DNA from: a virus
Length of the DNA: 64,000 nucleotides
IMG/VR virus record: IMGVR_UViG_3300032224_001591
Location: 1-64,000 of that record
Strand: one strand, 5' to 3'
Positions 1-64,000 of this stretch are shown one piece after another (position 1 is the stretch's first letter; each line of letters starts with the position of its first letter). The position numbers and the translations under genes are program-made. The notes under the pieces were generated by a model, which was not told where the DNA came from, did no database searches, and saw nothing but the letters and a program-made list of their open reading frames with translations.

Positions 1-189
1 ATTAAAAATTTCGGTAAGTTAGTAGCAAATAAAGAAGTTAGTCAACCAACTAAAAAGTATGTTGCTACAGGGGGACCGCGTGGTAGAAAACCGTTAGATC
101 CAATTGAAAAAGCCAAACGAGAAACCGAAGCGTTAGAGCGCAAACAGAGAAGCGGAGGCAAACGCGGCCGCCCCAAAGCAATAAATTAA
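1..189 (+). CDS. C-terminal part of an AT-hook protein (partial)
   Basis: An open frame runs from the first base for 62 residues to TAA at 187-189; the start lies outside the window. The fragment is basic and carries two AT-hook-like cores, PRGRKP (residues 26-31 of the fragment) and KRGRPK (54-59), separated by a charged helical stretch. AT-hooks bind the minor groove of AT-rich DNA, so a DNA-binding or nucleoid-associated role is inferred. The N-terminal part is not visible, so the full domain composition is unknown. A strong terminator follows 44 nt downstream. Confidence 0.75.
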   Translation: MKNFGKLVANKEVSQPTKKYVATGGPRGRKPLDPIEKAKRETEALERKQRSGGKRGRPKAIN

Positions 190-232
190 AATTCAAAACC
201 GCCATGTTTTGTAAGTTTTAAGGGTTAGCAAG

Positions 233-254
233 AGGTCTTTTTTAAGACCTTTTT
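233..254 (+). terminator. Rho-independent terminator
   Basis: Stem AGGTCTT/AAGACCT (233-239 with 244-250), loop TTTT, then a T run. It closes the AT-hook gene. Its T run overlaps the -33 box of the next promoter. Confidence 0.8.
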
Positions 255-282
255 GCGTCGATGGAATATATACGTATATTTT
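252..282 (+). promoter_or_regulatory. Class A promoter (-33/-7 type)
   Basis: TTTG at 252-255, 19-nt spacer, TATATTTT at 275-282 preceded by ACG. It matches the Bacteroidota pattern TTTG-N19-21-TAnnTTTG. It would drive the metalloprotease gene with a leader of about 50 nt. Confidence 0.5.
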
Positions 283-305
283 AGCGTCACTCAAAACTTT
301 CACAT

Positions 306-315
306 TATATTTATA
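306..315 (+). promoter_or_regulatory. Class B (late-type) promoter box
   Basis: TATATTTATA, 21 nt before the ATG at 337. Same box as before the structural operons; no -33 element at 20 nt. Confidence 0.45.
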
Positions 316-336
316 TACGTAATCCAGAATTCAACC

Positions 337-744
337 ATGAGATCGCTTCGTTTATCTAAAACCAAGTTAAGACGCATAGCCAAGGAAATCCTTGAGTTAT
401 GCCCGGATTACATGGGGTATCCACATATGTCTAAGGCAGTGTTTATACAGCCAAGACTCAGTGTGTCTTATACTGACGACAAATATTGTGGGGAATTTGA
501 TAATGAAAATCTTATTATTCGTATATTTCCTCGTCGTATTAAGTCTAAATTAGATTTGATTCGAACTATAATTCACGAGTATACTCATTATGTTCAACTA
601 TATGATTCTCCCCGTATGGATAGAAAATACGTTAAGGCAAATGAGGAATTGGGTTACAAAAACAATCCATTTGAAATTGAGGCAAGGGAAAATGAAGTTA
701 AGTATATGCGCTTAGTTTATGCTAGGGTTAAGCATTTATTCTAA
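337..744 (+). CDS. HExxH zinc metalloprotease-like protein
   Basis: 135 residues from the ATG at 337. An upstream in-frame start at 253 is rejected because it would lie before both promoter boxes. The active-site motif HEYTH is at residues 80-84 in a hydrophobic helix (IIHEYTHYVQ), the signature of zincins. A following Glu-rich segment (PFEIEARENE, 111-120) is placed where many SprT/IrrE-like minimal metalloproteases carry their third ligand. No signal peptide is seen, so it should act in the cytoplasm. The substrate is unknown. The size fits small phage zincins; the exact family was not identified. Confidence 0.7.
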   Translation: MRSLRLSKTKLRRIAKEILELCPDYMGYPHMSKAVFIQPRLSVSYTDDKYCGEFDNENLIIRIFPRRIKSKLDLIRTIIHEYTHYVQLYDSPRMDRKYVKANEELGYKNNPFEIEARENEVKYMRLVYARVKHLF

Positions 745-813
745 TCGAGGGGCGTATATACGTATTTAAGTATTAGGGGCGTTTAAGCTCAAAAGTTAGG
801 GTTCAAATCCCCA

Positions 814-823
814 CATATTTATC
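814..823 (+). promoter_or_regulatory. Class B promoter box (variant)
   Basis: CATATTTATC, 15 nt before the ATG at 839. One or two positions differ from the AATATTTATA consensus. Confidence 0.35.
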
Positions 824-838
824 ATAAAAACACAACAC

Positions 839-1096
839 ATGAATTATCCTAAAATCGTAAACGGACAAATTGAGGTTTTTGAAAACTTTGAAGACGGGTG
901 CATGGACCCTTTAGCATTTTATTCTGTAGCATTTATTAATGCTGAAGGTAATTTAGCTTTTTATGGTGCTGAAACTGATGAAGATTACATCGCTTTAGCT
1001 AACCAATTAAGTGGTGAATGTACTACCGTAGCAGAAGCAACAGCATATGTAAATAGCCAAGGATATAAGGCTTTTTACAATGGCGTGGCACTTTAA
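839..1096 (+). CDS. Hypothetical small acidic protein
   Basis: 85 residues, acidic, rich in Ala, Tyr and Phe, with no Arg. No signal peptide, membrane segment or known motif is visible. The mixed hydrophobic and acidic pattern suggests a compact soluble domain. It stands alone between two promoters, with 94 nt of non-coding sequence upstream and a hairpin downstream, so it is probably transcribed by itself. I do not recognise the family. Confidence 0.6.
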   Translation: MNYPKIVNGQIEVFENFEDGCMDPLAFYSVAFINAEGNLAFYGAETDEDYIALANQLSGECTTVAEATAYVNSQGYKAFYNGVAL

Positions 1097-1124
1097 GAGT
1101 TTTTAAAAATTTATTGCAAATTAG

Positions 1125-1155
1125 TTGGAGGGGCGAAAGCCCCTTCGTACATTTA
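1125..1155 (+). promoter_or_regulatory. Class A promoter with a hairpin inside its spacer
   Basis: TTG at 1125-1127, 20-nt spacer, TACATTTA at 1148-1155 flanked by TCG and CG. The spacer contains a perfect GAAA-tetraloop hairpin, AGGGGC-GAAA-GCCCCT (1129-1144), which may also end upstream transcripts. It drives the EF-hand miniprotein (ATG 1179). Confidence 0.5.
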
Positions 1156-1178
1156 CGTAAATAAAAAATGATAAAGAT

Positions 1179-1337
1179 ATGGATTTTAATTTAGTAAAAA
1201 TCAACAAGACATGGTTACGTGAGATAGATGACCTTTATTATGTAGGAGATATCGTTGATATAGATGGTGATGGTTGGGTAAGCCGCGAAGATGCTGAACT
1301 TGCCGTATATGAATTTGAAAATTGTGTAGAAGATTAA
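1179..1337 (+). CDS. EF-hand miniprotein
   Basis: 52 residues (ATG 1179, TAA 1335-1337). Residues 28-39 form a canonical EF-hand/dockerin calcium loop, DIDGDGWVSRED, with Asp at 1, 3, 5, Gly at 6 and an acidic residue at 12. The flanks could form the entering and leaving helices, so this would be one complete EF-hand and little else. Such a protein could bind calcium or pair with another EF-hand protein; a second copy of this loop occurs in the 511-aa product starting at 32532. Class A promoters stand immediately before and after it. Confidence 0.6.
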   Translation: MDFNLVKINKTWLREIDDLYYVGDIVDIDGDGWVSREDAELAVYEFENCVED

Positions 1338-1354
1338 AGATCCTGCACAAGAAG

Positions 1355-1386
1355 CTTGGAAAAGCGAAAAAACCGTCGTATATTTA
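1355..1386 (+). promoter_or_regulatory. Class A promoter
   Basis: CTTG at 1355-1358, 20-nt spacer ending in GTCG, TATATTTA at 1379-1386, then CG. It precedes the DUF932 gene by 45 nt. Confidence 0.6.
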
Positions 1387-1431
1387 CGTCACAAGAAATA
1401 AATAATTAATTAACCAAAAAATCAAGGTTCT

Positions 1432-2232
1432 ATGTTAAAATTAAACAATTCAGAGTTCTTAAGTCAAGAACAAATCCGTAAAGTCGCTCCTAGCGTATTC
1501 ACAGCACAAGGTGCTGAAACTACTTCTGAGAAGTATGCTCACATTCCTACAAACCGTATCTTAGAAGATATGCAAACTTTAGGTTGGGGTGTTGTAGATG
1601 CTAAAGAGGTTAAAGCTCGTAAGCAAATTGGTTTCCAAAAACACTTAATTGTGTTCCGTAACAACGACATCGTTATTAATGGTTCAGATGGTGACACAGT
1701 TTATCCACAAGTATTATTGACAAATAGTCATGATGGTAAAAATGCATTTACTTTCACTGCTGGTTTGTTTCGTTTAGTTTGTGAAAATGGTTTAGTAGTA
1801 TCTACTCAAGAGTTTGAGAATATGAAAATCCGTCACTATGGTTATGATTTTGAAACATTACAAAATACAATTAAAGCAATGGTTGAAAAATTACCTTTAA
1901 CTGTTGAGTCAATGAATAAATTTAAAGCTACAGAGTTAGCGCAAGATCAGGCCTTAGACTTTGCTAAACGCGCTATTGAATGTCGTTTTACTGACGAAGA
2001 AATCGAGAATGTAAAAATCGATTGGAATGATTTATTAACACCAACTCGCCCTGAAGACCAAGGTAATAATCTTTGGAGTGTATTCAATGTGATTCAAGAA
2101 AAATTAGTTCACGGTATGTTCAGTTATAATTACGGAACTAAAAACCGTAAAGCTCGTAAAATTAAGAACTTCAAACAAGATATGGTTTTGAACGAAAAAT
2201 TATACGATCTAGCTTTAGAATATGCTAACTAA
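1432..2232 (+). CDS. DUF932-family protein (phage/plasmid-like)
   Basis: 266 residues, a normal length for DUF932 proteins (TIGR03299-like). The N-terminal half carries the family pattern: NRILEDM (41-47), then GWGVVDAKEV, RKQIGFQKHLIVFR (63-76) and, later, a LFRLVCENGLVV segment. DUF932 proteins are common on phages and plasmids, often near recombination or single-strand-annealing genes, but their biochemistry is not settled. The gene has its own class A promoter and a strong GC-rich hairpin after its stop, so it is a single-gene unit, probably early. Confidence 0.8.
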   Translation: MLKLNNSEFLSQEQIRKVAPSVFTAQGAETTSEKYAHIPTNRILEDMQTLGWGVVDAKEVKARKQIGFQKHLIVFRNNDIVINGSDGDTVYPQVLLTNSHDGKNAFTFTAGLFRLVCENGLVVSTQEFENMKIRHYGYDFETLQNTIKAMVEKLPLTVESMNKFKATELAQDQALDFAKRAIECRFTDEEIENVKIDWNDLLTPTRPEDQGNNLWSVFNVIQEKLVHGMFSYNYGTKNRKARKIKNFKQDMVLNEKLYDLALEYAN

Positions 2233-2239
2233 ATAAATC

Positions 2240-2259
2240 GGGGCGGTTAGCGCCGCCCC
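2240..2259 (+). terminator. Terminator-like GC-rich hairpin
   Basis: GGGGCGG (2240-2246) pairs with CCGCCCC (2253-2259), loop TTAGCG. A short T tract (TTTTT) follows after four bases. It stands out in this AT-rich genome. Confidence 0.65.
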
Positions 2260-2274
2260 ACAATTTTTCAAATC

Positions 2275-2739
2275 ATGAATATACAAAGACTTACAGTTGA
2301 AGAAGCTCAACACTATATTAGTTGCAAAGACGATTTGATGGGATATCCAGCCGAATATTATACATTAGTACCTTCTGGAGATGGAAAATGGGATGATGTT
2401 ACGTATTATACAGGTAAAAAGAAAATAGGAATTAATCGTTCAGGCGAAGGTAAGTATTGGATCTACGTTTTATCAAATGAATCCATGCCTGATGTAGTTA
2501 AGATTGGGTACACAAAGCAAACGCCCGAAGAACGCGCATATCAAATATCATCTGCTACCGGTGTTGCTACACCATTTAAAGTAGAATATGCTTTCAAATG
2601 TCACGAAGGTGAATTTTTAGAAGCCGAAATACATAGACATTTAGATTCATGTCGTGTTAACACTAATAGAGAGTTTTTTAGCATTGGGATAAAAGAAGCA
2701 AAAGAAATAATTGAAGAGATTGGTAAAAAGTACGTATAA
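2275..2739 (+). CDS. GIY-YIG-superfamily T5orf172/MUG113-type protein
   Basis: 154 residues. The C-terminal two thirds (about 62-148) has the T5orf172 arrangement of the GIY-YIG fold: WIYVLSN, then VVKIGYTKQTPEERAYQ with the catalytic-type Arg, an ATG-TPF segment, EAEIH and REFFSI. This domain occurs in phage and mobile-element nucleases. The first 60 residues are a separate small domain with no recognised motif. It follows the DUF932 gene across the hairpin, with no clear promoter of its own. Nuclease activity is inferred from the fold only. Confidence 0.7.
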   Translation: MNIQRLTVEEAQHYISCKDDLMGYPAEYYTLVPSGDGKWDDVTYYTGKKKIGINRSGEGKYWIYVLSNESMPDVVKIGYTKQTPEERAYQISSATGVATPFKVEYAFKCHEGEFLEAEIHRHLDSCRVNTNREFFSIGIKEAKEIIEEIGKKYV

Positions 2740-2742
2740 AGA

Positions 2743-2774
2743 TTTGGATAAGTAAAAAAATAGTCGTATATTTA
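2743..2774 (+). promoter_or_regulatory. Class A promoter
   Basis: TTTG at 2743-2746, 20-nt spacer ending in GTCG, TATATTTA at 2767-2774. It lies 19 nt before the ATG at 2794. Confidence 0.65.
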
Positions 2775-2793
2775 AATATATAAAAACATAAAT

Positions 2794-2982
2794 ATGGAAA
2801 ATAATAAATCAACACAAGAAGATTTAATCAATAAGATTTTCTTCTTATCAGAAATTCAAGCTGAAATTTGGAGATACCATCCATTAAACCCAGCATGTGT
2901 CGACGTTCTTGTTGAATACGATAAGATTACCGACGAAATTAGAAATGTAAAAAGACAAATAGACGAATTAGAGAATAACTAA
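2794..2982 (+). CDS. Hypothetical small helical protein
   Basis: 62 residues, acidic. The C-terminal third (YDKITDEIRNVKRQIDELEN) has a heptad-like pattern that suggests a coiled coil. No other motif is visible. It is transcribed from the class A promoter just upstream, and its stop overlaps the next class B box. Function unknown. Confidence 0.55.
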   Translation: MENNKSTQEDLINKIFFLSEIQAEIWRYHPLNPACVDVLVEYDKITDEIRNVKRQIDELENN

Positions 2983-2990
2983 TATTTATA
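2981..2990 (+). promoter_or_regulatory. Class B promoter box
   Basis: AATATTTATA, overlapping the stop of the preceding gene, 43 nt before the lipoprotein ATG at 3034. Confidence 0.5.
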
Positions 2991-3033
2991 GTAATACTAA
3001 ACTTTTTAATTATTTAAACAAAAAACAAACATC

Positions 3034-3198
3034 ATGAAAAAAATGATTATCGCAGCGATCGCAATCGCAACAATGACAGTAACAGCATGTTCTAACAACA
3101 ACACAACAGTTCCAACTACAGATAGTACAGCAGTAGATTCAACTGCAGTAAGCGTTGATAGTACAGCAACTACAGTAGATACAACCGCTACAAAATAG
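3034..3198 (+). CDS. Small lipoprotein with Asp-Ser-Thr repeats
   Basis: 54 residues. MKK is followed by a hydrophobic alanine/isoleucine helix and a lipobox VTAC with the acceptor Cys at residue 19, so export and lipidation are predicted. The mature part is almost entirely Thr, Ser, Asp, Val and Ala with repeated VDST/DSTA units and no obvious fold. It resembles the small surface lipoproteins of Bacteroidota. In a phage, a membrane-anchored lipoprotein could act in lysis (o-spanin-like) or in superinfection exclusion; neither is shown. A class B box lies upstream and the RNA genes follow. Confidence 0.7.
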   Translation: MKKMIIAAIAIATMTVTACSNNNTTVPTTDSTAVDSTAVSVDSTATTVDTTATK

Positions 3199-3212
3199 TT
3201 TAAAAACTTCAC

Positions 3213-3250
3213 AATTAGAGATCTTCGGCCGTGTAAAGGTGCCGCTAATT
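3213..3250 (+). other. Structured spacer before the tRNA genes
   Basis: AATTAG (3213-3218) and CGGC (3226-3229) pair with the contiguous GCCG-CTAATT (3241-3250), leaving a 7-nt bulge and an 11-nt loop. No T run follows. It may be an RNA processing site or part of the tRNA precursor. Confidence 0.3.
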
Positions 3251-3266
3251 AAAAAGTAGATCGGAT

Positions 3267-3337
3267 AGTCAGATGGTGTAATGGTAGCACAACAGTTTTT
3301 GGTTCTGTTTGTTTTGGTTCGAGTCCAGGTCTGACTA
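3267..3337 (+). tRNA. tRNA-Gln (anticodon UUG)
   Basis: The acceptor AGTCAGA (3267-3273) pairs fully with TCTGACT (3330-3336). The D arm has the usual GTGTAATGGTAGCAC. The T arm is TTTGG-TTCGAGT-CCAGG. The anticodon loop TTTTGGT gives UUG, reading CAA, the favoured Gln codon in these AT-rich genes. The base pair closing the anticodon loop is T-T, as a small mismatch. CCA is not encoded: the discriminator A is followed by CAT. Confidence 0.85.
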
Positions 3338-3342
3338 CATAA

Positions 3343-3458
3343 ACAGGAGTGGCGGAATATATTATAGCAGCTACTGTAATATTACGCAGACGTGACCTAG
3401 TAAAATAGGTTGGTTAATAGGCAACTAAACCGTGTTGGTTCGAATCCAACCTCCTGTA
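3343..3458 (+). tRNA. Type II tRNA-Leu-like RNA with an extended D-loop
   Basis: The acceptor ACAGGAG (3343-3349) pairs perfectly with CTCCTGT (3451-3457). The T arm GTTGG-TTCGAAT-CCAAC is perfect. A long variable arm (GGTT/AACC) and TGGCGGAAT after the acceptor mark a leucine-type tRNA. Two features are abnormal. A roughly 27-nt insertion forming its own hairpin sits in the D-loop, and the anticodon stem ACCTA/TAGGT encloses only six bases (GTAAAA) without a T at position 33. UAA (Leu) is the best anticodon guess. It could be a degenerate tRNA or one with another role. Confidence 0.5.
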
Positions 3459-3464
3459 CAATAT

Positions 3465-3866
3465 GGGGCTGGCACTGGTATTGACAGCAATTGAAGTAGA
3501 GAAAGATGAAGCAAGCAGGATTAGATTGGAAATCCTTAAACACCTATCAAACAATAAACGCAGTAGAATTATCTACAATGACTTTCGAAGACGTTATGTC
3601 TTTCGTTGGTGCTGATTACGCAGTAGCTGCCTAATCCCTCCCGTACACATCATGGGACTTAAAATAGAATGTGAATTAAAAGGTAGCGTTAGAGGTACTA
3701 CCTGTAAATCCATTAAATGGTAGAAGTGAACTTCCCACAGTTGAGAGTAATAATGGCAAAATAGGAACTTTATATTTTGTTTGTTTAGAAAAATAAGCTA
3801 AGCTTGTGAATGAGTTGATTTAGACTTATTGTTTGGACCTGGGTTCGAGCCCCAGCAGCTCCACCA
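3465..3866 (+). ncRNA. ssrA: tmRNA (SsrA) with encoded CCA
   Basis: tmRNA rescues stalled ribosomes and tags the nascent protein for proteolysis. The 5' end GGGGCTG (3465-3471) pairs with CAGCTCC (3855-3861), followed by ACCA. The T arm is CTGGG-TTCGAGC-CCCAG. The mRNA-like part carries a tag frame that ends in TAC GCA GTA GCT GCC TAA (stop 3632-3634), giving the degron-like end YAVAA. The frame is open back to about 3557-3560, which suggests a tag of about 24 residues starting A-V-E-L, long for this family. Total length about 402 nt. It is the last of three RNA genes and is followed by a terminator. Confidence 0.85.
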
Positions 3867-3873
3867 AAACGAA

Positions 3874-3901
3874 ACATCAACGGAAACGTTGGTGTTTTTT
3901 T
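3874..3901 (+). terminator. Rho-independent terminator after tmRNA
   Basis: ACATCAACG (3874-3882) pairs with CGTTGGTGT (3887-3895) around a GAAA tetraloop, followed by T7. Confidence 0.85.
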
Positions 3902-3911
3902 ATGTTCGGCA

Positions 3912-3921
3912 TATATTTATA
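3912..3921 (+). promoter_or_regulatory. Class B promoter box
   Basis: TATATTTATA between the tmRNA terminator and the ATG at 3925, only 3 nt before that start, so the transcript may be leaderless. Confidence 0.45.
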
Positions 3922-3924
3922 TAC

Positions 3925-4353
3925 ATGGACATCAACAAAATCTTCAATTTATTTGACGATAAAAGCGATTTCAAAGACGAGGAAATATATGTTATTAACT
4001 TGTACGAGCAGCCGTTGTTTTGGGTTGGTATGTTTGAAAAATTAATAAAAAATAACGATGTATTCAAACGCCAACTTAGTACTTTCTTTAGAAAAAATGA
4101 TCCCGAATACAGTACAGATCTATTACATGAGTCCGGTGACGCACTCGTATTTAACAGAGCATGGCAATTTATCAAAATGATAGATTTAAACGACCCGAAT
4201 CATCAGAACGCAGTTCGAATTAGGGCAAATGGAAGTTATTTATGCAACGCATTGGAACAGGCCATTAATTATTTTGTTGCTATTGAAGATTATGAAAAAT
4301 GTTCCTACCTAAAAAAGATTTTTGATTTTGGGGAAGAAAATTTGGAAGTATAA
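3925..4353 (+). CDS. Hypothetical protein (142 aa)
   Basis: Start set at ATG 3925; the longer reading from 3829 would run back through the tmRNA 3' end and its terminator. The protein is acidic and mostly helical, with an aromatic-rich stretch near residue 30 (LFWVGMFEKL). No signal peptide, membrane span or catalytic motif is visible. It has its own class B box and is first of a short run of small genes leading to the HD hydrolase. Function unknown. Confidence 0.65.
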   Translation: MDINKIFNLFDDKSDFKDEEIYVINLYEQPLFWVGMFEKLIKNNDVFKRQLSTFFRKNDPEYSTDLLHESGDALVFNRAWQFIKMIDLNDPNHQNAVRIRANGSYLCNALEQAINYFVAIEDYEKCSYLKKIFDFGEENLEV

Positions 4354-4469
4354 GATAGCTTTCGTAACTTCTAAATACGGGGTTAAAGGGAAAAAGGGGG
4401 AATAAGAGATGAGTGATGAGAGGGATGATGAAACCGGGGGTAAATAGTAAACAATAAATAAACAAATAT

Positions 4470-4670
4470 ATGTTAAATCGAGAAATCATTAGACGCAAAC
4501 TAGAAAAACTAGAAGGCAATCTAACAAAATTACAATTCATTTTAAGACGACAAGGTTCTTTAGAAGAATATGTTCAAGTTCATGAAGAAATGAGGGAACT
4601 TGTAAATGAAGTAAAAGGATATATTGAGCACGAACCACGTTCTGCTAATGAAATAAACACATCAATCTAA
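4470..4670 (+). CDS. Hypothetical small coiled-coil protein
   Basis: 66 residues, highly charged, with a heptad-like pattern through residues 5-55 (IIRRKLEKLEGNLTKLQFIL and on). A coiled-coil dimer is likely. A 116-nt purine-rich, unstructured gap separates it from the previous gene, and 17 nt separate it from the HD-domain gene, so the two may be co-transcribed. No family recognised. Confidence 0.55.
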   Translation: MLNREIIRRKLEKLEGNLTKLQFILRRQGSLEEYVQVHEEMRELVNEVKGYIEHEPRSANEINTSI

Positions 4671-4687
4671 ATTTAAAAATAAAAGTT

Positions 4688-5479
4688 ATGAATCTTACCG
4701 CTGAACAAATCCAAGGAAATTGGGAAAAATTGATGTCGATGATTGATCAATTCATCACATCACCACGTAAAGACAATTTGGTTGCTTTCTATGAAAAATA
4801 CCAAGATCGTTTAATGATGATGCCTGCGTCACATAAGAAAGAATACCACAACGCTTTCCCTGGAGGGTATGTTGATCATGTTGTTCGAGTAATGGAATGT
4901 GCTGTTCGCTTACATAAAGTATGGGATGATATGGGTGCTGATACTAGTACTTATACGTTTGAAGAATTAATATTCTCTGCTTTGAATCATGACCTGGGTA
5001 AATTGGGTGATGAAAATCAAGACGCTTATATCCCACAAACGGATCAATGGCGTAGAGATAAACTAGGTGAAGATTATATGTTTAACAACACTATTCCATT
5101 TGCTTCGGTTCCCGATCGTAGTTTATTCTTCTTACACTCTAATAACATCCAGTACACATTTAATGAAATGGTAGCTATTCAAACACATGATGGTTTATAC
5201 GATGAAGGTAACAAGAAATATCTTATGGGTTATCTTCCCGAACAAAAACCACGTACAGCATTACCATTTATATTACACCAGGCTGATTTGATGGCTGCTC
5301 GTATTGAATTTGAAAAAGAATGGCTTCCAAAATTCCAGGGAAAAAACTTGGAGGAGCCAAAGAAAAATTTTACATTGGGGGGAAACAAGCCCAATGGTAA
5401 AACTCAAAGTGCCCAAAAACAAAAAGCACTTGGTAGTATCAAATCAGAGGGATTAAAAAACCTGTTAAATAATATTTAG
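4688..5479 (+). CDS. HD-domain phosphohydrolase
   Basis: 263 residues. Metal-binding residues of the HD superfamily are visible in order: His in GGYVDHVVRV (H64), the paired His-Asp in SALNHDLGKLG (H101-D102), a His in VAIQTHDGL, and a late Asp in LHQADLMAARIE. HD proteins hydrolyse phosphomonoesters or phosphodiesters of nucleotides. Here a nucleotide-pool or signalling-nucleotide role is plausible, with the substrate unknown. The last 35 residues are a Gly/Lys/Asn-rich tail. The stop is directly followed by the next ATG, and the operon continues to the late sigma factor. Confidence 0.8.
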   Translation: MNLTAEQIQGNWEKLMSMIDQFITSPRKDNLVAFYEKYQDRLMMMPASHKKEYHNAFPGGYVDHVVRVMECAVRLHKVWDDMGADTSTYTFEELIFSALNHDLGKLGDENQDAYIPQTDQWRRDKLGEDYMFNNTIPFASVPDRSLFFLHSNNIQYTFNEMVAIQTHDGLYDEGNKKYLMGYLPEQKPRTALPFILHQADLMAARIEFEKEWLPKFQGKNLEEPKKNFTLGGNKPNGKTQSAQKQKALGSIKSEGLKNLLNNI

Positions 5480-5755
5480 ATGCTAATTTTAGTTTGTATT
5501 TTATCGGTTTTGGTTGTTGTATTAAGTTACACAACCATTAACCTTCTCCGCAAAAACGAGAAACAAGAAGACATTTTAAAAGGCTATATGACCTATTTAA
5601 ACAAATTTTCAGACATTATAGCATTCTCAGATCAAAAATTAAAAGAAGTAGATGCTAAAGGTTCATTTGAAAGTGATGATGAAGTTGGTTTCTTTTTCCA
5701 ACAACTAAAAGCAATACAGGAAATATTGAACCAATTTAATATTAAGAATTTATAG
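5480..5755 (+). CDS. Small membrane-anchored protein
   Basis: 91 residues. A single strong N-terminal membrane helix (about residues 2-22) is followed by RRKN-type positive charges and a helical, partly acidic C-terminus. The segment SDDEVGFFFQQLKAIQE resembles small anchored proteins seen next to late-gene regulators in other T4-like marine phages, as I recall. It sits between the HD hydrolase (no gap) and the sigma factor (1-nt gap), so the three are translationally linked. Orientation is probably N-out/C-in. Function unknown. Confidence 0.65.
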   Translation: MLILVCILSVLVVVLSYTTINLLRKNEKQEDILKGYMTYLNKFSDIIAFSDQKLKEVDAKGSFESDDEVGFFFQQLKAIQEILNQFNIKNL

Positions 5756-5756
5756 A

Positions 5757-6476
5757 ATGGAAGTAGAAGTTAGAAAAAGGAAGAAAAAAACTTCCAATGT
5801 GTATTTTACTAAGGATACCGAAAACGCTATTGTAGCATACAATCATAGTACTGATTTTGAAGAACGTAATAGAATATATAACGAACAAATTCACTATGCG
5901 TTTTTTAAATTAACCGAAAATATCATTCATACCTTTAAGTTTTACTATACCGAGGTAGATAATATTGAGGATTTACAACATGAAGTAATTACATTTTTAC
6001 TTTCTAAAATTCACTTATTTGATCAAAGTAAAGGTGCTAAAGCATTTTCTTATTTTGGAACAATCGCTAAACGTTATTTGATTTTATCTAATCAGAAAAA
6101 CTATAAAAAACGTGTTGAAACATCTTCAGTAGCTTCAATTGAAGAAGACGAAAAATTTTCATATCAATTAGATGATACTAAAAGCGTTGTTGAAAGTAAT
6201 TTATCTAAATTTATAGATGAATATATCAATTATTGTACCGATAATATATTTGAATTATTCCCTAAAGAAACAGATGCTCAAGTAGCCGATGCTATTTTAG
6301 AAGTATTCCGTAAAAGAGATAGTTTAGATGTATTTAATAAAAAAGCACTTTACATATATATTCGCGAAATGATAGACGTTAAAACGCCTAAAATTACCAA
6401 AATAGCAGACCAATTATACGATATATTTAAGAAAAAGTACGTGTTTTATTTAGAACACGGATATACAAATTTTTAG
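5757..6476 (+). CDS. gp55-like late transcription sigma factor
   Basis: 239 residues, somewhat longer than T4 gp55 (185). Residues about 55-120 match sigma region 2: a helix with VDNIEDLQHEVITFLLSKI, then FDQSKGAKAFSYFGTIAKRY and a basic LSNQKNYKKRV, the -10 recognition and core-binding section. No region 4 is apparent, as in gp55, which relies on a sliding-clamp coactivator instead. This protein is the natural candidate to recognise the AATATTTATA boxes before the structural operons; the first lies 4 nt after its stop. Clamp and gp33-like partners are not in the window. Confidence 0.8.
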   Translation: MEVEVRKRKKKTSNVYFTKDTENAIVAYNHSTDFEERNRIYNEQIHYAFFKLTENIIHTFKFYYTEVDNIEDLQHEVITFLLSKIHLFDQSKGAKAFSYFGTIAKRYLILSNQKNYKKRVETSSVASIEEDEKFSYQLDDTKSVVESNLSKFIDEYINYCTDNIFELFPKETDAQVADAILEVFRKRDSLDVFNKKALYIYIREMIDVKTPKITKIADQLYDIFKKKYVFYLEHGYTNF

Positions 6477-6480
6477 TTAT

Positions 6481-6490
6481 AATATTTATA
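6481..6490 (+). promoter_or_regulatory. Class B promoter box
   Basis: AATATTTATA, 16 nt before the ATG at 6507. It starts the first structural operon. Confidence 0.65.
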
Positions 6491-6506
6491 GTCAAAAATA
6501 AAACGT

Positions 6507-6848
6507 ATGAGTTCATTAGAAAACGTAGTTTTTGGCAAGAAAACATTTAGCAGCATATTAGAAGAGATATACGATAATCAAAAGAAAAAAGATAAACAAA
6601 TATCCGCTTTAATATCCGAGTTAAAACCACTGATAAGTGATATAGGTGATGCCACTTTGATAGTTCCGTTAATTAAAGAATACTTAGAAATAAGTGTTAA
6701 AAATGACGAGCAACTTATCAAAATGGCCACTATTATCCAACGTGCATTAAATTCAACATCAACAGACGATGGTGGATTTGGTATCTCGGATGAAGAAAAA
6801 GCTCAATTACTTGCTGAAATAGATAAAATACACGGAGAAAATAAATAA
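6507..6848 (+). CDS. Hypothetical protein at head of baseplate operon
   Basis: 113 residues, helical and acidic, with a predicted coiled coil around residues 15-45 and a Gly/Asp-rich hinge near 90 before a short C-terminal helix. It is the first gene after the late promoter and is followed after 4 nt by the baseplate hub gene. A virion or assembly-chaperone role is inferred from position only. Confidence 0.6.
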   Translation: MSSLENVVFGKKTFSSILEEIYDNQKKKDKQISALISELKPLISDIGDATLIVPLIKEYLEISVKNDEQLIKMATIIQRALNSTSTDDGGFGISDEEKAQLLAEIDKIHGENK

Positions 6849-6852
6849 TTAA

Positions 6853-8085
6853 ATGGCACAAGTATTTGGACAAGCAGCTGTCAATCAGCAAAATGTTAAT
6901 AATTCTTTTACTGCATTATCTTCTAATACCCAACAAGGACAATTAATCCCTGTTCGTGTAAAAAGTATTATATTAAATGAATCTCATCCTCGTTTTAAAG
7001 AATTAGGGGGATGGAATGCTTTAGGTTTAATTGAATATGATAATGTTATTAATCCAACTCTTTCACCTACCAAATATTCAGTTGCTTATCCTTTTTATCC
7101 TAATTTAAAAAATTATCCTTTAATAAATGAGATAGTTTTTATAGTAAGTTTACCTAACAATACAATAGGAACATCATCATCCTCAACACAGTCATATTAT
7201 ATGGGGGTAACATCTCTTTGGAATCACCCCCATCAAAATGCTTATCCTTCTAACAGTAATGAACCGGCTCCACCCCAACAAAAATCATATATTGAAACAC
7301 AAGCCGGAAGTGTTGTAACACCACAAAATAATCCAACACAAGTTTTTTTAGGTGATACTTTTAAAGAACGCGGTAATATTCATCCACTTTTACCTTTTGA
7401 AGGTGATGTTATACAAGAAGGTAGATGGGGTAATAGTATACGATTTGGTTCAACTGTTAAAAATCAACCTAATAATTGGTCGTCTGTTGGTAATGATGGT
7501 GATCCTATTATTATTTTAAGAAACGGCCAACCTAGTAATGCAAGTAAAGAAGGTTGGATTCCTATTACTGAGGATATTAATAATGATTTAACATCTATCT
7601 ATGCTACATCAACTCAACAAATTCCATTAAATGCATCCTCAACAAGCTATGTTAGTTATAAATCAGATGCACCAGTAATACCTAACAAATACTCAGGTAA
7701 TCAATTAATAGTAAGTTCGGGTCGTTTAGTATTTAATAGTACTATAGATCATATTTTATTAAGTGCTAAAAAAACAGTTAATTTAAATGCTATTACTTCG
7801 GTTAACATTGATGCTCCTAGTACTATAATACAATCAAATAATGTGTATTTAGGGTCTAAAGATGCAACTCAACCTGTTTTATTAGGTAATACAACAATTC
7901 AACTATTGAATCAATTAATAACAAGTTTAAATTCTTTTATGACTATTTGTTCAACAGTTGTAGGTACCGCTCCTGGTGCTCCTTTAGGTCCGCTTAATAT
8001 GGCTGCCTCTCAAATGATGACTACCCTAAATCAGTTACAAGCAAATCTAGAAGGTACTAAATCTAAATACGTTAAAACATCATAA
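6853..8085 (+). CDS. gp5-like baseplate hub/central spike protein
   Basis: 410 residues. The N-terminal third has the OB-fold-like start of phage spike proteins (QLIPVRVKSIILNESHPRF, then GLIEYD). The middle has RWGNSIRFGSTV with DPIIILRNGQ, typical of VgrG/gp5-type hub proteins. Residues about 290-345 show short repeats (FNSTIDHILLSAKKTVNLNA, then VNIDAPSTIIQSNNVYLGS) like the gp5 beta-helix. There is no lysozyme domain, which gp5 of T4 carries. It overlaps the following gene by one base and lies two genes upstream of gp25 and gp6 homologues. Confidence 0.7.
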   Translation: MAQVFGQAAVNQQNVNNSFTALSSNTQQGQLIPVRVKSIILNESHPRFKELGGWNALGLIEYDNVINPTLSPTKYSVAYPFYPNLKNYPLINEIVFIVSLPNNTIGTSSSSTQSYYMGVTSLWNHPHQNAYPSNSNEPAPPQQKSYIETQAGSVVTPQNNPTQVFLGDTFKERGNIHPLLPFEGDVIQEGRWGNSIRFGSTVKNQPNNWSSVGNDGDPIIILRNGQPSNASKEGWIPITEDINNDLTSIYATSTQQIPLNASSTSYVSYKSDAPVIPNKYSGNQLIVSSGRLVFNSTIDHILLSAKKTVNLNAITSVNIDAPSTIIQSNNVYLGSKDATQPVLLGNTTIQLLNQLITSLNSFMTICSTVVGTAPGAPLGPLNMAASQMMTTLNQLQANLEGTKSKYVKTS

Positions 8086-9548
8086 TGGCAAATTATACCT
8101 ATGATATTATAAAATCAGGTTTTACTAAACAAATTCGTATATATGAAGACGGATTATTAATATATACTGGAGAACCATCAACTTCGGCTGCTGTATCTAT
8201 ACTTTTAGATGAAGCTAAATTAGCTTTAATTGATAATTTAAAAGCACAAGGAAAGTTACAAAATATAGTAACTATCAATAATTGGAATGTAATTCCACAA
8301 CCGGGATATACTCCACCTGCTCCTCCTACTCCTCCTCCAACTCCTCAAGAAACAGATACACAACGTAAAAAAGAAGAAGCTATAAATAATAGTAATGCTC
8401 AAAAAGTTATACCTGTTGATGCTACAGCAATTAATAATTCTAATACTGATAAACCTAAGGGTACAGCTAAACTAGGAGCTATTATAACAAATTTAGGTAA
8501 AAAGATTATAGTTGGGCTTATACCTATTGCTATTGATTTAGTTAGACAATTTATTACTCAAATAGTAGAAAATGAAATAACTAAAGCTAAAGAAAAAGCA
8601 AATATTGAACAACAAAAAATACAAGATCAAATCAATACTTTAAATACTAAAAGAAAAAATGGTGTTAAAGGATTAGACGCACAAATAGGTACATTAACTG
8701 CTAAAAAAGAAGCAATACCTGTAGCTACAAAAGCTATTGAAGATAATTTACGTGCTCAAGTAACAAATTTTGGGTTATTTTCATTTGCCGAACTTCCTAC
8801 TCAAATTCCTCCAATTCTTAAAACGGTATTTGCTAATGGTTGTCCTAACCCTAATAGTCCTACTATTGTAAAAATTATTACCATTAGAAATGGTTTAGTA
8901 GTATCTTTAAATTCAATAGGAAAACAATTAAATAATATAACTCAAGCTATTACTAGTTTATCTACATTTTTAAGTTTAACTGAAATAGTATTAACATCTT
9001 TAGATACGGTAAAAACTTTATTGTCTGCGGGTTCAAAATTTATACCCTCACCTCCAGGAGTACCAGGAGTTATCACTTCTGGTTTGGCTGATTTAGAAAC
9101 TATCATACGTAAAAAATTATTTACTCCAATCGGTGAAGCAAGATTACCCAAAATAGCAGGTTCAATTGCCGCTGCTGCTATTCCTATATCAATAATAAAC
9201 ATATATATACAACAATTAGTAGGAATATTATCGGCATTAGATATTAAATTAAAACAATGTGTCCCTGATAAAGTTAATGATCTTACTTCACTTTCGGATA
9301 CTATTATTTCAATATCAGCTCAACAAACTCTTGCAAATCAAACAATCAACGAAACAACATATAATGGATTTTTAATTGAAATTGAAACCGTACCTTATAC
9401 TCCAACGGTAAATCGTTATAGAGCTGTAGGTAAAAATCAAAGTGGTATTATTCTTGTATCAACAGAATTATCATTTACTCTTGAACCTCAAATATTAATC
9501 AATGAACTTAAATTAATAATTGATAGAGATAATTTAAAAGCTTATTAA
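8085..9548 (+). CDS. Large virion structural protein, probably baseplate/hub associated
   Basis: 487 residues. Residues 1-75 form a small domain, followed by a proline-rich linker (about 73-90), an Asn/Asp linker, then a hydrophobic helix (about 130-155) and a long helical region with a charged coiled coil (165-205). The middle (270-390) is rich in Ile/Leu/Ala helices, and the end is a beta-rich domain. Long helices with little Cys suggest a tape-measure-like or hub-filling role. The position between the spike gene and the gp25 gene supports a tail location. I do not recognise a defined family. Confidence 0.55.
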   Translation: MANYTYDIIKSGFTKQIRIYEDGLLIYTGEPSTSAAVSILLDEAKLALIDNLKAQGKLQNIVTINNWNVIPQPGYTPPAPPTPPPTPQETDTQRKKEEAINNSNAQKVIPVDATAINNSNTDKPKGTAKLGAIITNLGKKIIVGLIPIAIDLVRQFITQIVENEITKAKEKANIEQQKIQDQINTLNTKRKNGVKGLDAQIGTLTAKKEAIPVATKAIEDNLRAQVTNFGLFSFAELPTQIPPILKTVFANGCPNPNSPTIVKIITIRNGLVVSLNSIGKQLNNITQAITSLSTFLSLTEIVLTSLDTVKTLLSAGSKFIPSPPGVPGVITSGLADLETIIRKKLFTPIGEARLPKIAGSIAAAAIPISIINIYIQQLVGILSALDIKLKQCVPDKVNDLTSLSDTIISISAQQTLANQTINETTYNGFLIEIETVPYTPTVNRYRAVGKNQSGIILVSTELSFTLEPQILINELKLIIDRDNLKAY

Positions 9549-9552
9549 TTTT

Positions 9553-9562
9553 AATATTTATA
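9553..9562 (+). promoter_or_regulatory. Class B promoter box
   Basis: AATATTTATA, ending 5 nt before the ATG at 9568, so the transcript may be leaderless. It starts the gp25-gp6 operon. Confidence 0.6.
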
Positions 9563-9567
9563 ATACG

Positions 9568-9921
9568 ATGGAAACAACAAAATTTAAAAAACTCATCAAA
9601 GAAGCAGTAAAAGAAGCAATTCAAGAAGAATTGCGTGAAATTTTACTAGAAGCAGTTAAAGCACCAAAAGCAACAGTAATGAATGAATCATATGTACCTC
9701 AAAACACATATGCTCAACCTCATGTATCACAACCAAAACAACTTACAGCATCTGAACGTAAAGCAATGTTCGGTGGTATACTTGAAGAAATGCAAAATGG
9801 TACTCCTGCTTCAACAAATAATGTTCCTTTTAGACCACAAGGACCCGTTGATTCGATCAATGGTAAATTACCTGAAGGTGAATTAGGATTAGATCAAATC
9901 ATGGGATTAATGAATAAATAA
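9568..9921 (+). CDS. Small protein with capsid-targeting-like leader
   Basis: 117 residues. The first 28 residues are one amphipathic, Lys/Glu-rich helix with two hydrophobic-x-Glu|Ala sites, LIKE|A (9-12) and ILLE|A (25-28), like the leaders of the cargo proteins between 24.5 and 43 kb. The rest is low-complexity Gln/Asn/Pro with a short helix (TASERKAMFGGILEEMQNG) and a C-terminal GLDQIMGLMNK helix. It overlaps the gp25-like gene by one base. A virion or head-core protein processed by the prohead protease is my inference. Confidence 0.55.
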   Translation: METTKFKKLIKEAVKEAIQEELREILLEAVKAPKATVMNESYVPQNTYAQPHVSQPKQLTASERKAMFGGILEEMQNGTPASTNNVPFRPQGPVDSINGKLPEGELGLDQIMGLMNK

Positions 9922-10328
9922 TGGCATACGGCGCTAAAAAAATATTTCCAATAGACACCCAACCCGGAACCGCGGTTGGTATTTCTATCCCTTTTAATGC
10001 ACCTAATGTGTTTTTTCAAACATATACTACAAAAGATGCTGTTCGAAATAATCTTTTAAATTATTTTTTAACAAATAAAACTGAAAGATATTTAAACGTA
10101 AGTTTTGGTGCTAATTTAAGAGCATTTATTTTTGAACAAATAACAAATGGAAATATAGAAGGTTTAAAAGAAGATATTCAATCTCAATTATCTCTTTACT
10201 TTCCTAATGTTATTGTAGCATCATTAGATATTTTACAAAATCCCGACGATAATACAATTACAGTAGTTTTAAAATACAATGTTAAAGATACAGGAATATC
10301 TGATCAATTACAAATATCATTTCAATAA
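9921..10328 (+). CDS. gp25-like baseplate wedge protein
   Basis: 135 residues, the usual size for the GPW/gp25 family. The family pattern is visible: an extended N-terminal arm, NLLNYFLTNKTERYLN followed by SFGANLRAFIFEQ, and a C-terminal beta segment ending ISDQLQISF. In T4, gp25 sits at the inner baseplate wedge with gp6 and gp53 and helps trigger sheath assembly. It is followed directly (one-base overlap) by the gp6-like gene, the conserved gp25-gp6 pairing of contractile tails. Confidence 0.85.
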   Translation: MAYGAKKIFPIDTQPGTAVGISIPFNAPNVFFQTYTTKDAVRNNLLNYFLTNKTERYLNVSFGANLRAFIFEQITNGNIEGLKEDIQSQLSLYFPNVIVASLDILQNPDDNTITVVLKYNVKDTGISDQLQISFQ

Positions 10329-12193
10329 TGGCAGTTAATAATACTAAAAAAGATATAAAATATATCAATAAGGATTTTACCGAATTAAGAGCAAGTTTAG
10401 TAGACTATGCTAGAACGTATTTTCCTACAACCTATAATGATTTTAGTCCTACCTCACCAGGTATGATGTTTATGGAGATGGCCGCTTATGTTGGTGATGT
10501 TTTATCTTTTTATCTTGATAATCAATTTCAAGAAAACTTTTTACAATATGCTCGTCAAACAAATAATTTATTTGAATTAGCATATATGTTTGGTTATAAA
10601 CCAACTGTAACTCAAGTTGCAACTACAGATATTAGTTTTTACCAACAATTACCATCTAAATTATCCGGATCAACATATATACCTGATTATGATTATGCTT
10701 TATTTTTACCGGCAAATACTACTATTGGTTCTTCATTAACTGGGATTTCACCATTTTTAGTAGCTGATCCTATTGATTTTACAGTATCATCGTCTCAAGA
10801 TCCAACCGAAGTAACAGTATATTCTACTTCTGGAGGTAATCCAACATATTTTTTACTTAAAAAGGATAGAAAAGCAATTTCATCTACTATTAATACTACT
10901 ACTTTTAGTTTTGGTTCACCCGTTCAATTTTCAACAGTTAATATTAATGAAAATCAAATTGTAGGAATTTTAGATATAGTAGATAGTAATGGTAATACAT
11001 GGTATGAAGTAGACTATTTAGGTCAAGAAATGGTTTATAAACCACTTAAAAATACAAATCCAAATGATCCTAATTATTATTATGATCAGGGTAATGCTCC
11101 TTATCTTTTAAAATTAGAAAAAGAACAACGTCGTTTTGCTACACGTTTTATAGGTTCAACAACATTACAAATCCAATTCGGAGCAGGTACAGCAAATGAT
11201 GTAGATGAAAATATCACTCCTAATCCTAATAATGTAGGTATAGGATTACCATTTGAACAAACAAAACTAACAACGGCCTATTCACCTTCAAATTTCTTAT
11301 TTACAAAAACCTATGGTATTGCTCCTTCAAATACAACTTTAACAGTTAGATATTTAACAGGAGGAGGAGTTACAGCTAATGTAGCCGCAAATACTCTTGA
11401 TACAATCAATACCTCAACTACATTCTTAAATTCAAATTTAAATGCTACTACAGCTAATACAATATTTAATTCATTAGCATGTACTAATCTATATGCCGCT
11501 GATGGTGGTGGAGACGGAGACACAGTAGAACAAATTAGACAAAATTCAATGGCTAATTTTGCATCTCAATTACGTAATGTAACACAAGATGATTATTTAG
11601 TTAGAGCTCTTTCAATGCCTGCTAAATATGGTGTTATATCTAAAGCGTATATAGAACCATCTAAACGCGTTAGTATGTCCGCAGGAGAATCTAATTCTGT
11701 GTTGGACTTATATGTTTTAAGCTATAACGCGGACAATACATTAAGAACGGCTTCTCCGGCCTTAAAACAAAATTTAACAACATATTTATCTCAATATAGA
11801 ATGATTGGAGATGCTGTTAATATTAGAGATGGATTTATAATTAATATCGGAGTTAATTTTGAAATAATAGTACTACCAGACTATAATAATAATCAAGTAT
11901 TAATAGATTGTATAACTGCTCTTAAAACATATTTTTCAATAAATAATTGGTCTATAAATCAACCAATTGTATTAAGAGAATTATATATCTTATTAGATAA
12001 AATAACAGGAGTACAAACAGTAAAAACAATTCAAATAACAAATTTAGTTGGAGAAAATATAGGATATAGTCCTTATGCTTATGATATATCAGCAGCAACA
12101 AGTGCAAATGTAATTTATCCATCACTTGATCCTTCTATTTTTGAAGTTAAATATCCAAATCAAGACATTCAAGGAAAAGTAGTATCATTATAA
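10328..12193 (+). CDS. gp6-like baseplate wedge protein (baseplate J type)
   Basis: 621 residues, close to T4 gp6 (660). The N-terminus has the conserved DFTELRASLVDYARTYFP, then SPGMMFMEMAAYVGDVLSFY and RQTNNLFELAYMFGY, the hallmark of gp6/BaseplateJ wedges. The C-terminal part (about 390-560) carries VEQIRQNSMANFASQLRNVT and repeated beta-alpha units. gp6 forms the iris-like ring of the baseplate that reorganises on contraction. It lies between the gp25-like gene and a series of outer baseplate/tail genes. Confidence 0.85.
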   Translation: MAVNNTKKDIKYINKDFTELRASLVDYARTYFPTTYNDFSPTSPGMMFMEMAAYVGDVLSFYLDNQFQENFLQYARQTNNLFELAYMFGYKPTVTQVATTDISFYQQLPSKLSGSTYIPDYDYALFLPANTTIGSSLTGISPFLVADPIDFTVSSSQDPTEVTVYSTSGGNPTYFLLKKDRKAISSTINTTTFSFGSPVQFSTVNINENQIVGILDIVDSNGNTWYEVDYLGQEMVYKPLKNTNPNDPNYYYDQGNAPYLLKLEKEQRRFATRFIGSTTLQIQFGAGTANDVDENITPNPNNVGIGLPFEQTKLTTAYSPSNFLFTKTYGIAPSNTTLTVRYLTGGGVTANVAANTLDTINTSTTFLNSNLNATTANTIFNSLACTNLYAADGGGDGDTVEQIRQNSMANFASQLRNVTQDDYLVRALSMPAKYGVISKAYIEPSKRVSMSAGESNSVLDLYVLSYNADNTLRTASPALKQNLTTYLSQYRMIGDAVNIRDGFIINIGVNFEIIVLPDYNNNQVLIDCITALKTYFSINNWSINQPIVLRELYILLDKITGVQTVKTIQITNLVGENIGYSPYAYDISAATSANVIYPSLDPSIFEVKYPNQDIQGKVVSL

Positions 12194-12202
12194 TATTAAA
12201 CA

Positions 12203-13375
12203 ATGGCTGTATATAAAATATTTCCCACTAAAGACGCAACAATATATTCTTTATTCCCTAACATGAATACGGGATTAGATGAAATTATTGAAGCAACCGA
12301 AACCCAAATTAGCGCTACTAATAATTCTAACCCAGCAGCTAGTAGATTTCTTATTCAGTTTTCTCCAGATGAAGTAGATAGTGTGTTAGAAAATATAATT
12401 GGAATTAGTAGTTCAGCTCAATTATTAAGTAGTAATTGGAAAGCAGAATTACAATGTTTTGTAGCAACAGCAACAGGATTAGCATTAAATACAACTCTAG
12501 ATTGCTTCCCGGTTTATGGTGATTGGGGAATGGGAACAGGACATTATTTAGATGATCCTAGTGTAACTAATGGAACTAGTTGGATATGGAAAGACTATTC
12601 AGGTTCAGTTAAATGGTTAACTAGTGGTTATCCAACAGGTGTAACCGCTTCTTATAATATAGCATTCGCACCATCCGGTGGTGGAAATTGGTGGACTGGA
12701 TCTACATCTACTTGGTTTAATACTAATACTTATCCTATAACTCAATCTCAAGTATTTAATTATTCTAGTAATAAAGATGTTAACATGAATATTACTAATA
12801 TAGTTAGAGCTTGGTACACAGGTTCAATTTCATGGGATGGTTTGATAATAAAACAATCTTCAGGATCAGAATTTGTAAATAATATTAATATTCAACCTGA
12901 GTTGAAATTCTTTTCAATTGATACTCATACAATATATCCTCCTCAACTTCAATTTAGTTGGAGAGATTATTCATATAATCCTGGTACTTTATCAACATTA
13001 AATACTTTACCAGCAACTATAACATTAGCTCAAAATCCTAATTTCTTTTATTCTGAAAGTATTAACAGATTTAGGGTTTATGCTAGACCAGAATACCCAA
13101 CACAAGTATGGAGTACAGTAAATCAAAATACTGTAAATTATGCTTTACCAACTGCATCTTATTATGCTATTAAAGATTTAGATACAAATGAATATGTTAT
13201 TGGGTTTGATACTCAATTTACTCAATTAAGTTGTGATACTACAAGTAGTTATTTTGACATGCATATGAATGGTTTAGAACCTGAAAGATATTATACTATT
13301 TTAATTCAAACAACTATTAATGGTTCAACATTAGTATTTAATGATCAATATTCATTTAAAGTAATAAACGGATAA
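12203..13375 (+). CDS. Tail/baseplate protein with DNRLRE-like N-terminus
   Basis: 390 residues. The start KIFPTKDATIYSLFPNMNTG followed by ASRFLIQF resembles DNRLRE-type beta-sandwich domains (about 1-240, with a Trp-rich GGGNWWTG segment near 155). A second, smaller beta domain (about 250-390) ends with an Ig-like ERYYTILIQTTINGSTL segment. This architecture suggests an outer baseplate component or a receptor-facing protein. The family assignment is a motif reading. It is co-transcribed with gp6 (9-nt gap) and overlaps the next gene by one base. Confidence 0.55.
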   Translation: MAVYKIFPTKDATIYSLFPNMNTGLDEIIEATETQISATNNSNPAASRFLIQFSPDEVDSVLENIIGISSSAQLLSSNWKAELQCFVATATGLALNTTLDCFPVYGDWGMGTGHYLDDPSVTNGTSWIWKDYSGSVKWLTSGYPTGVTASYNIAFAPSGGGNWWTGSTSTWFNTNTYPITQSQVFNYSSNKDVNMNITNIVRAWYTGSISWDGLIIKQSSGSEFVNNINIQPELKFFSIDTHTIYPPQLQFSWRDYSYNPGTLSTLNTLPATITLAQNPNFFYSESINRFRVYARPEYPTQVWSTVNQNTVNYALPTASYYAIKDLDTNEYVIGFDTQFTQLSCDTTSSYFDMHMNGLEPERYYTILIQTTINGSTLVFNDQYSFKVING

Positions 13376-13734
13376 TGGCAGATCAAATAACATTAGTAAA
13401 ACAACAGTACAATAAAGCACAGTACAATAAGGTAATTGATAATAATTTTACTCAATTAACGCAACCTGTTGACTTAACTCAAACCATTGTACCTAATGCT
13501 GATAATATTAGCGTACAACAATTTTTTGATTATTACCAACAATTATTTTATGTTATCCCTAAATTTGGAGATATAAATTCTCATCAGTATCTTATTACGA
13601 CGAGTACAGAATATATAGGTGGTACAACTCAAAATGATGATTTAGTTCAATCATTGTTAGAAGAGGTAACACAATTAAGACAAGAAAATTTAGATTTACA
13701 ACAACAAATAGTAGATATAACAAAGACAATATAA
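13375..13734 (+). CDS. Hypothetical small tail-operon protein
   Basis: 119 residues, Gln/Asn-rich. The last 35 residues (QSLLEEVTQLRQENLDLQQQ and on) form a clear leucine-heptad coiled coil, so it may trimerise. No other motif is seen. It lies between two large baseplate proteins with a one-base overlap on the left and a 3-nt gap on the right, which suggests a small connecting or chaperone-like component. Confidence 0.6.
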   Translation: MADQITLVKQQYNKAQYNKVIDNNFTQLTQPVDLTQTIVPNADNISVQQFFDYYQQLFYVIPKFGDINSHQYLITTSTEYIGGTTQNDDLVQSLLEEVTQLRQENLDLQQQIVDITKTI

Positions 13735-13737
13735 CAA

Positions 13738-16700
13738 ATGGCTGAAATAGTTAACATATCACAATTAAATCCTCAAACATTTGAGTTACAAGAATATTCT
13801 CAACAGGATACTAGTCTTATTATAGCTACAGATGTATTTGATACTTTTGATCCTACTATTGATCATATTGAATATTTTATTTATGATTTAAATAGAACCC
13901 CACTATATGTTAATGATGATAGCTATCCTGTTTATTCCTTAATTAATAATACTTTAGTTATTGATCCTGAAGAGGATCTAAAACGTCAAGGATTTACTGA
14001 AGGTAATTATAATACATTATATAATTTCTTAAAAAATAGATTAGCATCAAGTTATGAATATCGTTATTATATAAGTCAAATTAGTTCTGATAGAACAGAA
14101 GTTAGATTAGATACCACATCTATTTCAAATGCGGATGTTATATTTTCAACAAATGAATTTATAGATTATAGAGCTAGTAGTAGTGTATTTGTAGATTTTT
14201 ATTTAGATTTTGGTAATAATAATTTAGTTATTGCTAATAATATTTTATTAGACCCTACAGATCCTTTAAATCCAACGGTATTAATTAAATTATATGAACC
14301 TTTACCTCAAAATTTTGATGTTAATTCACAATGTTGGGTAGTAGAAACTATATCTAATCCCGTCGCATATAATATTAATATAATACAAACTTTTGATTTT
14401 TTAGATAATGGTATTCCTTTACAAGGACCTAATTTAAATATATCTCTTAAAGATCAAATTAATAATTCAACACCTTATTATACTTATAATAATTTAACTT
14501 CTAACACATCAACATTAGGAACAGGTAGTTTACAATATCAAATTAATAGTATATTAGCTGAAAGAGGATTAGAAATTAATATTGACTACTCCGACTACTC
14601 AGATTTTGTATTTTTTGGATCTGCTTTAAATCAATTAGAAAATTTTTATTATAAATTATCACTACTCCAAACATATCAATATAGTGCTAGTATTGCCGGT
14701 CCTAGTACTACTAGTACTTATGTATCTTCTAGTAATAATGTTTGGTTAAATAAAATAAATGAAATTATAACAGGTTTTAGTGGATATGAATATTATCTTT
14801 ATTATGAATCAGGAAGTCATGCTTGGCCTAAAACTAATTCAACATATCCTTACATAAATGCTGCTGCTAACTCAGTAGCAGGTTTATCATTTTTAACAAC
14901 ACAATCAGTTTCGGCATCATTGTATGATGAGGAAAATAATAATCAATTAATAAATGCTATACCTTCATACTTAAGAGAAGATCCGAGTAATGATCAATAT
15001 CAACTATTTGTAAATATGGTTGGTCAAAATTTTGATAGTGTTTGGGTTTATATTAAAGATGTTACAAATAAATTCAATGCTGATAATCGTTTAAACTATG
15101 GTGTATCTAAAGATTTAGTAGCCGATATTTTAAGAGATTTAGGTGTTAAAATATATCAAAATAATTTTTCAACAAATGATTTATATTCTGCTCTATTAGG
15201 TATTTCACCTTCAGGCAGTTTATATAATTTACCTTATACAACAGGTTCATTACCAACACCATCAGGATACCAATACGTTAACACGTATATAACGGCGTCT
15301 GCTACTGGTTCCTTGATGCCTACATATGATATCAATGCTGAAACCTATAAACGCATTTACAATAATTTACCTTATCTTCTTAAAAAGAAAGGTACACCTG
15401 AAGGTTTAAGAGCATTGATTACATTATATGGTATTCCTGATACTATTTTACGTATAAATGAGTTTGGGGGTAAAGATAAAAATCAAAATACTTGGGATTA
15501 TTGGCAAGATGAATTTAATTATGCTTTTAGTGTATCTAAAAATGGATCTATAAGAATTCCATTTACAGCATCTTCAGCCCCGTATGGTACTACTTATCCT
15601 AATTCTATTGAATTTAGATTTAAAACAACAGGTTTACCTACAGCTTCTATTTCATATAGTCAATCCTTATGGAAACATACTACAGCTAATTTAGGTGTAG
15701 TATTAGAATATACAGGCTCAGCTTATACAAGTGGATCGTATAGTGGATCTATTATTGATCCTTATTACCAATATGCTAATCTTAAATTTATAAGTGGATC
15801 AGCATCATCCAGTGTTTATTTACCATTTTATAATGGTGGTTGGTGGTCTGTAATGGTTAATAAAGATAATAGTAATATTTATACTTTATATGCTAAAGAT
15901 AAAAATTATGAAGGTGAAGATGGAAATATCATTGGATTCCAAGCATCATCAAGTTTAACAGGATCTAGTTCTTGGGCGGTAAGTGGATCTTTAATATTTG
16001 GTTCGGGTAGTGTTCTTGCTGGTAAAACATATACTGCCTTTAGTGGTTCATATCAAGAAATAAGATATTATAATGTACCTTTAAGTGAAAGTGCATTTGA
16101 TGCTTATGTAATGAATCCTAATTCAATTGAAGGAAATACAATAAGTAGAGCTCAATCCTCTAAAAATAGTTTATTCTTTAGATTATCTTTAGGAGGTGAA
16201 TTATACACAAGTTCACTTTCAATCCACCCCGGTATTACCGGTTCAACTCCTGTTACTCAATCATTCATAAACAATAGTTTATCAGCTACATTTAGTGGAT
16301 CTTATTCATTTGTTTCAAATTATGAAGTATCATATTATGATCAAGTAATAGCAGGTATCCAAAATCCAGTATCTGAAAAAATTCAAAATAAAAATAATGT
16401 ACTACCTTTTACAAGTAGTAACTCAACATATGGTGGGGTACCTAATAATCAAGTATTATCCCCATTTATTTCAGTTCAACAAACGATTCCTGCAAGTAGT
16501 TCATATACAGCAAACGTAGATTATCTTGAAGTAGCTTTTTCTCCTCAAGATGAAATAAATGAAGATATAAATGATTCAATTGGTTATTTTAATATTGGTG
16601 AATTAATAGGTGACCCTAGAGAAGTACCTTCACGTAATACAAGTTATCCATTATTGGATGCTTTAAGAAATGAATATTTTACTAAATATTCGGGTAATTA

Positions 16701-17421
16701 TAATATTTGGGATTATGTAAGACTTATCAAATATTTTGATAATTCATTATTTAAAATGATCCAAGACTGGATACCAGCACATACGGATGCAGCTACAGGT
16801 ATTGTAATTAAACAAACATTATTAGAAAGAAACAGATATCCTCAACCACAAGCAAATATTGTTACCTCACAATCTTATTATGGTAGTGGTAGTAACCCAA
16901 ATATAGCTTGGGATACTCAAATTCCTTTTGAAGATATTACATTAACCGCTTCAATCAGACAAATTCCGGGAATATTAAACGGACAAAAAATATTTACTGC
17001 TTCTACCCAATATGAATCTTTTCCTATTGAACAAGTAACAGGTAGTTCAGGAGGTGTAATGCCTGAATTAAATGGTACTTCATCGGTTAATTTATATGTT
17101 AATATAAATCAAGTTTGGAGTGGTTCAAATTCAAGTCCTTTAGGTCCTATTCCTTTTATTGAATCATATCAATATGAATTTTTTAATGGTGAATTAAGTG
17201 GCTCCGTTATTGTTACAGATAAATTAGGTAATTTAACAGATCCAGATTGTCTACCATATTTACAAGCAAGTAAATCCCCTACCCCCTATAAACCAGTATT
17301 TTATAAATCAGATCAAATGTTAGGATCTAATAATTCAATATCTGTATTTTTAGACGCTAACACATCACCAAACAACGGAGAAATATATATTTATTGGGAC
17401 TCTGGTAGTTTTAACATATAA
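13738..17421 (+). CDS. Giant baseplate wedge/tail protein (gp7-like position) with LamG-like domain
   Basis: 1227 residues, the longest complete protein here and near the size of T4 gp7 (1032). Residues 534-577 carry TYKRIYNNLPYLLKKKGTPE, GLRALITLYGIPDTILRI and EFGG, a P2 gpI-like tail motif known to me from other myophage baseplate proteins. Residues about 600-800 look like a LamG/concanavalin-type beta-sandwich (SIEFRFKTTG, then GGWWSVMVNK, then YQEIRYYNVPLSESAFDAYV). The rest is Ser/Thr/Tyr/Asn-rich beta structure. A wedge protein with a carbohydrate-binding-like insertion is inferred. Confidence 0.65.
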   Translation: MAEIVNISQLNPQTFELQEYSQQDTSLIIATDVFDTFDPTIDHIEYFIYDLNRTPLYVNDDSYPVYSLINNTLVIDPEEDLKRQGFTEGNYNTLYNFLKNRLASSYEYRYYISQISSDRTEVRLDTTSISNADVIFSTNEFIDYRASSSVFVDFYLDFGNNNLVIANNILLDPTDPLNPTVLIKLYEPLPQNFDVNSQCWVVETISNPVAYNINIIQTFDFLDNGIPLQGPNLNISLKDQINNSTPYYTYNNLTSNTSTLGTGSLQYQINSILAERGLEINIDYSDYSDFVFFGSALNQLENFYYKLSLLQTYQYSASIAGPSTTSTYVSSSNNVWLNKINEIITGFSGYEYYLYYESGSHAWPKTNSTYPYINAAANSVAGLSFLTTQSVSASLYDEENNNQLINAIPSYLREDPSNDQYQLFVNMVGQNFDSVWVYIKDVTNKFNADNRLNYGVSKDLVADILRDLGVKIYQNNFSTNDLYSALLGISPSGSLYNLPYTTGSLPTPSGYQYVNTYITASATGSLMPTYDINAETYKRIYNNLPYLLKKKGTPEGLRALITLYGIPDTILRINEFGGKDKNQNTWDYWQDEFNYAFSVSKNGSIRIPFTASSAPYGTTYPNSIEFRFKTTGLPTASISYSQSLWKHTTANLGVVLEYTGSAYTSGSYSGSIIDPYYQYANLKFISGSASSSVYLPFYNGGWWSVMVNKDNSNIYTLYAKDKNYEGEDGNIIGFQASSSLTGSSSWAVSGSLIFGSGSVLAGKTYTAFSGSYQEIRYYNVPLSESAFDAYVMNPNSIEGNTISRAQSSKNSLFFRLSLGGELYTSSLSIHPGITGSTPVTQSFINNSLSATFSGSYSFVSNYEVSYYDQVIAGIQNPVSEKIQNKNNVLPFTSSNSTYGGVPNNQVLSPFISVQQTIPASSSYTANVDYLEVAFSPQDEINEDINDSIGYFNIGELIGDPREVPSRNTSYPLLDALRNEYFTKYSGNYNIWDYVRLIKYFDNSLFKMIQDWIPAHTDAATGIVIKQTLLERNRYPQPQANIVTSQSYYGSGSNPNIAWDTQIPFEDITLTASIRQIPGILNGQKIFTASTQYESFPIEQVTGSSGGVMPELNGTSSVNLYVNINQVWSGSNSSPLGPIPFIESYQYEFFNGELSGSVIVTDKLGNLTDPDCLPYLQASKSPTPYKPVFYKSDQMLGSNNSISVFLDANTSPNNGEIYIYWDSGSFNI

Positions 17422-17430
17422 AATTAAACA

Positions 17431-19392
17431 ATGGCAAATACACCCGTATATACAAGAGGAGTTAAATATATTAAAGTAGCACGAGTAGATGCTAATGGAA
17501 AAGATAATTCAAATCAATTACAAAATCTAACAGATATTAGAGAAGTATTTTCTGATATTAGTTATCCTATCCAATATGATATTGTTAGTGTAACTGAATA
17601 TCCAACCTACTATCTTTATGCTACTATACCAACCGATATTACATCATCTGCTAATCAAGAAGTATTAAATTATTCCTTATCAGGAAGTTCAACAACTATA
17701 GTAAGTGCACCGGCTGGTTTTCCTAGTAACCCTCAAAGATTTGTATCAGCTTCTATAAAATCGGGAACAAATACTTTAGGATATTTTAATTCAACTAACG
17801 GTATATATACTTTTGGAAATACACCTAATATATCTTTAAGTTGGACAGCTTCTGTAACAGGTAGCAGAACAGCATTTATTGAAGTTGGTAATTTTTTATT
17901 AAATCAAACTGATTCTAATGGTAATTTTTTAAACCCAACTTCATCCTATAATTTTACATACCCTACCAATACAACCTTTAGAGGCACATTTTCAGGATCT
18001 TTTACTCCTGTAGAAAATCAAACCTATGGTTTTGGTATTTCAAACAATGCTAGTGGATTAACGGGTATAACTAATTTTCAATTTTCAATAACACAATCTT
18101 ATAATACTCAATCTTCTACAACAGATGTAGTAGTATTAGAACCATATGTTGATGAAAATTTTGATAATAGTGATTGTAATGTTCTACAAAATAATGTTGA
18201 TATAAATAGATTTGATGGATTTTTTATGGAAATGGATTTTACAAGTGGATCTATTTTACCTCAAAATCAACAAGCAATATTAAGTGGCTCAGCAATGAGA
18301 GCACAAGTTCAGCCTTGGAATTATACATATTCTTCTCAAGTAATAAGTAGATATAGTGGTAAAGAACAAAATGCTATTGCTGTAAATGTCTACACAAGTG
18401 CTAGCCAATTTGTAACAGCATCAGCATATGGATTTAGTGGTTCATGGCCGGGTGATACAACCTCTCCTTCATTGAATGGTGGAATAGTTATCCAACAATT
18501 AGATAGTTGTATTTATGAAACTAATTGGGCTGGGGGAGGATATCCTGAAAATTCATACGGTGGTGCTTTTAGTTTAGGAGATATAATGTTAGTAGGAGAA
18601 AATAAAGACGTTGTTCAAATATTTAAATCAGACAGTCCTTTATACTATCAAATTTTAAATCAAAATTTATCCTTTAGATCATCATTTATTCAAAGATCAT
18701 ATACCCCTAATAATGCTTTATCCTCTCAGTTAACCTCATTATACCCAGGAGTACAACTTCAAGATGCAGCTTATTGGGTACCTTCAAATTACACTATTAG
18801 TTCTTTAAATCAAGGTGGTTATTTTTATCCAACTGGTTCACCTACGTATAATGTGCCCTATATGAATTTTGCTACAGTAATTACTAACCTAATATATCTA
18901 CCCTCAGGGACCAGAAATTCATCAGGCACACAACAAACAGGTTCTTTAGCTACAGCAAGTATAGCTTTTGCTTCTATTTCAAGTAGTTTAAATGCTGGAA
19001 ATAAATGGTATTTAAGTTTTTATCAATCTTTAGGAAATATAGCTGATGGAACTGATTTTTATCAATATGGTTATCCTTTTGAAGTAACTAAAATGGTTCA
19101 AAATGGTATTTATTCTTATGATTTTTTACTTAAAGCAGATGCAAGATCCTATTTTCCAACCAGTAGCAATCCATATTCCGCTTATCCTATAGGCTACTCA
19201 GGTAGCCAAAGTAACACTGGAGTATTATTTGTTCAAGGAATACCAAATCAAAATCAATTAGTAGCATATGGTGATAACTGGCAGGATTTTAGTTCAAATG
19301 CTGGATATTTAACTTTACCTTATCCTAAAGCAGTTATAACTCAAAACGCTAATTATATTACTAAACAATATGGTAATAATCCAAACCCTTAA
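17431..19392 (+). CDS. Large tail structural protein, unassigned
   Basis: 653 residues, beta-rich, with abundant Ser, Thr, Asn, Tyr and Gly and almost no charged helices. N-terminal residues 1-60 (GVKYIKVARVDANGKDNS and on) form a short conserved-looking domain; the remainder repeats FSGSF/TASVTGS-type strands. There is no known enzymatic motif and no sheath-like signature. It closes the operon that starts at 9568 and is probably an outer baseplate or fibre-attachment protein, by position. Confidence 0.55.
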   Translation: MANTPVYTRGVKYIKVARVDANGKDNSNQLQNLTDIREVFSDISYPIQYDIVSVTEYPTYYLYATIPTDITSSANQEVLNYSLSGSSTTIVSAPAGFPSNPQRFVSASIKSGTNTLGYFNSTNGIYTFGNTPNISLSWTASVTGSRTAFIEVGNFLLNQTDSNGNFLNPTSSYNFTYPTNTTFRGTFSGSFTPVENQTYGFGISNNASGLTGITNFQFSITQSYNTQSSTTDVVVLEPYVDENFDNSDCNVLQNNVDINRFDGFFMEMDFTSGSILPQNQQAILSGSAMRAQVQPWNYTYSSQVISRYSGKEQNAIAVNVYTSASQFVTASAYGFSGSWPGDTTSPSLNGGIVIQQLDSCIYETNWAGGGYPENSYGGAFSLGDIMLVGENKDVVQIFKSDSPLYYQILNQNLSFRSSFIQRSYTPNNALSSQLTSLYPGVQLQDAAYWVPSNYTISSLNQGGYFYPTGSPTYNVPYMNFATVITNLIYLPSGTRNSSGTQQTGSLATASIAFASISSSLNAGNKWYLSFYQSLGNIADGTDFYQYGYPFEVTKMVQNGIYSYDFLLKADARSYFPTSSNPYSAYPIGYSGSQSNTGVLFVQGIPNQNQLVAYGDNWQDFSSNAGYLTLPYPKAVITQNANYITKQYGNNPNP

Positions 19393-19411
19393 TTAAAAAT
19401 TAAAAATTATA

Positions 19412-19421
19412 TATATTTATA
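19412..19421 (+). promoter_or_regulatory. Class B promoter box
   Basis: TATATTTATA, 18 nt before the ATG at 19440. Confidence 0.6.
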
Positions 19422-19439
19422 ACAAAATAAACATTAAAA

Positions 19440-20090
19440 ATGGGATATTTAAATAACACGATAGTAACAGTTGATGCGATCCTAACAACCAAAGGTCGCC
19501 AGTTACTAGCTCAAAACGATGGTACGTTCCGTATTACTCAATTTGCTTTAGCAGATGATGAAATCGATTACACCTTGTACAATCCAAACCATCCATCAGG
19601 TTCTGCTTATTATGGTCAAGCAATTGAAAACATGCCTTTGTTAGAAGCCTTTCCTTTGGAAACTCAAACAATGAAATATAAATTAGTTACGTTACCACGT
19701 GGTACAGCTAAAATGCCAATTTTAAATGTTGGTTATGCTTCAATTACAATTAAACAAGGTGCTTCATTAGCTATTACTCCTCAAACATTAAATTATATTG
19801 GTGGTAATACTTACGAAACAAGTGGATATTCATATACAATTGGTGATGTTAGAACAATGGCAACGTTTGATGGTGTTGGTATTAATACTCCAAATGCTAC
19901 AGCGTTAAATGCAACTACAACATTAGGTACAAGCGTATCTAAAACAGTTATTGGTACTACATTAAACATGAAAGCAACAACTGTAAATACATTGTTTGGT
20001 TCAAATACAGCATTATATACTACATTGACCGTAATTGGTAGAGATAGTGGTGCTAGAGTAACTATACCTGTAACTGTAACTAAAGTTTAA
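19440..20090 (+). CDS. Conserved virion structural protein
   Basis: 216 residues. The N-terminus MGYLNNTIVTVDAILTTKGR, then FRITQFALADDEIDYTLYNP and HPSGSAYYG, is a pattern I associate with structural proteins of large T4-like phages from water samples. The C-terminal half is a beta-rich Thr/Asn-repeat domain (about 120-216), like an Ig-fold. It is first in an operon with two fibre-like proteins. Whether it is a tube, collar or fibre-base protein cannot be decided here. Confidence 0.6.
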   Translation: MGYLNNTIVTVDAILTTKGRQLLAQNDGTFRITQFALADDEIDYTLYNPNHPSGSAYYGQAIENMPLLEAFPLETQTMKYKLVTLPRGTAKMPILNVGYASITIKQGASLAITPQTLNYIGGNTYETSGYSYTIGDVRTMATFDGVGINTPNATALNATTTLGTSVSKTVIGTTLNMKATTVNTLFGSNTALYTTLTVIGRDSGARVTIPVTVTKV

Positions 20091-20114
20091 AAAATAAAAA
20101 TATAAAATAATAAT

Positions 20115-21164
20115 ATGGCTGGAACATTTATAACACTAGACCCTGCAGACTTTGTAGTAAGCTCAGATGCAATTACAGCAACGCTATGGTCAGGAGGATC
20201 TCCAACATTATCTACATTCTACACTTCATCAACACAAGAAGCAGGTTCATCAGGTAATTTTTACTTAAACGTATATCAAACCGCATCTACTGATTCTAAT
20301 GCAGCTATTCAATTTGCTATTGCTTATGGTAATAATAATGGTAGTGGTAGTCAAGATTATAATTTAGCGGTAGATGGTTATTCACCAACATCGACAATTT
20401 TTGGTCAATGGCAAGATTTAGTAATTGGAGATGAAAATACAAATTTTACATTTGGTACAATTACATCTTCTCAATTTTACGTCTTATCAGTTGATAGAAC
20501 AAGATATAAAGAAGCATTAGCTTTAGGCACTTTATCTTTAACATTATCAGGTAGTTCAGGTTCAATTACCTTAACTGATAATAGTAATTATACAACAGCC
20601 GTTACAACTACAGGTGCTGGAGTAACAGTATATCAATTAATTACAGGTTCTCAAGGTACTAAAGCAACAATTACTTCTAGAAATACAGCTGATGGATACT
20701 CAGCAAACTCAGGTTCTTATGGTTGGTTATTACCACAATTAGGAGCTATTGTTTTGAATCCTTTAGCATTAGCTGATTTTGCTACAAGTGGAGGTATTGG
20801 GTTTCAATATAGTGGTTCATCTACAGGTTCTGTAGTTCCAAATAATTCACCGAATAGAAGTTTATACCAAGCAATTAGTGGATCAGGTAATTTTAAATTA
20901 AATAGTCAAGAAACAATTACTTCAGATTACGTGTTTGTAAGAGCAAGAAGTTCAGAATTTAATTATTCAGAAAACCCATCTTATATTTCAGGCTCAACTG
21001 GTGAAGTATTGTATCCTTACTTTATTAATAATCCTCAAACGTATATTACTACAATTGGTTTATATAACGATTCAACTGAGTTACTAGCAGTAGCTAAATT
21101 ATCAAGACCATTGTTAAAAAACTTTACTAAAGAAGCTTTAGTTAGAGTTAAGTTAGATTTTTAA
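20115..21164 (+). CDS. Tail-fibre-like structural protein A (paralogous C-terminus)
   Basis: 349 residues, rich in Ser, Thr, Gly and Asn, with beta-strand-like repeats. The last 75 residues (from about SEFNYSENPSY through YITTIGLYNDSTELLAVAKL to the end) match the C-terminus of the next gene product position by position, so the pair shares a duplicated terminal domain. A fibre or collar protein exposing this domain is inferred. No adhesin or enzyme signature is visible. Confidence 0.6.
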   Translation: MAGTFITLDPADFVVSSDAITATLWSGGSPTLSTFYTSSTQEAGSSGNFYLNVYQTASTDSNAAIQFAIAYGNNNGSGSQDYNLAVDGYSPTSTIFGQWQDLVIGDENTNFTFGTITSSQFYVLSVDRTRYKEALALGTLSLTLSGSSGSITLTDNSNYTTAVTTTGAGVTVYQLITGSQGTKATITSRNTADGYSANSGSYGWLLPQLGAIVLNPLALADFATSGGIGFQYSGSSTGSVVPNNSPNRSLYQAISGSGNFKLNSQETITSDYVFVRARSSEFNYSENPSYISGSTGEVLYPYFINNPQTYITTIGLYNDSTELLAVAKLSRPLLKNFTKEALVRVKLDF

Positions 21165-21167
21165 TGG

Positions 21168-22187
21168 ATGATAGCATTCAAACAATTATTAACATCTGAT
21201 GTCATAGTGACACCGCTAGAGGTAAACAAAGCGTTTGCCTTTAGTGGTAGTCAATTAATTAGTTCTAGTGTAGGTATAGATAGATTTTTAGGAGCTTTAT
21301 CAACAGCAAGTTTATTTGATCCTACAACCGAACCTACAACCGGTTATTTATCAACCCAATACCAAACATTAGTATATAGTTCAATTAGAGAACTATATTA
21401 TTCAAACTATATAGGTAATCTTTACGGTAGTCCTTTAAATACAGCTAGTCTTGTACCTAATACTGTTCCTGTATTAGCTCCTCAAAGTTTACCAACAACA
21501 GGGGTATTAGTAGGTACTACACCATCACCCGGACTATATGATAATTACTTACAAAGTACATTAACTTTTCCTCGATATTTTCCTTCAGGTTCTTATATTC
21601 CCCCGGGTTCAAGTTATGGAACAGGATCTTATGGTATAGGAATATTCCAAGGATATCCAGTAACAGCAACTATTGGTGTTATATCAATCCCAAGTCGTTT
21701 ATACGGAGATTTTATTCAACCTAACTCATTTATATTTACGGCACCAAGTGGAACATTTTATGATGATGGTGAAGGTAATTTATTATTATCCGGTTCAAAT
21801 ATATTGTGTGGAAATATATTCTATGGACAAGGTTTAGCAGTAATAACATCAGGTTCAATATCAGCTTCAGTAGCTATTGACATACTTAATTATATAACAT
21901 CTTCAAATATAACATGTTCATTCTCTTCTTCACTTACTATTTATGAAAATCAATATAAATGTACTATTAGAGAAAATGAATTTACTTACACATTAAATCC
22001 AACTTTAACTACAGACCAAAGTGGTTCCTTACCAGGTTATGTAACCGGATCTTATTGGTCTCCATATGTAACAACAGTAGGTTTATATGATGATGCTCAA
22101 AACTTACTTGCTATAGGAAAATTAGCTCAACCATTACAAACATCGCCTACAACAGATACTACAATACTTATAAACATAGATATGTAA
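21168..22187 (+). CDS. Tail-fibre-like structural protein B (paralogous C-terminus)
   Basis: 339 residues. The C-terminus (ENEFTYTLNPTL, then YVTTVGLYDDAQNLLAIGKL) repeats the terminal domain of the preceding gene, while the N-terminal half differs. The central section is Gly/Ser/Pro-rich (SGSYIPPGSSYGTGSYG, about 140-160), a likely flexible or beta-turn region. Start chosen at 21168, 3 nt after the upstream stop; the ATG at 21165 is followed immediately by an in-frame stop. The pair may form a hetero-oligomer. Confidence 0.6.
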   Translation: MIAFKQLLTSDVIVTPLEVNKAFAFSGSQLISSSVGIDRFLGALSTASLFDPTTEPTTGYLSTQYQTLVYSSIRELYYSNYIGNLYGSPLNTASLVPNTVPVLAPQSLPTTGVLVGTTPSPGLYDNYLQSTLTFPRYFPSGSYIPPGSSYGTGSYGIGIFQGYPVTATIGVISIPSRLYGDFIQPNSFIFTAPSGTFYDDGEGNLLLSGSNILCGNIFYGQGLAVITSGSISASVAIDILNYITSSNITCSFSSSLTIYENQYKCTIRENEFTYTLNPTLTTDQSGSLPGYVTGSYWSPYVTTVGLYDDAQNLLAIGKLAQPLQTSPTTDTTILINIDM

Positions 22188-22190
22188 GTT

Positions 22191-22658
22191 ATGATGCAAA
22201 AAGAAAAATGCATCTATGTTGAGGATCTTATAAACGATCCAACATTCAACACAGATGACTATTACGGTTACGTTTACCTGACAACTAATTTAGAAACAGG
22301 TCGTCAGTATATAGGCAAAAAAATATTTAGACATACCACAAATAAAAAATTAGGTAAAAAGGAATTAACCGCTTTACCAACTCAACGTGGTCGTGTTCCG
22401 TCTAAAAAGAAAGTAGTTAAAGAATCCGATTGGAAAACATATTATGGTTCAGCTGATGAAGTTAAACAATGGGCTAAAACAACGCCTACTGATAAACTCA
22501 CTCGTGTTGTATTACGTTTATGTAGATCGTCGAAGGAATTAACTTATTATGAGACCAAATACCTATTTGATTATAACGTGTTAGCCGATGATAAAATATG
22601 GGTTAACAGTAATATATTAGGAAAATTCTTCCCCAAAGATTTGGCTTCCCAAGAGTAA
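22191..22658 (+). CDS. GIY-YIG nuclease-like protein (SegE-like)
   Basis: 155 residues. The GIY-YIG core appears as YYGYVYLTTN followed by RQYIGKKIF, with a later WKTYYGSADEV, ELTYYETKYLF (catalytic-type Glu) and a C-terminal NSNILGKFF. This layout corresponds to the SegE-like GIY-YIG proteins widespread in T4-like phages. A role as a freestanding homing endonuclease or in DNA processing is inferred. The -33 box of the primase promoter lies inside its 3' end. Confidence 0.7.
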   Translation: MMQKEKCIYVEDLINDPTFNTDDYYGYVYLTTNLETGRQYIGKKIFRHTTNKKLGKKELTALPTQRGRVPSKKKVVKESDWKTYYGSADEVKQWAKTTPTDKLTRVVLRLCRSSKELTYYETKYLFDYNVLADDKIWVNSNILGKFFPKDLASQE

Positions 22659-22671
22659 GGTCGTATATTAA
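22640..22671 (+). promoter_or_regulatory. Class A promoter
   Basis: TTTG at 22640-22643, 20-nt spacer ending in GTCG, TATATTAA at 22664-22671. The box overlaps the first possible ATG of the primase gene, which favours the ATG at 22677 and a leaderless transcript. Confidence 0.6.
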
Positions 22672-22676
22672 TGGTT

Positions 22677-23603
22677 ATGGTAAATCAAGCTTTAATTGCA
22701 ATTACAAACTCGGTGTTAGGTAGTGGTAAATCTACTGCTCGAAACAACTATGCTTATACTTGCCCTTTCTGTAAACACCATAAACCAAAACTAGAAATCA
22801 ATTTTACTGAAAATGCTAAAGGTGAAAACGCTTGGCATTGTTGGGCTTGTGATAAAAAAGGTAAGAAATTGGTTCAACTATTTAAATTAATAGATATACC
22901 ACCCGAAAAAATATTAGAGTTAAAAACCTATCTAAAATCAGATACGGACTATAACGTAATATCATCAACTGAAAAAATTAGCCTACCTAAAGAATACATT
23001 TCACTAGTTAATCCACCTAAGTCAATCATGGCTAAACATGCTGTGGCTTATTTGAAAAAACGAAATATTAGTGAATGTGATATTATAAAATATAATCTAG
23101 GATATTGTGAAAAAGGAGTATATGCCAATCGTATAATAATACCATCTTATGATGAGAATGGTAACTTAAATTATTTTACAGCACGCAGTTTCGAAAAAAC
23201 AAATCCAATTAAATATAAAAACCCAAATTCTTCTCGTAACATTATTCCGTTTGAATTCTTTATAAACTGGGATTTACCATTAGTGTTATGTGAAGGACCA
23301 TTTGATGCTATTGCTATTAAACGTAATGTTATACCTTTATTAGGTAAAAATATCCAATCCAGTTTAATGAAAAAAATTGTTATGTCATCTGTTTCTAAAA
23401 TATACATTGCTTTAGATAAAGATGCTCAAAAACAAGCATTAAATTTTTGCCAACAACTTATGAATGAAGGCAAAGAAGTATATCTAGTTGATATGCAAGA
23501 CAAAGACCCATCTGAAATGGGATTTAAACAATTCACCAACGTTATACAAGAAACTGACTCTTTAAATTTTTCAGACTTGTTAGCTAAAAAACTCATGTTA
23601 TGA
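22677..23603 (+). CDS. DnaG-type DNA primase (gp61-like)
   Basis: 308 residues from ATG 22677; an ATG at 22671 is in frame but lies in the promoter box. The N-terminus has a zinc-binding CPFCKHH (C29, C32) with HCWAC (C55, C58), the CHC2-type finger that selects priming sites. The Toprim core is at about 204-252: LCEGPFDA (acidic Glu) and ALDKDA (Asp-x-Asp). It makes RNA primers for lagging-strand synthesis with a separate helicase, which is not in this window. The last 4 bases overlap the nuclease gene. Confidence 0.85.
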   Translation: MVNQALIAITNSVLGSGKSTARNNYAYTCPFCKHHKPKLEINFTENAKGENAWHCWACDKKGKKLVQLFKLIDIPPEKILELKTYLKSDTDYNVISSTEKISLPKEYISLVNPPKSIMAKHAVAYLKKRNISECDIIKYNLGYCEKGVYANRIIIPSYDENGNLNYFTARSFEKTNPIKYKNPNSSRNIIPFEFFINWDLPLVLCEGPFDAIAIKRNVIPLLGKNIQSSLMKKIVMSSVSKIYIALDKDAQKQALNFCQQLMNEGKEVYLVDMQDKDPSEMGFKQFTNVIQETDSLNFSDLLAKKLML

Positions 23604-24436
23604 TTGAGAAACATTCAAACATTATCCGCGATCCTAAAATTAAAAGAATTGTAGAATACAGTAATGACAATAAACAAGTAAACGTATTAGATAAAAGATT
23701 TTATAGACGTAACGAAAAATATTATCCATCTGTATCAAGTATCTTAAATTATTTTCCTAAAAATCAATATTTTCATAGCTGGTTAAAAGACGTAGGACAC
23801 AATAGTGATATCATCGCTCAAAAAGCAGCTTGGGAAGGTACACAAGTACACAATGCAATTGAAAGTTTTCTTGAAGGAAACGAAATAACCTGGATAGATA
23901 AAGACGGAAACGCTTTATACAATTTAGATGTTTGGAGAATGATATTACGTTTTGCTGATTTTTGGAACACAATTCAACCTGAACTTATATCAACCGAATA
24001 TCATTTATTCTCAGACGAATATGAATTCGCAGGTACAGCAGATATTATTTGTCGTATAGATGGAAAATTACATTTACTTGATATTAAAACATCTAATTCA
24101 ATTCATAGCTCATATAATTTGCAGTTAGCAGCATACGCTCAGGCTTGGAATGAAACACATAATGAAAAAGTAGTAGACACAGGTATAGTATGGTTAAAAT
24201 CATCTACACGTGGTCCTTCAAAAGATAAAATTCAAGGTAACGGATGGCAGTTAAAACAAATCGGGGAAATCGAAAAACATTTTAGTATGTTTACAAAAAT
24301 ATACGATATATACCGTATGGAAAACCCGGATTCTAAACCTGCAACCGAGACTTTACCTACAACAATTAAGATAGCTACTGGAAAACCTGCGCTTCTTGTT
24401 GAGGAAACAAAAAAGTCAACCAAGAAGAAAAAATAA
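23600..24436 (+). CDS. PD-(D/E)XK (RecB/Cas4-like) nuclease
   Basis: 278 residues. The RecB-type motifs are in order: GTQVHNAIE (His 84), EYHLFSDEYEFAGTADII (Asp 148), LHLLDIKTS (Asp 161, Lys 163) and QLAAYAQAW (Gln 175 to Tyr 179). These are the metal-binding and catalytic residues of Cas4/RecB-family exonucleases. The C-terminus ends in a Lys tract (KKSTKKKK). It overlaps the primase by 4 nt, so it probably takes part in replication-coupled recombination or end processing. No cas genes or arrays are nearby. Confidence 0.85.
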   Translation: MIEKHSNIIRDPKIKRIVEYSNDNKQVNVLDKRFYRRNEKYYPSVSSILNYFPKNQYFHSWLKDVGHNSDIIAQKAAWEGTQVHNAIESFLEGNEITWIDKDGNALYNLDVWRMILRFADFWNTIQPELISTEYHLFSDEYEFAGTADIICRIDGKLHLLDIKTSNSIHSSYNLQLAAYAQAWNETHNEKVVDTGIVWLKSSTRGPSKDKIQGNGWQLKQIGEIEKHFSMFTKIYDIYRMENPDSKPATETLPTTIKIATGKPALLVEETKKSTKKKK

Positions 24437-24453
24437 ATTATCCATATTCCTTC

Positions 24454-24463
24454 AATATTTATA
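24454..24463 (+). promoter_or_regulatory. Class B promoter box
   Basis: AATATTTATA, 17 nt before the ATG at 24481. It starts the first cargo-protein operon (to about 30816). Confidence 0.65.
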
Positions 24464-24480
24464 GGTAACATTCTGCTTTG

Positions 24481-25281
24481 ATGATTAAATTATTAAAAAT
24501 ATTGAAAGAGGCGACTAATTCACCTAAAGCAATTATCCTTGCAGGCGCTCCAGGTGCCGGTAAGGGTACAGTGCTAGGTGGTTTAAATTTAAGTAACTTA
24601 AAAGTATTTAATTTAGACGATACAATTGCCGCTTTATCTAAACAACAAGGTTTTACTCTAAACCAAAAATTAGCTAGCGCAGAAGAACGTAGTAAATTTG
24701 CTACCGCAATGGCCGCTGCAACTAAAAATATAAAAACAGAATTAATCCCTAATGCGATAGCAAATGGGGATTCTTTTATATTAGACGGCACTTCAGCATC
24801 AGTTAAAAATACAGTTGAACTTAAAAAACAACTTGAAGATGCTGGTTACGATGTGATGATGTTATATGTTTATACTGATCTAGAAACAGCATTAGAACGT
24901 AACGAAAAACGATTTGAAAAATCTAAAGGCGAAGACAGAAGTTTATACCCTGGAGCTGTATTAAGCACATGGTTGAGCGTAGCTAAAAACTTCGAAACAT
25001 ATCAACAATTATTTGGTGATAATTTTGTATCGGTATCAAATGTAGGTAACGATGAAACTTTAAAGGATATTGAAGCGATATTACAAAAATATATCTATCC
25101 ATTTACTCCAAAAGACGCTAAACCAAAAACCGATAAGGAAAAAGCAAAATCAAAAGAACAAGCAGCTAAATTAAACGCTGATATGCAAGCCTTCCTAAAC
25201 TCAGATCAAACTCAAAACATAATCAATTCATCTGTTTCTGTAAAAGAGGCACAATCAAAAATTAAACAATTCTTATCATGA
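24481..25281 (+). CDS. P-loop kinase (zeta-toxin/PNK-like) with capsid-targeting-like leader
   Basis: 266 residues from ATG 24481; a TTG three bases upstream is less likely. The leader MIKLLKILKE|A is followed at residues 22-29 by a Walker A, GAPGAGKG. The later FILDGTSAS and YVYTDLETALERNEKR (arginine-rich lid) fit the adenylate-kinase/zeta-toxin/polynucleotide-kinase group. The C-terminal 60 residues are a Lys/Ala/Gln helix. The kinase substrate (nucleotide, nucleic-acid end or peptidoglycan sugar) is not decidable. The leader suggests packaging in the head. The 3' end overlaps the next gene by 4 nt. Confidence 0.75.
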   Translation: MIKLLKILKEATNSPKAIILAGAPGAGKGTVLGGLNLSNLKVFNLDDTIAALSKQQGFTLNQKLASAEERSKFATAMAAATKNIKTELIPNAIANGDSFILDGTSASVKNTVELKKQLEDAGYDVMMLYVYTDLETALERNEKRFEKSKGEDRSLYPGAVLSTWLSVAKNFETYQQLFGDNFVSVSNVGNDETLKDIEAILQKYIYPFTPKDAKPKTDKEKAKSKEQAAKLNADMQAFLNSDQTQNIINSSVSVKEAQSKIKQFLS

Positions 25282-25664
25282 GAACATCATTAGTGAATTT
25301 ATTAAAAGAATCCGCTGAATTAGGCGAATTAAATGAAATGGAAAAACATCCTGACTTAGTAGACGAAGTAGGTAAGTTTTTTGTAGTAGAAAAACCATCT
25401 AAAGACAGTACTAAAGATGATATTTTATTTCAATCCGATATTTTCTACTTTGCTAATCAAATAAAAGGTGGATTAAAACCTGAAAACGTTGTAGGTTTAT
25501 ATAAAAATAAATCCGATGCTAATCGTATAGCAACTGAACTTTTAAAAGCACGTGATACACAATTAGATGAACTTAAAGCTTCAATGGAAGAATATAGATC
25601 AACTAAAAAAGATATCGAAGATAAAAAATCTAAAGCAAAGGAATTAATCCAGAAACTTAAATAA
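25278..25664 (+). CDS. Small charged protein with capsid-targeting-like leader
   Basis: 128 residues. It begins MRTSLVNLLKE|S, the same hydrophobic-x-Glu leader as its neighbours. The C-terminal half is a charged helix with many Lys and Glu (DELKASMEEYRSTKKDIEDK and on), probably a coiled coil; the middle has a Phe/Tyr-rich beta segment. It overlaps the kinase gene by 4 nt and the HAD gene by one base. An internal head protein is inferred. No enzyme motif seen. Confidence 0.6.
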   Translation: MRTSLVNLLKESAELGELNEMEKHPDLVDEVGKFFVVEKPSKDSTKDDILFQSDIFYFANQIKGGLKPENVVGLYKNKSDANRIATELLKARDTQLDELKASMEEYRSTKKDIEDKKSKAKELIQKLK

Positions 25665-26746
25665 TGAATCAACTCGTTCAAGAATTAATTAAGGATCTTT
25701 TAGAACAAAAGAATCAAGACTATACTATTTACTTAGATATAGATGATACATTAACCAATTATTCTGAACGTTTAAAGTCGATGATAATAGATGATCCTGA
25801 AACAGGCGAAAAACGTCCTATTAAGGCATCTGATACTGTCGATAATTTAGAATTTTGGTCTAGTGCTAAATGGTTACCTGGTGCTAAAGAAATGGTAGAC
25901 TTTATTAAAAGTAATTTTGACAAAGTAGAAATACTATCAGCCGTACCCGAATTATCTAAAGCAAAACAAGCTGAAACTGGAGAACGTTTTTGGAACGCTC
26001 CAATTTTAGGTAAAGAAGATTGGCTAAAAGATAATGTTGGAAATATTAAAACAAATTGGACAAGAAGCGGAAGCCAAAAAGCAGCGTTTGCTCGTCCAAA
26101 TACCATTTTAATTGACGATAAACCAGAAAATATTAGAGCATTTCAAAAGGCAGGTGGTATAGGAATATTATACGATAATCCTTCTAATGTTATAGCTCAA
26201 CTACAATCTTTAAAAGACCAACCAATTCAAGAAGCAATAGTTAGAGATGAAGTAGTTTGTGATAGCTGTGGATGGCATTGGCCCATTGCAGATGGTGGAG
26301 ATGATACATATGTTTGTCATAAATGCGGATATGACAATAATCCTTCAAAAGAAAACTACGAAAACGGTTGGAATCTCAAGAAAGGGGTCGTATCTTTAAC
26401 TAAATACATGATGGACAATGGTATGAATATTAAACCATTTCCTAAAATAAAGGTTATAAATGATGATATTGAAAATGCCGAAAAATTGCTTGGATATACA
26501 GCATATTACAATCCCGGTGAAAAATCAATCACGTTATATACCTTAGGAAGACACCCCAAAGATGTATTACGTTCTTATGCTCATGAAATGGTTCATCATA
26601 TGCAGAACTTAGAAGGTAGATTAGGTAATATTACCACTACCAATACAAACGAAGATGGAAATCTTCCGGATATAGAAAAAGAAGCATACGAAACTGGAAA
26701 CATAATGTTTAGGAATTGGGAAGATAAAGTAAAGAACAATGTATAA
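25664..26746 (+). CDS. HAD phosphatase - zinc ribbon - metallopeptidase fusion
   Basis: 360 residues in three parts. After a leader with a possible cleavage site (DLLE|Q, 11-14) comes a HAD phosphatase (about 18-180) with DIDDT (25-29) and ILIDDKPENI (148-157), like deoxyribonucleotidases. A short linker contains IQE|A (188-191). Then a zinc ribbon has Cys 199, 202, 218 and 221. The C-terminal part holds a zincin motif, AHEMVHHMQ (HExxH at 307-311). This combination is unusual. If the linker is cut in the prohead, phosphatase and peptidase would be separate mature proteins. It overlaps the next gene by 8 nt. Confidence 0.75.
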   Translation: MNQLVQELIKDLLEQKNQDYTIYLDIDDTLTNYSERLKSMIIDDPETGEKRPIKASDTVDNLEFWSSAKWLPGAKEMVDFIKSNFDKVEILSAVPELSKAKQAETGERFWNAPILGKEDWLKDNVGNIKTNWTRSGSQKAAFARPNTILIDDKPENIRAFQKAGGIGILYDNPSNVIAQLQSLKDQPIQEAIVRDEVVCDSCGWHWPIADGGDDTYVCHKCGYDNNPSKENYENGWNLKKGVVSLTKYMMDNGMNIKPFPKIKVINDDIENAEKLLGYTAYYNPGEKSITLYTLGRHPKDVLRSYAHEMVHHMQNLEGRLGNITTTNTNEDGNLPDIEKEAYETGNIMFRNWEDKVKNNV

Positions 26747-27272
26747 ATATAAATTAACAAGTAAAATACAGCAATTGAGAGAGGAAGAAGAAGCATCCAA
26801 ACCACAATATACTATATATTGTGATATGGATGGAGTTATAGCTGACTTTGATAAGCGTTTTGAACAATTTTTTAAAATGTCTCCTAGAGAATACGAATCT
26901 AAATTTGGTAAAGAACAATTTTGGGACGTAATATCTAAAGAAGGCGTTAAGTTTTGGGTTGGTATTCCTTGGATGCCACAAGGAAAACAATTATGGGACT
27001 ATATCAAACAATATAATCCAATTTTGTTATCAGCACCTTCAAAAGAAAACGAATCACGTTTAGGTAAGAGATTATGGGTTAAAAATAATATACCTGGAAC
27101 TAAATTGATTTTAGCATCTCGTGAAACTAAACAAAACTATTCAAAACCAAACAAAATATTAATAGACGATAGACCTGATACCATCAGTGAATGGAACGCT
27201 AGAGGCGGAACCGGCATACTATTTATATCCACAGATCAAACAATTAACGATTTAAAACAACTAGGACTTTAA
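26739..27272 (+). CDS. HAD phosphatase (deoxyribonucleotidase-like)
   Basis: 177 residues. After a 20-residue Lys/Glu-rich leader with LRE|E (13-15) the HAD motif I DMDGV is at 29-33 with YTIYCDM before it; motif II-like LLSAPS, motif III Lys in TKLILASRETK and motif IV KILIDDRPD follow. The spacing matches 5'(3')-deoxyribonucleotidases. It is the second HAD protein in a row and is similar in layout to the first. Dephosphorylation of host or phage nucleotides is plausible; substrate unknown. Confidence 0.75.
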   Translation: MYKYKLTSKIQQLREEEEASKPQYTIYCDMDGVIADFDKRFEQFFKMSPREYESKFGKEQFWDVISKEGVKFWVGIPWMPQGKQLWDYIKQYNPILLSAPSKENESRLGKRLWVKNNIPGTKLILASRETKQNYSKPNKILIDDRPDTISEWNARGGTGILFISTDQTINDLKQLGL

Positions 27273-27273
27273 C

Positions 27274-27612
27274 ATGGCATTCAGAAGAGTAATTTTCACA
27301 TCAGATAGTAAATTAGATACAGTTAAACAAGATATTAATCGTTTAATTGATACTAAAAATTTTCAAATTAAATTCCCGGATTGTAAAGTAGCAATCAAAC
27401 CATCAGTTAAACCTGACACTTTAATTGTTGACGTAAACGGAGAAGGTGCAGATTCAGTAGCTAAAAAATTAAAAGACTTAGGTAGTAAACACGGTGTTAC
27501 TGTTAAAATCAAAACAGACGTTAAGTTAACTCCGGCAAACGAATCTAAACTTATGAAAAAATCAGAATTTAGAGCAATGATTAAAGAAGAAATTCTTAAA
27601 ACACTTAAATAA
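27274..27612 (+). CDS. Small protein with a C-terminal targeting-like helix
   Basis: 112 residues. Residues 1-90 form a small alpha/beta domain with alternating strands (TLIVDVNGEGADSVAKKLKD). The last 19 residues, MKKSEFRAMIKEEILKTLK, closely resemble the N-terminal leader of the product at 42569 (MKKSELKKYIKETIIAEL). Here the targeting-like element stands at the C-terminus, as in the scaffold protein. It follows the HAD gene by 1 nt. Probably an internal head protein; biochemical role unknown. Confidence 0.6.
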   Translation: MAFRRVIFTSDSKLDTVKQDINRLIDTKNFQIKFPDCKVAIKPSVKPDTLIVDVNGEGADSVAKKLKDLGSKHGVTVKIKTDVKLTPANESKLMKKSEFRAMIKEEILKTLK

Positions 27613-27617
27613 ATAAT

Positions 27618-27851
27618 ATGTCAAAAAATATTAACATATCAGAGTGGCAAAATAGATTATTAAATGAAGAATCATTATCTTATAACGATATATTCTCCGG
27701 TTTACCAAAAACAAATGCTATTGCTTCTGAATTAGGCGCTTACCTTGAATCTTTAGGAATTAAGGGTACTGTAGAATCATATAAAATACAAAGTTTATTA
27801 ATTAAACTATGTACTGAATATGAAAAAGAATTAAATGTAAAATATAAATAA
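27618..27851 (+). CDS. Small helical protein with capsid-targeting-like leader
   Basis: 77 residues. The N-terminus MSKNINISEWQNRLLNE|E contains a leader of the cargo type with the candidate site LLNE (14-17). The mature part would be a 60-residue mostly helical protein. It overlaps the following membrane-protein gene by one base. No known motif. Confidence 0.55.
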   Translation: MSKNINISEWQNRLLNEESLSYNDIFSGLPKTNAIASELGAYLESLGIKGTVESYKIQSLLIKLCTEYEKELNVKYK

Positions 27852-28189
27852 TGAAATACTTAGGTAAAATAATAACAGCCGTAGCTATATTAGTATGCAT
27901 TTGGATGATGTACACATTCTTCCAAAGCAACGCTGCTAAATATGAACAATACGAACACGCAATTGATAGTTTATCTCACGAAGTAACTATACTAGACTCA
28001 GTACACGTTAAACAAGACAGTGTTATTGTAGTTTATCAAGACAGTATTGTTTTCTTAGACAACATCATTGAAGTTGAAAAAACAAAAATAGTTACAGTTG
28101 AGAAAAAATATAAAGAAATTCGTGACAAAGTACACGAATATAAACCAACTGAAATAGATTCATTTTTTAAAACCCGATACAATTATTAA
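27851..28189 (+). CDS. Membrane-anchored coiled-coil protein (i-spanin-like)
   Basis: 112 residues. A single N-terminal membrane helix (about 4-25) is followed by an extended charged helix with heptads (about 35-100), rich in Asp, Ser, Val and Lys. This topology, N-in with a periplasmic coiled coil, is that of phage inner-membrane spanins. A second exported protein lies one gene downstream (28938). No lysin or holin is recognised nearby, so the lysis role is only suggested. Confidence 0.6.
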   Translation: MKYLGKIITAVAILVCIWMMYTFFQSNAAKYEQYEHAIDSLSHEVTILDSVHVKQDSVIVVYQDSIVFLDNIIEVEKTKIVTVEKKYKEIRDKVHEYKPTEIDSFFKTRYNY

Positions 28190-28191
28190 AC

Positions 28192-28938
28192 ATGAAAAAA
28201 CAAATTAACGAATTTAAAAGAATGCAGCAATTAGCTGGTATTAAATTAAACGAAGCATACATCAATAAACAAGGAAATCTTATAAGTGATGCTGAATTTG
28301 TGGTTAAACAAACTGGTTTTTTTGATTTAATATTGATAGATAAAGAAAAAATAAATCTTAATGATTATATTAATTTTCAATCAACTCAATCTAAATGGAG
28401 TAATCAAAAAGTAGCTAATAGTATTTTTAACCAAATACTAGAATTATATAAAGGAACAGCACTTGAAAAATATAACAATACAGTTGGATTTATCCCTACA
28501 AAAAAAATAAATAGAGGCAATAATGTGTTTGATGCACCTTCATTAAGTTTAGACTTTATAGAAGGAATTGACAAAGTTGAAAATGGTGTATGGAAAGAAT
28601 GGTTATTACCACCATTATATATAGAAACTCCTATTGACCGAGAAGAATATTCATTAGAAGGTAGAACTTTTCCTGGTATTCCTGGTTTTACTAATAAACC
28701 TATTACTATAGGCCCTGGTGAAAAATCAAAAATTGCTACTAATCAAAATAGTGAAGAAGGAGATATTGAAAATAAACTAATGTATTTAGATATAACATAC
28801 ATACCTTTTATTTCTGTCCCTAAATATAAAGTAGGAACAGAAATAAAATATTCATATGATATCGAAACAAAATCTAATATTATTGATATGTTTAATGAAG
28901 TAGGATTAGACGCAATCTCTTATACAAAAAATAACTAA
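28192..28938 (+). CDS. Protein with FKRMQxLAG-type head-targeting leader
   Basis: 248 residues. The N-terminus MKKQINEFKRMQQLAGIKLNE|A holds the FKRMQQLAGI element that is also the C-terminus of the scaffold (FERMQKLAGIKK), followed by a candidate protease site KLNE|A (18-21). The mature part is an alpha/beta protein with a Pro/Gly-rich middle (about 140-190) and no catalytic motif that I can name. An encapsidated protein bound through the scaffold during head assembly is inferred. One-base overlap with the next gene. Confidence 0.6.
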   Translation: MKKQINEFKRMQQLAGIKLNEAYINKQGNLISDAEFVVKQTGFFDLILIDKEKINLNDYINFQSTQSKWSNQKVANSIFNQILELYKGTALEKYNNTVGFIPTKKINRGNNVFDAPSLSLDFIEGIDKVENGVWKEWLLPPLYIETPIDREEYSLEGRTFPGIPGFTNKPITIGPGEKSKIATNQNSEEGDIENKLMYLDITYIPFISVPKYKVGTEIKYSYDIETKSNIIDMFNEVGLDAISYTKNN

Positions 28939-29429
28939 TGAAATACTTATTTACTATATTATTATCTTTATTTTCTTTAACGGCTATGGCCACTATTAAA
29001 GATACAGTTGCAACTATAACAACACGTGATGCTAATCACAATGTTGTAGGACAACAAGCAATTGTATTTGAACATAAAGATACAACCAAAATAGAAATAC
29101 CAGCATATATCGCTAAACAAATGATTTTAGATTTGATGAGTGGTGATAGTGCTAAAGCACAATTAGCTATTGTTTATGATATGTTTAAAGCAACTGAAAA
29201 GAAAGTTGCGATGCAAGACAGTATGATGAAAGCATACCAACTTAAAGTTCAAACATACGCTAAACAAGTATTACTATATAAAGAAAAAGAACAACAATAT
29301 ATTAACTATACAAAAGATTTAAAAAAAGACGTTAAAAAGGCTAAAGTAAAAAATCACTTGGCAACAGGGGTTGGTGTACTAGCTATTTTAGGTGGTCTTT
29401 TATTTCTATTTGTAGCATCAGGAAAATAA
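28938..29429 (+). CDS. Exported protein with C-terminal membrane helix
   Basis: 163 residues. A typical signal peptide, MKYLFTILLSLFSLTAMA, has a probable cut near residue 18. The middle is helical and charged (about 60-135, KAYQLKVQTYAKQVLLYKEK). A C-terminal membrane helix, GVGVLAILGGLLFLFVA (about 144-160), follows. The protein would span or tether the periplasm. With the anchored coiled-coil protein at 27851 it may form a lysis or envelope complex. No cargo leader is present. Confidence 0.6.
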   Translation: MKYLFTILLSLFSLTAMATIKDTVATITTRDANHNVVGQQAIVFEHKDTTKIEIPAYIAKQMILDLMSGDSAKAQLAIVYDMFKATEKKVAMQDSMMKAYQLKVQTYAKQVLLYKEKEQQYINYTKDLKKDVKKAKVKNHLATGVGVLAILGGLLFLFVASGK

Positions 29430-29432
29430 TTT

Positions 29433-29999
29433 ATGTCAGAATCAGTTTTAAAAAAAGAGTTCCAACAACGCGATATAGAACGTATGCGTAACCTAATGAC
29501 AGGTAAGCATGGTGATAAAACGGTGGTTGGAATAGGTTACACTAAGCAAGAAGAGTTTCATAAAGAAGGTGACGTTTGGGAAGAAGATGGACGTAAATGG
29601 ACTATTAAGAATGGTATAAAACAAAATTTAACCAAACTTGATAAAGCAAAACAAGAGCTACATTTACCCCTATTTTGCTCACATTGCAACAATCTTATGA
29701 AACCCCATCTTGATAAACGTTTTTGGATTATGTATAAACGTTGCTTTAATTGTCAAGTAGATTTTGAGGCAGAGATTAGAAAACAAGGACTGTGGGAAGA
29801 ATATGAGAAAAACATTATCAATTCAGATATTGATTCTACAATTAAAGAATTTATGATTTGGAGTGATGAATATATAAATGAAACTGATTCATTCGTAACC
29901 GAAACCGGTGAAGTTGAAAAGTGGATAGGTAAGGGTAAAGAAGTGTTACAACAAAATGTTGAAGAAACAATTAAATACTTACAAAGCTTAAAAAAATAA
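29433..29999 (+). CDS. Zinc-finger protein, conserved-type phage hypothetical
   Basis: 188 residues. The N-terminal half has a basic helix (KKEFQQRDIERMRNLMTG) and a short Trp-containing beta segment (EGDVWEEDGRKWTIKNG). A four-Cys zinc finger follows: CSHCNNLM and YKRCFNCQVDF. The C-terminal third is an acidic helix. DNA or RNA binding is the likely role of the finger. It lies between two membrane protein genes, with one-base overlap on the right. Confidence 0.6.
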   Translation: MSESVLKKEFQQRDIERMRNLMTGKHGDKTVVGIGYTKQEEFHKEGDVWEEDGRKWTIKNGIKQNLTKLDKAKQELHLPLFCSHCNNLMKPHLDKRFWIMYKRCFNCQVDFEAEIRKQGLWEEYEKNIINSDIDSTIKEFMIWSDEYINETDSFVTETGEVEKWIGKGKEVLQQNVEETIKYLQSLKK

Positions 30000-30607
30000 T
30001 GGATTACATCATACCTGTATTAGTAGCGTTTATCACAGCTGTATTAGGACCTTTAGCAATGGAATGGGCTAAAGCTAAATTTAAATCTAAACCTAAAAAA
30101 TCACCAATTCAAGAAGCACTTGAAATGAATGAACTAGTTGACCATCAACTAGACTTAATTCTTGAAACCATTGGATGTGATAGAACGTGGATTATTCAAT
30201 TTCATAACGGTGGACATTTTTACCCAACAGGTAAATCAATCCAGAAATTCTCTATGTTTTATGAGAAAATTACTCCAAATTCATCTTCAATTCAACATAC
30301 ATTTCAAAATATTCCCGTATCTTTATTCCCTAAAATATTAGGTAAAATATACAAAGACGGAGAATTAGCAATACCTACATACGCTGAAGGCGAAACATAC
30401 GATTTAGAAACAATAGCAAAAGATTTAGATTCAAAATCATTTTATGCTGTTGGTTTATATAGTTTAGACGATCATTTAATTGGTGTTATGGGAATTGCTT
30501 ATAACAAAGAACATAAATTAACCAAAGACGAATGGATATTCGTACGTCAAAAAGTAGGCGTTATTGGAACATTATTAACAGATTATTTAAAATCAGTAAA
30601 AAAATGA
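29999..30607 (+). CDS. Membrane-anchored GAF-like domain protein
   Basis: 202 residues. A membrane helix is at about 4-24 (IPVLVAFITAVLGPLAMEWA), then a basic linker, then a domain of about 150 residues with GCDRTWIIQFHNGGHFYPTG, a SFYAVGLYSLDDHLIGVMGI strand pair and a closing helix, which reads as a GAF-type sensor fold. The role could be sensing a small molecule at the membrane, for instance in lysis timing. The identification is a pattern judgement. The stop overlaps the next ATG (ATGA). Confidence 0.55.
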   Translation: MDYIIPVLVAFITAVLGPLAMEWAKAKFKSKPKKSPIQEALEMNELVDHQLDLILETIGCDRTWIIQFHNGGHFYPTGKSIQKFSMFYEKITPNSSSIQHTFQNIPVSLFPKILGKIYKDGELAIPTYAEGETYDLETIAKDLDSKSFYAVGLYSLDDHLIGVMGIAYNKEHKLTKDEWIFVRQKVGVIGTLLTDYLKSVKK

Positions 30608-30816
30608 AATCACCAGTCCCTTTCTTAAAACCAAAAACATACTATGAATCACCATCTAAACCAGCGGTTATAATGGATGAAATAGTAAATCAAGTAGATC
30701 CTACACCAGTAGTTGAAACTCAACCTGAACCGGAAATTAAAGTTATAATGAGCGGTGAACCGTCGCTAGATGCAATGGTTGAAGAAACTAAACCAAAATC
30801 AAAAAAATCCAAATAA
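30604..30816 (+). CDS. Hypothetical Pro/Glu/Lys-rich protein
   Basis: 70 residues from the ATG at 30604, which overlaps the upstream stop as ATGA; an in-frame start at 30532 inside the preceding gene is less likely. The composition is Pro, Glu, Val and Lys with a KPKSKKSK tail, so it is probably disordered. It ends the operon that begins at 24481. Function unknown. Confidence 0.55.
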   Translation: MKSPVPFLKPKTYYESPSKPAVIMDEIVNQVDPTPVVETQPEPEIKVIMSGEPSLDAMVEETKPKSKKSK

Positions 30817-30829
30817 TACGAGATTCCCA

Positions 30830-30839
30830 CATATTTATA
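30830..30839 (+). promoter_or_regulatory. Class B promoter box
   Basis: CATATTTATA, 21 nt before the ATG at 30861. It starts the second cargo operon. Confidence 0.55.
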
Positions 30840-30860
30840 ACATATAAAATAAAAATAAAC

Positions 30861-32336
30861 ATGGCAAACAACTTTAAAAGAATGCAACTTATCGCTGGTT
30901 TGATAACTGAAAGCGAATATCGTGAATCAATGAGCGAAGCTGAAAATAAATTATCTTTAGAAGAAAAATTAAAAGGTTGGGTAGAATTTAACGCTGGTGG
31001 ATATGTAGATACTAGCGACATGGAAGATGAAGATAAAGATAAATTTGAACGTGAATTAAATACATTACTTCAAAATACTTTAAGAAAATTAGATAGTGAT
31101 CCATCTTTAAAAGATAAAATATTAAAGAATTTTGTTAACAATAGTTTAGATATTGTAGCAAAATATAGTATGGGTAATTATGGTGACTCTACTAGTTTTA
31201 GTCCTGAGGAATACAAAGAGGGTTTTTATGAATTTATAAGTAAAGATGATCCAATATCATCATTTTATGATATGAATGAGTCTAAATTAAACGAAAATAA
31301 AATTGGTGCTTTATTAAATACTGTAGCAGATGATTGGGGAGAAGATAGTGATTTATATAGTGATTTAGAAGATTCTCTTGCAGGTTGGACAGATAGAAAT
31401 GGTCAATTAACTCCTAAAGGTAAAATATCGATTAAAAATCTTTTATCTAACTGGGATTTATTAGATGATTATGGACATTTTTTAGATGATGAAGAAATGA
31501 ATGAAGGCGATACCGATTACGATAGAGCTAAAGACGCTAAACGTTTAGGTAAAAAAGGCGAAAAAGATATATACGGTGCTGGCGTTGAAAAAGGCGAAGA
31601 AATCGAAAAGAAAAAAATGAAAATGTCTGAACTTAAAGCAGCAATCAAAGAATTAGCTGAAATGGATGGTGCAGCCGTTACAAATGCAGATTATGATCCG
31701 GTAGCTGAAAGTGTTTGGTCAGTTTTACCTGCACGTATTCCTGAATTTATTCAAAAAATTAAAGATATTAAAGATGAATATCATGCTGTTGTGGGTAGTG
31801 ATGATGTATATGATGGTTTAGACCATGCTATTAGTGCTGCTGAAGAATTAATGAATTCTAAATTAAGCGAAGCTAAAAAAGACGAAAAAGTAAAATCAGA
31901 CAAATTCACTATAGGTACAGATAAATCAAATCCTCTCCATCCTTCTTTCTTTGTTTATAACACTGAAACTGGTGAAAAATCTAAAGTATTTAAAACAAAA
32001 AAGGAAGCTGAAGAATTAATGAATTCTAAATTAAATGAAGCTAAAAAAGATAAAGACGAAGAAATAGACGATAGTGAAACTATAGACACACCCAAAGGTG
32101 ATGAAGAAATAACAGCAGACGTTACAACAACAGATGTTGATCCTGATGTAAAAGCAGTACAAGATGCTTTAACTCAAGCTCAAGCAGCAGCCGAAAAATT
32201 AGGCGACGAAAAATTAACAGATCAAATTGGTAATACAATTACATTCTTTACACGTTCTCATATTGTTGAAAAACCAGGTGTAACTGCAGAATCAAACATC
32301 AAAGAACGTATAAATAAATTAGTAAAATCTTTATAA
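30861..32336 (+). CDS. Acidic head-targeted protein with internal protease-like sites
   Basis: 491 residues, strongly acidic. The leader MANNFKRMQLIAGLITE|S has the FKRMQxxAG element plus the site LITE (14-17). Further candidate sites are KLNE|N (142-145), KLSE|A (334-337) and KLNE|A (390-393). The last two lie in a duplicated segment EELMNSKL[S/N]EAKKD that brackets a 50-residue beta domain (FTIGTDKSNP, HPSFFVYNTETGEKSK). The middle has a charged KKMKMSELKAAIKE helix. It reads as a head polyprotein whose domains are separated by protease sites. Order and number of mature products are inferred. Confidence 0.6.
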   Translation: MANNFKRMQLIAGLITESEYRESMSEAENKLSLEEKLKGWVEFNAGGYVDTSDMEDEDKDKFERELNTLLQNTLRKLDSDPSLKDKILKNFVNNSLDIVAKYSMGNYGDSTSFSPEEYKEGFYEFISKDDPISSFYDMNESKLNENKIGALLNTVADDWGEDSDLYSDLEDSLAGWTDRNGQLTPKGKISIKNLLSNWDLLDDYGHFLDDEEMNEGDTDYDRAKDAKRLGKKGEKDIYGAGVEKGEEIEKKKMKMSELKAAIKELAEMDGAAVTNADYDPVAESVWSVLPARIPEFIQKIKDIKDEYHAVVGSDDVYDGLDHAISAAEELMNSKLSEAKKDEKVKSDKFTIGTDKSNPLHPSFFVYNTETGEKSKVFKTKKEAEELMNSKLNEAKKDKDEEIDDSETIDTPKGDEEITADVTTTDVDPDVKAVQDALTQAQAAAEKLGDEKLTDQIGNTITFFTRSHIVEKPGVTAESNIKERINKLVKSL

Positions 32337-32356
32337 ACAAAACAAAATAAAAGTAT

Positions 32357-32530
32357 ATGAACACACAAGAATTATTTGCAAAATTTGAAACTTTATATGA
32401 AGCTTTCAAAGCAGAACACGAAGGAAAATCTAAAGCAGCACAAGCACGTGCTAGAAAAATTGCAGGCGAAATTAAAAAATTAGCAGCAGAATACCGCAAA
32501 GCATCTGTTGCAGAAAGTAAAGCAAAATAA
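32357..32530 (+). CDS. Histone H1-like (Hc1-type) DNA-binding protein
   Basis: 57 residues, ending 1 nt before the next ATG. The segment [20 protein letters not shown] followed by [15 protein letters not shown] resembles the short Hc1/histone-H1-like proteins of Bacteroidota, which compact DNA. The N-terminus [16 protein letters not shown] also fits the cargo leader pattern and is close in style to T4 internal proteins (MKTYQEFIAEA). Packaging in the head as a DNA-condensing protein is inferred. Host origin of the gene is possible. Confidence 0.65.
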
Positions 32531-32531
32531 A

Positions 32532-34067
32532 ATGAAAAAAAATCTTACCGAACGCGAGCTTACAAAGCATGAATTGGAAAAACGTGAAGACGTTATCAAC
32601 GCATTAAAAACAAACCGAAAAAGTTTTGTAAGCCGCTACGGAAAAGATGCGGAAAAGGTTATGTACGCAATAGCAACTAAACGAGCTAAAAACGAAACCG
32701 AAAATATGCATAAAGATAAAATTAAAGAAATGGTTAAATCCGCTCTTATGAAACCTATGGAAGGTAAAAAATCCGATATGAACGGAGACGGTAAAATCGA
32801 TTCTAAAGATTATTTATTAAAACGTGATGCTGCTATTAAAAAATCAATGGCTAGCAAAATAAATGAAGATGACTGGATGCAAGCGGATGATGAATCTGAT
32901 ATGGCTAAGTCACAATTAAAATCAATTCAATCAAATGCTTCTAAATTAATGAGTATGATTGGAGATGAAGAACAATTAGACGCTTGGGTACAAGCTAAAT
33001 TAACTAAAGCTGAAGACTATTTAAACTCAGTTCAAGGATATTTGGCGGGTGAAGATGCTCAAGAACGTGGTTTAGATGAAAATATTGAAGAATTAGACAC
33101 AACCGGGTATTCTATGGACTATAAACAAGGATATAGAGATGGATTAGAAGATGGAAAAAAAGGTAAATTTGGTAAACAATTTGCTGTAAAAGAAGGTATA
33201 AATCGTTCTATTCCTTTTAAAGATTTATTAAAAAAAGTAGAAAAAGTAATAGAAGCAATTTCTATTTTAAAAAGTAATACAGCTACCAACTCAGAAATAC
33301 CAACAACTTCTAAAGAAGGCTTAATACGTGCTCTTGAAGCAGTAGAAGAAATGTTAGATACTATAGCTTTTAATATTGAAGTTGAAGCTGATGAAGAAGA
33401 TGTAAATCGATTCAATAAAGAATTAGATGAAAATATGTTAGATGAAGCTTATGTTCCTGACAATATTAAAAAATTCGCTAAACAAAGAGGTGTATCTTCT
33501 TTAGTAAATAAAGTAGCAGGTTGGGCTGAAAAAGTAGGTAAAAGAATTACTGGTGGTACAGCTATTGGTAAATACTACAGCACATTAGTATTAGATATGG
33601 GTTATCAAACATCCGACATTTATATTAATACCGATGATGAAACTATTAAATTATATGGAGAAGAAGTTAACAGCTTCCCTGAATTTAAAAAAGTATACGA
33701 TGATTACCATAAAGAAGATTTAGACGAAAACACAAAAGGATGGGATTCATTTAAAGACACCCCAGAAATTAAAGCGTTAATGGCTATAGCTGATGATACA
33801 TCTAATTCATATACTGAAAGAGATGAAGCAAGACAAAAAGCATACGATTTACGTGCTGCTATGTCAAAACAAGACGAAGGTTTATCTAAAGGATATTGGG
33901 CTAAAAAAATACCTGGAGGTAAAATGGAAGAATCATATGCTACCTTAGTTAACAAACTTAAAAAACAAGGTAAATCTGAAAAAGCATCTAAAGCAATAGC
34001 AGGTGCGGTTGCAGCATATAAAGCAAAAGGTGGTGGTTCTGGACCAACAGCAAAACAAGCTAAATAA
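32532..34067 (+). CDS. Large charged protein with EF-hand loop, probable head cargo
   Basis: 511 residues from ATG 32532; the in-frame ATG at 32508 would overlap the histone-like gene. Residues 20-52 carry [20 protein letters not shown] then [14 protein letters not shown], a module frequent in marine T4-like phages as I recall. An EF-hand loop [12 protein letters not shown] is at 82-93, followed by a candidate site KINE|D (109-112). The middle (about 215-300) is acidic helix; the C-terminus [20 protein letters not shown] with a Gly/Lys tail is another such module. It looks like several small domains in one chain. Function unknown. Confidence 0.6.
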
Positions 34068-34069
34068 AA

Positions 34070-34543
34070 ATGACTAGAGACGAACTTAAAGAAAAGATAA
34101 AATCACTAGTAAAACAGGTATATAAACCTGAAGACAGTAAGATTGACTTGGATTCTACCGAGTCAATCTCACTTGATTCGGCTAAATTCCCTATTTTACT
34201 TCAATATCCTTCACTTAAAGACGCTATTGAACAACTATTATCCCACCAGTATGAACCATTTTTAATGGATATTCAGTGGGTTGCTCCTAAACCTATAACG
34301 TTTAGAATAATATTAACTAATGGTGAAATATTTTATTTAATATCTACACCAAAAAGTTGGATAGCTCAAGTTGAAGGAAAAAAATATTATTTATTAAACC
34401 TTGGTGAAGAAGAGGCAGCGTGTCAATCAATATCTAGAATGTTGTATTACGGTAATCAAGCGGCGGAAACAGCGCCGGCTGAGGAAGAGACGACATCTAC
34501 GGAAGAAACATCAACTGAAGAAAAACCAGCAGAAGAAGCATAA
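34070..34543 (+). CDS. Hypothetical protein with acidic tail
   Basis: 157 residues. An N-terminal Lys/Glu helix (MTRDELKEKIKSLVKQVY) precedes an alpha/beta domain (35-130) with SWIAQVEGKKYYLLNLGEEE. The last 25 residues are an Ala/Glu/Thr tail (ETTSTEETSTEEKPAEEA), probably disordered. No catalytic motif. It lies in the cargo operon, so a head or DNA-associated role is likely. Note that it lacks a clean hydrophobic-x-Glu|Ala leader. Confidence 0.55.
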   Translation: MTRDELKEKIKSLVKQVYKPEDSKIDLDSTESISLDSAKFPILLQYPSLKDAIEQLLSHQYEPFLMDIQWVAPKPITFRIILTNGEIFYLISTPKSWIAQVEGKKYYLLNLGEEEAACQSISRMLYYGNQAAETAPAEEETTSTEETSTEEKPAEEA

Positions 34544-34548
34544 TAACT

Positions 34549-35619
34549 ATGAACTTATTCGATAAATTTTTTGTAAAATATGGGTATAAATTCCCAAAAG
34601 GATATCCTGACATGAATAATGAGCAGGATGTTTTATTGCTCGAATCAATTTTATTAAATGAATTAGGTATTGACCTTGATGAAGGTTATAATCCCTTAAA
34701 ATTTTATGATCTTCAAAAATATGGAGGTCCTAGATTAGAAACATTAGCATCTAAGATTCAAAAAGGTGAACCTTTTGATATGGTAGGAGGTGAACAAGTA
34801 GTATTATTATTTAATAAACCAAAATATAAATCCTTATTTGTTAATAAAGATATTGAAGGTTTAAAAGCTTTAACTAAATCAAATATTAATTCATTTCCAT
34901 TCTTTGTAGATAAAAATGGAAAAAATTATTCTATAGGTGATTTACTTAAAACATCTGATTTTGGTGGTAAAGGAGGTGGATCTGGAACTCGAGTAGAAGA
35001 TATAGCATTATCTAATGTTGATGCTAAACTTCGTGAGTTAGGAACAATTGATGTTAAATTAAGTGAAAACGGCAAAGTATATAAAAACATAGTAGGAGCA
35101 ACCACAGTAAATGGTACTCCAAAAGCAGATTTTACATTTAATACAGAATCAGGTCCTGTAATTTTTATCTCTCATAAAGACGGATCAAAACCAAAAGATT
35201 TCCAACAATACTCAGGATTTCAAGGTTTATCAGATTATCCTGAAGTTAAATCATTTGTAGATGCTGTTAGACAAGCTACTGGAGGGGAATTAAAATCAGG
35301 TGATTCTTTTAGAAGAAAAATTAAAGATAATTCTATTAAATTAAAAGCAGTATATGGTCTAGATCAATCTGTAGGTAATTACGGTGTTAATAATTGTCAA
35401 GTAATACTTCAAGGTCCTATTAATTTGAAATTAGATAATGCTGATGATGCTTATTTAATAGATGCTAATCATAAAGTAATTAATCCTAATTTACCTGTTG
35501 GAGATTACGAACCTTATATGTATGTTACTTTTAGAAGTGATAGAAATAATGAAGGTATAAAAAATGCACGATTTGGAACATATCCTGAAGCATATAAACG
35601 AAATGCTACCGAAATTTAA
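34549..35619 (+). CDS. Protein with possible PD-(D/E)XK-like core, cargo operon
   Basis: 356 residues. Residues 1-45 form a leader-like domain with the candidate site ILLNE|L. The C-terminal 230 residues contain IDVKLSENGKVYKNIVGATT, then TPKADFTFNTESGPVIFISH and KDGSKPKDFQQYSGF. The order Asp followed after about 10 residues by a strand ending in Ser-His-Lys is compatible with a PD-(D/E)XK nuclease core, but the expected Glu/Asp-x-Lys is replaced by Ser-His-Lys, so this is tentative. The stop overlaps the next class B box. Confidence 0.5.
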   Translation: MNLFDKFFVKYGYKFPKGYPDMNNEQDVLLLESILLNELGIDLDEGYNPLKFYDLQKYGGPRLETLASKIQKGEPFDMVGGEQVVLLFNKPKYKSLFVNKDIEGLKALTKSNINSFPFFVDKNGKNYSIGDLLKTSDFGGKGGGSGTRVEDIALSNVDAKLRELGTIDVKLSENGKVYKNIVGATTVNGTPKADFTFNTESGPVIFISHKDGSKPKDFQQYSGFQGLSDYPEVKSFVDAVRQATGGELKSGDSFRRKIKDNSIKLKAVYGLDQSVGNYGVNNCQVILQGPINLKLDNADDAYLIDANHKVINPNLPVGDYEPYMYVTFRSDRNNEGIKNARFGTYPEAYKRNATEI

Positions 35620-35627
35620 TATTTATC
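35618..35627 (+). promoter_or_regulatory. Class B promoter box
   Basis: AATATTTATC overlapping the upstream stop and ending 3 nt before the ATG at 35631, so the transcript may be leaderless. Confidence 0.5.
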
Positions 35628-35630
35628 AAT

Positions 35631-36635
35631 ATGGACAAAATTAAAAAATTAATCAAAGAAGCATTACTTAACCATAAACACGATTGTGGTTGTGGTTGTC
35701 ACGGTAAATGTGCTAAAGCACCTATGTTAAACGAAAACTTAGGCGCTAAAGTAATCATGACCGAAAACATGCAATACCATATTAATAATAAAAAAGCATT
35801 AACTGAAAACACATTCCGCTACGGTTCAAAAGCATTTTTAGATTTATGGGCTGAAGCTAGATATTTATATTCTCGCGACGTTATTAATTTATCAGGTGAA
35901 GATAAAATCATAGTAGAAACAACACATTTAGGTGAATATGGTTTATTTGAAGGTGAAATGGTACCTTTAGATTTACCTATCATGGAAGAAATGGATGAAG
36001 CTATAAGTGATGAAATTAAAGTAGGAGATATTGTAGGTAATACTGTTCAAGGATTTAATTTTAAAGTATTAAATATTAAAGGTGATAAATTAGAAGTTGA
36101 AAATATAAAAACAGGTAAAAAATTTGAAACATACATTGATAACATGTATTTACCTGTTATGGAAGAAGTTGATGAAGCTATAAGTGGTGCTGATAAAGAT
36201 GAAATTTTTGCTCTAATATCAAAAGTAAAACAACAAGGCAAATTATCCGATGATACTCAACGTATGTTGATGCAATGGATAAGTCATCCGGATGCTTCAA
36301 AAGAAGCAATCGTTCAAGTATTAAAACAATTAACTGGTATTGTGGGTGAAGCTAAAGATAATAAACACGTTTTAAATAAACCACATCGTGGTGGATCTAA
36401 AAAATTCTATGTTTACGTTCGTAATCCTAAAACTAAAAAAATTAAAAAAGTATCATTCGGTGATACATCAGGATTATCAGCTAAAATTAATAATCCTACA
36501 GCACGTAAAGCATTTTCTGCACGTCACGATTGTCCAAATAAAAAAGATAAAACTAAAGCTTCATATTGGTCATGTCATTTGCCTAGATATGCTAAAGCAC
36601 TAGGACTTAAATCTAACTTTTCAGGATTCTGGTAG
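35631..36635 (+). CDS. Modular head cargo protein with Cys/His cluster and basic C-terminal domain
   Basis: 334 residues. The leader MDKIKKLIKE|A (site at 7-10) is followed by a compact metal-binding-like cluster HKHDCGCGCHGKC (15-27). More candidate sites occur at MLNE|N (32-35), IMTE|N (42-45), ALTE|N (56-59) and IVGE|A (237-240). The motif P[IV]MEE[MV]DEAIS is repeated at 116-126 and 175-185 around a KOW-like beta segment. The C-terminal 94 residues are a basic domain (GGSKKFYVYVRNPKTKK, then ARHDCPNKKDKTKASYWSCH) that I recall from marine T4-like phages. A DNA-bound head protein is inferred. Confidence 0.6.
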   Translation: MDKIKKLIKEALLNHKHDCGCGCHGKCAKAPMLNENLGAKVIMTENMQYHINNKKALTENTFRYGSKAFLDLWAEARYLYSRDVINLSGEDKIIVETTHLGEYGLFEGEMVPLDLPIMEEMDEAISDEIKVGDIVGNTVQGFNFKVLNIKGDKLEVENIKTGKKFETYIDNMYLPVMEEVDEAISGADKDEIFALISKVKQQGKLSDDTQRMLMQWISHPDASKEAIVQVLKQLTGIVGEAKDNKHVLNKPHRGGSKKFYVYVRNPKTKKIKKVSFGDTSGLSAKINNPTARKAFSARHDCPNKKDKTKASYWSCHLPRYAKALGLKSNFSGFW

Positions 36636-36636
36636 T

Positions 36637-37533
36637 ATGAAAGATATAAAGAAAATAATACGAGAGGTTTTAAACCAAATCAACGAAAAAGAAGATCGTT
36701 GTAAACGTATTGCTGATCGCAAATACGATAAGCCATCAGCTTATAAATCGGGAGCTATCGTTCGTTGCCGTAAAGGTGATATTTGGAAAGATATAAAAGA
36801 AGACCAAATAAATGAATTAGATATATCTAAATATATTAGTTCTTGGATAGATACTAAAACATTAAAAAAAGCAAAAGATTTTCCTGAGTCTATATTTCTA
36901 TATCTTAAAAAAGAAGGATATCTTAATAAAGGAGAAATATATAGAATCTTAACTTTAGATCCCTTAGTTATCATACTAAAACAAAATACAGAATATATTG
37001 ATTTAGATAAATTTTTAGAAGATAATCAAGATATAGAACCATACGATGATTTATATAGTACATATCAAGATGAAAAAGAAGTTGTAGCTCGTTTAGATTC
37101 TAATTTTTCTTTTGAAGATATACATTATGCTAGTTCAACAGGTATGAATATGAATATGTTTTTAAAAAATTTAGATAAGAATAAATTAAAAAACGATATT
37201 TTAAAAAAAGATCAAGGTAAATTATTATCATTTACTAAAGATAAAGAAGCAGCTAATGATATTTTTTATACAGCTATTAATCATTTAGAAGATGAAGAAG
37301 AAGATGATGAGTTTTTAACAGAAGATGAATCTCTTCATAAATGGTTTCAACGTTCAGGTCCTAAAGGTAAAGAAAAAGGATGGGTAGATTGTAATGCACC
37401 TGATGGAAAAGGAGGATATAAATCGTGTGGTAGAAAAGAAGGCGAAAAACGCGCTAAATATCCTTCATGTCGTCCTACACCCGCACAATGTAAATCGCCT
37501 GGTAAAGGTAAAAAATGGGGTAAAACAAAATAA
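36637..37533 (+). CDS. Head cargo protein with terminal Cys-rich basic domains
   Basis: 298 residues. The leader MKDIKKIIREVLNQINE|K is followed by a basic module (RCKRIADRKYDKPSAYKSGA, IVRCRKGDIW, about 21-50). The middle is acidic and helical. The site FLTE|D (226-229) has the same FLTE as the T4 gp23 processing site, and would release a 69-residue basic Cys-rich domain (GWVDCNAPDGKGGYKSCGRK, then YPSCRPTPAQCKSPG). This layout of basic ends and an acidic middle suits a core protein that becomes DNA-binding after cleavage. Two nt separate it from the preceding gene. Confidence 0.6.
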   Translation: MKDIKKIIREVLNQINEKEDRCKRIADRKYDKPSAYKSGAIVRCRKGDIWKDIKEDQINELDISKYISSWIDTKTLKKAKDFPESIFLYLKKEGYLNKGEIYRILTLDPLVIILKQNTEYIDLDKFLEDNQDIEPYDDLYSTYQDEKEVVARLDSNFSFEDIHYASSTGMNMNMFLKNLDKNKLKNDILKKDQGKLLSFTKDKEAANDIFYTAINHLEDEEEDDEFLTEDESLHKWFQRSGPKGKEKGWVDCNAPDGKGGYKSCGRKEGEKRAKYPSCRPTPAQCKSPGKGKKWGKTK

Positions 37534-37559
37534 TTAAATTAACTATTAAACTAAATAAA

Positions 37560-37931
37560 ATGAATCCAGAATTTTTAAAACTAGTATCGTATTTATTTCA
37601 TTCAGCAACACAAGTTCATATATTTCATCTTCAAACAAATTCATATGCTGAACATAAAGCATTGAATAAATATTATGATAAAATCGTTGATTTGACAGAT
37701 GGTTTAATTGAGTCTTTTCAAGGTAAATATGATATCTTAAGAGATTATGAAAACTATGCTTTAGACAACTATAAAGATAATACTCAAGTCATAACATACT
37801 TTAAAGCATTATTAAAAACAGTAGAAACTTTAAGAATGTCTGTAGCAAATGATTCTTATTTACAAAACCAAATTGATACTATAGTTGAATTAATTACATC
37901 TACTTTATATAAATTAAGATTTTTACACTAA
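37560..37931 (+). CDS. Ferritin/Dps-like four-helix protein (DUF5856-like)
   Basis: 123 residues, all helical. The start of helix A reads LFHSATQVHIFHLQTNSYAE followed by HKALNKYYDKIVDLTDGLIE, the pattern of Dps/ferritin-like helices, where His and Glu/Asp form the metal site. Such small bundles occur in marine phages and giant viruses, and I associate them with DUF5856. Whether it stores iron or protects DNA is unknown; the metal-binding His/Asp set is incomplete compared with Dps. One-base overlap with the next gene. Confidence 0.55.
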   Translation: MNPEFLKLVSYLFHSATQVHIFHLQTNSYAEHKALNKYYDKIVDLTDGLIESFQGKYDILRDYENYALDNYKDNTQVITYFKALLKTVETLRMSVANDSYLQNQIDTIVELITSTLYKLRFLH

Positions 37932-38431
37932 TGATCAAATTATTAGATTTATTAAGAGAAAATGATCCTAAAAAAGGTACAGGTAAAAAACCCGAAGGAT
38001 CAGGTCGTAGACTTTACACTGATGAAAATCCGAAAGATACAGTACATGTAAAATTTAAAACCGCTCAAGATATAAAAGATACTTTATCTAAAACAACGTT
38101 TAAATCAAAACCACACGCTCGTCAATCTCAAATAATTAATTTAATACATCAACGAGTAAGAGCAGCGTATAATAAAGCAAAAGATCCTGAAGTAAAATCA
38201 AGATTAAAACGTGCTTTAGATTATATTGAAAAACGTAAAGAAGCATCTAAAAAGAAAACCCAACAATTACAAAAAGAAGCTTCATCTTTAGCACAACAAG
38301 CAGCTATTGCTATCGCTAAAAAGAAAAGTGGTAAATATGATAAAGAAGGTAAACGTATAAAAGAAACAGCAAATCCACAATCAGGTAAATCATCACCTTA
38401 TGGTTCAGGATATGCTCCCGTAAAAAAATAA
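37931..38431 (+). CDS. Very basic cargo protein with capsid-targeting-like leader
   Basis: 166 residues, about a quarter Lys/Arg. The leader MIKLLDLLRE|N matches its neighbours. A module KKPEGSGRRLYTDENPKDTV, then HARQSQIINLIHQRVRAAYN, is followed by a long Lys-rich helix (EKRKEASKKKTQQLQKEASS) and a Gly/Ser tail. The charge and order suggest a nucleic-acid-binding internal head protein. Regulated together with the Dps-like gene. Confidence 0.6.
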   Translation: MIKLLDLLRENDPKKGTGKKPEGSGRRLYTDENPKDTVHVKFKTAQDIKDTLSKTTFKSKPHARQSQIINLIHQRVRAAYNKAKDPEVKSRLKRALDYIEKRKEASKKKTQQLQKEASSLAQQAAIAIAKKKSGKYDKEGKRIKETANPQSGKSSPYGSGYAPVKK

Positions 38432-38441
38432 TATATTTATA
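38432..38441 (+). promoter_or_regulatory. Class B promoter box
   Basis: TATATTTATA just after the upstream stop, 8 nt before the ATG at 38450. Confidence 0.55.
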
Positions 38442-38449
38442 AATAAATT

Positions 38450-38767
38450 ATGGTTAAACTTATTCACTTATTAACTGAAGCTAAAGAAAGCTTTGAAACA
38501 TTTGCTAAAAATCGTTTAGCTGGTGCCGAAAAAATTATAGCTAATGCTAAAGAAAAGGGTGGTGATGCTTTATTAACGTATAATCACTTTAAAGTAAAAC
38601 CATCTTATTACAAGAAAGCAATAGATGGTAAATTTGATAAAGAAGCTGCTCAAAAAGAATTCGAAGAAACATATAAAAAAATCTCATTAGATATGACCCA
38701 AACCGAATTTCAAAAAGAAGTTGGTCGTTTAGAGGTATTAGGTGAATTATTAATAAGAGAAAAATGA
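38450..38767 (+). CDS. Small cargo protein with capsid-targeting-like leader
   Basis: 105 residues. The leader MVKLIHLLTE|A is one of the clearest in the window. The mature part begins KESFETFAKNRLAGAEKI and has YNHFKVKPSYYKKAIDGKFD, mostly helical and basic. It shows no catalytic motif. The 4-nt overlap with the following gene suggests coupled translation and equal stoichiometry. Confidence 0.6.
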   Translation: MVKLIHLLTEAKESFETFAKNRLAGAEKIIANAKEKGGDALLTYNHFKVKPSYYKKAIDGKFDKEAAQKEFEETYKKISLDMTQTEFQKEVGRLEVLGELLIREK

Positions 38768-39177
38768 TTAAATTATCAAAAATATTAAACGAGGCAGAAT
38801 TAGATAAATGTCCTGCTCCAACTCAAAATATTGAGTTAAATTTAAAAAATAGACAAATAGCTATTGAAAAATATGGCTATGGTCCTCTTAATCCTAATGA
38901 ACCAAATATAAAGTTTTGGGAAAAAAAGGTTGAAATGTGGAATCTTGATTCTATAGAAGAAGCTAAAAAATCACGTTGTGGTAATTGTGCGGCTTTTGAT
39001 ATCACTGAAAAAACATTAGATTGTATAGCTAAAGGAATAGGTAATGATGAAGGATCAGAAGATCCATTTGATGTAATTAAAGTTGGACAATTAGGATATT
39101 GTAGATTTTTAAAATTTAAATGTGCTGCTACTCGTACCTGTGATGCTTGGGTTGTTGGAGGTCCTTTAACTGATTAA
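38764..39177 (+). CDS. Cys-rich cargo protein with capsid-targeting-like leader
   Basis: 137 residues. The leader MIKLSKILNE|A is followed by a helical region. The C-terminal domain is Cys-rich: SRCGNCAAFDITEKTLDCIA, then GYCRFLKFKCAATRTCDAWV and GGPLTD. Seven or more Cys arranged in C-x2-C and C-x4-C pairs suggest a zinc or iron-sulfur cluster; the ending resembles small Cys-rich domains of marine phages. Function unknown. It overlaps the leader gene before it by 4 nt. Confidence 0.6.
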   Translation: MIKLSKILNEAELDKCPAPTQNIELNLKNRQIAIEKYGYGPLNPNEPNIKFWEKKVEMWNLDSIEEAKKSRCGNCAAFDITEKTLDCIAKGIGNDEGSEDPFDVIKVGQLGYCRFLKFKCAATRTCDAWVVGGPLTD

Positions 39178-39181
39178 AATA

Positions 39182-39442
39182 ATGAGACCATATAAAGATA
39201 TAGAAATAACAGATAAATACATTATTCGTGAGTTTAATGAAACTATAGATCCTATAGAATTAATGTGGCATCGCGATGATGAAGATAGAATAGTAGAGAT
39301 AGTAGGTAAAACAGATTGGAAATTACAATTAGATAATCAATTACCAACTTCAATAAACGATCCTATATTTATCCCAAGACATGAATGGCATCGTATATTA
39401 AAAGGAACAGGAAAATTAAGATTAAAAATACATAAAATTTAA
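39182..39442 (+). CDS. Small cupin-like protein
   Basis: 86 residues. The reading ELMWHRDDEDRIVEIVGKTD then DPIFIPRHEWHRILKG matches the two conserved motifs of a single-domain cupin, with His-x-Asp and a late His as metal ligands. Cupins include many dioxygenases and sugar-modifying enzymes, and no substrate can be assigned. It closes the cargo operon before a strong terminator. Confidence 0.6.
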   Translation: MRPYKDIEITDKYIIREFNETIDPIELMWHRDDEDRIVEIVGKTDWKLQLDNQLPTSINDPIFIPRHEWHRILKGTGKLRLKIHKI

Positions 39443-39500
39443 AGGTTAGATTCATTGCCTAGCCGCCTCAGTTGAGGATTTATATATAAGAGGAGTAGTG

Positions 39501-39526
39501 GCCCGACCTGTAAAGGTTGGGCTTTC
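39501..39526 (+). terminator. Rho-independent terminator
   Basis: GCCCGACCT (39501-39509) pairs with AGGTTGGGC (39514-39522), loop GTAA, followed by TTTCT. A short CCTCAGTTGAGG palindrome lies about 40 nt upstream. The 148-nt gap to the next gene holds nothing else. Confidence 0.8.
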
Positions 39527-39590
39527 TCTATTTGGAAAACTAAAAAAAATTTATTATATTAAGGGGTTGGTCTGATGGAATTTTACAAGT

Positions 39591-39731
39591 ATGGAAGAAA
39601 ATATAATATATAAAATAGAATTACTTCAACTTATTGAATCTAAATATAATATTGAAATAAAAGATGAAGAAGTTGAAAATATAATTACATTTGAAGATTT
39701 AATTAATTTAATAAAAAACAAATTAAATTAA
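39591..39731 (+). CDS. Truncated acyl-carrier-protein-like protein
   Basis: 46 residues (ATG 39591, TAA 39729-39731). The sequence ELLQLIESKYNIEIKDEEVE followed by NIITFEDLINLIKNKLN tracks helices II to IV of acyl carrier proteins (typical ACP text: LEEEFGIEIPDEEAEKITTV). The part with the phosphopantetheine-accepting Ser (DSL) is missing, so it cannot carry an acyl arm as it stands. It could be an ACP mimic binding a host fatty-acid enzyme, or chance similarity. It precedes a homing endonuclease gene. Confidence 0.5.
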   Translation: MEENIIYKIELLQLIESKYNIEIKDEEVENIITFEDLINLIKNKLN

Positions 39732-39733
39732 AT

Positions 39734-40381
39734 ATGACTCGAATTTATCTTGTTGAAAAATGTTATGGTGATCCTAATAAAGTTTATATTGGAAAAACTA
39801 AAAATAGTAGAATCCAACCTCATAAAGCTAAATATGGAAAAAATATAATATATACTATTATTGATCAAATTAATAGTTTAAACCATAAAGAATGGAAACC
39901 ATTAGAATCATATTGGATAGAACAGTTTAGACAATGGGGGTTTGAATTAATGAATATTAATAAAAATGGGGGACAAGGGCCTGGGGTTTATTCTGAAGAG
40001 TCTAAAAATAAAATGAGAAAAAAACGAAAACTTGGAACTGGTAAAAAAATAAGTAAAAAATTAAAAGAAAATAATCATTCCCAATATTACACAGATGAAG
40101 TTAGATTAAAAATAAGTAAAGGTAATAAAGGTTTATCTAAACCATTTACTAAAGAACATCAACAAAATATATTATTAGCTAAACGTAAACAAGCAAAACC
40201 GGTATTGATGTTTGATTTAGAAGATAATTTAATTAAAGAATGGGAAAGTAAAGGACAAGCAGCGGAGTGGGTAAAAGAACAAACAGGTAAAACAAGCAAT
40301 TTGGTTTCTCAAATAAAAGATTGTATATTGGGAAGACAAAAAACAGCTTTTGGATATAAATGGAAATATAAAATAATATGA
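39734..40381 (+). CDS. GIY-YIG homing endonuclease with NUMOD motifs
   Basis: 215 residues. The GIY-YIG domain (1-90) begins RIYLVEKCYG followed by KVYIGKTKNSR, with an ESYWIEQFR Glu. NUMOD3-like repeats (SEESKNKMRKKRK, TDEVRLKISKGNKGLSKPFT, KEHQQNILLAKRK) bind DNA, and a NUMOD1-type module is at the C-terminus (KPVLMFDLEDNLIKEWESKG, then TAFGYKWKYK). This is the normal architecture of freestanding homing nucleases. No intron is seen in the flanking genes. The 3' end overlaps the FAD gene by 4 nt; the nuclease may have inserted here. Confidence 0.85.
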   Translation: MTRIYLVEKCYGDPNKVYIGKTKNSRIQPHKAKYGKNIIYTIIDQINSLNHKEWKPLESYWIEQFRQWGFELMNINKNGGQGPGVYSEESKNKMRKKRKLGTGKKISKKLKENNHSQYYTDEVRLKISKGNKGLSKPFTKEHQQNILLAKRKQAKPVLMFDLEDNLIKEWESKGQAAEWVKEQTGKTSNLVSQIKDCILGRQKTAFGYKWKYKII

Positions 40382-41676
40382 AACATACTAAAAAAATTGT
40401 AATCGTAGGAAGTGGTGTAGCAGGTATCAATGCTGCAACTAAATTAGTGGATAATGGATATCCGGGTGAACTAATAACAATAATTGATAAAGGAAGTGAT
40501 CCTCACAATCGCTTACCTAGTGAAGTAATGTGTGGTTTTGCAGGAGCAGGAGCATGGAGTGATGGTAAATTAACTTATCACACATCAATTGGTGGTCAAT
40601 TATCAAAATATTGTGGTGAAGAAAAAGCAATGGAATTAATGAAACAAGTAGTAGATAACTTTACTCGTTTCCATCCAAAACCAGAAGAAATCTTTATGTC
40701 TGATCCACAGGAAGAACCTGAATTTATTAAACCATACTTTGGTTTGAGAATGTTTCCAGTATGGCATATTGGATCTAATTTCCTTCACGAGATTGCTAAA
40801 ACATGGTATCAATATTTGTTAGATAAAGGAGTTAAATTTATATGGAATACTGAAGTAACACATATTGATTTTGAATCTCAGAGTATTTTTACACATCATA
40901 AATTTCCCACATTTGATTATGATCAACTTATATTTGGTGTAGGTAAATCAGGTATTGACTTTGCTCAAAAACTATCTGATGACTATGAATTACCAACTGA
41001 ACCTAAATCAGTACAAATTGGAGTTCGATTTGAAGCACCACAAAAATATTTCCAAAAATTAATTGATATATCTTATGATTTTAAATTGTATCAAAAATTT
41101 GATAATGTTAGTTTACGTTCATTTTGTACTAACAATAACGCTGCATATGTTGCTGTTGAAGAAACTTATGGTGATGTTACATACAATGGTCACGCGAAAA
41201 AAGGTGAAGAATTTAGAAACAATATGACCAACTTTGGTATATTAATGGAAATTAAAGGTATCGAAGATCCATTTAAATGGAGTAGAGATGTAGTACAAAA
41301 ATTACAATTAAATAATACTGGATTATATTATTCACCTAATAATACTCGTACACCAGCATTAACATCTGAAGGTACTACAGTATCATCAGTTCAAATTTCA
41401 AATTTAGATACATTTAAAGAATCAATAGGTGTGTATGCTGATTATATTATTAACTTTATTGATGATATGAATAAAATATTTGATTTTGGTGATGATTGGG
41501 GTATGTATATTCCTGAAGTAAAATATCTTTCACCTGAACCATTAGTTAATTACGATAATTTATCTTTAACTGAATATCCAAATGTTCACTTTGTAGGTGA
41601 TGCTTTAAGTGCTAGAGGAATTACAGTATCAGGAGCGCACGGAATTTACGTTGCCGAATATTTATCGCAAAAATAG
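40378..41676 (+). CDS. FAD-dependent oxidoreductase (COG2509-like)
   Basis: 432 residues. A Rossmann FAD-binding start KKIVIVGSGVAGINAA has GxGxxG at 11-16. A conserved block CGFAGAGAWSDGKLT (52-66) is characteristic of the uncharacterised COG2509 FAD dehydrogenases. The C-terminal VHFVGDALSARGITVSGAHG closes the FAD site. Such proteins act on unknown substrates in bacteria. As a phage-borne gene it is unusual and could be a host-derived metabolic gene. It is part of a unit with the homing endonuclease upstream. Confidence 0.75.
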   Translation: MKHTKKIVIVGSGVAGINAATKLVDNGYPGELITIIDKGSDPHNRLPSEVMCGFAGAGAWSDGKLTYHTSIGGQLSKYCGEEKAMELMKQVVDNFTRFHPKPEEIFMSDPQEEPEFIKPYFGLRMFPVWHIGSNFLHEIAKTWYQYLLDKGVKFIWNTEVTHIDFESQSIFTHHKFPTFDYDQLIFGVGKSGIDFAQKLSDDYELPTEPKSVQIGVRFEAPQKYFQKLIDISYDFKLYQKFDNVSLRSFCTNNNAAYVAVEETYGDVTYNGHAKKGEEFRNNMTNFGILMEIKGIEDPFKWSRDVVQKLQLNNTGLYYSPNNTRTPALTSEGTTVSSVQISNLDTFKESIGVYADYIINFIDDMNKIFDFGDDWGMYIPEVKYLSPEPLVNYDNLSLTEYPNVHFVGDALSARGITVSGAHGIYVAEYLSQK

Positions 41677-41678
41677 CT

Positions 41679-41729
41679 ATGACTTTTGACCCAAACGAAG
41701 AATATCCAGAATTCATCGAAAATTTTTAA
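41679..41729 (+). CDS. Possible 16-residue peptide
   Basis: ATG at 41679 right after the FAD gene stop, reading MTFDPNEEYPEFIENF, stop TAA at 41727-41729. Short, acidic and Phe-rich. It could be a translated leader or a chance frame. Confidence 0.25.
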   Translation: MTFDPNEEYPEFIENF

Positions 41730-41733
41730 AATT

Positions 41734-41982
41734 ATGAAAAAAGAAACATTAGAAACAAAATGTCTGAAACAAGCAGACGGAACTATCGTCTACTACTTCC
41801 AAAATAAAATGCACAATTGGGATGGACCAGCTTATATTCCCCAAGGTGATAAACGTAGAGCTGAATATTACTTATTCGGTGTAAAACAAACTAAAGGTCA
41901 ATGGTTAGAAGCTAAAAAAGATGTTAACGGCGTTCCGTTTCATAAAACAGCTGCGGGAAAACAAGCAGGAGTTCGTGCTTAA
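41734..41982 (+). CDS. Hypothetical protein with beta-rich core
   Basis: 82 residues from ATG 41734; an upstream TTG at 41686 is less likely. Residues 10-60 are beta-strand-like with Trp and Tyr (GTIVYYFQNKMHNWDGPAYI, EYYLFGVKQTKGQWLEAKKD), giving the impression of a small repeat domain such as those binding peptidoglycan or nucleotides. The C-terminus is basic. It is followed by a class A promoter for the next gene. Confidence 0.55.
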   Translation: MKKETLETKCLKQADGTIVYYFQNKMHNWDGPAYIPQGDKRRAEYYLFGVKQTKGQWLEAKKDVNGVPFHKTAAGKQAGVRA

Positions 41983-42014
41983 TTTGGAGAAGCAAAATAA
42001 AAGTCGTATATTTA
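41983..42014 (+). promoter_or_regulatory. Class A promoter
   Basis: TTTG at 41983-41986 (overlapping the upstream stop), 20-nt spacer ending in GTCG, TATATTTA at 42007-42014 then CG. The ATG at 42019 begins 4 nt later, at the expected transcription start, so the mRNA is probably leaderless. Confidence 0.7.
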
Positions 42015-42018
42015 CGTT

Positions 42019-42543
42019 ATGAAAATTGGTTTATGTGGTACAGTGTCTGTTGGGAAGACAACACTTGTCAATGCTCTTAAAGAAGTAGAGCAATTTAAAG
42101 ATTATGAATTTGCTACTGAGCGTAGTAAATATTTAAGGGATCAAGGTATTGCTTTAAATACTGATTCAACGTTAAAAGGACAAATTGTATTTGCTGCTGA
42201 ACGTGCTCTTGAATTAATGAAAGAAAATATCATTACTGATAGAACAATTTATGATGTTATAGCATTTACATTTAGTGCTGAATCAATATTAGATTTTGAA
42301 AAACGTGATTTTGCAGATTTAATGTTTCGTTTAGCAAAAGAATATGATGTTGTTATTTACGTATCACCAGAAGGCGTTGAAATTGAAGATAATGGTGTTC
42401 GTACAATAGATGCGAAATATCGTGATTCAATTGATAATGCTATTAAATTAATGTTAAATGAATGGCCTCCAGTTAAATTAATTGAAATTAAGGGTACAAC
42501 TGAGGAAAGAATTGAAACAATTAAAGGAGCACTATTTTCGTAA
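42019..42543 (+). CDS. P-loop NTPase/kinase (AAA_28-like)
   Basis: 174 residues. A Walker A, GTVSVGKT, is at residues 7-14. A later ERSKYLRDQG, DRTIYDVIAF (Asp-Arg) and VVIYVSPEGVEIEDNGVRT are as in the AAA_28 group of small kinases, which includes NadR-type ribosylnicotinamide kinases and nucleotide kinases. A role in nucleotide or NAD metabolism is plausible; NAD-salvage enzymes are common in large phages. It has its own class A promoter, and the next class B box overlaps its stop. Confidence 0.7.
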   Translation: MKIGLCGTVSVGKTTLVNALKEVEQFKDYEFATERSKYLRDQGIALNTDSTLKGQIVFAAERALELMKENIITDRTIYDVIAFTFSAESILDFEKRDFADLMFRLAKEYDVVIYVSPEGVEIEDNGVRTIDAKYRDSIDNAIKLMLNEWPPVKLIEIKGTTEERIETIKGALFS

Positions 42544-42551
42544 TATTTATA
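42542..42551 (+). promoter_or_regulatory. Class B promoter box
   Basis: AATATTTATA overlapping the upstream stop, 17 nt before the ATG at 42569. Confidence 0.55.
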
Positions 42552-42568
42552 TATAAACACTAACGCAA

Positions 42569-43042
42569 ATGAAAAAATCTGAATTAAAAAAATATATTAA
42601 AGAAACAATTATTGCTGAGTTAATGGAAGAAACTACAATTGTAGGTCCTAAAACAGACCCAGCAAAAGCAACAGATATAGCTAAAAATGAAAAAACAGAT
42701 GTAAATACTGTAAAATCAGCAATATCACAAGCAAGAAAAACAAATACATCTATAAATGTAGCTGAAGCTAAAAAAGACGAAGAAGATACTGAAGATGATG
42801 AAGAAAAATTAGATAAAAAAGCACAAGCCGCAGCTAAAAAAGGTGGTGGTAAAGTAGGTAAATTACAACGCGTTACTGCTCAATTAAAAGAGTTAGAAAA
42901 AGAAATGAAAGAACTAGTAGGCAAATGGAAAAAAGCTGAAGGTAAAGAAAAAGAAACGTTACTAAGCAAATTAAAAGAAAAAACTAAAGCTAAAAAAGAA
43001 TTAGAAGCTTTAGAAGATAAATTAGCAGATGCTATTGTTTAG
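42569..43042 (+). CDS. Charged coiled-coil cargo protein with targeting-like leader
   Basis: 157 residues, about half of them Lys, Glu, Asp or Ala. The leader MKKSELKKYIKETIIAELMEE resembles the C-terminus of the product at 27274. The site VAE|A in SINVAEAKKDEEDTEDD (about 63-68) separates a first part from a long coiled coil (KLQRVTAQLKELEKEMKELV and on). The central KKGGGK stretch is a flexible linker. A core or scaffold-associated internal protein is inferred. Tandem hairpins terminate its transcript before the terminase. Confidence 0.6.
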   Translation: MKKSELKKYIKETIIAELMEETTIVGPKTDPAKATDIAKNEKTDVNTVKSAISQARKTNTSINVAEAKKDEEDTEDDEEKLDKKAQAAAKKGGGKVGKLQRVTAQLKELEKEMKELVGKWKKAEGKEKETLLSKLKEKTKAKKELEALEDKLADAIV

Positions 43043-43062
43043 TATCTAAAAAAACTTAGATA
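43043..43062 (+). terminator. Hairpin after cargo block
   Basis: TATCTAA (43043-43049) pairs with TTAGATA (43056-43062), A-rich loop. It directly abuts the terminator that follows, giving tandem hairpins. Confidence 0.5.
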
Positions 43063-43097
43063 GCCTATAGCATCTCAACCATGTTATAGGCTTTTTT
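43062..43097 (+). terminator. Rho-independent terminator
   Basis: AGCCTATA (43062-43069) pairs with TATAGGCT (43085-43092), loop of 15 nt, followed by T6. It insulates the terminase gene. Confidence 0.8.
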
Positions 43098-43105
43098 AAA
43101 CATTT

Positions 43106-44677
43106 ATGAGTCAAGATTTAAAACAAATTATCCGACAGGAATATCTTTTATGTGCCCAAGACCCGGCGCACTTTATGAAGAAATACTGTAATATACAACA
43201 CCCACAACGTGGTCGTGTTATATTTAACTTATACCCATTTCAAGGTAAAGTATTAAATTTATGGAAGGATAATCCATATTCAATTATCCTAAAATCAAGA
43301 CAATTAGGTATATCAACATTAGCCGCAGGTTATTCTTTATGGTTAATGTTATTTCAAAAGGATAAAAACGTACTTTGTTTAGCAACAAAACAAGAAACAG
43401 CTAAAAACATGGTTACGAAGGTAAAATTCATGTATGAAAATCTACCTTCATGGCTTAAAGTACCAGCCGAAGAAAATAATAAACTAACACTCAGATTAAA
43501 TAATGGTTCTCAGATTAAAGCAGTATCAGCAGCAGGTGATGCTGGTCGATCTGAAGCCGTATCTTTGTTAATTGTCGATGAGGCCGCTTTTATTGAAAAT
43601 ATTGGTGAGATATGGGCTTCAGCACAACAAACCCTAGCAACGGGTGGTGGTGCTATTGTATTATCTACACCTTACGGTACTGGTAACTGGTTCCATCAAA
43701 CATGGGTTAAAGCAGAAAATGCTGAAAATGACTTTTTACCAATTAAATTACCTTGGTATGTTCACCCTGAACGAAATGAGGCTTGGAGAAAACGACAAGA
43801 TGAATTACTAGGTGATCCTAGATTAGCAGCACAAGAGTGTGATTGCGACTTTAGCACCTCAGGTGACGTTGTGTTTTACCCTGAATGGATTGATTTTATA
43901 AAAGAAACTACTGTACAAGATCCAATGGAAAGAAGAGGTGCAGATCAAAATCTTTGGATTTGGGAACAAGCCGATTATTCTAGAGACTATATGGTTTTAG
44001 CCGATGTAGCCAGAGGTGATGGTAAAGACTTTTCCGCATTTCACGTTATTGACATTGCTACAAACACACAAGTAGCAGAATATAAAGGCCAAATGCCTCC
44101 AAAAGAATTTGGATATTTTGTAACCGCTATTGCTACCGAATACAACCAAGCATTATTAGTATGTGAAAATGCCTCTATTGGTTGGGCTGCTATAGATGCA
44201 ATATTGGAAAGAGGATACAGAAATGTATATTATTCTCCAAAAACAGAAGCACTAACTGTAGATTCATTCTTTAACAAGTATGAAAATAGTGATAGTGTAA
44301 CTCCTGGTTTTACAATGTCACTTAAAACACGTCCTTTAGTAATAAATAAATTTAAAGAATATATTGGGGATAGATCAGTTACAATTCGTTCTAAACGTTT
44401 ACTTGAAGAAATGAAAGTATTTGTTTGGAAAAATGGTAGAGCTGAAGCACAAACCGGTTACAATGACGATTTAGTAATGTCATTCGGTATTGGAATGTAT
44501 TTAAGAGATACATCATTAAAATTTCAATCACAAAGCCAAGATCTTACCCGCGCAGCATTAGGTAATATGGGAAAATCAAATCCTACACAAGGTGCTTATT
44601 TTGCATCAGGACGCGATAATCCATACCATATTGATAATGGAGCTAAAGGAAAGGAAGATATTAGTTGGCTTTTTTAA
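43106..44677 (+). CDS. Terminase large subunit (gp17-like)
   Basis: 523 residues (T4 gp17 is 610). The ATPase domain has a Walker A-like SRQLGIST (64-71), Walker B LLIVDEA (154-160) and a coupling-type LSTPYGTGNW. The nuclease domain starts near residue 300 with LADVARGDGKDFSAFHVIDI (catalytic Asp) and continues through VCENASIGWAAID to a late GYNDDLVMSFGIG. It translocates DNA into the head and cuts concatemers. The start at 43106 has no Shine-Dalgarno and sits on an AACATTTATG sequence. The small subunit was not recognised in the window. Confidence 0.9.
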   Translation: MSQDLKQIIRQEYLLCAQDPAHFMKKYCNIQHPQRGRVIFNLYPFQGKVLNLWKDNPYSIILKSRQLGISTLAAGYSLWLMLFQKDKNVLCLATKQETAKNMVTKVKFMYENLPSWLKVPAEENNKLTLRLNNGSQIKAVSAAGDAGRSEAVSLLIVDEAAFIENIGEIWASAQQTLATGGGAIVLSTPYGTGNWFHQTWVKAENAENDFLPIKLPWYVHPERNEAWRKRQDELLGDPRLAAQECDCDFSTSGDVVFYPEWIDFIKETTVQDPMERRGADQNLWIWEQADYSRDYMVLADVARGDGKDFSAFHVIDIATNTQVAEYKGQMPPKEFGYFVTAIATEYNQALLVCENASIGWAAIDAILERGYRNVYYSPKTEALTVDSFFNKYENSDSVTPGFTMSLKTRPLVINKFKEYIGDRSVTIRSKRLLEEMKVFVWKNGRAEAQTGYNDDLVMSFGIGMYLRDTSLKFQSQSQDLTRAALGNMGKSNPTQGAYFASGRDNPYHIDNGAKGKEDISWLF

Positions 44678-44695
44678 TATTTATTCGTATATTAT
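44665..44695 (+). promoter_or_regulatory. Class A promoter before the portal gene
   Basis: TTG at 44665-44667, 20-nt spacer ending in TTCG, TATATTAT at 44688-44695, 6 nt before the ATG at 44702. The spacer itself holds a class B box (44676-44685), so both promoter types serve this gene. Confidence 0.5.
44676..44685 (+). promoter_or_regulatory. Class B promoter box
   Basis: AATATTTATT, overlapping the terminase stop, 16 nt before the portal ATG. Confidence 0.45.
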
Positions 44696-44701
44696 AATCA
44701 T

Positions 44702-46597
44702 ATGGCTGATACAAGTATTTTTACCAGATTGCAGAGACTGTTTTCAACAGATGTAATCATTCGTAATGATGGCGGAGATCAACTGAAAGTAATGGATACT
44801 AACACTATTCAACAATCAGGAGAATTTGCTACAAACGCACTAGTAGATAGATTTAACCGAATTTATTCGATTAATGCTACCTCAATGTATGGTGCTCAAT
44901 TTAACTTAAATTATCGTTATTTAAGAACCCAAATCTACTCAGACTACGATATCATGGATACAGATGCTATTATTGCTTCTGCCTTGGATATTCTGTCCGA
45001 AGAATCGACTCTTAAAAATGACATGGGTGAAGTACTTCAAATTAGAAGTAATAACGAAGATATTCAAAAATCATTATATAATTTATTCTATGATGTAATT
45101 AATATTGAATTTAATTTAAGTTGGTGGATTAGACAACTATGCAAATATGGTGATTTTTTCTTAAAATTAGATATTTCTGAAAAATTTGGTGTTTATAATG
45201 TTATTCCAATAACACCATATCATATTGAAAGAGAAGAAGGATATGATAAAGACAATCCATTCTCAGTTAAATTTAAATATTCCCCTCAAGGATTTTATTC
45301 TGGCACTTCAGGTTATTATAGTGTAGCAGGAACGGATCCTAAAGATACACCAGGTATCTATTTTGATAATTATGAAATGGCACATTTCCGTTTATTATCA
45401 GATTTTAACTATTTACCTTATGGTAGATCTTATATTGAACCAGCTCGCCGTTTGTATAAACAATATGCGTTGATGGAAGATGCAATGTTGATCCATCGTA
45501 TTGTTCGTTCCCCAGACAAACGTATTTTCTATTTAAATGTTGGTTCTATACCTCCCAATGAAGTAGAAAACTTCATGCAAAAAACTATTTCTACAATGAA
45601 ACGTACTCCGTTCATTGATCAAGAAACGGGACAATATAATTTAAAATATAACGTACAAAATCTATTAGAGGATTATTTTATACCTGTTCGTAATGGTGAC
45701 CAAGTAACTAAAATTGATACTTTACCTGGTTTACAATATACAGCTATTGAGGATGTTACTTACTTAAGAGATAAACTATTTGCTGCTTTAAAAGTACCTA
45801 AAGCATTTATGGGTTATGAAAAAGACTTAACTGGTAAAGCAACACTAGCAGCTGAAGACATCAGATTTGCTCGTACAATTGATAAAATTCAACGTATTGT
45901 ATTATCCGAATTATATAAAATAGCATTAGTACATTTATATACCCAAGGTTATACCTCAGAACAATTAACTAATTTTGAATTAAACTTAACTACACCTTCA
46001 ATCATATACGATCAAGAAAAGATTGCATTATTGACACAAAAAGTAGAATTAGCTCAAAAGATAATGGAATCTAAATTATTACCTACAGATTGGATTTACG
46101 ATAACATATTCCATTTATCACAAGACCAATACGATGAATATCGTGATATGACTGTTGAGGATGCTAAACGTGATTTCCGTATAAAACAAATTACTGATGA
46201 AGGTAATGATCCTAAAGTAACAGGTAAATCTTATGGTACACCTCATGATTTAGCTTTAGCATATGGTAAAGGCAGAATGGGAAGTAATCCTGAAAACGTA
46301 CCTGATGGATACGATAGTGATTTAAAATTAGGTCGTCCTGAAGAAACAGGAACTGATCGTAACCATCAAGATAATGCGTTTGGTAAAGATAGATTAGGCA
46401 CAGTAGCTATGAAAAAAGATGACCAAGAAAAATACGGTAATCCAAATTATAAAGGTGGTTCACCACTAGCTCTTGAAACAGCTCAAGCCGTTTACGCAAA
46501 AAATAAAACATTAATTGAGAGTTTAGGTAAAGCTCCGTTGTTTACCAAAGAAATAGACAATACTACGCTTCTAAACGAAGATCAATTAAAGGGGTAA
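44702..46597 (+). CDS. Portal protein (gp20-like)
   Basis: 631 residues, a little longer than T4 gp20 (524). Typical gp20 segments are visible: LRTQIYSDYDIMDTDAIIAS (N-terminal wing), DFFLKLDISEKFG, then FNYLPYGRSYIEPARRLYKQ, then MLIHRIVRSPDKRIFYLNVG, and DRNHQDNAFGKDRLGT near the C-terminus. The dodecameric portal nucleates the prohead and is the DNA channel. It is placed between terminase and head-assembly genes as in T4. The last 120 residues are a Gly/Asp/Lys-rich extension. Confidence 0.9.
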   Translation: MADTSIFTRLQRLFSTDVIIRNDGGDQLKVMDTNTIQQSGEFATNALVDRFNRIYSINATSMYGAQFNLNYRYLRTQIYSDYDIMDTDAIIASALDILSEESTLKNDMGEVLQIRSNNEDIQKSLYNLFYDVINIEFNLSWWIRQLCKYGDFFLKLDISEKFGVYNVIPITPYHIEREEGYDKDNPFSVKFKYSPQGFYSGTSGYYSVAGTDPKDTPGIYFDNYEMAHFRLLSDFNYLPYGRSYIEPARRLYKQYALMEDAMLIHRIVRSPDKRIFYLNVGSIPPNEVENFMQKTISTMKRTPFIDQETGQYNLKYNVQNLLEDYFIPVRNGDQVTKIDTLPGLQYTAIEDVTYLRDKLFAALKVPKAFMGYEKDLTGKATLAAEDIRFARTIDKIQRIVLSELYKIALVHLYTQGYTSEQLTNFELNLTTPSIIYDQEKIALLTQKVELAQKIMESKLLPTDWIYDNIFHLSQDQYDEYRDMTVEDAKRDFRIKQITDEGNDPKVTGKSYGTPHDLALAYGKGRMGSNPENVPDGYDSDLKLGRPEETGTDRNHQDNAFGKDRLGTVAMKKDDQEKYGNPNYKGGSPLALETAQAVYAKNKTLIESLGKAPLFTKEIDNTTLLNEDQLKG

Positions 46598-46606
46598 TAA
46601 TTTTTA

Positions 46607-46616
46607 TATATTTATA
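46607..46616 (+). promoter_or_regulatory. Class B promoter box
   Basis: TATATTTATA, 14 nt before the ATG at 46631. It starts the prohead operon. Confidence 0.6.
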
Positions 46617-46630
46617 ACAAAAACTAGAGA

Positions 46631-47491
46631 ATGAATATTAAACATTCTAAATATAAGAATACGGGTATACTTTTTGAATTATTAGTTAGACAGATCACAG
46701 CGGATACTTTATCCGGTAAAGAATCAAAAGCTACCCCTATTCTTAAAAAATTCTTTGTTAAAACGGAGTTAGGCAAAGAATATAAACTATATGAAACTAT
46801 TTTAAGTAAAAAGCATTTATCGGAAGGTAAAGCTGAGATAGTTATCAACACTATAATCGAATCATCTAAGTCATTAAATAAAGGATCTTTAAAAAGACAA
46901 AAATACAATCTTATTAAAGAAATATCTAAACATTACAATGTTGATGAATTCTTTAAAACTAAATTACCTAACTATAAGGCACAAGCAGCTTTATATACAT
47001 TGTTAGAAATTTATAATAGTGATAATTTATCTAACCCAGACCAAATAATTGCAAATAAAATATCTTTACTTGAAACATTAACCAATAAACAAGTTGATGA
47101 AAAACAAGTTAAAGATCAATTATTAGAAGAATTTAAAACATACGATCAAGATTTACGTATTTTAACTTACCGTGTATTATTAGAAAAATTTAATGGTAAA
47201 TACTCTAGTTTAAACAAAAATCAAAAAATGGTTCTTAAAGAGTTTATCAATTCAATTGATTCTACTCCTAAATTAAGATCATTTTACAATACTAAAATTA
47301 ACGAAATTAAATCATCATTACTTAGTCTAAACAATAAAGTAGCTGATAAAGCAGTTAAAATCAAAATCAACGAAGTATCGAATTTCTTAGTTGAATTAGG
47401 AAAAACAGCAAATGTGGGTAATGATGATTTAGTTAATTTGTTACAATATTATGAATTATTAGAAGAACTTACTAATATACATGGCAAGTAA
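46631..47491 (+). CDS. Conserved-type head-operon protein, unassigned
   Basis: 286 residues, entirely helical and charged. The start MNIKHSKYKNTGILFELLVR followed by QITADTL is a pattern I recall from T4-like phages of marine bacteria, located between portal and protease genes. No enzyme motif. An internal core or portal-associated protein is the likely role by position. The 3' end overlaps the next gene by 11 nt. Confidence 0.6.
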   Translation: MNIKHSKYKNTGILFELLVRQITADTLSGKESKATPILKKFFVKTELGKEYKLYETILSKKHLSEGKAEIVINTIIESSKSLNKGSLKRQKYNLIKEISKHYNVDEFFKTKLPNYKAQAALYTLLEIYNSDNLSNPDQIIANKISLLETLTNKQVDEKQVKDQLLEEFKTYDQDLRILTYRVLLEKFNGKYSSLNKNQKMVLKEFINSIDSTPKLRSFYNTKINEIKSSLLSLNNKVADKAVKIKINEVSNFLVELGKTANVGNDDLVNLLQYYELLEELTNIHGK

Positions 47492-48113
47492 TAAACAATT
47501 AGCAGATAAATTAGCTAAAAAACTTAAAGAAGTAAGTGCAACGGGTACAGGCGCAAGTTTTACTCCGGGTAGTGGCGAACAAGTTGCTACTCCTTTTGCC
47601 TTTAACTCAAATAAAAAAGCTAATGGATCTCAAGGCGCTAAATATTCATACAAATTAGGATATAAATTAGCACCTAAACAACCTATGGAAGAAACTAATC
47701 CAGGAGCATCACTAGGTAAAGGACCATCAGCTGGAAAAACAGGTGTAAAAAATAGCTATTACACTAAATTAGGATTTAAAAATGTTAATCCAAAAGAATT
47801 AGCTAAAAATGCTAAATGGGTTGATACAAAATATTTATGGAAGGAAGATCAAACATTATCTGAAGATACTAATGTTGAAGAATATATTAATACATTAGGT
47901 ATTGATAGTCCTGAATTAAAAAAATTTATCTCTAGTCGTATTTTAGGATTCGATAAAGTAGAAGATAAATTAAACGAATTACTTCCATTGTTACAAAAAG
48001 CAAAGCAAAAAACAATGGATGAATATAAACAAAATCCAAGTTTTAATGTGTTGTATGGTACAGACCTAGCAGCGGATTATTTGGATGATTTAATTGAAAT
48101 GTTTAAAAACTAA
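47481..48113 (+). CDS. Head protein sharing the major capsid N-terminal arm
   Basis: 210 residues. Residues 14-33, KLKE|VSATGTGASFTPGSGE, closely match the major capsid segment LVSE|VSSTGTGAFFTPGQGE (56-75 there), including a Glu at the predicted cut. The rest has a Tyr/Lys-rich region (KYSYKLGYKLAPK), another SYYTKLGFK repeat and a C-terminal helical domain. It could be a minor capsid, vertex or inner-surface protein using the same docking arm. It overlaps the preceding gene by 11 nt. Confidence 0.6.
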   Translation: MASNKQLADKLAKKLKEVSATGTGASFTPGSGEQVATPFAFNSNKKANGSQGAKYSYKLGYKLAPKQPMEETNPGASLGKGPSAGKTGVKNSYYTKLGFKNVNPKELAKNAKWVDTKYLWKEDQTLSEDTNVEEYINTLGIDSPELKKFISSRILGFDKVEDKLNELLPLLQKAKQKTMDEYKQNPSFNVLYGTDLAADYLDDLIEMFKN

Positions 48114-48118
48114 ATAAA

Positions 48119-48385
48119 ATGGCAAACATACCAGTAAATGCAACCGCAATAACAAAATTCCAAGGACAATCTGTAACAGGATCTTTTGCAGGATTTGTTG
48201 TGTGCCCTAACACATCAACTTCTCCTCAAGGAACAGTAGCTCATTTCCATGGTTTAAAAGATGGAAATGGAAACGAATTAGTAGTATCCGCTTCTTCTTT
48301 ATATTTTTTACCAGGATATTATCCAATATTTGTAACTAGTGCTTCTTTAGATGCTACAAGTAACAATGTAATATTTTTTACTTAA
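48119..48385 (+). CDS. Small beta-rich head protein
   Basis: 88 residues with Ser/Thr/Val-rich beta strands and a central AHFHGLKDGNGNELVV turn. The pattern suggests an Ig-like or barrel fold, as in head decoration proteins. It lies in the prohead operon. The role is inferred from position only. Confidence 0.55.
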   Translation: MANIPVNATAITKFQGQSVTGSFAGFVVCPNTSTSPQGTVAHFHGLKDGNGNELVVSASSLYFLPGYYPIFVTSASLDATSNNVIFFT

Positions 48386-48399
48386 AAAAACAATATACA

Positions 48400-48987
48400 A
48401 TGGCAACATTACAAGACCAATATAATCAAATTCAAGAAGGTAAAGGTGATAAAAACCACTTCTTAAAACAAGCACGTCATTTATTTCCTGATTACGTTAA
48501 TCACTATAATAATTTTGACGAAACTGTTAAAATTTTAAAAGGTAAAAGTATTTTATCTGAACATAGAGGTGGTTTAGGTATGGTATCTACAAACGGTAAA
48601 CGTGTTGAAGATTGGATTACTATATTTCAAGAAGCAGTTAAAGCAACAGAAACAAAAGTATCTAAAGAAGTATTAGATACTCAAGCTCATAATTGGGATA
48701 CTAAAGATATGAAAGAAATTGACAATTTATATGGTCAAGCTTTTTTAAATGGATTTTATGATGAGATGAAAGATCCTAAAAATCAAGATAAAACAGTAGA
48801 TCAAGTAAAACAACTTGTAGCTAAAAATTTAGGTAAAGATATATTATATTATACTACTAAAGCTCAATTCGGTGTTAAAGGTATTGGATATCAAACAGAA
48901 GCACCAGGTTTAGGTACTCCTAAAGAACCAAAAGGAAAATATAAAGCAAGTGGATACGGTGATTTACCTAAAAATAAAAAAGACTAA
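48400..48987 (+). CDS. Hypothetical head-assembly protein
   Basis: 195 residues, helical and charged, with a Gly/Lys-rich C-terminal 35 residues. The N-terminal DQYNQIQE|GKGDKNHFLKQA contains a leader-like IQE site (10-12 of a 12-residue leader), and HRGGLGMVS (around 55) is a basic turn. It overlaps the protease gene by one base, so its product probably belongs to the prohead core. No known family recognised. Confidence 0.55.
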   Translation: MATLQDQYNQIQEGKGDKNHFLKQARHLFPDYVNHYNNFDETVKILKGKSILSEHRGGLGMVSTNGKRVEDWITIFQEAVKATETKVSKEVLDTQAHNWDTKDMKEIDNLYGQAFLNGFYDEMKDPKNQDKTVDQVKQLVAKNLGKDILYYTTKAQFGVKGIGYQTEAPGLGTPKEPKGKYKASGYGDLPKNKKD

Positions 48988-49589
48988 TGAAACAAGTATT
49001 AATCGAAACCATACCATTTAGCGTTTCACCAATACAATTACATGAAGGTGTTAAAGCACCATCAGGTAATCCTTTGGTTGAAGGTATTTTAGCTACAGCT
49101 GAAGTAAAAAACGGTAATGGTAGATATTATTCTAAAGATTTATGGGAACGCGAAATAGACAAATATATGTCTAGCGTTAAAGAAAACAGAGCAACAGGCG
49201 AATTAGACCACCCAGATTCAACTATTATTTCCCTTAAAAATGTATCTCATATTATTAGAGATATTTGGTGGAATGGAGATAAAGTAATGGGTAAAATAGA
49301 AATCTTACCAACTGTATCAGGTAATATCTTAAAAGCACTTATTGACAATAATGTAATGGTAGGTGTATCATCTCGTGGTATGGGTAGTTTAAAACAAATA
49401 GGCGAAACCATGGAAGTACAAGATGATTTTGAATTACTATGTTGGGATTTCGTTTCAACACCTTCTAATCCAGGTTCATATATGAATGTTATTAAAGAAG
49501 GAAAAGAATTTAAACCATACCCATACAATAAAGTAAATAGTTTATTAACAGAAATTTTATGTGCTAATGGCACTTGTCCAATAATATAG
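48987..49589 (+). CDS. Prohead core protease (gp21-like)
   Basis: 200 residues, the size of T4 gp21 (212). The fold signature is present: EGILATAEVKNGNGRYYSK, then GELDHPDSTIISLKNVSHII with the catalytic-type His 75, and VMVGVSSRGMGS with the nucleophilic Ser (128 or 129). gp21 proteases cut scaffold, capsid and internal proteins after Glu in hydrophobic-x-Glu sites during head maturation. This makes it the expected processor of the leaders described for the cargo block. Strong terminator downstream. Confidence 0.9.
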   Translation: MKQVLIETIPFSVSPIQLHEGVKAPSGNPLVEGILATAEVKNGNGRYYSKDLWEREIDKYMSSVKENRATGELDHPDSTIISLKNVSHIIRDIWWNGDKVMGKIEILPTVSGNILKALIDNNVMVGVSSRGMGSLKQIGETMEVQDDFELLCWDFVSTPSNPGSYMNVIKEGKEFKPYPYNKVNSLLTEILCANGTCPII

Positions 49590-49624
49590 GCAATACCCCC
49601 TCCTTCGATAGTATCGTAGGACCA

Positions 49625-49657
49625 ATCCTAGCCCCGTAAGGCTAGGATTTTTTTTTT
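49625..49657 (+). terminator. Rho-independent terminator
   Basis: ATCCTAGCC (49625-49633) pairs with GGCTAGGAT (49640-49648), followed by T9 (T10 with the last stem base). Confidence 0.85.
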
Positions 49658-49702
49658 AATCCTGTTGCGTTTTGAAGAATCCTAATATATGTATATTGGA
49701 AT

Positions 49703-49794
49703 ATGCGATTATCTATATCGCATTTATTTAATCAATTCTATTACGCTTCCACATCTAATAAGCGTACTTCCAAAACAAAAATTTGAGGAAAATT
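49703..49794 (+). promoter_or_regulatory. Structured leader of the scaffold gene with a Shine-Dalgarno
   Basis: Two inverted repeats: ATGCGAT/ATCGCAT (49703-49709, 49717-49723) and TACGCTT/AAGCGTA (49742-49748, 49760-49766). GAGGA at 49785-49789 lies 5 nt before the ATG at 49795, a rare Shine-Dalgarno in this genome. No class B box is visible here, so the promoter may be of another kind. Confidence 0.45.
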
Positions 49795-50925
49795 ATGGCA
49801 AACAGAGACATTCTGAAAGAAGCTATTGCTGACGCTAAATCAATTAAAGAAGCAGCAATCGCAAACGCAAAAGTCGCTCTAGAAGAAGCCTTTACTCCGT
49901 ATCTAAAAGAAAAATTATCAGCTAAATTAGCTGAAATTGACGCTATGGACGAAGAAATGGATGAATCAAAAGAGATGGACGAAGCTGAAATTGACGAGTA
50001 TGGTGATGAACACCCAATGTCGACAAAAGACGCTTTAAAAGAAAAATCTATGGACGAAGAAATGGATGAAACCATGGACGAAGAAATGGACGAAATGAAA
50101 AAATCTATGGACGAAATGGACTTAGATGAGTTATTAAGAGAATTAGAAGACATGGAAGAAAACATGGACGAAGTAATCAACGATCCTAAAGGTCCAGGTG
50201 CTCACGGTAACGTTGCTCCTCCAGGACAATCTGACACTGACTTAAACGAAGCTAAAGAAGGCGACGAAGAAGAAGACGTTGAAATCGACATCGAAAACAT
50301 GTCTGAAGAAGATCTTAAATCATTTATTGAAGGCGTTATCGCTGACATGGTTGCGGCTGGCGAATTAGAAGCTGGTCACGAAGGTATGGAAGACGAAGAA
50401 GGCGCTGAAGATGAAGAAAGTGAAGAAGAAGTTTCATTAGACGAACTTATGGACGAAATGGAAGAAGGCTCAGGCTACGATGAAATGGCTAAAAATCAAG
50501 CAATGAAAAACTCTCATTACGAAAAAATGAAAGAAGAAATGGACGAAATGAAGAAAGAACTTGAAGAAGCTTATGAGGCTTTAAATAAAGTTAAATCTGA
50601 AATTAACGAAGTTAATCTTTTAAATTCTAAACTTCTTTACTTAAACAAAGTGTTTAAAGCTAAAAACTTAACTGAATCACAAAAAGTTAAAGTATTAGCT
50701 GCTTTTGACAAAGCAACAAGTAAAAAAGAAGCAAAATTAGTTTACGAAACAGTAATGGAAAGTTTAAACAACACAAACACTACAAAACGTCCAGTAACTG
50801 AATCCGTAAGAGGTATGGCTTCTAAAGTTATAAGCGGTACTACTAATAATAGTACAAAACAACCAATTATTGAAGTTAATGCTGCTTTCGAAAGAATGCA
50901 AAAATTAGCTGGAATTAAAAAGTAA
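49795..50925 (+). CDS. Scaffold / prohead core protein (gp22-like)
   Basis: 376 residues from ATG 49795 (TTG at 49783 rejected). N-terminus MANRDILKE|A with a cargo-type site (6-9). The middle is a low-complexity acidic region of repeated MDE[EM]MDE units (50-130), then coiled coil (about 230-275). Sites DLNE|A (about 150) and others are visible. The C-terminus FERMQKLAGIKK matches the targeting element of the cargo proteins at 28192 and 30861. gp22 forms the temporary core and is degraded by gp21. The acidic, helical composition is standard for phage scaffolds. Confidence 0.9.
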   Translation: MANRDILKEAIADAKSIKEAAIANAKVALEEAFTPYLKEKLSAKLAEIDAMDEEMDESKEMDEAEIDEYGDEHPMSTKDALKEKSMDEEMDETMDEEMDEMKKSMDEMDLDELLRELEDMEENMDEVINDPKGPGAHGNVAPPGQSDTDLNEAKEGDEEEDVEIDIENMSEEDLKSFIEGVIADMVAAGELEAGHEGMEDEEGAEDEESEEEVSLDELMDEMEEGSGYDEMAKNQAMKNSHYEKMKEEMDEMKKELEEAYEALNKVKSEINEVNLLNSKLLYLNKVFKAKNLTESQKVKVLAAFDKATSKKEAKLVYETVMESLNNTNTTKRPVTESVRGMASKVISGTTNNSTKQPIIEVNAAFERMQKLAGIKK

Positions 50926-50961
50926 ATTTAAACAATTAAAAAACAACTAAAAACTAAAACG

Positions 50962-52689
50962 ATGAGTCAAATTCAATCATTATTAGAATCTGCTAACCCA
51001 TACAAATCGTTACAAAGCGATGCAGCTAAATTAGCTAGCAAATGGGCAAAAACAGGCCTTTTAGAAGGCTTAGACGAGACAAACAGAAATAACATGTCTC
51101 TTATGCTTGAAAATCAAGCAAAACAATTAGTAAGCGAGGTATCATCTACTGGTACAGGTGCTTTCTTTACTCCAGGACAAGGTGAACAATGGGCTGGTAT
51201 CGCTTTACCGTTAGTACGTAAAGTGTTCGGTCAAATCGCATCTAAAGAATTCGTAAGCGTTCAACCGATGAACTTACCTTCTGGTCTTGTGTTCTTCTTA
51301 GATTTCCAATATGGAACTGGAAAGAATCCATTCGCAGTTAACAGTTCAGTTTATGGTACTACTGGTTCTCAGTATCCATTTGCTACTCCATCTGCATCTG
51401 GTGGTCTTTATGGCGCTGGTCGTTTCACGTATTCTACCAACCAATTTAGTGCTTCTGTTAATTTAACAGGTTCGGTTTCAGGTTCAGCATTACCTGCTAA
51501 CGTTGCAGCTAGTACAGCTACAGTAGTTACAGCTTCTTGGTCTAACTTGAACTTTGATTCTGATTACTCTGCTTCAGTTGCAGCAAATCAAATCTATGCA
51601 GTTACTGTTCCAACAGCTTCTACTGCTTTATCTGCATTTGACCAAGACGCAGTTCGTGGTTTTACTACTTACTACTCTGTAGGTACAGGCGTTACTGGTG
51701 CTACATTTGGTACAGGTTCAATTTTACCTGCATTTACCACTTATAACTACACTGCTAACACAATCACTTTCTACTACACTGCTTCTACAGCAATTACTGC
51801 AGCTAACCTTTCTGGTTCAATGACTATCTTCTATAATAAACAAACTGACGATAACCGTCGTGGTGATTTTGAAGATTCTACAGCAACTACGTTCTCTATT
51901 CCGAATGCGCAAAGTACTAGTACTATCGTAATTCCTGAGATCAACATCAGTATGCAATCACAAGAAATTACAGCTAAAACTAAAAAATTAAAAGCTGTAT
52001 GGACTCCTGAGTTTGCACAAGATTTGAATGCTTACCAAAATATCGATGCTGAAGCTGAATTAACTAACATGTTAAGCGAGTATATCTCTATGGAGATTGA
52101 TCTTGAAATCTTAGATATGTTGATTGAAGACGCTGCAGCTGGTACTGAATACTGGTCAGCAATCAATAACAACGTTTATAACGGTTCAACAGGTGCTTTC
52201 TCAACTGGTGGTTCTGCTTTCTATAACACTCAAGGACAATGGTTCCAAACTTTAGGAACAAAAATCCAAAAATTAAGCAATAAAATTCACCAATTAACTT
52301 TAAGAGGTGGTGCTAATTTCATGGTAATTTCTCCTACAGTAGCAACTATCATCGAATCTATCCCTGGATTTGCTTCTAACAACAATGGCGAAGCTGATCA
52401 AATGGAATACGCTTTCGGTGTACAAAAAGTTGGTTCATTCAATGGTCGTTACAAAGTTTACAAAAACCCTTACATGACTGAAAACACTATCTTATTAGGA
52501 TACCGTGGTACTCAGTTCTTGGAAGCAGGTGCTGTATTCGCTCCGTACATTCCGTTGATCATGACTCCATTAGTGTACGATCCAAATACCTTCACTCCAC
52601 GTAAAGGTCTATTAACTCGTTACGCTAAGAAAATGTTACGTCCTGAATTCTACGCTAAGATCTATGTTAATGGTTTAAATACCCTTTAA
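50962..52689 (+). CDS. Major capsid protein (gp23-like)
   Basis: 575 residues (T4 gp23 is 521). It begins with a leader-type MSQIQSLLE|S and has the predicted maturation site LVSE|V (56-59), near where T4 gp23 is cut (E65). The gp23 block VQPMNLPSGLVFFLDFQYG follows at about 100. The HK97-fold body continues to a late KMLRPEFYAKIYVNGLNTL. A Ser/Thr-rich insertion (about 170-280) may be a surface-exposed domain. It is followed by a strong terminator, so it is highly expressed, probably alone or with the scaffold. Confidence 0.95.
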   Translation: MSQIQSLLESANPYKSLQSDAAKLASKWAKTGLLEGLDETNRNNMSLMLENQAKQLVSEVSSTGTGAFFTPGQGEQWAGIALPLVRKVFGQIASKEFVSVQPMNLPSGLVFFLDFQYGTGKNPFAVNSSVYGTTGSQYPFATPSASGGLYGAGRFTYSTNQFSASVNLTGSVSGSALPANVAASTATVVTASWSNLNFDSDYSASVAANQIYAVTVPTASTALSAFDQDAVRGFTTYYSVGTGVTGATFGTGSILPAFTTYNYTANTITFYYTASTAITAANLSGSMTIFYNKQTDDNRRGDFEDSTATTFSIPNAQSTSTIVIPEINISMQSQEITAKTKKLKAVWTPEFAQDLNAYQNIDAEAELTNMLSEYISMEIDLEILDMLIEDAAAGTEYWSAINNNVYNGSTGAFSTGGSAFYNTQGQWFQTLGTKIQKLSNKIHQLTLRGGANFMVISPTVATIIESIPGFASNNNGEADQMEYAFGVQKVGSFNGRYKVYKNPYMTENTILLGYRGTQFLEAGAVFAPYIPLIMTPLVYDPNTFTPRKGLLTRYAKKMLRPEFYAKIYVNGLNTL

Positions 52690-52714
52690 TCTAGAATAGA
52701 ATAGATAAATAAAG

Positions 52715-52739
52715 ACCCGGGCTTTTGCCCGGGTTTTTT
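52715..52739 (+). terminator. Rho-independent terminator after the major capsid gene
   Basis: ACCCGGGC (52715-52722) pairs with GCCCGGGT (52727-52734), TTTT loop, T6 tract. Textbook hairpin. Confidence 0.9.
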
Positions 52740-52751
52740 ATTTTTATTTTT

Positions 52752-52761
52752 AATATTTATA
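52752..52761 (+). promoter_or_regulatory. Class B promoter box
   Basis: AATATTTATA, 21 nt before the ATG at 52783. Confidence 0.6.
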
Positions 52762-52782
52762 CGAAACAAACGTTATAACAAT

Positions 52783-53442
52783 ATGCAAAAACCAAATAGG
52801 GAACGCAAAGGTGAAATAAAGGCAATTAGTAATGTTCAATTAAATGAAGAACAAAAAGAGGCAAAACGATTAATAATAGAAAATCAAATTGTTATAATAA
52901 CAGGTAGAGCAGGTTCAGGTAAATCATTAGTAGGAGCACAAGCCGGTCTAGAATTTTTATTAAAAAAACAAATTTCCCATTTATTCGTAACACGTGCAAC
53001 AATTGAAGTAGGCAAAACATTAGGATATTTGCCAGGCGATTTAGGCGATAAATTCAATCCGTACATTGAAGCGTTACAGGAAAATTTAGCTAAATGTTAT
53101 GATCCCGTTAAAGTAGATGAACTTATAACTAACGGTAAAATTAAAGCATTACCAATTCAGTTTATTAGAGGTAAAACAGTAGATGATGTTTTGATTGTAG
53201 AAGAAGCACAAAACATAACTAAACATGAAATGTTAGCTATTCTTACACGTTTAGGTAAAACCGGTAAAATTATAATAAACGGCGATTTAGAACAAAGCGA
53301 TATTAAAACCGGTGAAGCTAATGGGTTAGCATACGCTATTGAATTATCTAAAAAAATAGAAGATATTAAGTGGATTAAACTTAAAGAAAATCACCGTTCA
53401 GATCTAGTAGGAAAAATATTAGACTACGAATACAACAAATAA
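52783..53442 (+). CDS. phoH: PhoH-like ATPase
   Basis: 219 residues. Walker A GRAGSGKS (41-48) is followed by VTRATIEVGKTLGYLPGDLG, the PhoH hallmark, Walker B DDVLIVEEAQN, and an arginine/Asn-rich sensor KLKENHRSDL. PhoH-like proteins are RNA-helicase-related ATPases common in T4-like phages; the phage role is unresolved, possibly RNA metabolism or phosphate stress. A late promoter precedes it and a terminator follows, so it is a single-gene unit between capsid and neck genes. Confidence 0.9.
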   Translation: MQKPNRERKGEIKAISNVQLNEEQKEAKRLIIENQIVIITGRAGSGKSLVGAQAGLEFLLKKQISHLFVTRATIEVGKTLGYLPGDLGDKFNPYIEALQENLAKCYDPVKVDELITNGKIKALPIQFIRGKTVDDVLIVEEAQNITKHEMLAILTRLGKTGKIIINGDLEQSDIKTGEANGLAYAIELSKKIEDIKWIKLKENHRSDLVGKILDYEYNK

Positions 53443-53460
53443 TTTACATATTTATTTTAC

Positions 53461-53488
53461 AGGGACTCTGAATTAGGGTCCCTTTTTT
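53461..53488 (+). terminator. Rho-independent terminator
   Basis: AGGGACTC (53461-53468) pairs with GGGTCCCT (53476-53483), loop of 7 nt, T6. A class B box abuts directly. Confidence 0.85.
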
Positions 53489-53498
53489 AATATTTATG
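53489..53498 (+). promoter_or_regulatory. Class B promoter box
   Basis: AATATTTATG immediately after the terminator, 10 nt before the ATG at 53509. Confidence 0.5.
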
Positions 53499-53508
53499 AA
53501 TAAAACCA

Positions 53509-53934
53509 ATGGCGGATTTTAATTTACAAATATTAGAAAAAATAACAATAAACAATGTTGTTAGGGATGTATATACAACTCAAACAATCACTGGTATAAA
53601 TTTTATTGATAATAGAATATTAACTACCCCAACCGGATCTACTACTACAATATTCTCATTTGGTTCAGCTAATAATGCAGGAACTTTTATTACAAGTAGC
53701 TTTCAATATGGTAGAATAACTAATCAATCAGATACTATTCCTCTTAAACTTATTGTTTCATCATCAAATGAAGCTATGAGTTATTTAGTAAATCCTTCTA
53801 GTACATTTATGTTAACTACTACTAAAATGACAGGAAGTACTAATCTAGGAACATTTAATGATATAGTATCCGTAAAAGTAATCCCATCAGGAAGTGCAAG
53901 TGTTAATGTAGAATATTTTATAGCAACAACTTAA
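53509..53934 (+). CDS. Small beta-rich structural protein
   Basis: 141 residues, no Cys or Trp, rich in Thr, Ser, Ile and Asn in alternating strands. The profile is that of a head fibre, decoration or neck whisker-type protein. It opens the neck operon. No family recognised. Confidence 0.55.
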   Translation: MADFNLQILEKITINNVVRDVYTTQTITGINFIDNRILTTPTGSTTTIFSFGSANNAGTFITSSFQYGRITNQSDTIPLKLIVSSSNEAMSYLVNPSSTFMLTTTKMTGSTNLGTFNDIVSVKVIPSGSASVNVEYFIATT

Positions 53935-53940
53935 TAAAAT

Positions 53941-55086
53941 ATGAATATACCTATTTATAATGGCGTGTCTAATTTCCAACCAGGAGATACTCCGTTTGGA
54001 TTTTACGACAATGATCCTCAATTTCAGACAGATGCTAATAAAGTAACTAAATTTTGTGCTCAACGTTTAGGTTATCCTATTATGGATGTTGAGTTACAAA
54101 ACATAAACTTTTATACAGCTTTTGAAGAAGCAGTTACAACTTATGGTAATGAACTTTATGCGTTTAAGGTTAGAGATAACATGCTTACTTTTGAAGGACT
54201 ACCTACATCGTCTAATTTGAATCAAGCGCTTATTACGCCTTCATTCTCGACTATTGTACGTATGTCTCAACAATATGCTGAAGAAGCAGGTACTGGGGGT
54301 AATGTAACTTGGTATAGTGGTTCTATTCAATTACAACCTGGAGTTCAAGATTATGATTTAACAGATTGGGCAATTTCTCAAAGTATAACAGGTGGTATTG
54401 AAATTAAAAGAGTATTTTATTATCCACCACCAGCAATTAATCAAATGTATAGTCCTCTTACTTATGGAGGTTTAGGTGGTGTTCCGGCAGTTGGTACTTA
54501 TGGTTTAGGTTTTGGTCCTACAGGTTATCTTATGGTACCTACAAGTTTAACAATTCAAACAGCTCAGGCTATTGAAATGCAAAACCAAGTTACATTATCA
54601 AATTATACTTTTGAATTAATTAATAATATGTTAAGAATATTCCCAATGCCTGGCTTTGGAAATGTTTATGGTTATATGTCTATTGAATATATTACTTTAG
54701 ATGATAGAACAAATAGTGCGGTACAACAGACACCTGATAAAGTTACAAATGAATCAAATGTAAATTTTCAAAATCCAACATATTCATATATTAACTCTAT
54801 TGGTCGACAATGGATATTTGAATATACTTTAGCTTTATCTAAAGAAATGTTAGGATACGTTAGGGGAAAATATGGTTCAAATATTCCTATACCAGGAGAA
54901 GAAGTAACATTAAACCAGGATGCTTTGATAAATGCAGCAACTGCAGAAAAAGAAGCATTAGTTACAAGATTAAGAGAATATTTTGATCAAACATCAAAAC
55001 AATCTTTACTTGAAAGAAGAGTAGCAGAATCAGATGCTAGAGTAAAAGAAATTAATTATTCACCAATGACAATTTTTATAGGATAA
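53941..55086 (+). CDS. Neck / head-completion protein (gp13-like position)
   Basis: 381 residues, mixed helix and strand. A conserved-looking start FYDNDPQFQTDANKVTKFCA, then RLGYPIMDVELQNINFYTAF EEAV (a helix seen in head-tail adaptors) and a C-terminal helix with YVRGKYGSNIPIPGEEVTLN. In T4 the neck genes 13, 14 and 15 stand together; here three genes are in a row with overlaps or gaps of 1 to 6 nt. The assignment rests on that order and on resemblance to marine T4-like neck proteins. Confidence 0.6.
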   Translation: MNIPIYNGVSNFQPGDTPFGFYDNDPQFQTDANKVTKFCAQRLGYPIMDVELQNINFYTAFEEAVTTYGNELYAFKVRDNMLTFEGLPTSSNLNQALITPSFSTIVRMSQQYAEEAGTGGNVTWYSGSIQLQPGVQDYDLTDWAISQSITGGIEIKRVFYYPPPAINQMYSPLTYGGLGGVPAVGTYGLGFGPTGYLMVPTSLTIQTAQAIEMQNQVTLSNYTFELINNMLRIFPMPGFGNVYGYMSIEYITLDDRTNSAVQQTPDKVTNESNVNFQNPTYSYINSIGRQWIFEYTLALSKEMLGYVRGKYGSNIPIPGEEVTLNQDALINAATAEKEALVTRLREYFDQTSKQSLLERRVAESDARVKEINYSPMTIFIG

Positions 55087-55087
55087 T

Positions 55088-55597
55088 ATGGCTATATTTG
55101 GCTCAGCTCGTGATGTAAGTATGTTCCGAAAGGTAAATAGAGAATTAATGGGTAACGTTATTTCTCAAGAGTGTGTTTATTATAAAGTAAATGAAGCTCA
55201 AACCCAAGTTAACATGTACGGCGAGCAACAAGGTGGAAGATATTTTTCTCCTCCTATCATATTTAACTGTTTAATTGAAGTAGGAGATCAAACCGCTCCG
55301 ACTAATGATGGATTAGTAGGATTTGATTGGCCTCTTACTTTTAGATTTTTAAGAGATGATCTAGTAGATGCTAATTTAGTCCCAGCTATTGGAGACTTTA
55401 TTATGTACCAAAATGCATATTGGGAAGTAGATAATGAAAATATGACCCACTTCTTCGTAGGTAAAGATCCAGATTATCCTTATAATGTTAACCCATTAAA
55501 TCCAGGATTAGAATTCTTTGGTTACAATGTTGATGTTATTTGTCAATGTCACTATGTACCACAAGATCGTATTAACATTGTAAACGCTAGATACTAA
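55088..55597 (+). CDS. Neck protein (gp14-like position)
   Basis: 169 residues. Beta-rich, with GEQQGGRYFSPPIIFNCLIE, then GFDWPLTFRFLRDDLVDAN and an end VICQCHYVPQDRINIVNARY. It follows the gp13-like gene by 1 nt and overlaps the next by one base. A role in joining head and tail is inferred by position; length is shorter than T4 gp14 (256). Confidence 0.6.
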   Translation: MAIFGSARDVSMFRKVNRELMGNVISQECVYYKVNEAQTQVNMYGEQQGGRYFSPPIIFNCLIEVGDQTAPTNDGLVGFDWPLTFRFLRDDLVDANLVPAIGDFIMYQNAYWEVDNENMTHFFVGKDPDYPYNVNPLNPGLEFFGYNVDVICQCHYVPQDRINIVNARY

Positions 55598-56538
55598 TGG
55601 CTACTAAAGGAAGAACCCCCATACCTAAAACCCAAAGAGAAATAAGTGTAGGTTTACATACCTCTACAGATCCTCAAGCAGGTAATCCTAACTATTTTTA
55701 TGAATCTCCTAAAAATAATAGGGCGTTACAAACATCATTTAAAGGTGATACTGTAAAACCTTTTAGTATTGGTATTCAAGATATTGATGAGGCAATATTA
55801 TATTATTTTACAGAAGTAATCCAACCATTTGTAATTCAAAATGGACAAAGAATATCAGTACCTATATTATATGCGTCTCCTGAAAAATGGAAATCAATGC
55901 AAAAAGATGGATATTATAGAGATGCTAAAGGTGCTCCTATGTATCCTTTAATTGTATTTAAAAGAGATACTATTACTAAAAATAGAGCAATTGCTAATAA
56001 ATTAGATGCTAATAACCCAAACAATTTTGGTGTATTTACTAAAAAATATTCCATAAAAGACGCTTACTCTAATTTTCATGTACTAAATAATAGAACCCCA
56101 GAAAAAACGTATTATGCAACTATTATGCCTGATTACGTTACTATAGAATATAGTTGTACTATATTTACTTATTATATAGAACAACTAAATAAAATTGTAG
56201 AAGCAATCAACTATGCTTCTGATGCATATTGGGGAGATCCTCAACGTTTTAAATTCCAAGCTCGTATTGATTCATTTAATACAATTAGCGAATTATCAGA
56301 TAATGCTGAAAGAGCAGTAAAAAGCACGTTTAATATAAAATTATATGGTCATTTAATTCCTAGTATTTTACAAAAAGATATTAATTCTATTAAGAAATTT
56401 ACAGATAAAACTAAAGTAATATTCTCTTTAGAAGCTACAGCTAATGCCGCTATTCTTTCAGGTGAAATTAATTCAGATGGTACAGCAATGACAGCAACGC
56501 AAAAAGCAGCTCAAAGAAAAGCAACAGGATTATCATAG
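55597..56538 (+). CDS. Tail completion / sheath-stabiliser protein (gp15-like position)
   Basis: 313 residues (T4 gp15 is 272). The conserved centre is FSIGIQDIDEAILYYFTEVI, then ISVPILYASPEKWKSMQKDG and YPLIVFKRDTITKN, then TIEYSCTIFTYYIEQLNKIV. This pattern is seen in tail terminators of T4-like marine phages, as I recall. It would cap the tail and bind the neck. It ends the operon beginning at 53509. Confidence 0.65.
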   Translation: MATKGRTPIPKTQREISVGLHTSTDPQAGNPNYFYESPKNNRALQTSFKGDTVKPFSIGIQDIDEAILYYFTEVIQPFVIQNGQRISVPILYASPEKWKSMQKDGYYRDAKGAPMYPLIVFKRDTITKNRAIANKLDANNPNNFGVFTKKYSIKDAYSNFHVLNNRTPEKTYYATIMPDYVTIEYSCTIFTYYIEQLNKIVEAINYASDAYWGDPQRFKFQARIDSFNTISELSDNAERAVKSTFNIKLYGHLIPSILQKDINSIKKFTDKTKVIFSLEATANAAILSGEINSDGTAMTATQKAAQRKATGLS

Positions 56539-56551
56539 CAAATTAGGTTTC

Positions 56552-56561
56552 AATATTTATA
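56552..56561 (+). promoter_or_regulatory. Class B promoter box
   Basis: AATATTTATA, 26 nt before the ATG at 56588. It starts the collagen-like fibre operon. Confidence 0.65.
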
Positions 56562-56587
56562 ATAGAATAAAAATTTTTAAATAAGTA

Positions 56588-59329
56588 ATGGCTAGAGTTA
56601 GATTTTTAGACCAAGTCCCTGTTGGAGTATATGCGGTTGATGGAGCAACAGGTAGCGGTTCTGCCGGATTACCAGGTTCTTCAGGAACATCAGGCTCAAG
56701 TGGTTTAGCAGGAACTAGTGGTAGTTCAGGTCTTTCAGGTACTTCTGGTTCTTCAGGTTTATCAGGTACAGCAGGAACAACAGGAACATCAGGTTCAACT
56801 GGTACTTCAGGAAGTAGCGGAATAAACGGAACATCAGGCTCTTCAGGATTAAGTGGAACATCAGGTAGTTCAGGTTTAAGTGGTACAAGTGGTACTTCAG
56901 GATCTTCAGGTTCAACTGGTACTTCAGGTTCATCAGGAACTAGTGGTTCTTCAGGATTAAGCGGAACATCAGGTTCAAGCGGTTTAGCAGGAACTAGTGG
57001 TAGTTCAGGAATAACTCAAAATACAGGTTCATTATTAGTTACCGCATCTGCTGCAGGTAACGTAATTACTTTTACTAAAGGAGATACTTCAACATTTAAT
57101 GTTACTGTAGATACAGGTTCTACAGGTATTTTTGTCCAATCAGGATCTTCAAATGTATATTTTACTACTTCTTCTTTAAAAATTACAGGAAGTACACTAC
57201 AAACAGCTGGAGCTCCTCCTATAACAACTGTTGCTACTCAATCAGCAGGTAATAATTATGCTCTTGTAGTAAGTCAATCAGGATGGTTTTATAATGTTAA
57301 TGCCGGAGTACCAACATCAAATGCTTGGGGTACAAATTTATCTGGTTCTTATTTTAATAACTTTACAAGTAATACGGATGTTTCTGAAATTTTAAGATTT
57401 GTAGCGGGATTATTAAGTGCTTCAGCACCCGATGCTTCTCCAAATACAAGAACTTATAGTACTACTCTTACTGAGAATCAATTAAATAATGGAACAACTG
57501 CTTCCCCTTCTGGTTTTGTACCTCAATCAGCTACAAACTCAGATGTTACTTATTTAACAGTTAAAGGATTTGCACCTACCGGTTCAGCTTTATTTTCAGG
57601 TAAAACTATATATAGTAACTCAGCATTTTCAGCAAATTATTCAAGTATAGCTGCTGGTTCTACTCTAGTATCATCATCAGCAAACGCTCAATTATTTGGG
57701 TTAGGCCCTTTAACAAGTGGAGGTCCAACACAATTTAACGTTTCAGGAACAATTAACTGGTTCTATTCAGATAACAATAATGAAACTAGTACAGCTACTT
57801 CACAGTCTGAAAATATATTATCTCAATCATCTTTTGCAACAACAAATGGTTTAACATTAGCTAAAATTAATACAGCTAACCCATCTGTAATACCTGCAGC
57901 TTATCAAGATGGTTTATTTACTAACATTTATACTTCAAGTTTATATAATGGTGGCAGATCATTTACTAGTGTAAGTTCTTCAGGCTGGTATCATATTAGT
58001 TCTTCTATAAAGATATCTTCAGGAAGTTCAGCATACAGTACTCCTGCTACGGATAAATTAAGAATATTCTTTTCTCCAATAGGTAGTTTAACAATTCCAA
58101 ATAATACTTTAGCTTTAGGATATGCGGGTAATGCTCCAACAACAGCTACTTCACGTTCATTATCCGGAGCTCCTTATTTATTAACAGCTACTTGGGATAT
58201 TTCATCTTCAGTAACAGGATTATTTAGTCCTTTATATTATACTTCATCAACAATAGCCGATTTTAATAAATCAGATACTTTAATAACATTAGCAGGAACA
58301 ACAGCGGCTTCAACAGCTACGGGTACTGTTCAAACATCAAATGCTATTTATGATTCAACAGGTACAACTGCTAGAACAATTGGTACTATACCGTTTGAAA
58401 CAGATATAGTAAAACTTACCGGTTCATCAACATTTAATGCTGGTGCGGCTGGAGCTACTAATATTACTGTTAACTCAATATCACCAACAACATATTCTTT
58501 ATTAACAAGAGGTATAAATAAAAATGGTACTCAATCTACTGTAACTACTCAAACAATATCTTATTTTACCTCTGGTACTTTTTCACAACCTGTAGGTTCG
58601 GGTTCAATGGCTTATTATGGTAGAGCTCAAGGATATGATGGTGGTTCATTAACAGGTACTACAGAACAATTTAGTGGAGAAACATACAGACTTCAAATAA
58701 CAGGTTCTTTATTATCAGGATCATATGCTAATGGTACTAAATTTGTTACTGGCTCATATTCAGTTTATACTTTAGGTGCTTTAGACTTACAAGTAAAACC
58801 AGGATATTTAGTAAAACCATCAGGTTCTACAGCTAATGGATATTGGTTAGCAAACCCAAGTGAAGCTCAAACATACAAATATTATGCTAGAGCATTCCAA
58901 ACTAATGGAACTGTTTACAGTGCAATGACTATAAATGTAGGACAAACATTAACTCCATGGACTGGTTCAGCTAATAATGCTGTTTCTGTTTTAGTTATGT
59001 TTTCTTCTTCTGTAGCGGGTACTGCTATTCCTAGTGGTGGTGGTGCTACATTACCTAGAGCGGTTTTATTTGATCCAAGTGCATTGTCTAATTTATCAAT
59101 AGCAACCAATCAAGCACAAGATAATTTTTTAAATCCTTTTTCTTCATCAATTGATATAAAAGGAAATAACCAAGGAGGTTCAGGTCTTGTGGGAACTACA
59201 TATACTATTCCTCTTACTGATACTCTTAATCAATTATTAACATCTGTTTATAAAGATTTAATAGTTATGGTACGATATAATGGCCAACCAGCCACTCCAG
59301 TTTCAACAATAACCGTAGGATTTAGTTAA
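56588..59329 (+). CDS. Collagen-like fibre protein with C-terminal beta domains
   Basis: 913 residues. After a short N-terminal segment (MARVRFLDQVPVGVYAVDGA) comes a Gly-x-y tract at about 19-141 (GSSGTSGSSGLAGTSGSSGL style), then a large Ser/Thr/Ala/Asn-rich beta region to the end. Collagen-like tracts in phage form trimeric rods. Here they probably space the N-terminal attachment module from the C-terminal part, which may bind a host receptor. The Gly-x-y tract has almost no Pro or Lys and no interruption. It is followed after 11 nt by a second, larger collagen-like gene. Confidence 0.75.
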   Translation: MARVRFLDQVPVGVYAVDGATGSGSAGLPGSSGTSGSSGLAGTSGSSGLSGTSGSSGLSGTAGTTGTSGSTGTSGSSGINGTSGSSGLSGTSGSSGLSGTSGTSGSSGSTGTSGSSGTSGSSGLSGTSGSSGLAGTSGSSGITQNTGSLLVTASAAGNVITFTKGDTSTFNVTVDTGSTGIFVQSGSSNVYFTTSSLKITGSTLQTAGAPPITTVATQSAGNNYALVVSQSGWFYNVNAGVPTSNAWGTNLSGSYFNNFTSNTDVSEILRFVAGLLSASAPDASPNTRTYSTTLTENQLNNGTTASPSGFVPQSATNSDVTYLTVKGFAPTGSALFSGKTIYSNSAFSANYSSIAAGSTLVSSSANAQLFGLGPLTSGGPTQFNVSGTINWFYSDNNNETSTATSQSENILSQSSFATTNGLTLAKINTANPSVIPAAYQDGLFTNIYTSSLYNGGRSFTSVSSSGWYHISSSIKISSGSSAYSTPATDKLRIFFSPIGSLTIPNNTLALGYAGNAPTTATSRSLSGAPYLLTATWDISSSVTGLFSPLYYTSSTIADFNKSDTLITLAGTTAASTATGTVQTSNAIYDSTGTTARTIGTIPFETDIVKLTGSSTFNAGAAGATNITVNSISPTTYSLLTRGINKNGTQSTVTTQTISYFTSGTFSQPVGSGSMAYYGRAQGYDGGSLTGTTEQFSGETYRLQITGSLLSGSYANGTKFVTGSYSVYTLGALDLQVKPGYLVKPSGSTANGYWLANPSEAQTYKYYARAFQTNGTVYSAMTINVGQTLTPWTGSANNAVSVLVMFSSSVAGTAIPSGGGATLPRAVLFDPSALSNLSIATNQAQDNFLNPFSSSIDIKGNNQGGSGLVGTTYTIPLTDTLNQLLTSVYKDLIVMVRYNGQPATPVSTITVGFS
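56642..57010 (+). repeat. Gly-x-y coding repeat in the first fibre gene
   Basis: About 123 codons of uninterrupted Gly-x-y with x and y mostly Ser, Thr, Ala and Leu. DNA units such as GGTTCTTCAGGA recur with synonymous changes, so the repeats are not identical at DNA level. Confidence 0.8.
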
Positions 59330-59340
59330 AGATAACATAA

Positions 59341-62300
59341 ATGGCATTTGATAAAAATATAAAATCGAGTAGATTACTCCAAAGTAAAAGATATACTGAA
59401 GCAACCTTTGACAGTCAGGAAGCTTATACATCGGTATTGGATATAAATGCTACGGAAATTTACACCCAACAAAATTTAATCCCATCATCAAGTATTCCAT
59501 ATTCAGGTTCTAGTCAAAATAATCTTTATATTACGATTTCGGGTTCAAATATTTTACAATACTTATACAGATTACCATTAACACCTGGTCCCGCTTCAGG
59601 AAGTGTGTACCCAGTTTGGTTTGCTATTAGTTCTTCTAATACAGCATCTGTATCTAATCAAGTAATACAAGCAAATCAATTAACAAGTTTCATATCTAAC
59701 AAATATGCTGTACCAACATTAGGTCCATATGATGCTGAATCCGCATCTCCTAATACAGCATATAACGTCGTTCTTACAACAGGTGCTACTTCAGGCTCAG
59801 CTACAGTAGTATCAGTTAATGACTATACTTTTGATTATAAGCAAGGTGTTTTAGAGTTTATACAAAATGAACCTTCAACATCTTCTAAATTATATCTTAC
59901 TGCTTATCGATATGTAGGACAAACTTTAGATCAATCCCTAACATCAGGCAGTGGTGGTAGTGGATTTCCTTTTACAGGTTCTGCACAAATTACAGGTTCA
60001 TTAGGTGTTACAGGTAGTGTAAATTTTAAAACATTACCGGCTCAAGATATAGTTACTATTGTAACATACAATACAGCATCCGGACAATTAGGATATGTAA
60101 ACGTTACCTCAGGTACAAGTGGATTTGCCGGTTCTTCAGGAACCGCAGGGATATCAGGTACAAGTGGAACTACAGGTTCTTCAGGTAGTTCAGGATCTAA
60201 CGGTGCAAGTGGATCAAGCGGCGTAGCAGGTACTTCAGGTACAACTGGTTCAAGTGGATCTTCAGGAGTAGCAGGACAAAGTGGATTATCGGCAACTAGT
60301 GGAACAGCAGGTTCTACTGGTTCTAATGGTTCAAGTGGTGCTGCTGGTTCAAGTGGTTTAAGTGCATTAAGTGGAACTTCAGGTTCAACAGGTTCAAATG
60401 GATCTTCAGGAGCAGCAGGACAAAGTGGCTTAAGCGCTACATCCGGTTCTTCTGGTTCTACGGGTTCTAACGGTTCTAGTGGAGTTGCAGGTTCAAGTGG
60501 TCTTTCGGCTTTAAGCGGAACTTCAGGTTCAACGGGTTCAAATGGTTCAAGCGGTGCTGCTGGAGCTTCAGGTTTAAGTGCAACTAGTGGAACTTCAGGT
60601 TCTACTGGTTCTACGGGTTCAAATGGTGCCGCGGGTCAAAGTGGCTTAAGCGCTACTTCAGGCTCATCAGGTTCGACAGGTTCAAATGGTTCTACTGGTG
60701 TCGCAGGCACTAGTGGAAATAGTAATACAGCTGGTACTTCGGGTTCAACCGGTTCAACCGGTTCTTCAGGAAATGCTGGTCAAAGTGGTTTAAGTGCAAC
60801 TTCAGGAACAAGTGGTTCTACAGGTTCTAATGGATCTGCAGGAGTTGCAGGATTAAGTTCAACTTCAGGCTCTTCAGGCTCTTCAGGATCATCAGGTTCT
60901 TCAGGTGTAGCAGGTCAAAGTGGCTTAAGCGCTACTTCAGGTTCATCAGGTTCTACAGGATCTAGTGGTTCTTCAGGTGCGGCAGGATCGAGTGGTTTAA
61001 GTGTACTTAGTGGAACTTCAGGATCTACAGGTTCAAATGGTTCAAGCGGTGCGGATGGACAAAGTGGTTTAAGCGCTACCTCAGGCACAGCTGGATCTTC
61101 AGGCTCAACTGGTTCAAATGGTGCAGCGGGTCAAAGTGGATTATCTGCTACTTCAGGTTCATCAGGTTCATCAGGTTCAAGTGGTAGTTCAGGTGTTGCT
61201 GGTTCAAGCGGAGCTTCTGCTTTATCAGGTACATCCGGTTCTACAGGATCTAATGGTTCTTCAGGAACTGATGGAGCTAGTGGTTTATCTGCAACTAGTG
61301 GAACTTCAGGTTCTACTGGTTCTAATGGTTCGGCTGGTGTAGCAGGCCAAAGTGCAACTTCAGGTTCATCGGGTTCATCAGGTTCATCAGGATCTTCAGG
61401 TGTAGCTGGTCAAAGTGGTTTATCTGCAACTTCAGGATCTTCCGGTTCAACAGGATCAAGTGGCTCTTCAGGTGTAGCAGGTTCAAGTGGTTTAAGTGCA
61501 ACTAGTGGAACAAGTGGTTCTACAGGTTCAAATGGTAGCTCAGGTTTAGCAGGAAATAGTGGTGCTAGTGCAACATCGGGAACTTCAGGATCTACAGGAT
61601 CTACTGGTTCTAATGGTGCCGCTGGTCAAAGCGGTTTATCAGCAACTTCAGGAACTTCAGGTTCATCCGGTTCAAATGGTTCAACAGGCGTTGCTGGAAC
61701 TTCAGGTAATAGCCAAACTTCAGGTTCATCCGGTTCTTCAGGATCAAATGGATCTTCAGGTAATGCTGGAGCTTCAGGTTTAAGTAATACATCTGGATCT
61801 TCAGGTTCTTCAGGTTCAAATGGATCTTCAGGTGTAGCGGGTTCAAGCGGTTTATCTGCTTTAAGTGGAACAAGTGGTTCTACAGGTACGAACGGATCTA
61901 GCGGAGATGCAGGTTCAAATGGTTTATCTGCTTTATCAGGAACTTCAGGTTCAACTGGTTCCAATGGATCTAGTGGAGCAGCAGGTTCAAATGGCTTATC
62001 TACTTTAAGTGGAACTTCAGGTTCAACAGGATCTAATGGTTCTTCAGGAGCTGCAGGTCAAAGTGGTTTAAGCGCAACTAGCGGAACAGCAGGTTCTGCT
62101 GGTTCTACAGGTTCAAATGGTGCCGCCGGTCAAAGCGGTTTAAGTTCAACATCAGGTTCTTCAGGTACTTCAGGTTCAAACGGATCTACAGGTAATGCTG
62201 GAACTTCAGGAAATAGTAATACAGCCGGAACATCCGGTTCAACAGGTTCTACAGGTTCATCAGGTATTGCTGGACAAAGCGGTTTATCAGCAACTAGTGG

Positions 62301-64000
62301 AACTTCAGGTTCTGCTGGTACAACAGGTTCTTCGGGTGATGCTGGAAATAGTGGAATTAGCGGCACAAATGGTACATCAGGTTCATCAGGAACTTCAGGT
62401 TCAACTGGAGCTAGTGGTAATGCGGGTGCTTCAGGAGCTAGTGCATCTTCAGGATCAACCGGTTCAAATGGTAGCTCAGGAGCTGCTGGTTCAAGTGGTT
62501 TATCCTCTTTATCCGGTACTTCAGGTTCAACTGGTACTAATGGTTCTTCAGGTATTGCTGGTTTAAGTGGTGCAAGTGAAACTAGTGGTACTGCTGGTAC
62601 TTCAGGTTCAACGGGTTCAAATGGTATAGCTGGACAAAGTGGTTTAAGCGCTACTTCAGGAACATCCGGTTCAACAGGTACAAATGGTTCTACAGGTAAT
62701 GCTGGAACTTCAGGAAATAGCAATACAGCAGGTAGTTCAGGAACTTCAGGTTCTTCAGGTTCTACAGGTTCAGCAGGTGTTGCTGGACAAAGCGGTTTAA
62801 GTGCAACTTCAGGATCTTCAGGTTCAACAGGTACAAGTGGTTCTACAGGTAATGCTGGTAGTGGTGGATTTAGCAATACATCAGGTTCATCAGGTTCATC
62901 AGGTACAAGTGGTGAAACCGGTACAAGTGGTACTTCAACATATGCAGCTTCTGGAACTTCAGGTTCTGGAGGTTCATCAGGTACAAGTGGTGAATTAGGT
63001 TCAAATGGAACTTCAAATATATCAAGTACTTCAGGATCTTCAGGATCAAGCGGTACAACAGGTTCAGCAGGTGCAAATGGTCAAAGTGGTGCGAGTGCAT
63101 CTTCAGGCTCTTCAGGTTCAACTGGTTCAAATGGTAGTTCAGGAAACGCAGGTACATCAGGAAATAGCTTTACAAGTGGAACTTCAGGTTCTACAGGATC
63201 TAATGGTTCGGCAGGTATAGCAGGTTTAAGTGCTAATTCTTCAACAAGTGGAACTTCAGGTTCTAGTGGTACAAGCGGTTCAGCCGGAAATGCGGGTCAA
63301 AGTAATTCATCTTCAACTTCAGGTTCTTCTGGTTCTTCTGGTTCTTCAGGATCTGCAGGTTTAGCAGGTGCAAGTGCTGCTTCCGCAACTAGCGGAACTT
63401 CAGGTTCTAGTGGTTCTACAGGTTCAAATGGAGCTAGTGGTCAAAGTGGTTTATCAGGTACTTCAGGTTCATCAGGTTCAACTGGATCAAATGGTTCAAC
63501 TGGTGTGGCTGGTACTAGTGGTAATAGTGAAACTTCAGGAACTTCAGGTTCATCAGGTTCTACCGGTTCAGCAGGTGCGGCAGGTATAAGTGGTTTAAGC
63601 TCAACAGCCGGAACATCAGGTTCATCAGGTTCAAATGGTTCTACTGGTGTCTCAGGCACTAGTGGAAATAGTAATACAGCAGGTACTTCTGGCTCTGCTG
63701 GTACAAATGGTTCTACAGGAGATGCAGGATTAAGTGGCGCTTCCGCTACTAGTGGTACATCAGGTACAACGGGGTCTACTGGTTCAAACGGAGTAGCAGG
63801 TCAAAGTGGTTTATCATTTACTGCAGGTTCATCAGGCTCAGGAGGTTCAAACGGATCTTCAGGTGTTGCTGGTACCTCAGGTACATCTTCAGCAACTAAT
63901 TCAGGAACTTCAGGTTCAAGTGGTTCAAATGGCTCTTCAGGAAACACAGGTTCAAATGGTTTAAGTGCATTAAGCGGAACTTCAGGATCAACAGGTTCAA
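59341..64000 (+). CDS. Giant collagen-like fibre protein (partial, runs off the window)
   Basis: More than 1,553 residues from ATG 59341; the frame is open to the last base. Residues 1-256 are a non-repetitive domain (MAFDKNIKSSRLLQSKRYTE, then a beta-rich SNDYTFDYKQGVLEF-like segment; about 195-250 with GSAQITGSLGVTGSVNFKTL). From about 258 on the protein is a collagen-like tract of more than 1,290 residues with a 24-residue super-repeat. The C-terminal tip is beyond the window. A long thin fibre on the tail or head is inferred. The late promoter at 56552 probably serves both fibre genes. Confidence 0.8.
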   Translation, partial: MAFDKNIKSSRLLQSKRYTEATFDSQEAYTSVLDINATEIYTQQNLIPSSSIPYSGSSQNNLYITISGSNILQYLYRLPLTPGPASGSVYPVWFAISSSNTASVSNQVIQANQLTSFISNKYAVPTLGPYDAESASPNTAYNVVLTTGATSGSATVVSVNDYTFDYKQGVLEFIQNEPSTSSKLYLTAYRYVGQTLDQSLTSGSGGSGFPFTGSAQITGSLGVTGSVNFKTLPAQDIVTIVTYNTASGQLGYVNVTSGTSGFAGSSGTAGISGTSGTTGSSGSSGSNGASGSSGVAGTSGTTGSSGSSGVAGQSGLSATSGTAGSTGSNGSSGAAGSSGLSALSGTSGSTGSNGSSGAAGQSGLSATSGSSGSTGSNGSSGVAGSSGLSALSGTSGSTGSNGSSGAAGASGLSATSGTSGSTGSTGSNGAAGQSGLSATSGSSGSTGSNGSTGVAGTSGNSNTAGTSGSTGSTGSSGNAGQSGLSATSGTSGSTGSNGSAGVAGLSSTSGSSGSSGSSGSSGVAGQSGLSATSGSSGSTGSSGSSGAAGSSGLSVLSGTSGSTGSNGSSGADGQSGLSATSGTAGSSGSTGSNGAAGQSGLSATSGSSGSSGSSGSSGVAGSSGASALSGTSGSTGSNGSSGTDGASGLSATSGTSGSTGSNGSAGVAGQSATSGSSGSSGSSGSSGVAGQSGLSATSGSSGSTGSSGSSGVAGSSGLSATSGTSGSTGSNGSSGLAGNSGASATSGTSGSTGSTGSNGAAGQSGLSATSGTSGSSGSNGSTGVAGTSGNSQTSGSSGSSGSNGSSGNAGASGLSNTSGSSGSSGSNGSSGVAGSSGLSALSGTSGSTGTNGSSGDAGSNGLSALSGTSGSTGSNGSSGAAGSNGLSTLSGTSGSTGSNGSSGAAGQSGLSATSGTAGSAGSTGSNGAAGQSGLSSTSGSSGTSGSNGSTGNAGTSGNSNTAGTSGSTGSTGSSGIAGQSGLSATSGTSGSAGTTGSSGDAGNSGISGTNGTSGSSGTSGSTGASGNAGASGASASSGSTGSNGSSGAAGSSGLSSLSGTSGSTGTNGSSGIAGLSGASETSGTAGTSGSTGSNGIAGQSGLSATSGTSGSTGTNGSTGNAGTSGNSNTAGSSGTSGSSGSTGSAGVAGQSGLSATSGSSGSTGTSGSTGNAGSGGFSNTSGSSGSSGTSGETGTSGTSTYAASGTSGSGGSSGTSGELGSNGTSNISSTSGSSGSSGTTGSAGANGQSGASASSGSSGSTGSNGSSGNAGTSGNSFTSGTSGSTGSNGSAGIAGLSANSSTSGTSGSSGTSGSAGNAGQSNSSSTSGSSGSSGSSGSAGLAGASAASATSGTSGSSGSTGSNGASGQSGLSGTSGSSGSTGSNGSTGVAGTSGNSETSGTSGSSGSTGSAGAAGISGLSSTAGTSGSSGSNGSTGVSGTSGNSNTAGTSGSAGTNGSTGDAGLSGASATSGTSGTTGSTGSNGVAGQSGLSFTAGSSGSGGSNGSSGVAGTSGTSSATNSGTSGSSGSNGSSGNTGSNGLSALSGTSGSTGS
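60112..64000 (+). repeat. Giant Gly-x-y tract with 72-bp period
   Basis: A typical unit codes GQS-GLS-ATS-GTA-GST-GSN-GSS-GAA: eight triplets of which the third starts with Ala instead of Gly. The phase is kept for many consecutive units, with variants such as ALS and GNSNTAGTS. Codons GGT, TCA, AGT, ACT vary synonymously between units. It continues past the window end. Confidence 0.85.

Follow-up and report, generated by a model that had tools for sequence, protein, structure and literature searches.

A 210-residue head-cluster protein of a T4-like phage carries a copy of the capsid-protein arm that changes in step with it, suggesting common sockets in the shell

The window, a stretch of 64,000 nucleotides from the 147-kb record of a T4-like phage, encodes within its head cluster a protein of 210 residues (p210) that carries, directly behind a predicted protease site, a close copy of the arm found behind the equivalent site of the major capsid protein (MCP). 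Across a large group of T4-like phages, this copy, of about the first 17 residues of the predicted mature MCP, changes in step with the MCP, which suggests common sockets in the viral shell, into which the p210 arm would plug in the same way as that of the MCP.

The MCP is a gp23-type protein of 575 residues (50962..52689, + strand; Pfam Gp23 PF07068, E 9.6e-74) and the record's only Gp23-family gene; a gp24-type paralogue was rejected, as no second gene of this family was found. Residues 56–59, LVSE (51127..51138, +), form its predicted protease site, with E59 invariant in relatives, and are followed by the arm, residues 60–76, VSSTGTGAFFTPGQGEQ (51139..51189, +). The gap-free alignment of the original prediction, with glutamate at the predicted cut of both proteins, proved exact: KLKE|VSATGTGASFTPGSGEQ (p210 residues 14–34) pairs with LVSE|VSSTGTGAFFTPGQGEQ (MCP residues 56–76), giving 14 identities over 20 residues and 15 over 21 if the next glutamine is included. 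The 20-residue match scored 72 with BLOSUM62 (z=8), whereas shuffled versions of these residues averaged -9 (sd 10) and reached 45 at most. Among the 74,744 20-mers from the ORFs of the whole record, no further non-self match of this kind was present, the next-best place for the MCP arm after p210 scored 32, and a DNA pattern for the arm had these two occurrences in the genome and none other. No arm match was found in the acidic scaffold-like protein at the gp22 position (49783..50925, +; assigned from position and composition), the arm was absent from the other head proteins of the record, and a search for a third carrier in the loci described below returned none that was convincing.

Within the MCP, the arm lies between L-x-E and a WAG(I/V)AL helix and is hypervariable among phages. 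A profile of MCP relatives aligned the end of the arm region to T4 gp23* chains, which places the arm within T4 residues 66–91, the segment defined as the N-fist (PMC7136217, PMC9958956). The p210 segment directly behind the predicted cut matches the MCP counterpart of the N-fist, the feature by which a carrier of a mature N-fist was recognised. When the T4 head expands, the N-fist shifts to the outer surface; in the five portal-facing gp23 D subunits it is disordered (PMC9958956, PMC7136217). An AlphaFold model of the MCP had a pLDDT of 56, too poor to locate the pocket.

The p210 gene (47481..48113, +), whose ATG overlaps the 3' end of an upstream gene for a 286-residue protein, encodes what appears to be a three-part precursor, as judged from the ORF list, a 61-member family alignment and its position. 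The N-terminal pro-segment, residues 1–17, MASNKQLADKLAKKLKE (47481..47531, +), is predicted by AlphaFold to form a helix at residues 3–18 and ends in an L-x-E site, so that p210 presents L/I-x-E at P3–P1, the signature of a gp21-type prohead protease substrate. Cleavage at E17 is predicted from this T4 rule; as the predicted P1 glutamate, E17 is the sole invariant column of the alignment (61/61), with P3 mostly leucine or isoleucine. The arm copy follows as residues 18–34, VSATGTGASFTPGSGEQ (47532..47582, +), delimited by the match, the co-variation and the boundary profile. It would form the start of the middle segment once the first cut was made; this segment, residues 18–128 (47532..47864, +), is basic, with a family median net charge of +5, and mostly disordered, with low pLDDT at residues 16–77 and the arm itself predicted to be disordered. 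A second predicted prohead-protease site, LSE|D at residues 126–128 (47856..47864, +), leads into a C-terminal helical domain, residues 129–210 (47865..48110, +), with pLDDT of about 90 and acidic across the family. Profile annotation of p210 gave 0 matches in Pfam and PHROGs, and its model, confident only in the C-terminal helices, gave no significant fold match in the PDB. With no Gp23 match and with predicted helices and disorder, p210 was not classed as having an HK97-type capsid domain.

Searches by tblastn with p210 and with a consensus of its core segment found nothing in 50,697 phage records, and relatives were therefore taken from metagenomic viral contigs and by synteny. The contigs supplied 16 direct relatives, and MCP searches extended the set to some 300 head-cluster loci. 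Portal, protease and MCP were all present in 68 loci of the first round. A p210 homologue was detected in 66 of them, each time between the portal and protease genes, and a divergent one occupies this position in the remaining two, Flavobacterium phage immuto and Microcystis phage Mel-JY01. Immuto is the nearest isolate, and its homologue, immuto26A_199, has a short arm. The part ahead of the first cut varies from 10 to 138 residues, and homologues in L027, L053, L059 and other loci have an N-terminal domain of 110–140 residues (containing FRTHLRKYYPDQY) ahead of the cut; the arm is thus kept while the part that cleavage would remove varies widely. At the junction of middle segment and C-domain, [LI]xE occurs in 48 of 53 fused members, compared with a background of 35% for 26-mers from other parts of these proteins, and in the fused forms the C-domain boundary falls at the predicted position of the second cut. 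Most family members that lack the C-domain end near this junction, and in unfused phages the next gene downstream usually encodes the domain by itself (39 such loci in the larger set). In loci such as L072 (4856-5126) and L075 (5140-5410), the free-standing C-domain gene begins with MYKYKL. The motif enrichment and the splitting of the gene at the same point indicate that the second site is probably a real processing site, with the modules acting as separate pieces.

A set of 152 non-redundant related genomes was divided by the length of the p210 arm, and 86 have the long arm. When all + strand ORFs of each locus were compared with the MCP arm, p210 matched it best in 84 of these 86. The p210 arm is short in about 40% of the sampled relatives, and in some of these (L098, L101, L280, L286 and L324) the MCP arm is long all the same, so that the extended mimicry is not needed everywhere. 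Disappearance of the match in related phages had been named at the outset as what would count against the idea: within the clade the match persists, whereas it is lost in these short-arm relatives, and outside the clade no arm copy was seen in the head clusters of T4, cyanophage S-RIM12 and pelagiphage HTVC008M. A search of a library of open-access papers found no description of such an arm copy, although one elsewhere is possible, and turned up neither proteomic nor structural data for the clade.

Co-variation of the pair in related genomes, which the original prediction had put forward as a check, was found. In a first set of 63 genomes, p210 and MCP arms of the same genome scored 55 on average, compared with 36 for mispaired arms (0 of 5000 permutations), and in the 86 long-arm genomes the values were 57 and 38; almost all of these data come from uncultured contigs, with arms located by pattern and the few loci that had been misparsed discarded manually. 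Pairs from single genomes illustrate the likeness: GGGTAGASFSPGTGEQ / GGGVAGASFNPGTGEQ in L016, IASNSYYTSGGQGEN / IASNSGFTSGGEGEN in L040, GGAGFSAGAGETWA / GGSGFTAGAGETYA in L143 and SLSGGGVAGGSF / SLSGGGVAGGTF in L312. The excess of identity in own over mispaired pairs falls almost wholly between P1' and about P18' (W/Y-Ala), and own and mispaired pairs were equal downstream of the arm and, bar the shared P1 glutamate, upstream of it. The matched segment therefore starts at the predicted mature N-terminus.

Partial Mantel correlations between p210 and MCP arms, with MCP-body, protease and p210 C-terminal distances removed, were 0.39–0.42; the correlation with the p210 C-terminus was 0.26, which indicates some background in this test, and several of the co-variation tests are correlated with one another. 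Because related genomes are not independent, a tree-independent pair statistic was also computed, namely own-own minus crossed scores, with an expectation of zero if the arms had changed independently after the split. Path-disjoint pairs were drawn from a tree built from MCP body and protease, with the pairing order fixed by traversal and not optimised. They gave p=0.007 for the first 63 genomes and, for the long arms of the 152, 20 positive, 9 negative and 11 zero pairs (Wilcoxon p=0.0008; sign test p=0.03); the short-arm pairs, which served as a control, were 10 positive and 8 negative, with no effect (p=0.28).

Since both arms are compositionally biased, their likeness might reflect chance or the composition of Gly/Ser/Thr-rich linkers; shuffling residues inside the arms, however, reduced the own-versus-other difference from 19.3 to 1.7, a loss of more than 90%, which, with the z-score in the window, refutes this explanation and leaves it scarcely any likelihood. 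A segment recopied between the genes by gene conversion or recombination, without selection on the protein, would likewise produce similarity within a genome, and there are individual genomes, L016 for one, in which 13 of 15 codons are shared between the arms. Over 1006 identical residue pairs, by comparison, the codon was shared in 482, as against 483.6±15.4 expected from codon usage, and in the window the two arms use different synonymous codons at many positions, one of them an AGT/TCA serine. The codon test rejects gene conversion as a general cause, which we regard as highly improbable, and codon sharing at chance level indicates that the similarity is held by protein-level selection and not by DNA copying. 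The composition control and the codon test thus both back the co-variation. An old duplication followed by shared descent, with the arms alike since little has changed, would fit the presence of E|x[SN]xTG in both proteins even in more distant relatives. We consider it very unlikely, given that the MCP arm is hypervariable, that both arms tend to shift in the same direction after lineages split, and that parsimony places about 13 switches between long and short arm on the tree.

The co-variation points to a partner shared by the two arms without naming which, and the simplest account would be that both mature N-termini meet the same surface. The match lies in the part that cleavage would leave in place, and it varies with the MCP but not the protease; the pocket is therefore likely to belong to the MCP lattice. 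We propose that p210 serves as a precursor in head assembly and that the gp21-type prohead protease probably cuts it at two points, after Glu17 and after about Glu128. The first cut would bare a copy of the mature MCP arm, equivalent to the N-fist, as a new N-terminus. Selection would then keep the copy matched since it docks into the class of pocket that receives MCP N-fists between neighbouring capsomers. The likeliest sites of use would be pockets without an MCP donor, by the portal or the pentons; those pockets should lack such a donor, and p210 may therefore fill them, with the basic middle segment acting there as a plug or as a tether toward packaged DNA. We give about even chances to this reading as a whole, namely a p210 that is cut twice and uses its copy of the MCP N-fist to dock in N-fist pockets, most likely those of the portal and pentons. 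That such a cleavage-exposed mimic, co-evolving with the MCP, fills lattice-empty portal or penton pockets as a symmetry-mismatch plug that T4 lacks is possible but doubtful. For the earlier claim that both proteins expose the same arm and could hence occupy an equivalent site, the arm match behind the cut and the co-variation speak in favour, whereas cleavage, presence in the virion, binding to the shell and the vertex location are what we infer. The correspondence of the arm to the T4 N-fist, the second predicted processing site and the occurrence of the C-domain as a gene of its own go beyond that claim.

Two other functional readings were weighed against docking in a common pocket. In the first, a protease exosite, a scaffold or a chaperone reads the arms of both precursors during assembly, with no role in the mature shell. 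Both arms do lie directly behind the protease site, and both proteins belong to the head cluster. Protease divergence, on the other hand, hardly followed the MCP arm (partial Mantel r 0.07) and did not follow the p210 arm (-0.06) when MCP body and p210 C-terminus were controlled, the arm is absent at the second p210 cut site and from other head proteins, and the copy lies in the part that would remain after cleavage. Moreover, T4 gp21 needs little beyond L/I-x-E (PMC9026906), so that cleavage alone would require no match of 17 residues. We judge this reading rather unlikely. Somewhat less probable still is like-with-like pairing, with the two arms lying side by side and bound to each other, in the prohead or after expansion, so that matching sequences would be selected with no common pocket. 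Homotypic strand pairing would also yield position-matched co-variation, and both arms are Gly/Ser/Thr-rich, that of p210 being predicted disordered; however, the T4 N-fist contacts four neighbouring subunits (PMC9958956), and the present results gave no sign of arm-arm pairing.

Docking of the p210 arm in N-fist pockets may be set beside several known systems. The N-fist of T4 gp23 and its counterpart, the MCP arm that is copied in p210, lie directly behind the protease cut and before the conserved helix and the VQPMN motif; p210 lacks the capsid fold and carries the arm only. The vertex protein gp24 of T4 is another head protein that is cleaved and resembles the MCP in its N-terminal part. 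There the resemblance stems from paralogy, gp24 being a full paralogue of gp23; p210 lacks the capsid domain, and no gp24-type gene is present in the record. T4 gp67 and gp68 resemble p210 in being small, in lying between the gp20 portal and the gp21 protease and in having predicted gp21-type cut sites, but they share no segment with gp23 and are degraded during maturation; since they occupy the same gene position, the p210 product may not survive into the virion either. No sequence relation of p210 to gp67 or gp68 was found on comparison by eye, p210 having no profile match. The T4 internal proteins IPI–III have, like p210, a short N-terminal helix ending in L/I-x-E, presumably removed, and a basic remainder, and p210 thus appears to have the N-terminal peptide and cut signature of internal proteins with a capsid-targeting signal (CTS). 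In IPI–III, this signal resides in the removed peptide, while p210 is fixed in position within the head cluster; to our knowledge, their mature N-terminus is not a copy of an MCP. In the unrelated adenovirus, proteins VI and VII compete for one hexon pocket, which parallels the proposal for p210 and the MCP in that two protease-processed virion proteins share one capsid binding site; the competing parts there are propeptides, whereas here the mature N-terminus of the MCP is itself copied.

How T4-type heads seal the mismatch between the 12-fold portal, the pentons and the hexameric lattice is poorly known, as is the role of the small proteins between gp20 and gp21. A second carrier of a lattice-locking arm, in register with the MCP, would make both questions addressable in one head structure, and an arm match behind L/I-x-E offers a sequence rule for finding such partners in uncultured phages.

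The head-cluster genes of the window start in the order terminase (43106), portal (44702), 286-residue protein (46631), p210 (47481), 88-residue protein (48119), 195-residue protein (48400), prohead protease (48987), scaffold-like protein (49783) and MCP (50962). The portal is of gp20 type (44702..46597, +; Pfam PF07230, E 3e-68), and the gp21-type protease, a Peptidase_S77 (48987..49589, +; Pfam E 4.8e-29), is presumed to cut both p210 and the MCP. The 286-residue protein (46631-47491) begins with MNIKHSKYKNTGILFELLVRQI and had no family match; relatives were present in 204 fetched loci, adjoining the portal where checked. Between p210 and the protease, the 88-residue protein (48119-48385) is a possible small structural or decoration protein, with similar-looking short proteins at about this position in Mel-JY01, L191 and HTVC008M. 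The 195-residue protein (48400-48987) has an N-terminal domain, YNxIQEGKxxKxHFxxxAR...LKxKxxIxE, also seen in immuto, which ends at a possible L-S-E site, LSE|HRGG; it is perhaps another processed core protein. Upstream of the terminase, a 432-residue protein (40378-41676) has the look of an FAD/NAD(P)-dependent oxidoreductase, an unusual cargo near the head region, and is preceded by a 215-residue protein (39734-40381) resembling a GIY-YIG homing endonuclease. Further downstream, a 913-residue protein (56588-59329) has long, collagen-like GSSGTSGSSG repeats near its N-terminus, and a similar TSG-repeat protein of >1600 residues starts near position 64,000 of the record (L102).
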